Assembly (NCBI GenBank): GCA_937138395.1
Contig: CAKZPB010000111.1
Coordinates: 1-32,284 of the forward strand
DNA: 32,284 nucleotides
Source: an uncultured Pseudomonadota bacterium
GTDB taxonomy: Bacteria; Pseudomonadota; Gammaproteobacteria; Xanthomonadales; Wenzhouxiangellaceae
Direction: 5' to 3'
The position numbers and the translations under genes are program-made. How positions within the stretch are numbered: the first letter of the stretch is position 1; the number at the start of each line of letters is the position of its first letter. The notes below the pieces were generated by a model. The model did not search any database. It was not told where the DNA came from and saw only the letters and a program-made list of their open reading frames with translations. This document shows positions 1-32,284 of this stretch, piece after piece.

Positions 1-78
1 AATGATGACCTTGCGAGTCATACCCCATACAACCGCAGATCATCGATGGCCGTCATTCTGTTTAATCAAATTGCAAAA

Positions 79-909
79 TTAGCCAAAAGCGAACCATCCG
101 ATTCCAATCTCCTTAACGCCCTTGTGCCTGCCTGAAACTTCAGTGTCATCAAGAATTTGGGTAATTGCTTGAATATTCTCTGTAAGTAACTTCCTTATTT
201 GTCTCGAGACCCTTGGGTAATCGTCCTCTAGAATGTATTTCGACCATCGAAGTTGCTGGACGCGCTTCTCCGATGAATCTTGTTCGCTAAGATTGTGTAA
301 AACGGTTTCACACAACCTTGCAATGGCTGTTGATCCGGCATTTAACACCGTGAGCTGAGATGGCCTTGCCGGCTCATAAAAACGGCTTTTCATTCGCACG
401 AAGTTGTTGTCTACAACCTCGACGTTTCCTGACTCGATCAGATGATCCAGAACCGTGCGGGGAGTAACGTTTCTGCCGACTTCGCGCATTACGATGCCCT
501 GAAATGAACCAGCGCCACCAGAAATTGGGATAATCTTGGGCTGTTTATTCTCGTCAATGTATTCAGGATAAAAACTCCACGCATGCAGAACACCAGTTTC
601 TGCAGAAATATTGATTTGACGAAGACGTTCTTTTGAAGTTTTATTTTCTTCAAGCGACTTGATTGTTCGAGTATCAAGACCGCTGAGCATTGCCAACTTT
701 GATCGGGTGACGCGCTTGGTCCCAGAATGACCTGATTGAATCCAGGCCCTCGCTTCATCTAGGTAAATCTCCTTGACCAAATTCAAAATAAAATTACAGG
801 AAATTTTCCCCACGAACAGTCTGATCAAAGGACGGAGAATTCTTTCAAGGTAAAGTCCAAATTTTTCAGCTTGATCACGCGGTTGTCTGATATCTGCAAC
901 AACTGACAT
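79..909 (-). CDS. DUF6502-like putative HTH regulator, copy 1
   Basis: This 276-residue protein is clearly homologous to the one at 1891-2706. Both share an N-terminal helical block (LRPLIRLFVG, residues 25-34), a segment rich in aromatic and acidic residues (IYLDEARAWI), and a conserved C-terminal end (IGIGWF). Residues 65-88 (VTRSKLAMLSGLDTRTIKSL) look like a helix-turn-helix, as in XRE/MarR-type DNA-binding domains. The overall pattern fits the DUF6502 family as I remember it, whose function is unknown. The ATG at 909 is about 20 nt downstream of the predicted transcription start from the promoter at 936-964; no strong ribosome binding site is visible. The gene is separated from the repeat-protein gene upstream by a terminator, so it is a separate transcription unit. 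A role as a repressor or activator of the module is inference. The stop is TAA at 79-81. Confidence 0.72.
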   Translation of the reverse strand: MSVVADIRQPRDQAEKFGLYLERILRPLIRLFVGKISCNFILNLVKEIYLDEARAWIQSGHSGTKRVTRSKLAMLSGLDTRTIKSLEENKTSKERLRQINISAETGVLHAWSFYPEYIDENKQPKIIPISGGAGSFQGIVMREVGRNVTPRTVLDHLIESGNVEVVDNNFVRMKSRFYEPARPSQLTVLNAGSTAIARLCETVLHNLSEQDSSEKRVQQLRWSKYILEDDYPRVSRQIRKLLTENIQAITQILDDTEVSGRHKGVKEIGIGWFAFG

Positions 910-933
910 AACGAATTTCTACTTAGTAAAAAT

Positions 934-969
934 AGACAATATTGCATTTAGCCATTTATGTCAATAATA
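934..969 (-). promoter_or_regulatory. Promoter/operator element, copy A (for DUF6502 copy 1)
   Basis: On the minus strand, TTGACA (plus 959-964) and TATTGT (plus 936-941) are separated by exactly 17 bp, a good sigma-70 arrangement. The 36-bp block matches the block at 3491-3526 upstream of the EAL gene at 31 of 36 positions, including the whole -35 and -10. The conserved sequence extends past both boxes (TATTGTCTAT on one side, CATTTATGTCAATAA on the plus strand), so it may also contain a shared operator. The predicted transcript start near 929 leaves a short leader before the ATG at 909. Confidence 0.75.
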
Positions 970-986
970 GAACGAAAGATTTCCAT

Positions 987-1017
987 AAAAAGAAACGCTG
1001 CCAATTGGCAGCGTTTC
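987..1017 (-). terminator. Rho-independent terminator for the EAL/DUF6502/repeat-protein operon
   Basis: Positions 992-1017 form a perfect 26-bp palindrome whose half-site is GAAACGCTGCCAA. Read on the minus strand, the hairpin is followed by TTTTT (complement of the A run at 987-991). It lies between the repeat-protein gene and DUF6502 copy 1 and upstream of the latter's promoter. It would therefore separate the two transcription units. Confidence 0.85.
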
Positions 1018-1039
1018 GCCCCATCTACCAAGACGATTG

Positions 1040-1065
1040 AGCTGAAATGGGGGTGAATTTCAGCT
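1040..1065. repeat. Second inverted repeat in the same gap
   Basis: AGCTGAAAT (1040-1048) and ATTTCAGCT (1057-1065) are perfect 9-bp complementary arms around an 8-base G-rich loop. No T-run follows on either strand. It lies just downstream of the repeat-protein stop codon and may be an RNA-stability hairpin or a protein-binding site; its role is not known. Confidence 0.5.
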
Positions 1066-1083
1066 GATCGTCAATGGCCGTAA

Positions 1084-1827
1084 TTAAAGGTGATTTACTG
1101 GAATTTCCAGTGCTGAGATCTCCTGCATTCCACCATTTCCATCTGCCTGAAATACCAAAACATCTGCAGTATTTCGGTTCAATGAGATTTCGGCATAACC
1201 CCAGATAGTGCTTGCGCTTTCTTGACCAGTGCCTGATCCAACCAGATCTGTTGATTGGCCGGTTCCTGAACCTACTAGATCTGTAGACTGGCCTGTACCT
1301 GATCCCACCAGATCGGTCGACTGGCCTGTGCCTGATCCAACAAGATCCGTCGACTGGCCTGTGCCTGATCCCACCAGATCCGTTGATTGTCCGGTACCTG
1401 ATCCAACAAGATCTGTCGATTGGCCAGTTCCTGATCCCACGAGATCGGTTGAGCTTCCCGTTCCAGATCCTACAAGGTCAACGACTCCATTGTTATCAGG
1501 CCGTTCAAATAAAGGAATAATTGCATAACTATCCTTGACCGAAGCTACACCAATGATTGAGGTATAACCACTTTCAAAGGTTATCGAGATTGCTTCATTG
1601 TTTTTGATTACGTTAAAACTCCGCTCCGAGGCTGACACGTAACCTGATACGCACATCAAAACTAAGAGCGAGGTGAATAGTTGCCTGGCGATTCCAGTCC
1701 CTGAACGTTTTATACCGGTTCCATCTCGTTCAATTCCAGTACCTGATCTTTCAATTCCGGTACCAGACCGTTTGATTCCGGTTCCTGAACGCTCAATTCC
1801 AGTTCCATCTCTTTCAATCGTAAGCAT
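1084..1827 (-). CDS. Exported protein with two sets of short perfect peptide repeats
   Basis: This 247-residue protein is not one I recognise. Residues 4-45 are six heptads of the form I-(E/K)-R-(S/D)-G-T-G. They precede a hydrophobic segment (about 49-63) ending in VSA at 64-66, which looks like a signal peptide with an unusually long, charged n-region, or else a membrane anchor. Residues 67-116 are non-repetitive. Residues 117-204 are eight 11-residue units DLVGSGTGxxT, six of them identical (QST). Residues 205-247 form a short unique end. Both repeat sets share the core SGTG. The start is supported by GGAG seven bases upstream of the ATG at 1827. It lies 63 bp downstream of DUF6502 copy 2 and probably shares the EAL operon's transcript. 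No lipobox is present. A surface or periplasmic role is inference. Confidence 0.75.
   Translation of the reverse strand: MLTIERDGTGIERSGTGIKRSGTGIERSGTGIERDGTGIKRSGTGIARQLFTSLLVLMCVSGYVSASERSFNVIKNNEAISITFESGYTSIIGVASVKDSYAIIPLFERPDNNGVVDLVGSGTGSSTDLVGSGTGQSTDLVGSGTGQSTDLVGSGTGQSTDLVGSGTGQSTDLVGSGTGQSTDLVGSGTGQSTDLVGSGTGQESASTIWGYAEISLNRNTADVLVFQADGNGGMQEISALEIPVNHL
1216..1479 (-). repeat. Eight tandem 33-bp coding repeats (DLVGSGTGQST)
   Basis: Eight in-frame 33-bp units each encode DLVGSGTG plus three residues. At the DNA level neighbouring units differ at several third codon positions (for example agatct, agatcg and agatcc variants), yet the peptide is unchanged in units 2-7. This pattern suggests selection on the protein rather than very recent slippage. 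Confidence 0.9.
1693..1818 (-). repeat. Six tandem 21-bp coding repeats (IERSGTG)
   Basis: Six in-frame 21-bp units encode IERDGTG, IERSGTG, IKRSGTG, IERSGTG, IERDGTG and IKRSGTG, immediately before the hydrophobic segment of the repeat protein. Units vary at synonymous positions and at the E/K and S/D positions, while R, G, T, G and I are fixed. Confidence 0.88.
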
Positions 1828-1890
1828 TTTGAATCTCCTAGCAAGTATTATTTATTGGCTTCCCCCCTTACGTTTTAAACTTAAAAAATT

Positions 1891-2706
1891 TTAATTGAAC
1901 ATAAACCAACCTATGCCGATAGTGCATGTTGGTGTCTTACCATCTTCGATGATTTCGTAATCAAGAATAATCTGCTCAATTTCAACAATTTGCGTCGCAA
2001 GCTTATCTCTCAAAGCTTTTTGCACATCCGGGATTTTTTCGCAGGGTATTGTCGTTGTCCATCGATCCTGCTGAGTTAACTTATTTTCAGAATGAAAATT
2101 ATGTTGAACAGTTCTAATCAACCTTCCAATGGACGCTGTTCCCGAGTCAATAATCGTTTGCTCGTTCGCTTTCAGGGGCATGTAATTAATGCTTATCATT
2201 TTTAAATGATTTTCATCAACGATTTCGACGTTTTCAGAGTCAATCAATTTTTCAAGAACAGTGTGATACGTAACATTTCTACCGACCGATGAGGTCACCA
2301 GAGTCTGAAACGTAGGACCTTTTCCAGCAATTGGTAGAATTTTTGGTGTTCCATCTTCATTTTGATAATCGGCCTTATGAGACCAATTGGTTAAGACAGA
2401 CGCTTCAGCGCACAATTCAGCCTCAGCGTTTTCTAATGAGGGACTTGATTCAATGCTTGTAATAGTCCGGGTATCTAAACCCGTGAGCATTGCAAGCTTG
2501 GATTTTGTAACTCGCCCATCAGGCTCATTCTTTTCGATCCAACTGCGAGCTTCTTCGATATATACGCGCTTCATTCGCTGGATCATGAAGCCGCACGAAA
2601 CACGGCCCACAAATAACCTTATAAATGGCCTTAATACGCGTTCCATTGCGCTGACAATGCGTTCAATATTCTCCGAATGATTCACCTGCTGCTGGGTATT
2701 CATCAT
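1891..2706 (-). CDS. DUF6502-like putative HTH regulator, copy 2
   Basis: This 271-residue paralogue of the protein at 79-909 aligns along its whole length. Shared blocks include LRPFIRLFVG (26-35), EEARSWI, the HTH-like VTKSKLAMLTGLDTRTI (66-82), SVGRNVT followed by TVLEKLI, and the terminal IGIGWF. The ATG at 2706 overlaps the EAL stop codon by 4 bp (ATGA) and has GGGAG seven bases upstream, so translation is coupled to the EAL gene. A second ATG follows directly at 2703. Being second in the operon that starts at the copy B element, it would be made together with the EAL protein. DNA binding and autoregulation through the shared 36-bp element are inferred from the HTH-like segment and the layout. 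Confidence 0.75.
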   Translation of the reverse strand: MMNTQQQVNHSENIERIVSAMERVLRPFIRLFVGRVSCGFMIQRMKRVYIEEARSWIEKNEPDGRVTKSKLAMLTGLDTRTITSIESSPSLENAEAELCAEASVLTNWSHKADYQNEDGTPKILPIAGKGPTFQTLVTSSVGRNVTYHTVLEKLIDSENVEIVDENHLKMISINYMPLKANEQTIIDSGTASIGRLIRTVQHNFHSENKLTQQDRWTTTIPCEKIPDVQKALRDKLATQIVEIEQIILDYEIIEDGKTPTCTIGIGWFMFN

Positions 2707-3470
2707 GATAATTCTCCCAGCTCGGATTCAGACTGGATGGTTTCCACCAGCTTTGGTCTTGAATAGGCAAAGCCTTGTAGCCATGAAATGCCAATCTGCT
2801 GAAGTATGTGGACCTGGTCCTGGGACTCGACGCCTTCGGCGACCAGTTCGACGCCGGTTTGTTCTGCCAGCGCCTGCAGGCCTTGGATCAATCGCACGTG
2901 GCCCTGATCGGAATCCAGAAAGCGGATCAGGCTCCGATCGATCTTGACGAAATCCACCAGTTGTGATGCGACCAGGTCCAGATTTGAAAATCCTGGGCCG
3001 AAGTCATCCAGTGCAAAACGCACGCCAAGTTTGCGCAGATCCTCAATGATAGGTCTGGATGCCATCAGATTGACTGGACCGTCAAACTCAACCACTTCCA
3101 GGATCAATCGGGCAGGATCGAGCTGAAAATGTTCCAGTTCACGCTTGATGAACTCACCAAAGCTTTTACGACTCAGCGACCCGGGGTGGATATTGATACT
3201 CACCCAACTATCAGGGTTGAGCCACTCAATGCACTCGAATGAACCCGACACGATGTCCTCGTCAAATAAGAGCCCCCTGCGGCCATAGCCTCGCTCGACA
3301 AGCTGAAATGGTGTCAGCCTGGCCAAGGACTCAGATCCTCTGACCAGAAACTCACACCATCGGTCAGACTCAAGACTGTCTACTGGACAGATATCCTGCA
3401 CGGCCATCTTGAATGGCAGCGGCCGCGAATCCTGATTGACCAGTAGTGCTTCGGTGTTCGCAATTATCAT
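2703..3470 (-). CDS. Stand-alone EAL-domain cyclic-di-GMP phosphodiesterase
   Basis: This 255-residue protein consists of little more than an EAL domain; there is no GGDEF, PAS or membrane segment. The signature reads EFL instead of EAL (E40). The other residues expected for metal and substrate binding are present: N93 (SINI), E125 (LEVVE), D155-D156 (DDFGPGFSNL), K176 (VKID), E212 (AEGVES) and Q232 (LQGF). It is therefore likely to hydrolyse c-di-GMP to pGpG in the cytoplasm. I place the start at the ATG at 3470: GGAG lies six bases upstream, and the frame's more upstream starts (3482, 3530) fall too close to or upstream of the promoter at 3495-3523. It is first in an operon with DUF6502 copy 2 (4-bp overlap) and the repeat protein. 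Confidence 0.85.
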   Translation of the reverse strand: MIIANTEALLVNQDSRPLPFKMAVQDICPVDSLESDRWCEFLVRGSESLARLTPFQLVERGYGRRGLLFDEDIVSGSFECIEWLNPDSWVSINIHPGSLSRKSFGEFIKRELEHFQLDPARLILEVVEFDGPVNLMASRPIIEDLRKLGVRFALDDFGPGFSNLDLVASQLVDFVKIDRSLIRFLDSDQGHVRLIQGLQALAEQTGVELVAEGVESQDQVHILQQIGISWLQGFAYSRPKLVETIQSESELGELS

Positions 3471-3490
3471 TGTGCTCTCCATCACTTGAG

Positions 3491-3540
3491 ATAGACAATA
3501 ATGCGGATAGACATTTATGTCAATAAGCATTTTTGTCTAT
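3491..3540 (-). promoter_or_regulatory. Promoter with nested inverted-repeat operator, copy B (for the EAL operon)
   Basis: On the minus strand, TTGACA (plus 3518-3523) and TATTGT (plus 3495-3500) have a 17-bp spacer. Positions 3491-3526 match copy A upstream of DUF6502 copy 1 at 31 of 36 bases. Here the element is also nested in inverted repeats. Outer arms ATAGACAATAATGC (3491-3504) and GCATTTTTGTCTAT (3527-3540) are complementary at 13 of 14 positions, and an inner palindrome GACATTTATGTC spans 3510-3521, overlapping the -35 box. A repressor bound here would block RNA polymerase. The binding protein is not known; a DUF6502 protein is the obvious candidate. Confidence 0.75.
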
Positions 3541-3754
3541 TAGTATGAACTGTGTCACACTTCTGAGAGCATTTCAGCGTAGATGATTGATTTTATTTGT
3601 TATTTATGTTGGGGTTTATTTGCAAGCCTACATCCGCTCAACTGGCAAGCATCGCGATCAGTGCGATCGACGGCGGGGCTTGATCCAGCCGGGATATGAA
3701 CGGAACAGCAAAGGAAGATCGATCGGGGAAGAGTCTGCGAAAAAACAGTCTGGA
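3541..3754. other. Intergenic gap between uvrB end and the EAL promoter
   Basis: I see no convincing gene in these 214 bases. A T-rich stretch (about 3585-3622) lies upstream of the EAL promoter. No clear terminator with a T-run follows the uvrB stop codon. A 65-codon frame on the plus strand starts with TTG, has no ribosome binding site and runs into uvrB, so I do not call it. Confidence 0.5.
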
Positions 3755-5782
3755 TCAGGCAAATGCGCGTTTCTTCAGCTGTGAAATCTGGTCACGCAAG
3801 CCTGCCGCTTCTTCGAACTCCAGGTTCTCAGCCGCTTTGAACATCTGCTTTTCCAGTTCCGCAATCTGCTTGGTTGCCTCATCGGGGCTGATCGGTTCGG
3901 CCAGATATCGAGAACGCTGCTCGGCAGCTTTGGCCAGATCTTTTGGCTTGTTCTTGCCCGGCGTCTTGTGCGCGTCGGCCATGATGTCAGCCACGCTTTT
4001 CTCGATGGATTTCGGCGTAATGCCGTGTTCTTCATTGAATGCAATCTGCTTTTCGCGTCTGCGGTTCGTTTCGTCCAGCGCGCGCTGCATCGAGTCCGTG
4101 ATCCTGTCGGCATAAAGAATAGCCTTGCCGCGCAGGTTTCGCGCCGCACGGCCAATGGTCTGTATCAAAGAGCCTTCCGAGCGCAGAAAACCCTCCTTAT
4201 CAGCATCAAGAATGGCAACCAGCGAGACTTCCGGCAAATCCAGGCCCTCCCGCAGCAGGTTGATGCCAACCAGAACATCGAATTCACCGAGCCGCAGGTC
4301 ACGGATAATTTCGACGCGCTCGACAGTGTCGATATCGGAGTGCAGATAGCGTACCCGTACCCCGTGTTCGGCCAGGTATTCGGTCAGGCTTTCAGCCATT
4401 CGCTTGGTCAACGTGGTCACCAGCACGCGATCCCCTACCCCTACGCGAAGATTGATTTCGGACAACAAGTCATCCACCTGGCTACCCACCGGCCGGACTT
4501 CAGTCTCCGGATCAATCAGGCCGGTCGGTCGAACGACTTGTTCGGCGACCACCGTAGAGCGCTCCAGCTCCCAGCTGCGCGGGGTGGCGGACACGTGAAT
4601 CGTCTGTGGTGCACGCGCTGCCCATTCTTCAAACATCAGCGGGCGATTGTCCAGTGCCGATGGCAGACGAAAACCGAACTCGACCAGCGTTTCTTTCCGT
4701 GCCCGGTCGCCTCGATACATCCCGCCGATCTGAGGGACCGTGACGTGAGATTCATCGAGAATCAGCAACGACTCCTTTGGCAGGTAGTCAAACAGCGTCG
4801 GCGGTGGATCGCCCGGTTGGCGTCCGGTCAAATGACGGGAATAGTTCTCAATACCCTGGCAATAGCCCAGTTCCATCATCATTTCGAGATCGAAGCGGGT
4901 GCGCTGCTGCAAGCGCTGCAGTTCAAGCAGTTTGTTCGCGCTTTTGAGTTGCTCAAGGCGCTCGGCCAACTCCACTTTGATGGCCTCGGCGGCATCCAGC
5001 ACAACCTGGCGTGGCGTTACATAGTGGGTTTTTGGAAAAATCGTCAGCTCGTCGAGGGTGCGAAGAATTTCACCGGTCAGCGGATCAAAATAACTGATCC
5101 GCTCGACCTCATCGTCAAACAGCTCGATCCGAACGGCCTCGGAGTCGGAATCGCCCGGATACACATCGATCAGGTCACCCCGAACCCGATAGGTTCCGCG
5201 CCGCAGCTCGAAATCATTTCTCGCGTACTGCATTTCGGCCAGGTAACGCAAGACCTTGCGCTGCTCCATCGTCTGCCCCAGCTTCAACTGCAGCGTCATT
5301 TTCATGAAGCTGCTTGGATCACCAAGGCCGTAAATCGCCGATACAGTACCTACGATGAGCGCGTCGGATCGCTGCAGCAGGGCTTTGGTGGCCGACAGCC
5401 GCATCTGCTCGATATGCTCGTTGATCGAGGCGTCCTTCTCGATAAAGGTATCGGAAGACGGGACATAGGCTTCAGGCTGATAGTAGTCGTAATAGCTGAC
5501 AAAATATTCAACTGCGTTATCGGGAAAAAAAGACTTGAATTCACCGTACAGCTGGGCTGCCAGGGTTTTGTTCGGCGCCATGACCAGCGTCGGCCGCTGC
5601 AGGCGTTCAATTACATTCGCCATGCTGAAGGTTTTTCCTGACCCGGTCACACCCAGCAAGGTTTGATGCTGGTTTCCTGCCAGCACTGATTCAGTCAAAC
5701 GGTCGATCGCCTGCGGCTGATCGCCAGCAGGCTCGAACTTGGAGGCCATACGAAATTGGCCGGTTCTGGATTCTGCGCTCAT
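3755..5782 (-). CDS. uvrB: UvrB, excinuclease ABC subunit B
   Basis: This 675-residue protein is the damage-verifying helicase-like subunit of nucleotide excision repair. It receives the lesion from UvrA and recruits UvrC. Visible features are Walker A GVTGSGKT (44-51), the beta-hairpin region ([12 protein letters not shown]) that clamps DNA, motif [13 protein letters not shown], the C-terminal helicase half ([20 protein letters not shown]) and a C-terminal UVR motif ([23 protein letters not shown] broken by hydrophobic spacing) that contacts UvrC. The open frame extends 32 codons further upstream, but the ATG at 5782 gives the family length (E. coli 673) and 19 residues before GDQP, as expected. 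It is transcribed divergently from the aminotransferase gene. Confidence 0.97.
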
Positions 5783-5812
5783 GGCTGTGTGCAACTCTCG
5801 ACAGGAGTGATC

Positions 5813-5818
5813 TATAAT
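5813..5818 (+). promoter_or_regulatory. Likely -10 box for the aminotransferase gene
   Basis: A perfect TATAAT lies 75 bp upstream of the ATG at 5893 on the plus strand, in the short gap between the divergent uvrB and aminotransferase genes. No good -35 box is visible at 16-18 bp, so the assignment rests on the -10 match and position only. Confidence 0.4.
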
Positions 5819-5892
5819 TTTATCGGCTAGAGGAGAGCATACTGTCATTGCCAGCCGCTCGATCGAGATCGGCCACATACAGGGAATAGATC

Positions 5893-7074
5893 ATGCCAAT
5901 CCGTACCGCGCAACGCGTTTCACTCGTCAAGCCATCAGCGACCATTGCAATGTCAATGAAGGCTGCTGCCCTGAAAGCCGAAGGTAAGGATGTTATCTCG
6001 CTGAGCGCGGGCGAGCCGGACTTCGATACGCCTGAACATATTCGATCGGCTGCGATCGAAGCCATCAATGAAGGCAAGACCCGCTATACCGCAGTCGATG
6101 GCACGGCAGAGCTCAAGGATGCGATCCGTCAGAAGTTCTCGCGCGACAACAACCTCGACTACCAGCGTGATCAGATCCTGGTCTCGAATGGTGCCAAGCA
6201 ATCGATCTACAACCTGCTGCAAGCACTGATCGATCCGGGTGATGAGGTCCTGATTCCAGCGCCATACTGGGTTTCTTATCCGGATATGGTGCGGCTGGCT
6301 GGCGGCGAACCGGTAACGTTGAGCACTACAATCGAAGCCGAATTCAAGATCAATCCTGAACAGCTCAAGAGCTCGATCAACGATCAAACCCGACTTCTGA
6401 TTTTGAACTCACCTTGCAATCCGACCGGTCGCGGCTATCGCAAGGCCGAATTGGCGGCACTGGCCGAGGTGCTGCTGGATTTCCCGCGCGTGATGATCGT
6501 GACCGACGATATCTATGAACCAATCTGGTGGGCCGACGAGCCGTTCTGCACGCTTGCCGAGGTCTGCCCCGGTCTCAAGGACCGAACCGTTGTTGTCAAC
6601 GGCGTCTCGAAGGCCTATGCGATGACGGGTTGGCGCATTGGCTATGCCGCAGCCCATGCAGACCTGATACGTGAAATGCGCAAGATCCAGAGCCAGAGCA
6701 CTTCCAATCCGTGCTCGATCAGCCAGGCTGCAGCAGTGGCAGCGCTGAACGGCGACCAGCAGTGCGTGCAGCAGATGTGCGCTGCATTTCATCAGCGCCA
6801 CAACTGGCTGGTGCCTGCCATCAATGCCCTTTCAGGGGTGCAGTGCGCACCAGGTGAGGGTTCGTTTTATGTATTTGCCGATTTCAGTGATGCCGTCGAA
6901 CGACTCGGGCTGGATGACGATCAGGCGCTGTGTGAACATTTACTGGAAAAGGCCGGTGTTGCGCTAGTCCCGGGCGGCGCATTCGGCGCACCTGGCCACG
7001 CCCGATTCTCCTTTGCCTGTTCACAGGATTCGCTCGAGCAAGCCATCGACAGGATCGGGGACACCTTACGCTGA
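5893..7074 (+). CDS. aspC: Class I pyridoxal-phosphate aminotransferase, aspartate type
   Basis: This 393-residue protein fits the fold-type I aminotransferases of the AspB/AspC 1-beta subgroup, which transfer amino groups between aspartate and 2-oxoglutarate. Features are the N-terminal KPSATIAMSMKAAALKAEGKD-like start and LSAGEPDFDTP substrate-binding segment, NSPCNPTGR, DDIYEPIWW, the PLP-lysine motif VSKAYAMTGWRIGY (K in SKAY), and a C-terminal RFSFA whose arginine binds the substrate carboxylate. AGGGA seven bases before the ATG supports the start. It sits divergent to uvrB, an arrangement I recall from other gammaproteobacteria. Substrate specificity (aspartate, prephenate or another) cannot be settled from sequence, so the symbol is tentative. 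Confidence 0.88.
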   Translation: MPIRTAQRVSLVKPSATIAMSMKAAALKAEGKDVISLSAGEPDFDTPEHIRSAAIEAINEGKTRYTAVDGTAELKDAIRQKFSRDNNLDYQRDQILVSNGAKQSIYNLLQALIDPGDEVLIPAPYWVSYPDMVRLAGGEPVTLSTTIEAEFKINPEQLKSSINDQTRLLILNSPCNPTGRGYRKAELAALAEVLLDFPRVMIVTDDIYEPIWWADEPFCTLAEVCPGLKDRTVVVNGVSKAYAMTGWRIGYAAAHADLIREMRKIQSQSTSNPCSISQAAAVAALNGDQQCVQQMCAAFHQRHNWLVPAINALSGVQCAPGEGSFYVFADFSDAVERLGLDDDQALCEHLLEKAGVALVPGGAFGAPGHARFSFACSQDSLEQAIDRIGDTLR

Positions 7075-7209
7075 TCCGGTGACGCTCGCACGGTCCATCT
7101 TCTGACAAAAACATCGGTCAATTTCCTACCCGTGCTCAAGCAAGCAACCGACTGATTCGTTAAACCTTTTAGCGCATGCTGTTGCCAGGTTTTCACTGGA
7201 GCAACTGTC

Positions 7210-7737
7210 ATGTCATCAAAACACTCGGGATTCACGCTGATTGAGCTTTTGCTCTGTCTGTCCGTGCTGGCGATCTTGCTGTCGCTTGCAGCACCTTCCA
7301 TGCAGGATTTCCAGCAGCGGCAGCGTATAGTTTCAACCGCCAATGAGCTGGTTGCACACATCAACATTACGCGTATGCACGCAGTGAGCAGCCATGAACT
7401 GACGATCATGTGCCCCTCAAGCAATGGCCAAACCTGCAGTGGCGGCAACCGCTGGGAACTGGGCTGGGTCATTTTTCGAGACCCGGATCGAAGCGGCACG
7501 CCGGAGCGCGCAGAGGACATTTTGCGCGTCGGTCACGGCATCAAAGGGCTGGTCATCGATTCAGCCGGTCGCACACGACTTCGCTATCAGCCCGATGGCA
7601 CTGCCGGCGGCAGCAACCAGACCATCAAGGTATGCGATCGACTCAACCCCGATCAGTCACGCGCCGTGATTATTTCAAATCCCGGGCGGCCACGAGTGGA
7701 TGAGCTGCCGGATCGACTGAATTGCCCTGCGCCCTAA
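7210..7737 (+). CDS. FimT/GspH-type pseudopilin
   Basis: This 175-residue protein has a class III prepilin leader: SSKHSG followed by FTLIELLLCLSVLAILLSLAAPS. Cleavage after G and N-methylation of F are expected, with E five residues in. The C-terminal half has the GspH/FimT pattern (LGWVIFRD, RLRYQPDGTAGGSNQT, RAVIISNPGRPRV) and two cysteines (KVCD, RLNC) that probably form a disulfide. GGAG eight bases before the ATG supports the start. It would be a minor subunit of a type IV pilus or type II secretion pseudopilus in the inner membrane. FimT-like proteins have been linked to DNA uptake. No other pilus gene is in the window, so it is an orphan here. Confidence 0.87.
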   Translation: MSSKHSGFTLIELLLCLSVLAILLSLAAPSMQDFQQRQRIVSTANELVAHINITRMHAVSSHELTIMCPSSNGQTCSGGNRWELGWVIFRDPDRSGTPERAEDILRVGHGIKGLVIDSAGRTRLRYQPDGTAGGSNQTIKVCDRLNPDQSRAVIISNPGRPRVDELPDRLNCPAP

Positions 7738-7773
7738 GTTGCGAAGTGAGCCGCTTGGCGCTAGGCTGGAAGC

Positions 7774-8895
7774 ATGAAGCTTTCACATCAATTCTGGCTG
7801 ATTGCAAGTATTGCGATGAGCCTGCTGATATCGAGCCCGTCCTGGTCTGCCAAGCTGTATGACATTGAACTGTTCGGTTTAAAACAATCAGCCGAGGATC
7901 GCTACAGCGCCCATGAGCAGGGGCTTGCCGACCGGCAAGCCGCTCGCTCGTCTATCAGTGCGGCACCGGAACCCGAATTCGCTCAGGCTTTACAAGGCGA
8001 AAAAAACACGCTGATGTTTGAGTGGATCCAGGCCGAACCAGACCCATTGATGAAAGAAGCGCTGCTTTCCGTATGGCTGAGCAGAGTCGCTGCAAGCAGC
8101 CAGCCGCTTGCATTCGATACAGCTGCGTTGGAGTCACTGGTTGGAACGAGACCGGTCATCCGAATCCCGCACCATGAAATGGTCCATCACAGCATGCCTG
8201 CATTCAATATTGCGCAGCGTGCATCCAACCTGTTAGCCCTTCAACGCCGCCATCAACAGGCTGCACTGTTGACCAACGATTCAGCCGCATGGTCGGCCGC
8301 CTGGCTGCAGTCACCCGATTCCGAGCAATTCAAGGCAGCCGAGCTGGCATTCAAGAACAGCACTGTGATTGAACAGCAACAGTTGATATCCAGGTTGCAA
8401 GGGCAGCTTGAACAACGGCCAAACCTCTCGAAGGCGCTGTCTCGAATGCTGGCACATTTCGGCCATGAACCTGCACTAGCGGCAGACATCATTCAGTTCG
8501 GGACAGTCGTCGATGCACGCGCTGTATTAAGGATGATTAGCGCGCACGGCAATGCACTGGAGCTGGCCGAGCTCGCATTGACGCGCCCGGAAATCGGCGG
8601 GTTGGCCATTCAAGTCTGGTTGGACAACGGCGGGGTCGCAGATCAGAAGCTGTGGTCACTGCTGGACGATCCATACCTTGGAGCCGACGCAGCGCGCGCC
8701 CTGGCGGTCCACTCCAAAACGCTGACCACGCAGATTCAACAGACCATCGAGTCCTCCAAACCGCTGGCGAGAGCCAGAATGTTGCTAGCGCTGAAATTGC
8801 GCAACTCGGACGCATCCATCAGCTTGCTGAATCAATTGATCAAGGCCGAATGGATGTCGGATGCACAGCTGCAACTGGTGTCGTCATGGCTCTGA
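7774..8895 (+). CDS. Periplasmic helical-repeat protein of unknown function
   Basis: This 373-residue protein starts with a clear signal peptide (SIAMSLLISSPSWSA, predicted cut after residue 26). The rest is almost entirely alpha-helical in composition, with regularly spaced Leu/Ala-rich helices between about residues 190 and 365. This is suggestive of HEAT- or TPR-like repeats acting as a protein-binding scaffold. I do not recognise the family. Its last 10 bases overlap the start of the carboxypeptidase gene, so the two are probably co-translated and may act together in the periplasm. The ATG at 7774 is preceded closely by GGAAG. Confidence 0.7.
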   Translation: MKLSHQFWLIASIAMSLLISSPSWSAKLYDIELFGLKQSAEDRYSAHEQGLADRQAARSSISAAPEPEFAQALQGEKNTLMFEWIQAEPDPLMKEALLSVWLSRVAASSQPLAFDTAALESLVGTRPVIRIPHHEMVHHSMPAFNIAQRASNLLALQRRHQQAALLTNDSAAWSAAWLQSPDSEQFKAAELAFKNSTVIEQQQLISRLQGQLEQRPNLSKALSRMLAHFGHEPALAADIIQFGTVVDARAVLRMISAHGNALELAELALTRPEIGGLAIQVWLDNGGVADQKLWSLLDDPYLGADAARALAVHSKTLTTQIQQTIESSKPLARARMLLALKLRNSDASISLLNQLIKAEWMSDAQLQLVSSWL

Positions 8896-10682
8896 ACAAG
8901 ATCAGTCCAAGGTGGCCGGTCGCGGCCATGACGCTGCTCGTAGCCCATCTCGCAGCAGCACAACAGCTGTTCGAATATACCGAAAACGACTTTTCGGGCA
9001 ACACGATACCACTCGGCTACCCGGTACCCATTCCGGTCGAATCGACGCTGCCATTCGACGGATTCCGAACCTATGCCAGCCTGCATGCCCGCCACCAGGA
9101 CTTGAGCCTGCAACACGATTTCATCCAGGCCACTATCGTGGGTCAAACGCTTGCAGGGCGTGATATCTGGGCCTATCAACTCAGCGATCCCGATCAATCA
9201 ACCCGATTTTCCGGACCAGAATCATCCGCGCTGGTGATTGGCGGCGTGCATGCGCGGGAGTGGGCATCACCGGAACTGACCACTGGGTTGATCGAAGCCT
9301 ATGCGACCAATGCCGGGGATCAGCACCTGTATGACTATCTGATCGACAATGTCACATTTACGGTACTGCCGGTAACCAACATCGACGGGTTTCTGCAGAC
9401 TCAGCGCTACCCGACCGAGGTTTTTATCGGGCAGGATCCGCGGGAGCCCAGTTGGCCGCGTGACGGCCGAATGCGCCGCAAGAACATGAACAATGTCGAC
9501 GAGTTCTTGTTGACCAACAACGACCATTTGTTTGGCGTTGATATCAATCGCAACAACACACCCTTCTGGGCCAGTTCCAGCGCGTCCTCTTTCGACCCAA
9601 CAGAGCTCGTTTATCATGGCACTTCATCGTTTTCCGAACCAGAAAACGTAGCCATTCTCGCAGCAGCAGCGTTAGCAGGAACCGACCGCCTGCGCTGGTA
9701 CCAGGATTCGCATTCATTTTCCCAGGTGTTTTTCTCGAAATACACCTTTAATCAACGCAGAAATCGGATTCAGGACCGGCTGCTTACGACCTATAGCCAG
9801 TTTCATGATGGTTTGTCCCTTCAGCGAAACGGCGAGCGCCGCGTCTATCGTGACGTCCCCGATCCGGCAGGCGTAGGCATTGGTACCACGGCTGGCTATT
9901 TTGCCTATACCCATCAGATACCAAGCTGGACGCTGGAAATTGAACCGCAGAACGGCGGCGAAGACTACGGCGGATTCGGCGCCAACCACGATGGATTCGT
10001 GTTACCTGAATCCGAAGTCACGCGAATGCGCACCGATATGGCGATCACGCATGCGGTCGTTACGTACAAGCAGGCCGGTCCACCTACAGTACGTGAGGTA
10101 CAAATCCTGGATGACAGGGGCCGTCAAGTCTATTTCGCGCAATGGACCGTAATCGGCAATGGGCAGCGTCAGCTGCAAACAGAAATGATTCAGGCGCTGT
10201 TGCCCGGGTTTGATTACCAACTGCGGGTCAGCTTTGATAAACCGATGCGCTGGGAAGACCAGGGCCCTGCGCTTGCACCGGGCCTGGATGCCATCGCATT
10301 GACCCCCAATATCCGGATCCTTGAAGGGAATTCGGCCTTGATCATTCCTAATCGGGAGGAAGGTCAATGGCTGGGTCGGCCGGGCAGCGATGAAGCATTT
10401 CTGAACTATCGCTACGACACCTTTACAGTGGATTTCAGCGTACCAGCGGAACTGGACCTCGATGATTCTGGGCCGTACACACTGTCGATCAACGTAAAGG
10501 ATTTTACCGGCCAATCATTGGACGCCAATCCAGCCACGATTACCGACTGGTCTGGTGGACGCTGGGTCGGCTATGAAAGCACGAATGGTTCGGATCAGGA
10601 TCGAGGAGGTTCCGACCGAACGCTGGCCGTGCCTATATCACCGCAGTGGATGATCCGACCCTGGCTGCTACGTGGCCGCTAG
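8886..10682 (+). CDS. Secreted M14-family zinc carboxypeptidase
   Basis: This 598-residue protein has a signal peptide ([14 protein letters not shown], cut near residue 26) followed by an M14 peptidase domain. Zinc ligands are H and E in GGVHAREW, and the third His is in [19 protein letters not shown] matches the substrate-binding DxNRN motif, and the catalytic Glu is in WTLEIEP. A C-terminal region of about 150 residues (from roughly 450) is rich in beta-strand sequence and may be a binding or secretion domain. I choose the ATG at 8886, which overlaps the upstream stop; an open frame extends further upstream but inside the preceding gene and without a signal sequence. It likely trims C-terminal residues from extracellular peptides. 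Its stop codon overlaps that of lysS in a shared CTAG. Confidence 0.85.
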
Positions 10683-12220
10683 CGGTCGAACACTTCCGGC
10701 TTCAAATACGGAAACAGCAGCACTTCGCGGATCGATGACGCATCGGTAAACAACATCACTAGCCGGTCGATACCAATGCCCTCGCCGGCCGTTGGCGGCA
10801 TGCCGTATTCCAGCGCCCGGATATAGTCATGATCAAAATGCATGGCTTCGCGATCACCTGCATCCTTGGCTGCAGCCTGAGCCTTGAACCGTTCGGCCTG
10901 GTCCTCGGGGTCATTGAGCTCCGAAAAACCATTGGCAATTTCACGGCCTGCAATGAACAGCTCGAAACGGTCGGTAATTTCAGGATCGTTGTCGTTGCGG
11001 CGTGACAACGGCGATACCTCGGTTGGATAGCCGGTAATAAAGGTCGGCTGCACGAGGTTTTCTTCGGCTGTTTTTTCAAAGATTTCAAGCAACCGCTTGC
11101 CCCACCCCCAATCATCCTCGACATCAATATTGAGCGCCTGACAGGCTTTGGCCAGCACATCAAGGTCCCGTAGATCGGCCGAGGCCAACTCGGGGTAGTA
11201 TTCGCGCACGGCCTCGGCGACGGTCAGACGCTGAAAAGAAGGATCGAAATCAATGTCTTCGCCCTGATAGTCCAGCTTGGCACCCTCCGTGCCCATCGCC
11301 TCAGCCAATTCGCGCAACAGCGTTTCGGTCAGATCCATCAGGTCGTTGTAGTCAGCATAGGCCCAGTAGAATTCCAGCATCGTGAATTCCGGGTTGTGCC
11401 GTGTGGATACACCCTCGTTGCGGAAATTCCGATTGATCTCGAATACCCGTTCAAAGCCACCGACCACCAGACGCTTCAAGTGCAGCTCGGGCGCGACTCG
11501 CAAGAACAGGTCGATATCGAGCGCATTATGATGCGTTTGGAAAGGCCTGGCGGTAGCCCCACCCGGCAGGTGATGCATCATCGGCGTTTCAACTTCCAGA
11601 AAATCACGCTGCTCGAAAAAATCGCGAATCATGCGGATCATCCGGCTGCGGACTTCAAAGATCCTGCGCACCTCGGGGTTCACGATCAGATCGACATAGC
11701 GCTGTCGATAACGCATTTCCTGGTCCGTCAGCCCGTGCCACTTCTCAGGCAGTGGTCTGAGCGACTTGACCAGCAACTCGACAGCCTCCGCATGCACACT
11801 GAGTTCACCGGTATTGGTGCGCATCAGGTGGCCACGCGCACCGATCTGATCGCCGATATCCCACTGCTTGAAGGCCTGATACACCCCCTCAGGCAAGTCA
11901 TCGCGGCGCAGGTACAGCTGGATGCGTTCACCAGAACCATCCTGGATATGCACAAATGCAGCCTTGCCCATGATGCGGCGCGACATGATCCGGCCTGCAA
12001 CGCTGACCGTTACCGCTTGTGACTCCAGGTGCTCCTTGGACCAGGCGTTTGCATCGGCATATTCGTTGTTCAAGGCCGCAGCAGTATGCTGTGGCCGGAA
12101 TTGGTTGGGAAACGCATTGCCCTGCGCTCGGAGGGCCGTCAACTTGGTCCGACGCTCGGCAATCAGGCGATTCTCGTCGACCACTTCGTTTTCGGATTCG
12201 TTGTTTGTTTTTTCAGTCAT
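10679..12220 (-). CDS. lysS: Lysyl-tRNA synthetase, class II
   Basis: This 513-residue enzyme charges tRNA-Lys with lysine in the cytoplasm. An N-terminal OB-fold anticodon-binding domain (about 60-165, [18 protein letters not shown]) is followed by the class II catalytic core. Motif 1 is in [15 protein letters not shown], motif 2 is [18 protein letters not shown], and motif 3 is GIGIDRLVM near the C-terminus. The length matches E. coli LysS (505). GGA lies six bases upstream of the ATG at 12220. It follows prfB on the same strand, the prfB-lysS pairing common in gammaproteobacteria. It ends convergently with the carboxypeptidase gene with no space for a terminator. Confidence 0.97.
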
Positions 12221-12293
12221 AAGTATTCCAGAAGCCTGTTCCAGCAGATCAGGCAGAAATTCGCAGTTTCTCTGTTTTGCGTATCATCCACCC

Positions 12294-12311
12294 AATCTGC
12301 GTAATCTGCGG
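12294..12311. repeat. Short AATCTGCG direct repeat between prfB and lysS
   Basis: Two copies of AATCTGCG (12294-12301 and 12303-12310) occur in the 101-bp prfB-lysS gap. The motif resembles a sequence I have seen scattered between genes in unrelated environmental bacteria. No function can be assigned. Confidence 0.35.
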
Positions 12312-12321
12312 TTAACGTTGA

Positions 12322-13420
12322 TTACTCCAAACCCGCCTGAAGCGAAGCAGCAACGAATTCATCGAGATCCCCGTCCAGCACTTTTTGCGTGTCGGTCCGC
12401 TCGACCCCCGTTCTCAAGTCCTTGATGCGCGACTGATCCAGCACGTAGTTGCGAATCTGGCTGCCCCAGCCGATATCAGCTTTTTCATCTTCCGCGGCTT
12501 GTGCTTTTTCACGCTGTTGCTGGAGCTCAAGCTCGTACAGCTTGGCGCGCAGCTGATTCATCGCGCGATCCTTGTTCTTGTGCTGTGAGCGATCGGTCTG
12601 ACACTGGACTACAGTCCCGGTGGGTTCGTGTGTAATGCGAACGGCCGATTCGGTCCGGTTGACGTGCTGACCACCCGCACCGGAGGCACGGTATACATCG
12701 ATGCGAAGCTCGGAAGGGTCGATATCGATTTCGATGTTGTCGTCCACTTCGGGTGACACAAACACCGATGCAAACGAGGTATGTCGTCGATTGCCGGAGT
12801 CAAACGGAGATTTTCTGACCAGACGATGTACACCGGTCTCGGTGCGACACCAGCCGTAGGAATAGTCGCCTTCAACGCGGATAGTTGCGCTCTTGATGCC
12901 GGCGACATCACCAGCAGACGCCTCGACCAATTCGCTGTTCCAACCGCGATTCTCGGCCCAGCGCAGATACATGCGCAGCAGAATCTCGGCCCAGTCCTGG
13001 GCCTCGGTACCGCCAGAACCGGCCTGGATATCGATAAAACAGGGGCGATCGTCCATTTCGCCTGAAAACATGCGCTGGAATTCCAGCTCGGCCACGGTCT
13101 TTTCAATCCGCTTGAGGTCAATACCAAGACTGGTCAGAGTCTCATCATCGCCCTCATCCACGGCCATTTCGAAAAGCTCACTCGCCTCATCCAGGCCTTC
13201 AAACACTTCACGTTGAGCGGTTACCGACTGATCCAGTGACGCACGCTGCTTGTTCAGGTCCTGCGCGCGCTCCGGATCATTCCAGATTTCCGGGTTTTCG
13301 AGTTCCCGGTTGACTTCCTCGAGCTGTTCTACCTTGCCATCGAAGTCAAAGATACCCCCGAAGCATGCCTGCTCGTCCGGTCAGGTCATCCAGAAGGTTT
13401 TTCAGCGAAGTCTGTTCCAT
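12322..13420 (-). CDS. prfB: Peptide chain release factor 2, with programmed +1 frameshift
   Basis: RF2 recognises UGA and UAA and triggers peptide release. The gene is in two frames. Frame 0 starts at the ATG at 13420 and runs 24 codons ([16 protein letters not shown] then AGMLRGYL) to a UGA at 13348-13346. Skipping one base and reading GAC at 13347 continues 341 codons to the stop at 12322. The 365-residue total equals E. coli RF2. The slip site GGGGGTATCTTTGAC has the internal Shine-Dalgarno and CUU-UGA-C exactly as in E. coli. The tripeptide codon-recognition motif SPF ([12 protein letters not shown]) and the catalytic GGQ ([12 protein letters not shown]) are intact. RF2 shortage slows termination at the UGA and favours the shift, giving autoregulation. 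Confidence 0.97.
13345..13359 (-). promoter_or_regulatory. prfB +1 recoding site
   Basis: The minus strand reads GGGGGTATCTTTGAC. The G-rich Shine-Dalgarno-like run precedes the slippery CUU, followed by the in-frame UGA (13348-13346) and C. All elements known to stimulate RF2 frameshifting are present at canonical spacing. Confidence 0.96.
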
Positions 13421-13463
13421 AGGGTATTGCTCGAATTATGGGCTGCAAAGTCCAATATTGTAA

Positions 13464-13500
13464 CGACTGACGGCCCGAAATGGACTCGGGCCGTCAGTCG
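13464..13500 (-). terminator. Strong hairpin after the beta-helix gene
   Basis: CGACTGACGGCCCGA (13464-13478) and TCGGGCCGTCAGTCG (13486-13500) form a perfect 15-bp stem with a 7-base loop. It is 23 bp past the stop of the gene at 13524-15011. The downstream tract on the minus strand (TTACAATATT) is only moderately U-rich, so termination may be partial, but prfB would be insulated from the upstream gene. Confidence 0.7.
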
Positions 13501-13523
13501 CTACTCAAATTGGTAAGCGAATA

Positions 13524-15011
13524 TCAGGGAATGACCAGCCCCACTCGCTCAAAGCCATCGAAGAAGAGCGGCGCTTCCTGTTTCCACTCGAATGCGCCCA
13601 TATCACAAACCGCTGTACCGTCACCATCACCGTCACCCGGTCGATCAATATCACGCGCATCGGTAAAGCGGCATAACGCCGAGTTGGCAGAGTTGATTGG
13701 ATTGGGGTTGGCGTTATCGATTGCCAGATTGCCGTCAGCGGGCGGGACTGTGCGGGTTGCACCGCCATAGTCAGCCAGCGGAAAGAAACGTCCTGCATCT
13801 GCAACAAGGTCGTTGAAGCCGTTGATCATGCAACTCATATCCGGTAACAGGTTATAGCCCGCATTCGAAAATGTCGCCGGGGGATTATTGTTGAAGGTTG
13901 AACAGGCATCACTTGTCGCCGTCGTGAACAGGTTGTTCCATACCGAAAAGAAATCGGTTTCGGATGGGTTGTATGCAAGGTGCGCAGCGCCGCTCGATAG
14001 ATTGACATTGTCAATGAATGAGTTATTCCTGATGACCGTTTCAGCCTCCCGGAAATAGATCGCCCCGCCGGGAGCCCTAGTAGACGTGTTAGCAAGAAAA
14101 GTATTGTTGGCTAGGCCGAAAAATGGCCAGTCACTTCCCTGAACCTGGGTCGCGGTCCAAAGCGCCGCGCCAAGCCCGGCCCGATTGCCTGCAAACAGAT
14201 TGCGGTTGATGGTGGCGACGTTTTCAGGCCTGAGATTGAGTACAACGGCACCGCCCTCTCCTTCGTCGGCCTGATTGAAAAGAAATTCATTTTCGATCAA
14301 GCCAACATCTGCATCACGGACATAGACCGCACCGCCCTGGTGAGCGGCAGCATCGAGATTGTCTGACGTATTTAATTCAAAAACATTGTTGATCAAGTCC
14401 ACGCGGCCACCGTCGGCGTATACCGCGCCACCGAACAGGAGATCTTCGGTTCCGTAGACCCGGTTACTGATGAACTGGCTCCCACGGATATCCAATACCC
14501 CATCGGCACCGAGCTCGGTAAGGATTGCGCCACCAAGTGCAGAAAAGGAATTCGTTGGGTTGGCAAAGGACTCTTGCTCACAGCGTTCAAACACTACGTT
14601 GATGACCCTCACTTCCAGGTTCCCGCCGCCGGTAGCGCGAATACAACCCCCACCGAACAATCCATCCGAGTTCTGAAGCTTGAGATTTTGAACAGTGAAG
14701 CCATTGGAATTACTTCCCAAAATAAAGATTCGGCCTTGCGTATTCGCATCGATGGCAAGGCCAGGTGCAGCATTGCCGTCCACTTCAAGGGTATTGAACA
14801 CCACCAAAGGTAGATTCGATGTTAGAAATATAGTTTCTCCGGCCAGGGCCGGATCAAATTCAATTCGATTATCCCCACCTTGGCTATTATGCTGTTCGAT
14901 CGCCCATCGCAGCGAGCCCGGGTTGCTGGTATCAGCAGTTGAACTCACAGTAAATGTTGCCGCCGACAGAAGGCTCGGGGAAAACAGCAGTATTAATAGA
15001 AGTATCCGCAT
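13524..15011 (-). CDS. Secreted right-handed beta-helix protein with choice-of-anchor-Q-like end and DGFE tail
   Basis: This 495-residue protein has a signal peptide (LLLILLFSPSLLSA, cut before ATFTV) and a CSLREA-like opening (FTVSSTADTSNPGSLRWAI). About 350 residues of Asn/Gly-rich strands follow (GGAIL, GGAVYADGG, NNTFLANTS, NNSFIDN) typical of a parallel beta-helix. Near the end, LADYGGATRTVPPADGN-like and DARDIDRPGDGDGDGTA sequences, ending in CDMGAFEW, match what is called a choice-of-anchor Q region. It ends in LFFDGFERVG, resembling a short tail shared by many secreted proteins of Xanthomonadales relatives. The ATG at 15011 has GGAAG six bases upstream. A surface or extracellular role is likely; the substrate, if any, is unknown. 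It lies between recJ and prfB and ends in a hairpin. Confidence 0.8.
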   Translation of the reverse strand: MRILLLILLFSPSLLSAATFTVSSTADTSNPGSLRWAIEQHNSQGGDNRIEFDPALAGETIFLTSNLPLVVFNTLEVDGNAAPGLAIDANTQGRIFILGSNSNGFTVQNLKLQNSDGLFGGGCIRATGGGNLEVRVINVVFERCEQESFANPTNSFSALGGAILTELGADGVLDIRGSQFISNRVYGTEDLLFGGAVYADGGRVDLINNVFELNTSDNLDAAAHQGGAVYVRDADVGLIENEFLFNQADEGEGGAVVLNLRPENVATINRNLFAGNRAGLGAALWTATQVQGSDWPFFGLANNTFLANTSTRAPGGAIYFREAETVIRNNSFIDNVNLSSGAAHLAYNPSETDFFSVWNNLFTTATSDACSTFNNNPPATFSNAGYNLLPDMSCMINGFNDLVADAGRFFPLADYGGATRTVPPADGNLAIDNANPNPINSANSALCRFTDARDIDRPGDGDGDGTAVCDMGAFEWKQEAPLFFDGFERVGLVIP

Positions 15012-15079
15012 GAATCGCTTCCAATGTTGAATTCACTACTGAGTACGCATTCATCGGGCCACAAGCGCCATCAATTCAA

Positions 15080-16792
15080 TCATTCTCGAGCAGTACGTTG
15101 GTTCACCCAGTGCTGAATATTCAGTTGCGGTGTGATTTGACCACGCCAGCGATTGATTTCCAGCCGATAGGTAATGGCCAACGGGTTCGGCAGTTCCTGA
15201 TGGCAGCGATCACCAGCGCCGAATGCAATTGCGTCCAGCACGGGGCCTCCACTGACAGGAGTCAACGAAAGCTTCAGATGCTTCTGTCCGACTACCCGAC
15301 GATCCAGCACTGTAAATTGCCCGTCGAACAGGGGCTCTTCCCAGCCCTGTCCCCAGGGCCCTGCGTCTGCCAGTGCCTGAGCTGTTTCAACCGACAGCTC
15401 ATCGGAAGACAGTGCACCCTCGCTGAGCACTTCATCAGCTTGAAATCTCAGATGCGCAACAACATCATCGAAGGCCTGCTGGAACGCTTCGAGCCGGGAT
15501 GACTGCACGCTCAAACCAGCAGCCCGTGCATGACCGCCAAATTTATCGACCAGGTTGGGATGCAAGGAATCGATCTCGACCAGAACATCCCGCATGTGAA
15601 CACCTTGGGGGCTTCTGCAAGAACCTTTCCATTCATCGGAATCCGGGGATGCTGGCGCCATTGCAATGACCGGGCGCTGCAGTCGCTCACAGATTCGTGA
15701 GGCAACCAGCCCCACTACACCTGGATGCCAGTCCTGGCTTTGCAGACAAAGGCCAGCAGGAATCGACTGGATCTTTTCAAGCTGCTGTTTGACCAGCACT
15801 TCGGCATCTTCGACCATGTCGGCTTGTACTGTCTGTCGATTGCGATTGATCTGGTCCAGCTGTTCGGCAAGTTCACGTGCGCTGGACTCATGCTCTGCGA
15901 GCAAACAGCGGATGCCGATGCTGATGTCATCCAATCGACCTGCGGCATTCAATCTTGGGCCAGCGATGAAGCCCAGGTCGCTGCTCGACACATGACTGAG
16001 ATTCTTGCCGGCCACTTCAAGCAGCGCCATGATACCGGGCTGGCAGCGCCGATTCCGGATACGCTGCAACCCCTGATATACCAACCTTCGGTTGTTTTCA
16101 TCGAGCTGAACAAGATCGGCTACTGTGCCTAAGGCGACCAGGTCCAGCAGCTGATCCAGGCGAAATTCAGCCGGTTGACCCCTTGCCCGCAGCGCCCTGC
16201 GCACCCCGATCAGCAAATAGAACATGACCCCGACCCCGGCTAAGTGGCGTGACGGAAATGGGTCATCCGGCAAATTTGGATTGACAATAGCTGCAGCAGG
16301 AGGCAGCACAGGGCCGGGTAAATGATGATCGGTAACAATCACGCGGGTTCCAGCTTTGGAGACCTGCTCGATGCCAGGGATGGAACTGATTCCCTGGTCG
16401 ACCGTGACCAGAATATCGGGATTCAGCTCGAGGCATTCAGCAGCCAGCTTTGGACTCAATCCATAGCCATGGCGCACACGATCTGGCATCCGCCACTGAA
16501 CGTCGGTTGCACCGAGCCCGCGCAACCCGCGGACGGCCACGGCCGTGCCGGTCGCACCATCGGCATCGAAATCACCGACGATCAGTATCCGTTGACGAGC
16601 TTCAATCGCATCGGCCAACATCTCGCTGGCGGTCTCAAGGTTGTTCAAATTCGGGCGCAACAATGCCTGCAGTCGATAATCCGGCGCCTCCGAAAGCCCT
16701 CGAGCGCCCAATACGCGGGCAAGCACCGGGTGATCGATACCTATTGCGGTCGAAGTTGCGCTGCGTCTTCGGACCTGAACGCTGCGAATCAT
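15080..16792 (-). CDS. recJ: RecJ, single-stranded-DNA-specific 5'-3' exonuclease
   Basis: This 570-residue nuclease of the DHH family resects 5' ends in RecF-pathway recombination, mismatch repair and base-excision repair. Motif I (VGDFDADGATGTA), motif II region (TVDQGISS), motif III (VTDHHLPG), and the later ALGTVADLV and GPRLNAAGRL segments carry the metal-binding Asp and His residues. The C-terminal part (GGHARAAGLS) belongs to the DHHA1 domain. The length is normal for the family. The ATG at 16792 overlaps the stop of the upstream RpfE-like gene by 4 bp (ATGA), implying translational coupling. Confidence 0.96.
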   Translation of the reverse strand: MIRSVQVRRRSATSTAIGIDHPVLARVLGARGLSEAPDYRLQALLRPNLNNLETASEMLADAIEARQRILIVGDFDADGATGTAVAVRGLRGLGATDVQWRMPDRVRHGYGLSPKLAAECLELNPDILVTVDQGISSIPGIEQVSKAGTRVIVTDHHLPGPVLPPAAAIVNPNLPDDPFPSRHLAGVGVMFYLLIGVRRALRARGQPAEFRLDQLLDLVALGTVADLVQLDENNRRLVYQGLQRIRNRRCQPGIMALLEVAGKNLSHVSSSDLGFIAGPRLNAAGRLDDISIGIRCLLAEHESSARELAEQLDQINRNRQTVQADMVEDAEVLVKQQLEKIQSIPAGLCLQSQDWHPGVVGLVASRICERLQRPVIAMAPASPDSDEWKGSCRSPQGVHMRDVLVEIDSLHPNLVDKFGGHARAAGLSVQSSRLEAFQQAFDDVVAHLRFQADEVLSEGALSSDELSVETAQALADAGPWGQGWEEPLFDGQFTVLDRRVVGQKHLKLSLTPVSGGPVLDAIAFGAGDRCHQELPNPLAITYRLEINRWRGQITPQLNIQHWVNQRTARE

Positions 16793-17727
16793 TGGTCAGC
16801 CTTACGCCAGAACGCCCAGCGATCCCATCGCCGCATGCGCCAGCAGCGCTGCTGATCGAGCAAATCGATCTGGCGCAAATGGCCCTTTGCCAGCGCGTGC
16901 ATTGCAGGTTGAATCCAATCTCGCTCGAGCGCCTCAAGCTCCGGCTCGGTCCGCAGCGGCTGAGCCTGCACCAGCTGAACGCCAGCTTGCGGGGTGAATG
17001 AATGCTGGTCACAAAGCTCGAACTGCGTCCACTGGGCCAGCCCACGCCAGACCGCGCTGATTGCGCCCCCGGAAGAACTCGACATGATCTGCCCACTGCA
17101 GGCAGGTCGGGTTTTCGGCAGGCAGCCAGCGCCCCAGAACCACAAGCCAAGCGATTGTGGCGTGGCATCATCAAGCGCCCGGAACTGATGAAAAATCATC
17201 TGACTCTCGTTCAACAAGTTGCGCCATCGAAGCTGCTGTTTACCCACCGGCAGGACTTCGTCCAGACGACGTCCTGCGACCTGATCCAGCGACTCGAAAT
17301 GGCAGTCAATAGGCTGTTGGCTGCGGATCAGCCCATAGTGACCAGGCGCACCAATCTGCCAATCAAGCCCGACTGCTTCGAACATGATGCTGAGCTCATC
17401 AATCAGTGGCTGCATTGCGCCCTTGAGTAAATCCAGATCCGCGCGCGAGTGGATCCACACGGCCGTCAGATCGGGCATCAAATAAACCGGGTCAAAACGG
17501 AGCCAATGTTCATCCGGATGCGGTTCAGCTTGATCTGCCAGGGCAGTCAGCGCTGCCGGACTGGCATGCTCAAGGCCAAGCAGCGAGGCGACCGGGAGGA
17601 CGCCGTCGATTTCAATTGACTTTGCGCGATGAACAAACAGGCCGAGACCTGCAGGCAGCTTCTCAGGTGGTTCCAGCCAGTGCTGCAGACCTGGCGCATC
17701 GATCAGCAGCTGATCATTGTTCGACAC
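16789..17727 (-). CDS. RpfE-like protein (phosphoglycerate-mutase-like, function unclear)
   Basis: This 312-residue protein is cytoplasmic, with no signal peptide. Its position between greA and recJ and its features (DEHWLRFDPVYLMPDLTAVWIH, ending GLWFWGAG) fit the proteins called RpfE in Xanthomonas, often annotated as cofactor-independent phosphoglycerate mutase relatives. I see no full metal-binding set of a true mutase, so enzymatic activity is doubtful. The start is GTG at 17727, only 9 bp after the greA stop codon, and the stop overlaps recJ by 4 bp. The three genes greA, rpfE-like and recJ are therefore probably one operon. The assignment rests on synteny and remembered sequence character, not on a search. 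Confidence 0.65.
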   Translation of the reverse strand: MSNNDQLLIDAPGLQHWLEPPEKLPAGLGLFVHRAKSIEIDGVLPVASLLGLEHASPAALTALADQAEPHPDEHWLRFDPVYLMPDLTAVWIHSRADLDLLKGAMQPLIDELSIMFEAVGLDWQIGAPGHYGLIRSQQPIDCHFESLDQVAGRRLDEVLPVGKQQLRWRNLLNESQMIFHQFRALDDATPQSLGLWFWGAGCLPKTRPACSGQIMSSSSGGAISAVWRGLAQWTQFELCDQHSFTPQAGVQLVQAQPLRTEPELEALERDWIQPAMHALAKGHLRQIDLLDQQRCWRMRRWDRWAFWRKADQ

Positions 17728-17736
17728 GCCTCTGCT

Positions 17737-18225
17737 CTATTCCTGTCCGTCGTAGCGAACTTCCACAATTTCATAGACGCGCAGACCGTTCGGCGTCTGG
17801 ACTTCAACGACATCGCCCTCTTCCTTGCCGATCAGGGCACGCGCAACAGGCGCAGAAATCGCCATGCGTCGATGCTCGACGCTGGACTCCAGGTCACCGA
17901 CAATCTGCCAGTAGACTTCTTCGGCGTCATCGACATCTTCAAGCAGGGTTACGTGCGCACCGAACACGACTTTGCCCTGGACATTGAGTGTTCGGGTATC
18001 GATGATTCGAGCATGCGACAGGGCCGATTCGAGTTCCTTGATTCTTCCCTCGATAAATCCCTGCTGTTCGCGTGCGGCATGATATTCCGCATTCTCTTTC
18101 AGGTCACCGTGGGCACGAGCTTCGGCGATGGCCTCGATAACCTGCGGTCGCTCGACCTTTTTCAAGCGTGTCAATTCTTCGCGCAGGCGCTCTGCGCCCT
18201 GTGCGGTCAATGGATGCTGCGACAT
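17737..18225 (-). CDS. greA: Transcript cleavage factor GreA
   Basis: This 162-residue protein rescues backtracked RNA polymerase by inducing cleavage of the transcript's 3' end. The N-terminal coiled coil (residues 1-80) carries the tip acidic residues that act in the active site ([20 protein letters not shown], with D and E in GDLKENAEY). The C-terminal FKBP-like domain (80-160, ending [14 protein letters not shown]) binds the polymerase. AGGA seven bases before the ATG supports the start. It heads the greA, rpfE-like, recJ cluster on the minus strand. Confidence 0.97.
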
Positions 18226-18316
18226 GATGATTTCCTGAATTCGATCGGATCAGACCGACTATTGTACTGGTCTGAAGTTCAACAGGTTACCCAGCCAATG
18301 CCTGGGCACGATATTC

Positions 18317-21300
18317 CTAGTCGGCAGGAATCAACAAGTGAAACTCCGAGAGGCTTTGAACGTTGCGTTCATCCCAGTGCTCGAGCGCGCGCAGCGTTGC
18401 GCGAGCACCGGCAATGGTGGTCGAATAGTTGACTTTGCGCTGCAGCGCCTCGCGCCGGATCGAAAACGAATCATTGATGGCCTGGCGGCCTTCGGTGGTA
18501 TTGACGATATAGTCGATCTCGCGATTTTTGATCATATCGACGATATGCGGTCGGCCCTGAATGACTTTGTTGACATATTCACAGTCGATCCCGTGCTCGT
18601 TCAGAAATGTCCAGGTGCCCTCGGTTGCAACCAGACGAAAATCACGTTCGATCAGGTCTCTTGCAACTTGCAGCAGCGGTTGCTTGTCACCGTCGCGTAC
18701 CGATAGAAACGCTGTTCCGGTGCTGGCAGCCTGGATACCAGCGCCCTGCTGGCCCCTGGACACCGCGGCGCCAAAACTCGTTCCTACGCCCATTACCTCA
18801 CCCGTCGAACGCATTTCAGGCCCCAGGATCGGATCGACCCCCTGGAATTTGATAAACGGGAAGACTGGCTCCTTTATGGAATAGAAACCACTTTTCAAGT
18901 CTTTTGTAATATTCTGTTTTTCAAGTGTTTCTTTGACCATGCAGCGCGCGGCAATCTTGGCCAGCGGTTGCCCGGTTGCCTTCGACACAAACGGCACGGT
19001 GCGCGAAGCTCGCGGATTGACCTCCAGCACAAAGAGTTCGTCATCGCGCACCGCAAACTGCACGTTCATCAAACCAATCACGTTCAAAGCGAGCGCCATC
19101 TCGCGCGTTTGATCGGCGATCAATTCGATCATGTCGGGCTCGAGCGAGAACGGCGGCAAGCTGCAGGACGAATCGCCTGAATGCACACCGGCCTGTTCAA
19201 TATGCTCCATGATGCCGCCAATCACCACCCGCTCGCCGTCGCACAGGGCATCCACATCGACCTCGATTGCATGATCGAGGAAACGATCAAGCAGCACTGG
19301 TGAATCGTTCGAAACGCTGACCGCTTCGCGCATGTAGCGACGCAGTTCGTCGACGCCATGCACCACATCCATGGCGCGACCACCGAGCACGTAGGATGGA
19401 CGCACGACCAGCGGAAATCCAACCTGCTCAGCCAGCGCAATCGCTTCCTCAGGTGTCCGCGCCGTCCGGTTCGGCGGCTGCTTCAGACCCAATTCATTGA
19501 GCAGTGATTGAAAACGCTCGCGGTCTTCGGCAAGGTCGATCGAGTCAGGGCTGGTGCCTATGATCGGGACACCCGCAGCCTCCAGGTCGCGAGCCAGCTT
19601 CAGCGGGGTCTGGCCACCGAACTGGACGATGACACCTTCGGGCTGTTCCAGCTCGATAATGGCCAACACGTCCTCCAGCGTCAGCGGCTCGAAATACAGT
19701 CGATCCGAGGTATCAAAATCAGTCGACACCGTTTCCGGATTGCAGTTGACCATGATGGTTTCAAAGCCAAGTTCGCGCATGGCCATGGCCGCGTGCACGC
19801 AGCAATAATCGAACTCGATGCCCTGGCCGATTCGATTCGGGCCTCCACCCAGCACCATGATCTTGCGTTGCTCACTGGGACGCGCTTCGCAGTCCTCTTC
19901 CCAGGTGCCATACAGGTAGGCCGTTGAGCTGGCAAATTCAGCAGCACAGGTATCGACACGCTTGTAGACGCGCCGGATATTCATGCGCTGACGCAAGCTC
20001 CGGATCGCATGCTCACTGGTCTCGACCAGACGGGCGATCACAGCATCGGCAAAACCGGCGCGCTTGATTTGCCGGAGGACTTGTTCATCCAGCGCATTCA
20101 ATCCGCCCTGCTGGACAACACGTTCCATTTCAATCAGTGCCAGAATCTGGTCCAGGAACCATGGGTCGATAGCTGACAAACGATGGACATCGGCAAACGC
20201 CATCCCGCGCCGAAACGCTTCAGCCACATACAGGATGCGTTCGGGTCCGGCCTCGCGCAATTCACGCTGCAGCAGCGTATCGGCATCCAGTTCCGGATGT
20301 TCTTCGAGCGGCAGTGGGTCGAATCCGTCGATGCCGATTTCGAGACTGCGCAATGCTTTCTGCATGGATTCGGCAAAGGTGCGACCCATGGCCATGGCTT
20401 CGCCGACTGACTTCATCTGCGTCGTCAATCGACGGCTGGCTGCAGGAAACTTCTCGAACGCAAAGCGCGGAATCTTGGTCACGATGTAATCGATGCTCGG
20501 CTCAAACGATGCCGGGGTTGCACCACCGGTGATTTCGTTATCCAATTCGTCCAGCGTATAGCCAACTGCCAGCTTGGCCGCAACCTTGGCAATCGGAAAA
20601 CCGGTGGCCTTGGACGCCAGGGCAGATGAACGCGACACGCGCGGGTTCATCTCGATGACCACCATACGACCATCGGCCGGGTTGACCGCAAATTGGACGT
20701 TTGAACCGCCGGTTTCAACGCCGATTTTTCGCAACACTGCAATTGAGGCATTGCGCATGATCTGGTATTCGCGATCGGTCAAGGTCTGCGCCGGGGCAAC
20801 AGTAATCGAGTCCCCGGTATGAATACCCATCGGGTCGATATTCTCGATCGAGCAGATGATGATGCAGTTATCGGCCTTGTCGCGCACCACCTCCATCTCG
20901 AATTCCTTCCAGCCGAGCACCGACTCCTCCAGCAGCACCTCGTTGGTCGGTGATAATTCCAGCCCGTGACTGACAATGTCTACAAATTCATCCTGGTTGT
21001 AGGCAATACCGCCGCCCGAGCCACCGAGCGTGAATGATGGACGGATGATGGTCGGAAAGCCGATCCGGCGTTGAATGTCGATCGCCTGATCAATGCTGTG
21101 TGCCACTTCGGCGCGCGGCGTTTCCAAGCCGATATCATCCATCGCATGCTTGAAACGCTCACGGTCCTCGGCCATGTCGATCGCATCCTGTGAAGCACCG
21201 ATCAGCTCGACTCCATATTCGTCCAGCACGCCCTCGCGGACCAGATCCAGCGCACAGTTCAATGCAGTCTGACCGCCCATGGTCGGCAACAGCGCATCGG

Positions 21301-21547
21301 GCCGTTCCTTGGCAATCACTTCACGCACATACTCCCAGCGCACCGGCTCGATATAGACTGCATCGGCAGTTTCAGGATCAGTCATGATCGTGGCCGGATT
21401 CGAGTTGACCAGGATGACCCGGAAACCCTCAGCTCGCAGCGCCTTGACCGCCTGGACACCGGAATAATCGAATTCGCAAGCCTGGCCAATGACTATTGGC
21501 CCGGCGCCGATGATCAGAATTGATTGGAGATCATTTCTCTTAGGCAT
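18317..21547 (-). CDS. carB: Carbamoyl-phosphate synthase large subunit
   Basis: This 1076-residue protein makes carbamoyl phosphate from bicarbonate, ATP and ammonia delivered by CarA, feeding pyrimidine and arginine synthesis. Two homologous ATP-grasp halves are visible: carboxyphosphate (1-400, [17 protein letters not shown] and [16 protein letters not shown]) and carbamoyl-phosphate (about 560-930, [16 protein letters not shown] and [11 protein letters not shown]). An oligomerisation segment lies between them and an MGS-like allosteric domain (from about 940, [12 protein letters not shown]) ends the chain. The length equals E. coli CarB (1073). The ATG at 21547 lies inside the 3' end of the inserted four-helix-bundle gene, and its likely ribosome binding site (CGGAAAACACC) lies at the edge of the flanking repeat. 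Confidence 0.97.
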
Positions 21548-21953
21548 GGTGTTTTCCGGGACTCGGGACTCGGCACTCGGGACACGCAGAGGGAGCGCGC
21601 CTTAATGACTGATGCAAGCGTTGTAACATCTGCCCAATTCGCTCGTGCGATTGCAAGACAGAAGGTGGATTGTCATCTGTAACAAAACCCAGCGTTCCAG
21701 CAAGCAGCAGTTGCGATTGCAGTTCAGCGCAGGATCCTGATGCGTCAGAGACAAATCGGGCATCGTCTTTTCTTGAAGCTCTGCCGTTACCTCTGGCAAT
21801 ACCTGAAGGAATTGAGATCGCACTGCGCTGGATTTGACTTGTCAGTACGTGCTTGTGCTGATCAGGAAACCTCTCCGTTCGCTTGTATCCGTCTTGTGCC
21901 AACTGCACGGCGAATCGCCAAACACCCAACTGCCGAACATGCGTGATCCTCAC
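21540..21953 (-). CDS. Four-helix-bundle protein (23S rRNA intervening-sequence protein family)
   Basis: This 137-residue protein matches the family known as four helix bundle or S23/IVP proteins. It shows [22 protein letters not shown] at the start, [19 protein letters not shown] then [12 protein letters not shown] in the middle, and [18 protein letters not shown] in the third helix. The start is GTG at 21953, overlapping the carA stop by 4 bp (GTGA), and the stop overlaps the carB start by 8 bp, so it is locked inside the carAB operon. The last 20 or so residues are encoded by the flanking repeat and are unlike the family. Such proteins have no firmly known function; relatives occur in rRNA intervening sequences and as Avd in diversity-generating retroelements. 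The insertion appears mobile in origin. Confidence 0.85.
21556..21583. repeat. GGGACTCGG-type repeat, carB side of the insertion
   Basis: The plus strand holds three near-copies of GGGACTCGG (one as GGCACTCGG). It is in inverted orientation relative to the repeat at 21971-22000 and marks one end of the four-helix-bundle cassette. Confidence 0.75.
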
Positions 21954-23122
21954 GCGATCTCTCCAATATTCGAGTCTCGGATCCCAAGCCCCGCGTCCCG
22001 CATTTCCTGCAGAAATTGATCAAACAAAAACTGAATATCATGCGGGCCAGGGCTGGCTTCGGGGTGGCCCTGAAAGCCGAAAACCGGCGCATTCTTGACT
22101 CGAATGCCCTGCAGACTGCCGTCGAACAGCGAGCGGTGGGTCGCACTGACATGATCGGGCAGTGATGACTCGTCGACGGCAAAACCATGGTTCTGGCTGG
22201 TGATCATGACGCGGCCCGTTTGCAGATCCTGGACCGGATGATTGGCACCATGGTGCCCGAACTTCATTTTCAGCGTCCTGGCGCCAAGCGCGAGCGCGAG
22301 TAATTGGTAGCCAAGACAGATTCCGAAGGTTGGAGTGCCATATTCGACGATCCTGCGAATGGTCTCGATGGCCTGAGTACAGGGCTCGGGGTCGCCGGGG
22401 CCGTTCGACAGCATGAATCCATCCGGTTTGAGTTCCAGTGCTTCGTTCAGCGGATATTCTGCGGGTACAACAGTGACCCGGCATCCGGATTCAACCAGCA
22501 GCCGGAGAATATTGAACTTGGTGCCGAAGTCATAGCAGATCACGTGGGGCCGATCCGCATCAGCATCGCGTTGATTCGAGCCAGACGCAATCACCGGGAG
22601 TCCATCGGTCCATTCGTAGGGTGCCTGGCAGGTATTCAGGCTGGCCAGATTCTGTCCGGTCATTGGTGGACAGTCGCGCGCCAACTGCAGGGCAGTACGA
22701 GTCTCAGCCCTGTCACCAGCCATCAAGCAGGCGTTCTGTGCTCCCGTTTCACGAAGCCGCGTGGTTAATGCACGCGTATCGATACCGGCAATGGCGACCA
22801 TATTCTGGTCCTTGAGCCAGTCCGATAACGATTGGCTGGCGCGCCATGAGGAGTAACGGCGCGGCGCATCGCGCACGATCAGGCCGGCGGCTCGGCCTCG
22901 TTCGGACTCCATGTCTTCTGGATTGGCGCCAGTATTGCCAATGTGCGGCATGGTCAACGTGACCAATTGGCCGGCGTAGCTGGGGTCTGTCAGAATTTCC
23001 TGGTAGCCGGTCATGGCCGTGTTGAACACGAGCTCGCCCACCGCCTGCCCGTTTGCACCAAAGCCAATACCGGAAAACAGCGTACCGTCTTCCAGCGCCA
23101 GAACTGCAGAATGCTTGGTCAA
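21950..23122 (-). CDS. carA: Carbamoyl-phosphate synthase small (glutaminase) subunit
   Basis: This 390-residue protein hydrolyses glutamine and channels ammonia to CarB. The N-terminal domain (1-150, VLALEDGTLFSGIGFGA, NTAMTGYQEILTDPSYAGQ) contacts CarB. The class I glutaminase domain has the nucleophile Cys in FGICLGYQLLALA and the His-Glu pair in GHPEASPGPHD. The start codon is TTG at 23122, chosen because GGAGG lies five bases upstream; E. coli carA also starts with UUG. After LFDQFLQEM, where CarA proteins normally finish with about ten more residues, the last 16 residues ([16 protein letters not shown]) are encoded by the inserted repeat. The native 3' end has therefore been replaced without obvious harm to the domain. 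Confidence 0.95.
   Translation of the reverse strand: MTKHSAVLALEDGTLFSGIGFGANGQAVGELVFNTAMTGYQEILTDPSYAGQLVTLTMPHIGNTGANPEDMESERGRAAGLIVRDAPRRYSSWRASQSLSDWLKDQNMVAIAGIDTRALTTRLRETGAQNACLMAGDRAETRTALQLARDCPPMTGQNLASLNTCQAPYEWTDGLPVIASGSNQRDADADRPHVICYDFGTKFNILRLLVESGCRVTVVPAEYPLNEALELKPDGFMLSNGPGDPEPCTQAIETIRRIVEYGTPTFGICLGYQLLALALGARTLKMKFGHHGANHPVQDLQTGRVMITSQNHGFAVDESSLPDHVSATHRSLFDGSLQGIRVKNAPVFGFQGHPEASPGPHDIQFLFDQFLQEMRDAGLGIRDSNIGEIA
21971..22000. repeat. Inverted GGGACTCGG-type repeat, carA side of the insertion
   Basis: On the minus strand this reads GGGACGCGGGGCTTGGGAT followed by CCGAGACTCG, a degenerate inverted copy of the repeat near carB. It encodes the CarA tail residues RDAGLGIRDS. 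That peptide is a signature I associate with extragenic repeats in Xanthomonadales. Confidence 0.7.
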
Positions 23123-23244
23123 ATGCTCCTCCGGATAGGCAAATGCGGCGGACCGATGAGGCCGATCACGGCATTTGTCGAGTTCCGACTACGACAGTCG
23201 AAGTTCGAGAAAGTATTCTAAGGGAAATTCCAGCCAGGGTGGCG
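23123..23244 (-). other. carA leader region
   Basis: These 122 bp between dapB and carA contain the strong carA ribosome binding site (GGAGG). Complementary arms AAATGC (23141-23146) and GCATTT (23171-23176) enclose smaller C/G pairings, so the leader may fold. No promoter boxes or leader peptide that I trust are visible, although carAB is commonly regulated by pyrimidines and arginine. Confidence 0.35.
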
Positions 23245-23982
23245 TCAGGCTGAATCAGTTTCCAGCATATCGCGCAATGCATACAGTCCGGCAGGCTGTT
23301 TGGCCAACCAAGCAGCTGCCCGTAGCGCGCCCAGCGCGAATACCGATCGATCGGTTGCGCGATGCTTCAGATCAAGCTGTTCACCGACCCCCTTGAATAC
23401 CACCGCATGCTCACCAATCACATCACTCTCGCGCGCGGAATGGATAGAGATGTGATCGACCGCATGAACCATCGATTGATTTTGCCCAAAGGCGTCGTCG
23501 GAACGTGCGCCTTCAGCAGACAGTGTCCTGGCCAGCACAATCGCGGTACCCGAGGGCGCATCGAGCTTGCCCCGATGATGGGTTTCACTGATGCTGACCG
23601 TGAAGTCGGGCGCCAGCTGGCGAGCAATCTGTCGCAGCGCACTACGCAGGACCTCGACCCCGATACTGAAATTCGCGGCCTGGCATATGGGTATATACGC
23701 AGCCGCTTGCTGAATTGCGTGCTGCAGGTCGTCATCAATACCGGTCGTACCAATGACCATCGGCAATTGTTGATGCAACGCAAACTCCAGGCTTCGTCGG
23801 CATAAATCAGGCAGCGAAAAGTCGACCAGAACGTCGGCCGGAATGGCCGAATCGAACCATTGGTCCTGGTTGGCCCTGCCGACAATCTCCAAATCTGGGC
23901 GCTGCGCGGCAATGCGTTCGATCAGCTGGCCCATGCGGCCGGAGGAGCCACTGAGTAGAAGCTTCAGCGTTGGTGCATTCAC
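23245..23982 (-). CDS. dapB: 4-hydroxy-tetrahydrodipicolinate reductase
   Basis: This 245-residue enzyme carries out the second committed step to diaminopimelate and lysine, an NAD(P)H reduction in the cytoplasm. The Rossmann start [14 protein letters not shown] binds the nucleotide. VIGTTGIDD and AANFSIGV line the active site. The family signature with catalytic His and Lys is [15 protein letters not shown]. The length is slightly below E. coli (273). The start is GTG at 23982, overlapping the dnaJ stop by 4 bp (GTGA), so dapB translation is coupled to dnaJ. The dnaJ-dapB-carA-carB order is the Xanthomonas-like arrangement. Confidence 0.95.
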
Positions 23983-25118
23983 AGCCCCATGCGGTCGAAG
24001 AAATCCTTGACCGAATCGGTCCAGCTACGCGTTCTGGGGCTGTGATCAGCCTTGTCACCACCCTCCATCGTCTCGTCCAGCTGACGCAGCAGGTCTTTTT
24101 GTTCGCGCGTCAGATTGACCGGCGTTTCGACCAGCACGCGCACCATCAGATCGCCCGGGCGTGAGCTGCGCACCGATTGCACGCCTTTGCTTTTCAGCCG
24201 GAAAGTCCGACCGGTTTGCGTTTCCGACGGGACTTTCAGCATGACCGAACCATTCAGCGTTGGCACTTTGATCTGGCCACCCAGGATGGCCGTGGTCATG
24301 GCAATGGGAATCTCGGCGTACAGCTGATCGCCATCGCGCTGAAAAAGCGAATGCGGTTTGACCTGGATATCGACATACAGATCGCCCGATGCGCCCCCCT
24401 GTGCGCCGGCACCGCCCTCACCGCTCAAACGAATGCGATCGCCATCGTCCACGCCAGCGGGAATTTTGACCTGCAGTGTCCGGGTTTCTCGAACCTGTCC
24501 CGTACCATCACAACTGCCGCATGGGTCTGATATCTCCCGCCCAGAGCCCCCGCAACTGGGGCAGGTCTGCTGCACCGAGAAGATGCCCTGCTGCATACGC
24601 ACCTGGCCCGCACCGCCACAGGTTGAACACACGTTCATCTTGCCGGAGGTCGAGCCAGAACCACTGCAACTCGAACATTTACCGATACCCGGCACACGTA
24701 TTTCCTTCTCGATACCCTGGACCGCTTCTTCCAGATCCAGCTCGAGCGTGTAGCGGAGATCATGACCACGATTGGAGCGTGCCTGGCCTCCGCGGGTTCG
24801 GCGACCACCGAAGATATCGCCGAAGATATCCCCGAAAATGTCATTAACGTCACCAAAACCAGCACCAGGTCCGCCGCCAAAGCCGCCTGCTTGTCCATTC
24901 ACTGCGTCAGGCCCGAAGCGATCATACGCCGCCCGCTTCTGTTCGTCCTTGAGCACCTCGTAGGCTTGCTTGGCTTCCTTGAAACGCTCTTGAGCCGATT
25001 CGTCCGGATTCCGATCCGGGTGATATTTCATCGCCAGCCGTCGATAGGCTTTTTTCAGCTCATCGTTGCTGGCGTTCTTCGATACGCCCAGAATCTCGTA
25101 ATAATCGCGTTGGCTCAT
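23979..25118 (-). CDS. dnaJ: Chaperone DnaJ (Hsp40)
   Basis: This 379-residue co-chaperone delivers unfolded proteins to DnaK and stimulates its ATPase. Its J domain (1-70) has the HPD motif in [12 protein letters not shown] Gly/Phe-rich linker contains repeated FGDIF (about 75-110). Four CxxCxGxG zinc modules follow ([32 protein letters not shown]), then the substrate-binding C-terminal domains. I choose the ATG at 25118 because it gives the standard start [12 protein letters not shown]; the open frame begins ten codons earlier at a TTG. It follows dnaK after a 99-bp gap that contains a hairpin. Confidence 0.97.
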
Positions 25119-25168
25119 TCGTTGTCCAGGTTCAACTCGTTCATTCAAACACTGTGCCCAAAATAGAA

Positions 25169-25194
25169 CATGCCGCCAGCAGGGGGCGGCATGT
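25169..25194 (-). terminator. dnaK-dnaJ intergenic hairpin
   Basis: ACATGCCGCC (25169-25178) and GGCGGCATGT (25185-25194) form a perfect 10-bp GC-rich stem with a 6-base loop. On the minus strand it is followed by TCTATTTT, a weak U-tract. It probably terminates part of the dnaK transcripts or stabilises the dnaK mRNA, making DnaJ less abundant than DnaK. Confidence 0.6.
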
Positions 25195-25217
25195 CAACAT
25201 CGTATGCGGTTCAGCGC

Positions 25218-27143
25218 TTATTTCTTGTCATCATCCACTTCGGTGAATTCAGCATCTACGACGTCATCTGCGGACTGACCAGATTCATCTGGTGATCCCT
25301 CAGGAGCATCCGTCCCCGCTGCATCGGCCTGAGCTGAGGCTTGCTGCATCAATTCAGCACTGGTCTGCTGAAGCTCGTTGACTGCGGTATCGATCGCCTC
25401 CTTGTCGTCGCCCTTGATCGATTCTTCAACCTTCTCGATCGCAGCTTCAACTCTATTCTTCAGATCACCATCTACGGATTCACCCTGCTCTGCCAACAGG
25501 CTGCGGGTCGAATGCGCCATTGCATCGGCATTGTTGCGCACTGTGACCAGCTCGGCAAAGCGCTTGTCTTCCTCGGCATGAGTTTCAGCATCGGAGACCA
25601 TTTTTTCGATTTCATCGTCGCTCAATCCAGAGCCGGCCTTGATTTCAATTTTCTGTTCCCGACCGGTTTCCTTGTCCTTGGCCGAAACGTTCAGAATGCC
25701 GTTTGCGTCGATGTCAAAGCTGACTTCGATCTGCGGCATGCCGCGCGGCTTGGCCGGGATGCCGGTCAGGTCGAAGCGGGCCAGCGATTTGTTGGCCGCT
25801 GCCTGCTCGCGCTCACCCTGCAACACGTGGACCGTTACGGCACTCTGGTTGTCTTCGGCCGTGGAAAAGGTCTGTTGTGCCTTGGTTGGAATGGTCGTGT
25901 TCTTTTCAATCAGCTTGGTCATGACACCACCCAGGGTTTCAATTCCGAGCGACAGCGGGGTTACATCCAGCAGCAACACGTCCTTGACGTCACCCTGCAA
26001 CACGCCACCCTGTACCGCAGCACCCAGTGCGACGGCTTCATCCGGATTGACGTCTTTGCGTGGCTCGCGACCAAAGAAGTCCTCTACGGCTTTCTGAACC
26101 ATCGGCATGCGGGTCTGCCCACCGACCAGGATTACTTCATTGATATCGCTGATCTTCAATCCGGCATCATTCAGGGCCGTCCGGCAGGGCTCGATCGAAC
26201 GTTTGACCAGTTCTTCCACCAGCGATTCCAATTTTGCGCGCGTGACCTTGATATTCAGATGCTTTGGTCCAGATGCATCGGCCGTGATGTAGGGCAGATT
26301 GACTTCGGTTTGCTGGCTCGAAGACAGCTCGATCTTGGCGCGTTCCGCGGCCTCTTTCAGGCGCTGCAACGCGAGTGGATCCTGCTTCAGATCCACGCCC
26401 TGGTCTTTTTTGAACTCGGCAATCAGATAGTCAAGCAGCTTGTTGTCGAAATCCTCACCGCCGAGGAACGTGTCACCGTTGGTGGCCAGGACCTCGAACT
26501 GCATCTCGCCGTCAACATCGGCAATTTCGATAATGGATACGTCAAACGTACCGCCGCCGAGGTCGTAGACGGCAATCTTTCGATCCGAGCCTTTCTTGTC
26601 CAGGCCATAGGCAAGCGCTGCCGCAGTCGGCTCGTTGATAATCCGGCGAACATTCAGGCCTGCAATCTTGCCCGCATCTTTCGTGGCCTGCCGCTGAGAG
26701 TCATTGAAGTAGGCCGGCACGGTAATGACTGCTTCGCTGACCGTCTCGCCCAGATAGTCTTCGGCGGTTTTCTTCATTTTCATCAGCACGCGTGCGGAGA
26801 TTTCCGGTGGCGCCATCTTTTTGCCGTCGACTTCGACCCAAGCATCGCCGTTTTCCGCTTCAACAATCTTGAAGCTGGCCAGGTCCTTGTCTTTCTGGAC
26901 TACGTCTTCACTGAACTTACGGCCAATCAGACGCTTGACGGCATACAAGGTGCGCTGCGGATTGGTTACTGCCTGCCGCTTGGCCGGCTGCCCAACCAGC
27001 ACCTCGTCATCCTTGGTGAAGGCAACAATCGAAGGCGTCGTGCGATCACCCTCCGCGTTTTCAATGACACGGCTCTTGCCGCCTTCCATAACGGCGACGC
27101 AGGAGTTTGTAGTGCCTAAATCAATTCCAATAATCTTGCTCAT
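25218..27143 (-). CDS. dnaK: Chaperone DnaK (Hsp70)
   Basis: This 641-residue ATP-driven chaperone folds and remodels cytoplasmic proteins with DnaJ and GrpE. The ATPase domain carries [17 protein letters not shown] (4-20), the phosphate-2 loop [14 protein letters not shown] and [14 protein letters not shown]. The substrate-binding domain follows ([14 protein letters not shown] linker region onward), then the helical lid and an acidic tail ending FTEVDDDKK. Length and motifs match E. coli DnaK (638). GGGA seven bases before the ATG supports the start. A sigma-32-type promoter lies at 27249-27275, giving a heat-inducible dnaK(-dnaJ) message in addition to read-through from grpE. Confidence 0.98.
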
Positions 27144-27248
27144 ACCGATTTCCCAGTCGAGTGTTGTTGTTCAATGTCAAAATTCAAATTCAGCGCGTAC
27201 GGGCCTGTCTACTGCTTTTCCGGCAATCGTCGCGTCCTGCCCTGTTTA

Positions 27249-27275
27249 GTGGGGTTGATCTCACGCAATTTCAAA
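27249..27275 (-). promoter_or_regulatory. Sigma-32-type heat-shock promoter for dnaK
   Basis: On the minus strand, TTTGAAA (plus 27269-27275) and CCCCAC (plus 27249-27254) are separated by 14 bp. This is close to the sigma-32 consensus CTTGAAA and CCCCAT with 13-14 bp spacing. It lies in the 148-bp grpE-dnaK gap about 105 bp before the dnaK ATG. Confidence 0.75.
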
Positions 27276-27291
27276 CGCTTGACCGAACAAA

Positions 27292-27861
27292 TTATTCTGC
27301 AGCCTTGCTGACGATTACTCGCGCCGGACGAATCAAGCGGTCGTTCAATCGGTAGCCCTTCTGCAGTACATCAAGTACGGTATCGGGCGCAAGTTCGGCA
27401 TTTGGTTGCGCAACAATTGCTTCATGCCAGGTCGGATCAAATGATTGCCCGCCCGGGTCAATCGTCTCCAGACCATGATCTTCCAATACCTTCACGAACA
27501 ACTTCTGCGTCAGGGCCAGGCCCTCGGATTCACCCTCACCACTCTGCGCAATCGCCTGATCGAAGCTGTCCAGCACCGGGATCAGATCGCGCAGCAGCTG
27601 CTCAATGGCAAACTTGCGTGCCTTGATCATCTCGCGCTCGGCACGCTTCTCGCGATTGTCCATTTCTGCACGGAGTCGCAGAAGAGCCTCTTGGTGCTGG
27701 GCGATTTCTTCCTTTGCCCCGGCCAACTCGGATTGTGGTTCGCCACCGGAGAGATGAATGCCATCCGCCGATGCAGCATTTTGTTCAGAAACTTCGGTCT
27801 CTGCGGAATCTTGGCCCTGTGCGTCGTTCTCGTCAGGGCGATGCGATGATGGATCTGACAT
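27292..27861 (-). CDS. grpE: Nucleotide exchange factor GrpE
   Basis: This 189-residue protein dimerises and releases ADP from DnaK. An acidic, low-complexity N-terminus (1-45) precedes a long coiled coil (about 50-95, EEIAQHQEALLRLRAEMDN). The C-terminal beta domain carries the family signature (PTWHEAIVAQPN through DTVLDVLQKGYRLNDRLIRPARV). It is the first gene of the grpE-dnaK-dnaJ-dapB cluster and is preceded by a sigma-32-type promoter at 27894-27921. It is transcribed divergently from recN. The hrcA gene that often lies next to grpE in Xanthomonadales is not present. Confidence 0.96.
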   Translation of the reverse strand: MSDPSSHRPDENDAQGQDSAETEVSEQNAASADGIHLSGGEPQSELAGAKEEIAQHQEALLRLRAEMDNREKRAEREMIKARKFAIEQLLRDLIPVLDSFDQAIAQSGEGESEGLALTQKLFVKVLEDHGLETIDPGGQSFDPTWHEAIVAQPNAELAPDTVLDVLQKGYRLNDRLIRPARVIVSKAAE

Positions 27862-27893
27862 GACGTAAACCTGAAAATAAAGTGTTGCTCAAC

Positions 27894-27921
27894 ACATGGG
27901 GTCAGATCGAATCAATCCAAG
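27894..27921 (-). promoter_or_regulatory. Sigma-32-type heat-shock promoter for grpE
   Basis: On the minus strand, CTTGGAT (plus 27915-27921) and CCCCATGT (plus 27894-27901) are separated by 13 bp. The -10 matches the sigma-32 consensus CCCCATNT fully and the -35 at five of seven positions. The expected start lies about 25-30 bp before the grpE ATG. No CIRCE inverted repeat is seen. Confidence 0.8.
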
Positions 27922-27965
27922 GCATACAATAGAGGTCTTGTCCTGTTGCTATCCATTCAACATCC

Positions 27966-29639
27966 ATGCTGCATCGTCTGACTATTCAGAATTTCGCGAT
28001 CATCGACCAGCTGACATTGGAGTTTTCGGCTGGTTTCGGCGTGATCAGCGGTGAAACCGGTGCCGGCAAATCCATCCTGATCGACGCGATCGGGCTGTTG
28101 CTGGGCGATCGCGCCGAAACAGGCCTGGTTGCCGATGGCGCTCAACGTGCCGACATCACGGCAGAATTTGTCTTGGACAAGCAACATCCTGCACGCCGCT
28201 GGCTGGTTGATCAGGCGCTGGAACCAGACGAAGATGATCCCCTGCTGATTCGCCGCATGCTGCCTGCAAACGGCGGTTCTCGCAGCTGGATCAATGGGCA
28301 GGCTGTTACGGCAGGCCAGCTTCAATCGCTGGGCGGATTTCTGGTCGAAATTCATGGCCAACATGCGCACCAGAAACTGACGCAAGCCACGGAGCAGCTC
28401 AACTGGCTGGATCGTCAGGTTCCAAGCACCATCAGGACGCATGTTCAACAAACAGCTGAAGAACACCGTCGACTGGATGACCAGCTTGAAGCGCTGTATG
28501 AACAGACTCTTTCAGCCAGCGAGCAGGAACTGCTGGAGTTTCAGCTGGGCGAACTGGATCAGTTTGCGCCCCAGGCTGGCGAATATGCGCAGCTGGAAAC
28601 TGACCAGCGGAAACTGGCTTCGGTCGACGCGCTGCAGTTGGCTCTGGATCAATCACTGCAAGCGCTGGATGCTGACGAGAGCGGTGCGCAGCATCTCACG
28701 CATCGTGCTCAAGCCGAGCTTGAGCCACTGCAGCGCAATGCCGAGGAGTTGACCGAGATCGTTCAGATGCTGGAGGAGGCCAAAGTCAACCTGGCAGAAG
28801 CGTCAAGCGCAATTGAACGGGCCGCCGGGCAACTGGAGACCGATCCCAAGCGCCTGAACGAAATTGACCAGCGCCTTGGCCGCTACATCGAGTTGGCGCG
28901 CAAGCATCGGATCGAACCGGCCGAACTCGCCGACTTTCAACAGGGTATTGCCGAAAGACTGGACCAGATGAAGCAGTCCAGTCAACAGCGCGAATCGCTC
29001 GAGCAGGCACTCGAGAACGCCAGAAAACAATGGCTGCGGCATGCAAAAAAACTGCACAATGCACGCCAAAAGGCAGCCAGGGTGCTGGAGCAGTCCACTG
29101 CCGATGCATTGGCTGAACTTGGCATGACTGACGCGCGCATCGAGTTTGAAATCGAACTGGATACAACGGCAATGGTTAGCCCAAGTGGCGCTGATCGAGT
29201 GGCCATCGGGTTTTCAGCCAACCCTGGTCAGTCGCTGAAACCCCTCAGGAAAGTCGCATCCGGCGGTGAGCTGTCACGCCTCAGCCTGGCCATGATTATT
29301 GCCTCGGCAGATCCTTCGAGCACCATCACCAGAATCTTCGACGAAATCGATGCGGGAGTCGGCGGCGAAACGGCGCATCGGGTTGGTGATTACCTGCATC
29401 GATCCGGTCAACAAGGGCAAAGTCTGTGCGTGACACACCTGGCTCAAGTCGCAGCGCGCGCTGATTTTCAGCTAAAAGTCAGCAAACAGGCCAATAAGCA
29501 CAAGACGCTGGTCGAAATTCACGCGCTGAATGACGATCAACGCATCCAGGAACTGGCGCGCATGCTGGGCTCGGAATCATCGGACATCAGTCGACAGCAT
29601 GCCAAGACATTGCTGCAGGGCAAGCAGGTCAAGATTTGA
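27966..29639 (+). CDS. recN: DNA repair protein RecN
   Basis: This 557-residue SMC-like ATPase holds broken DNA ends together during double-strand-break repair. The N-terminus has LTIQNFAIIDQLTLEF and Walker A GETGAGKS (31-38). Two long coiled-coil arms (about 150-370) flank the hinge-less middle. The C-terminal half has the ABC signature region (ASGGELSRLSLAM) and Walker B with IFDEIDAGVGGETA. The ATG at 27966 gives the standard N-terminus; no strong ribosome binding site is visible. A TACAAT at 27925-27930 may be the -10. I see no obvious LexA box. It ends convergently with fur, overlapping it by 11 bp. Confidence 0.97.
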   Translation: MLHRLTIQNFAIIDQLTLEFSAGFGVISGETGAGKSILIDAIGLLLGDRAETGLVADGAQRADITAEFVLDKQHPARRWLVDQALEPDEDDPLLIRRMLPANGGSRSWINGQAVTAGQLQSLGGFLVEIHGQHAHQKLTQATEQLNWLDRQVPSTIRTHVQQTAEEHRRLDDQLEALYEQTLSASEQELLEFQLGELDQFAPQAGEYAQLETDQRKLASVDALQLALDQSLQALDADESGAQHLTHRAQAELEPLQRNAEELTEIVQMLEEAKVNLAEASSAIERAAGQLETDPKRLNEIDQRLGRYIELARKHRIEPAELADFQQGIAERLDQMKQSSQQRESLEQALENARKQWLRHAKKLHNARQKAARVLEQSTADALAELGMTDARIEFEIELDTTAMVSPSGADRVAIGFSANPGQSLKPLRKVASGGELSRLSLAMIIASADPSSTITRIFDEIDAGVGGETAHRVGDYLHRSGQQGQSLCVTHLAQVAARADFQLKVSKQANKHKTLVEIHALNDDQRIQELARMLGSESSDISRQHAKTLLQGKQVKI

Positions 29640-30054
29640 TTTTTTGAACGTACAGCACCAGTGAGTGATCAACAATTTCATAGCCGCGATCGCGCGCCAT
29701 TTCTTCCTGGCGATCTTCAATTTCCTGGTCAAAGAATTCGATGACTTCACCGGACTCGATATCAACCATATGGTCGTGATGGTCGCCTTCGTCCAGTTCG
29801 TAGCAGGCCTGGGCCGGTCGACCCGAACCGTCATCAAACATGTGCTTGACCACCAGCCCGGCTGCTTCGAACTGGTTCAGGACTCGATAGACTGTCGCCA
29901 GGCCGATGTCTTCGCCCTGGTCGATCAGCAGCTTGTAAACATCATCGGCGGTAACGTGTTTCTGGTTTGCGCCTTCAAGCAGCTCAAGGATACGCAACCT
30001 GGGTAAAGTAACCTTCAGCCCGGCTTTTTTCAGATCAACCGTTTCTTGCGACAT
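29629..30054 (-). CDS. fur: Ferric uptake regulator Fur
   Basis: This 141-residue dimeric repressor uses Fe(II) to bind operators of iron-uptake genes. The N-terminal winged helix (1-80: AGLKVTLPRLRILELL, DVYKLLIDQGEDIGLATVYRVLNQFEAAGL) binds DNA. The metal sites include HHDH (90-93 region) and the later His/Glu residues (VIEFFDQEIE, VDHSLVLYV). The CxxC zinc motif of E. coli Fur is absent, as in Pseudomonas-type Fur, so this is not a defect. It is divergent from bamE, the common fur-omlA arrangement, and overlaps the end of recN by 11 bp on the opposite strand. Confidence 0.96.
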   Translation of the reverse strand: MSQETVDLKKAGLKVTLPRLRILELLEGANQKHVTADDVYKLLIDQGEDIGLATVYRVLNQFEAAGLVVKHMFDDGSGRPAQACYELDEGDHHDHMVDIESGEVIEFFDQEIEDRQEEMARDRGYEIVDHSLVLYVQKIKS

Positions 30055-30124
30055 TCGAATAACACCGATTTAAGGTAAACGTATTGTATCATTTGCAGCT
30101 GTTGTGACATCCAAGTTCTCTGCC

Positions 30125-30550
30125 ATGCGCCAATTATCCAGCTGGTTTTTTCTAGTTGCCTTCTGCTTGCTCAGCACGGGCTGTAACGTTGTATACAAGC
30201 AAAATATCCAGCAGGGCAATGTGCTGGAGTCCGAAGAGGTTGAGCAGCTTGAAATCGGGATGACACGCCGACAGGTGTTGGCACTGCTGGGTTCACCAGC
30301 GGTTGAGAACCCGTTTCACGCCGATCGATGGGACTACATCAATTCCTTCGCACGTCGCGGCGGAGACCCGGAGATGCGTCGTTTGACCATTGAGTTTCAG
30401 GCCGACCAGGTGACAGATTATTACGGCAATTACCTCGAAGAACTGGATCTTTCCGAACGCACCGAAGAGACCATTGAAGAAGCGCTCGAGGAGCCTGAAC
30501 TTCCGCCCGAACAGCCGATTAATACCGTGGTGCTTCCGGATCAACCTTGA
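30125..30550 (+). CDS. bamE: Outer-membrane assembly lipoprotein BamE (OmlA/SmpA)
   Basis: This 141-residue lipoprotein is part of the BAM complex that inserts beta-barrel proteins into the outer membrane. It has a lipoprotein signal (FFLVAFCLLSTGC, lipobox LSTGC, cysteine at about residue 20). The SmpA/OmlA core follows: VYKQNIQQGNVLESEEVEQL, IGMTRRQVLALLGSP, HADRWDYI and RRLTIEF. An acidic proline-rich tail (EEALEEPELPPEQP) extends beyond the E. coli protein. A GTG seven codons upstream (30104) is an alternative start; I prefer the ATG at 30125 because it gives a compact signal peptide. It is divergent from fur. Confidence 0.92.
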   Translation: MRQLSSWFFLVAFCLLSTGCNVVYKQNIQQGNVLESEEVEQLEIGMTRRQVLALLGSPAVENPFHADRWDYINSFARRGGDPEMRRLTIEFQADQVTDYYGNYLEELDLSERTEETIEEALEEPELPPEQPINTVVLPDQP

Positions 30551-30587
30551 TCAGCCATTATTGGCAGCTCGTTCGGGAATTGCTGGT

Positions 30588-30905
30588 TCAGCTTTGGCTG
30601 ACTGAATTCCTGCGCGCCATATCACGACGAACTTGCTTTGGGTCCGCTTTGAGCGGACGGTAAATTTCAATTCGATCGCCCGCCTGAACCACGTGATCGG
30701 GCCTGCGAAGCGTGGCAAAAATACCGATACGGTTTGGATCAATGTCGAGTTCCGGGTGCTGTTCTTTCAGGCCTGAAGCAGATATTGCATCATCAATGGT
30801 CGAACCTGCTGCGACTTCAACGGGGATTGAAACCTGCCGGTCCGGCCACGCCACCGCAACCTCGACTTCGATCATGCCACCAGAACCAGCCTCGGCATTA
30901 TCCAT
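30588..30905 (-). CDS. rnfH: RnfH-family ubiquitin-like protein
   Basis: This 105-residue protein belongs to the RnfH/UPF0125 family with a beta-grasp, ubiquitin-like fold. Recognised blocks are IEVEVAVAWPDRQ, the middle GSTIDDAISASGL, and AGDRIEIYRPLKADPKQVRRD, which is nearly identical to the family signature. Its function is unclear; the gene usually sits next to ratA, as here. The start is uncertain. The ATG at 30905 overlaps the ratA stop by 8 bp; an ATG ten codons later (30875) gives the usual N-terminus. No strong ribosome binding site distinguishes them. Confidence 0.9.
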   Translation of the reverse strand: MDNAEAGSGGMIEVEVAVAWPDRQVSIPVEVAAGSTIDDAISASGLKEQHPELDIDPNRIGIFATLRRPDHVVQAGDRIEIYRPLKADPKQVRRDMARRNSVSQS

Positions 30906-31326
30906 ACAGCTTGTCAGCTCGCGTGCAGAAGTCATCCATCATGCGGCGGGCAACTTTGGTAAAGCCTGCATTGAACGCCGCAGCCAGTACCGGATTGTCA
31001 AAATCAAAGCGGAGCAGCAGCTCGACCTTGCATCCCATCCCCAGGTCCTGAAATGTCCAGCGGCCATTAAAATGCTGAAATGGACCATCGGCCATACGCA
31101 TCGTCAGGCTCCGTCCATAGACCAGCGAATTCTGGGTACGTATGCTGTGATTCATTCCTGCGATGGACAGTGCCAGCGTGGCTTCCTGCTCGGTATCGGA
31201 CTGCTCGTGCACTTCTACATCGCTGACCCACGCCAGGAAATCAGCATAGTGCTCCACATCGCGAACCAGCTCATACATTTGTTCGGGACTGTAGGACACC
31301 AGCGCAGAACGCTTCACTTCGGGCAT
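30898..31326 (-). CDS. ratA: RatA-type START-like domain protein
   Basis: This 142-residue protein has the START/polyketide-cyclase-like fold of the RatA/COQ10 family. Recognised segments are MPEVKRSALVSYSPEQMYELVRD-like N-terminus, YADFLAWV, FNGRWTFQDLG and a C-terminal helix VARRMMDDFC. E. coli RatA was reported to inhibit 70S ribosome association, while COQ10 relatives bind quinone; which applies here is unknown. The open frame begins 11 codons upstream, but the ATG at 31326 gives the standard start MPEVKRSALV. It overlaps rnfH downstream and is divergent from smpB. Confidence 0.92.
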   Translation of the reverse strand: MPEVKRSALVSYSPEQMYELVRDVEHYADFLAWVSDVEVHEQSDTEQEATLALSIAGMNHSIRTQNSLVYGRSLTMRMADGPFQHFNGRWTFQDLGMGCKVELLLRFDFDNPVLAAAFNAGFTKVARRMMDDFCTRADKLYG

Positions 31327-31427
31327 GGCAAAAAATCGACAGGATGCAAGGCGCATCATGATACAGAAGACAGAATGAAAAAAAGAATCCGCTACACTTG
31401 ATAGTCAATCAGGAATCGATCATAGGC

Positions 31428-31904
31428 ATGGCCAAGAAAAACGATCAAAAATCCAGTTCAAACACAATTGCACTGAATCGAAGAGCGCGCTACGAGTATC
31501 ACCTTGAAGAGCGTCTTGAAGCTGGAATTGCACTGCTCGGCTGGGAAGTCAAGGCACTGCGGGAAGGCAATATCCAGTTCAATGAGAGCTATGTGCTGTT
31601 GAGTGGTGGTGAGGCATTTCTGTTCGGCTGTCACATCACGCCGCTGGTTTCAGCCTCATCACACGTCAGCGCCGACCCGATGCGCACCCGCCGAATGCTG
31701 TTGCACAAACGCGAACTCGACCGCCTGATCGGACACGTCGAACGCCAGGGCTACACACTGATCCCAACGGCCATGTACTGGAAAAAAGGCAAAGTCAAAG
31801 TCGAGATCGCGCTGGCCAAGGGCAAGAAACAGCACGACAAACGGCGCACCGAAAAGGATCGTGACTGGGAACGGCAGAAAAGCCGAATCATGAAAGCGGG
31901 ATAA
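31428..31904 (+). CDS. smpB: SsrA-binding protein SmpB
   Basis: This 158-residue protein carries tmRNA to stalled ribosomes for trans-translation. It has the OB-fold core: [40 protein letters not shown] and the turn [14 protein letters not shown]. The basic C-terminal tail follows ([18 protein letters not shown]), which probes the mRNA channel. Length matches E. coli SmpB (160). The ATG at 31428 gives the usual MAKKN start; the frame opens ten codons earlier at a TTG. The tmRNA gene is not seen in the window. It is divergent from ratA. Confidence 0.97.
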
Positions 31905-32093
31905 GCCTTTTGTTCCAGGATCGAACTTTTTCAGCCAGCAAGAGGTCTGAATTAATTGAAACGACCTGGTTGCGACCAGCAAGGCGTCAGGCCATTCAGC
32001 TTCGATATGCAATAATGAACACACATTTCGAAATCAAGCTGAAATCCGCAGCCGATGTAACGCAGCAACCGCAGCATATGATGCGTGCGGCTA

Positions 32094-32148
32094 TCGAGCA
32101 CCGCCGGACGCCGATAGGCAGTCGCGCAGTAGCCCGTTGAAAAAATTG
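32094..32148. repeat. 55-bp direct repeat, copy 1
   Basis: Identical over all 55 bases to 32230-32284, from TCGAGCACCGCCGGACG to CCCGTTGAAAAAATTG. Weaker similarity continues to the left of both copies (AACCGCAG at 32067-32074 and 32199-32206, each followed by a TATGAT-containing segment). Confidence 0.9.
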
Positions 32149-32229
32149 TTTTTGTAGCGTCACGAGCGGCTGGATATCGGTGGTCGCCGGAGCGTAGAAA
32201 CCGCAGTGTATGATCGATACATGAGGATT

Positions 32230-32284
32230 TCGAGCACCGCCGGACGCCGATAGGCAGTCGCGCAGTAGCCCGTTGAAAAAATTG
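32230..32284. repeat. 55-bp direct repeat, copy 2, cut by window end
   Basis: Second perfect copy, offset 136 bp from the first. The match runs to the last base of the window, so the true repeat is longer and more copies may follow. Confidence 0.9.

Follow-up and report, generated by a model that had tools for sequence, protein, structure and literature searches.

The DUF6502 proteins encoded in the window, the whole stretch of 32,284 nucleotides that was analysed, are predicted to resemble the cyanobacterial heterocyst regulator HetR in their fold, and across the family DUF6502 genes are associated, at the level of sequence, with an exported partner protein carrying a G[TS]G motif. We presume, with a probability of about 0.5, that DUF6502 and its exported partner form a regulator-ligand pair working like HetR-PatX, to which an EAL gene has been added.

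Gene content and conservation of the locus

The locus occupies positions 79 to 3540, where the genes of an EAL domain protein, of DUF6502 copy 2 and of an exported repeat protein, a terminator and the gene of DUF6502 copy 1 follow one another in this order on the minus strand. The observation made in the first-pass annotation was confirmed as a whole: all four adjoining minus-strand genes are present according to the ORF coordinates, the 4-bp overlap between the EAL and copy 2 genes and the 63-bp gap before the repeat gene are exact, and the terminator corresponds to a perfect 13-bp inverted repeat with a T-run on the transcribed strand (992..1017, minus strand). Its interpretation held in part: the assignment to DUF6502, the reading of these proteins as regulators, a segment like a signal peptide and the conservation found support, co-regulation is plausible, and a recent acquisition was not supported. 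The HetR likeness, the family-wide link between DUF6502 and exported GTG-motif proteins and the position of heptads ahead of the signal peptide had been missed.

Since the window represents contig 111 in full, the sequence downstream of DUF6502 copy 1 is out of view. In some relatives asnS-like genes adjoin DUF6502; a search of the genome itself for an asnS-like protein as the left neighbour of copy 1 yielded weak partial matches only. An Rfam scan of 10 sources detected tRNAs only.

The stand-alone EAL domain protein (Pfam EAL, 126.5 bits) was listed as an ORF at 2703-3530. Its start at 3530 falls within the promoter element; translation more probably begins at the ATG at 3470, which has GGAGAG in front of it, giving a protein of 255 aa (2703..3470, minus strand). 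EAL phosphodiesterases are expected to carry the residues E..L, N, E, E, DD, K, E, E and Q; the protein of the window has them and is a putative phosphodiesterase, and 11 EAL motif positions are identical in all 14 operon EAL proteins. An EAL gene was found directly upstream in 14 of the 15 loci of the window's family (f1), a count that includes one locus with a reduced repeat gene (L093) added by hand. It is absent in all 16 loci of family f8, one of which has no room for it, and among 75 other DUF6502 loci it lies directly upstream in just four (L005, L027, L028 and L029). The idea that the EAL gene marks one clade only is contradicted by L005, in which it precedes a canonical DUF6502 gene of a congener.

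The first-pass annotation had made its proposal dependent on the conservation of the neighbourhood, and the order of DUF6502 and repeat gene is indeed kept in other genomes: in 30/30 loci that passed the repeat rule the DUF6502 gene stands immediately before the repeat gene. This rule was applied to the window and to 39 fetched loci, making 40 in all; of the 40 loci fetched, L101 with DUF6502 only was left out. Four were set aside as simple-repeat matches (L094, L096, L100, L102), two are fragments at contig ends (L097, L099) and three contain DUF6502 and failed the rule (L090, L095, L098); L103 has no repeat partner. In the tree, copy 1 is placed in a starred clade of five rows together with copy 2, L103, L104 and L211; the XN79A copy is the nearest partner of copy 2, at a node with a support of 90 that is not starred.

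The region is more A+T-rich than its surroundings as had been claimed, with a GC content of 45.2% versus 55.7% in the rest of the window. However, the GC content of the operon is below that of its flanks in 19/19 loci examined, the gap being largest in the window, and copy 2 groups with the XN79A copy, so that the recent acquisition suggested before is not supported.

The DUF6502 proteins and their likeness to HetR

Both regulators exceed the Pfam cut-off of 27 bits for DUF6502 (PF20112): copy 1 (276 aa; 79..909, minus strand), which has its own promoter, scores 56.9 bits, and copy 2 (271 aa; 1891..2706, minus strand), the putative regulator of the EAL-DUF6502-repeat operon, 50.8 bits. Their proposed function as HTH regulators is in agreement with matches to HTH and winged-HTH domains and with the HetR-like AlphaFold model. 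For copy 2, the AF2 model (pLDDT 87.6) has its best PDB match over the whole chain in HetR. The top Foldseek match was HetR chain 4j00_A (E 9.2e-4, probability 1.00), but with TM-scores of about 0.4. In VIA the model aligned to HetR 4izz with Z 10.0 over 221 residues (model residues 18-271), a Z that helical models also reach by chance; the best row other than HetR had Z 7.9 over 53 residues, and the rows of apo-HetR reached Z 7.3 and 6.9 only. The strands of the hood are not formed in the monomer model.

At the sequence level the likeness is faint. The Pfam models of HetR (Peptidase_S48 and HetR_C), which were confirmed to recognise HetR, gave no match up to E 1 to the DUF6502 proteins of the window, and across the genome they matched elsewhere only, below cut-off, and none of the DUF6502 genes; nor was any HetR chain recovered by sequence with a DUF6502 profile search. 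In profile comparisons, the repeat-linked DUF6502 profile aligned to HetR residues 183-274 (single-comparison E 0.0038, hhalign probability 8.7%) and the mostly canonical profile, which has at least one row (L131) in common with A2, to residues 185-272 (single-comparison E 0.0026, hhalign probability 11.6%). Both profiles fall on the same stretch of HetR in agreeing register, and each outscored 200/200 shuffled HetR sequences and 200/200 other ORFs. Since no HetR was found in the plasmid, phage and viral collections, the HetR profile rests on just two sequences, which are 90% alike. Neither was DUF6502 (A1 pattern) detected in viral contigs.

The residues Q212, Q213, R215 and W216 are nearly invariant in 31 DUF6502 rows; the QQDRW codons of copy 2 (residues 212-216; 2059..2073, minus strand) align near the PatS-binding strand of HetR. 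According to PMC4649674, PatS6 binds to the hood strand beta3 of HetR, with E253, D270 and D278 as the PatS-binding acids. The copy 2 positions aligned to these three residues are not acidic, D270 and D278 having been placed by ungapped extension by eye. Among the papers listed by literature searches, none was relevant to DUF6502, PF20112 or the heptad strings or to HetR outside cyanobacteria, and four name DUF5666.

The likeness to HetR might also be a chance similarity among helical proteins with HTH and winged-HTH domains. Helical models are said to reach a Z of 10 by chance, and a significant sequence match to HetR is missing. However, among the rows listed only HetR was matched over the full length, both profiles align in a common register and rank above 400 decoys each, and the GxG-motif partner had been noticed before the match to HetR was known, so that we regard a chance similarity as improbable.

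The exported partner, its motif and the promoters

The exported repeat protein (247 aa; 1084..1827, minus strand) consists of heptads, a segment resembling a signal peptide as judged by eye, a beta half, 11-aa repeats and a second beta half. Six heptads of the form I[EK]R[SD]GTG (1693..1818, minus strand; sequence inspection) thus stand in tandem ahead of the hydrophobic segment, and the SGTG motif recurs in the mature protein in eight repeats of DLVGSGTGQST with a 33-bp period (1216..1479, minus strand). An RG[ST]GR pentapeptide was not seen in the protein by eye, and Pfam including DUF5666 gave no match to it up to E 1. The AF2 model (mean pLDDT 61.5) is confident at residues 69-109 and 210-243 and poor in the repeats, and a fold search with it gave no clear match (best Z 6.7).

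The repeats are conserved at the amino-acid level, as judged from their codons. In a comparison by position, the units of the six-heptad array of the window are separated by 53 synonymous and 16 non-synonymous codon differences, whereas single-base changes of their codons would yield 104 synonymous and 274 non-synonymous ones; the eight 11-aa repeats show 168 synonymous and 21 non-synonymous differences in pairwise comparison. Across 20 genes with 105 units, 846 synonymous and 92 non-synonymous differences were counted in the heptads by position, of which 404 and 92, respectively, remain when the GxG anchor is left aside and the other four residues are considered. Heptads chosen by pattern (n=90) gave 669 and 61, whereby the selecting pattern itself limits residue changes. 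A role of the heptads at the nucleotide level is unlikely since synonymous differences dominate.

In samples from across the family, 40 of 48 exported-like genes following DUF6502 encode G[TS]G within the first 120 aa, usually close to the signal peptide, compared to 22 of 197 control ORFs and to a mean of 12.9 and a maximum of 22 after shuffling; eight partners lack the motif. The count is based on order- and class-level samples with 55 loci, two of them without a usable downstream ORF, and five of the remaining 53 partners failed a crude export rule. If more than one start came into question, an exported-like one was preferred, controls with at least four [SNDA]G[TS]G were excluded, and the sequences are not independent. 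Among DUF5666 proteins the motif was present in 11/11 with DUF6502 directly upstream and in 5/13 without (30 loci sampled, 26 usable, two of these with less than 300 nt upstream). Furthermore, strand and motif co-vary (46 and 13 in the first row of the table, 0 and 11 in the second; 72 loci examined, L009 and L137 left out), the motif being accepted anywhere in the first 140 aa and a few cases maybe being incidental. A phylogeny-aware analysis pointed in the same direction, but with 3-4 changes the number of events was too small (p 0.25).

The gene of DUF6502 copy 1 stands under a near-copy of the promoter of the EAL operon. The 36-bp element claimed to be common to both promoters was found at 932-967 and 3491-3526 with 86% identity, and both copies contain TTGACA-N17-TATTGT. 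The candidate promoter/operator of copy 1 (932..967, minus strand) has these boxes at 959-964 and 936-941, and that of the operon (3491..3542, minus strand) at 3518-3523 and 3495-3500, together with the palindrome TTGACATAAATGTCTA and flanking ATAGACA half-sites. In a search covering -250 to +150 relative to the annotated start, the palindrome TTGNCA-N4-TGNCAA occurs at 14/16 promoters versus 162/4000 random windows, though its pattern had been derived by eye from roughly 10 of the same 16 promoters and some of the species are near relatives; the copy 1 promoter has one mismatch. This candidate operator makes the proposed co-regulation of both units plausible, with DUF6502 as the putative binding protein.

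Proposed regulation and comparison with known systems

For the regulator-ligand pair we infer DNA binding, peptide binding, autoregulation, the direction of control and a role of the EAL protein as follows. DUF6502 dimers would bind the palindrome overlapping the core promoter. The tandem-heptad peptides would lie at the cytosolic end of the signal peptide and bind the C-terminal hood-like part of DUF6502 beside the conserved QQxRW strand, thereby altering its DNA binding, so that expression would track how much precursor, or how much clipped signal peptide, is present. A coupling of the circuit to c-di-GMP may come from the EAL phosphodiesterase. According to PMC12756182, unprocessed PatX without signal sequence failed to bind HetR in a two-hybrid assay and the hexapeptide alone acted, and PMC4649674 describes an extended N-terminus of PatS as restricted; both argue against binding by the intact precursor.

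It seems somewhat unlikely that DUF6502 regulates transcription locally in the ordinary way and is co-inherited in one operon with an exported protein that alone is served by the GTG motif, be it for tethering, folding, assembly or display. This would account for the presence of the motif in the extracellular repeats of the mature protein as well, for the repeats lying between halves of confident beta structure and for the motif in the 5/13 DUF5666 proteins without DUF6502 directly upstream. However, in the window's clade the heptads precede the signal peptide (by eye) and would remain cytosolic after cleavage, the association of the motif with the gene after DUF6502 extends over several types of partner, and the match to HetR predicts a peptide-binding part. 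Even less likely appears a protein of the biofilm matrix that resembles silk or amyloid and whose synthesis is controlled by EAL and DUF6502 as a c-di-GMP trigger-enzyme/regulator pair like PdeR-MlrA, with no peptide signalling. The repeats are rich in Gly, Ser and Thr with some strands predicted at low confidence, and the EAL protein has the expected motif residues; on the other hand, the repeat structure is of low confidence without a clear fold match, and the EAL gene is directly upstream in 0/16 f8 loci and 4/75 other DUF6502 loci.

Extending the regulator-ligand pair, we tentatively consider, at less than even odds, that DUF6502 represents the HetR fold outside cyanobacteria, as a branch comprising peptide-responsive regulators across Pseudomonadota, the ligand being a GxG motif that the neighbouring exported protein carries next to its signal peptide. 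In relatives of Wenzhouxiangella the motif would be repeated in tandem within the cytosolic n-region, the regulator would read the precursor or the clipped signal peptide, and a c-di-GMP phosphodiesterase would be added. If true, this would provide a function for DUF6502 and part of DUF5666, suggest that the peptide control of HetR-like regulators reaches beyond cyanobacterial multicellularity and point to an unusual feedback with the n-region of a signal peptide as ligand; a structural relative of HetR with a GxG-motif partner would span many Pseudomonadota genomes.

PdeR-MlrA (curli) and BluF-BluR are EAL-regulator pairs that control surface structures. The locus shares with them an EAL protein encoded beside a predicted HTH regulator, but the regulator belongs to another family and the exported repeat protein is part of the same operon. 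Pairs of DUF6502 (PF20112) and DUF5666 (PF18914) have the regulator family and the downstream place of the exported GTG-motif protein in common with the window, whose partner differs in lacking the DUF5666 domain and in the amplification of the motif into heptads ahead of the signal peptide, and whose family f1 usually has the EAL gene.

Cell patterning in cyanobacteria has HetR as its master switch, and RG[ST]GR peptides control HetR. A possible likeness in fold over the whole modelled chain and a partner protein carrying a G[ST]G motif connect the locus with the HetR-PatS/PatX/HetN system of filamentous cyanobacteria, whereas DUF6502 has no Pfam-level sequence match to HetR and occurs here in a gammaproteobacterial host. 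The motif is I[EK]R[SD]GTG or similar to GIGGTG instead of RG[ST]GR, tandem copies of it precede the signal peptide in the window, and the partner is encoded directly downstream in an operon with an added EAL gene. PMC12756182 describes PatX as a Sec-exported protein that forms a pair with HetR and whose HRGTGR peptide acts as an inhibitor of HetR, and assigns the patX-hetR module to filamentous cyanobacteria. The locus of this Wenzhouxiangella relative hints that peptide-controlled HetR-like switches may exist outside cyanobacteria too.

Gene arrangement and conservation of the neighbourhood

The module on the minus strand (79-3540) consists of genes encoding a first DUF6502 protein (copy 1, 79-909), a repeat protein (1084-1827), a second DUF6502 protein (copy 2, 1891-2706) and an EAL protein (2703-3470). 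All elements claimed by the first-pass annotation were recovered at their positions, with a correction to the start of the EAL gene: the ATG listed as its start at 3530 falls within the promoter element, and the ATG at 3470, which is preceded by GGAGAG, is the more likely start. The 36-bp element attributed to both promoters is indeed common to them (86% identity), each containing TTGACA-N17-TATTGT. The source assembly comprises 2.84 Mb in 142 contigs (99.45% complete) and the window represents contig 111; the genus Wenzhouxiangella belongs to the Gammaproteobacteria, Pseudomonadota, in the NCBI taxonomy.

Among 151 genomes (the own genome and 150 relatives) DUF6502 was detected in 53; the repeat protein had matches in 38 of the genomes, some of them simple-repeat matches. 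In all 30 loci passing the repeat rule the DUF6502 gene is located immediately upstream of the repeat protein gene. An EAL gene directly precedes DUF6502 in 14 of 15 loci of the window's family f1, the exception (L086) being a locus where the contig sequence was exhausted, and in none of the 16 loci of family f8, one of which has just 8 bases upstream. A sample of 30 loci from named genomes, many of them already in the set of relatives, included titles such as Wenzhouxiangella, Lysobacterales, Xanthomonadales, Oceanospirillales and Gammaproteobacteria MAGs; reading by eye identified the repeat protein in 27 of the 28 loci with visible downstream sequence, the sole exception being L103, a second DUF6502 copy in XN79A. 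The DUF6502 gene at L103 adjoins a class II D/K/N tRNA synthetase gene (Pfam; asnS by eye), and an asnS-like neighbour was also seen by eye at the loci L114 and L116. The second DUF6502 copy of the congener G003 (L211) adjoins uvrB, like the module in the window. Copy 1 may be the older of the two DUF6502 copies.

DUF6502 searches yielded 75 other loci, 73 of them with at least 600 nt upstream, and an EAL gene (assigned by Pfam) was found immediately upstream in four: L027, L028, L029 and L005. In a quick tree the first three join the clade of the window, which has 24 rows and an SH-aLRT of 95; L027 is long-branched there. L005 (G003:C2, from the congener) is a canonical regulator outside that clade with an EAL gene immediately upstream, so the linkage to EAL was acquired or lost on more than one occasion. 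Its partner is motif-less.

The repeat protein and the G[TS]G motif of exported partners

In its usual order, the repeat protein has heptads (six I[EK]R[SD]GTG units in the window), then a hydrophobic segment in which, as judged by eye, an AxA cleavage site is likely, some 50 residues, glycine-rich repeats that are 9-21 residues long, and a C-terminal part; L115 has kept the mature repeats and lacks the heptads. Comparison by position of 105 heptads from 20 genes revealed 846 synonymous versus 92 non-synonymous codon differences, and the eight central 11-residue repeats in the window (DLVGSGTGQST) differ by 168 versus 21. Synonymous differences far outnumber non-synonymous ones in both, so the motif is maintained at the amino-acid level. 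AlphaFold predicted confident strands at residues 69-109 and 210-243 with poor confidence in between, and a fold search with this model gave no clear match. Contigs end in or at the repeat-protein gene at L066, L068, L071, L076, L079 and L088, so that repeat numbers are unreliable in draft assemblies. At L100, a long coding run of the RIPNPES/GFGIRDS type in a relative that matched the repeat-protein query seems to be another simple DNA repeat.

Searches at order and class level provided 55 DUF6502 loci, 53 with a downstream ORF on the same strand, of which 48 were exported-like. G[TS]G occurs within the first 120 residues of 40 of these 48 partners versus 22 of 197 other exported-like ORFs (Fisher 3e-22, the rows not being independent; shuffle mean 12.9, maximum 22). 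According to Pfam, five of seven partners are DUF5666 proteins, and a DUF5666 search detected the motif in 11 of 11 proteins with DUF6502 immediately upstream and in 5 of 13 without; three of those five (L164, L182, L183) have DUF6502 elsewhere in the fetched stretch. At phylum level DUF6502 was present in 15 of 299 genomes (own included) and the motif in 16 of 17 downstream ORFs, four of the 17 originating from a single genome; several motifs are tandem, e.g. DRGIGGTG and ERGMGGTGM. In other classes of the phylum, the partners at L197, L198, L199, L200, L201, L202 and L204 carry at least two GIGGTG-type motifs past the signal peptide. A third, canonical DUF6502 gene of the window's genome (L101, G000:C106) is located ahead of an exported 'TGSFSGFWNQPDQ' protein with no visible GTG motif at its start.

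Promoters and leaders

The palindrome TTGNCA-N4-TGNCAA was found with at most one mismatch in 14 of 16 promoters versus 162 of 4000 random windows, the pattern being derived in part from the same promoters; of the promoters outside this derivation L070, L080, L082 and L091 fit and L075 does not. In the window the palindrome overlaps the -35 hexamer, and the position of this candidate operator would be that of a repressor.

Leaders outside Wenzhouxiangella (L065, L066, L114, L116, L117) contain GGA-loop hairpins in the 260 nt upstream of DUF6502, resembling CsrA/RsmA sites. The hairpin count was reached by none of 60 shuffles in 5 of 13 leaders. The window leader has no GGA-loop hairpins, and Rfam gave no match in L114, L116 and L117.

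Comparison with HetR and PatX

The AlphaFold model of copy 2 (pLDDT 87.6, built from 31 sequences) had the cyanobacterial heterocyst regulator HetR as its best Foldseek match in the PDB (E 9.2e-4, probability 1.00, TM 0.41), the sole match at E <=0.001. VIA gave Z 10.0, 9.7, 9.3 and 9.1 against four HetR-DNA entries, over alignments of 217-228 residues, 7.3 and 6.9 for the remaining two HetR rows (3qod and 3qoe), and 7.9 for the top non-HetR row, with 53 residues only. As VIA warns that helical models can attain such Z values by chance, sequence profiles were taken as a second test. Residues 147-237 of the repeat-linked DUF6502 profile align with HetR 183-274 (E 0.0038, hhalign probability 8.7%), and a profile of 53 mostly canonical DUF6502 proteins aligns in the same register with HetR 185-272 (E 0.0026, 11.6%). 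Each profile scored higher with true HetR than with any of 200 shuffled HetR sequences or any of 200 other ORFs. The two hhalign probabilities speak against the resemblance, as do the HMM searches for a link between DUF6502 and HetR, which gave no match.

The strongly conserved QQxRW of DUF6502 (elsewhere FQR or similar, Q sometimes being E or D) aligns near strand beta3 of HetR, to which PatS6 binds (PMC4649674). Furthermore, a GxGxYYFE tail follows the long helix in DUF6502, as does GGIPMILQMVFG in HetR (by eye). In this strand the conserved Q (or E/D) is followed by R/Q/K in 59 of 70 regulators and by L/G in 11; the partners showing G[TS]G plus a hydrophobic residue, 46 in total, all fall in the R/Q/K group (Fisher 1.2e-6). 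On a tree built without the strand columns this co-variation rests on four changes, and independent pairs show the same direction or no difference, significance being out of reach (p 0.25).

DUF6502 would control its own operon via the palindrome, and heptad peptides on the cytosolic side would bind its hood-like part. PatX without its signal sequence gave no HetR binding in two-hybrid assays and the hexapeptide acted (PMC12756182), which favours a clipped peptide over the intact precursor as the ligand. The EAL proteins of 14 of 14 operons have the motif residues expected, and expression of the operon would lower c-di-GMP through this protein. The influence of c-di-GMP on heterocyst development in Anabaena (PMC8682488) is an analogy only.

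In the literature covered, which includes only a minority of subscription journals, nothing was found on this DUF6502 family, the heptads or HetR relatives beyond cyanobacteria. In contrast to HetR, whose acidic residues hold the PatS arginines, DUF6502 does not conserve these acids; judged by Pfam or by the peptide-binding residues it is not a member of the HetR family. DUF6502 and its partner may function like HetR and PatX.
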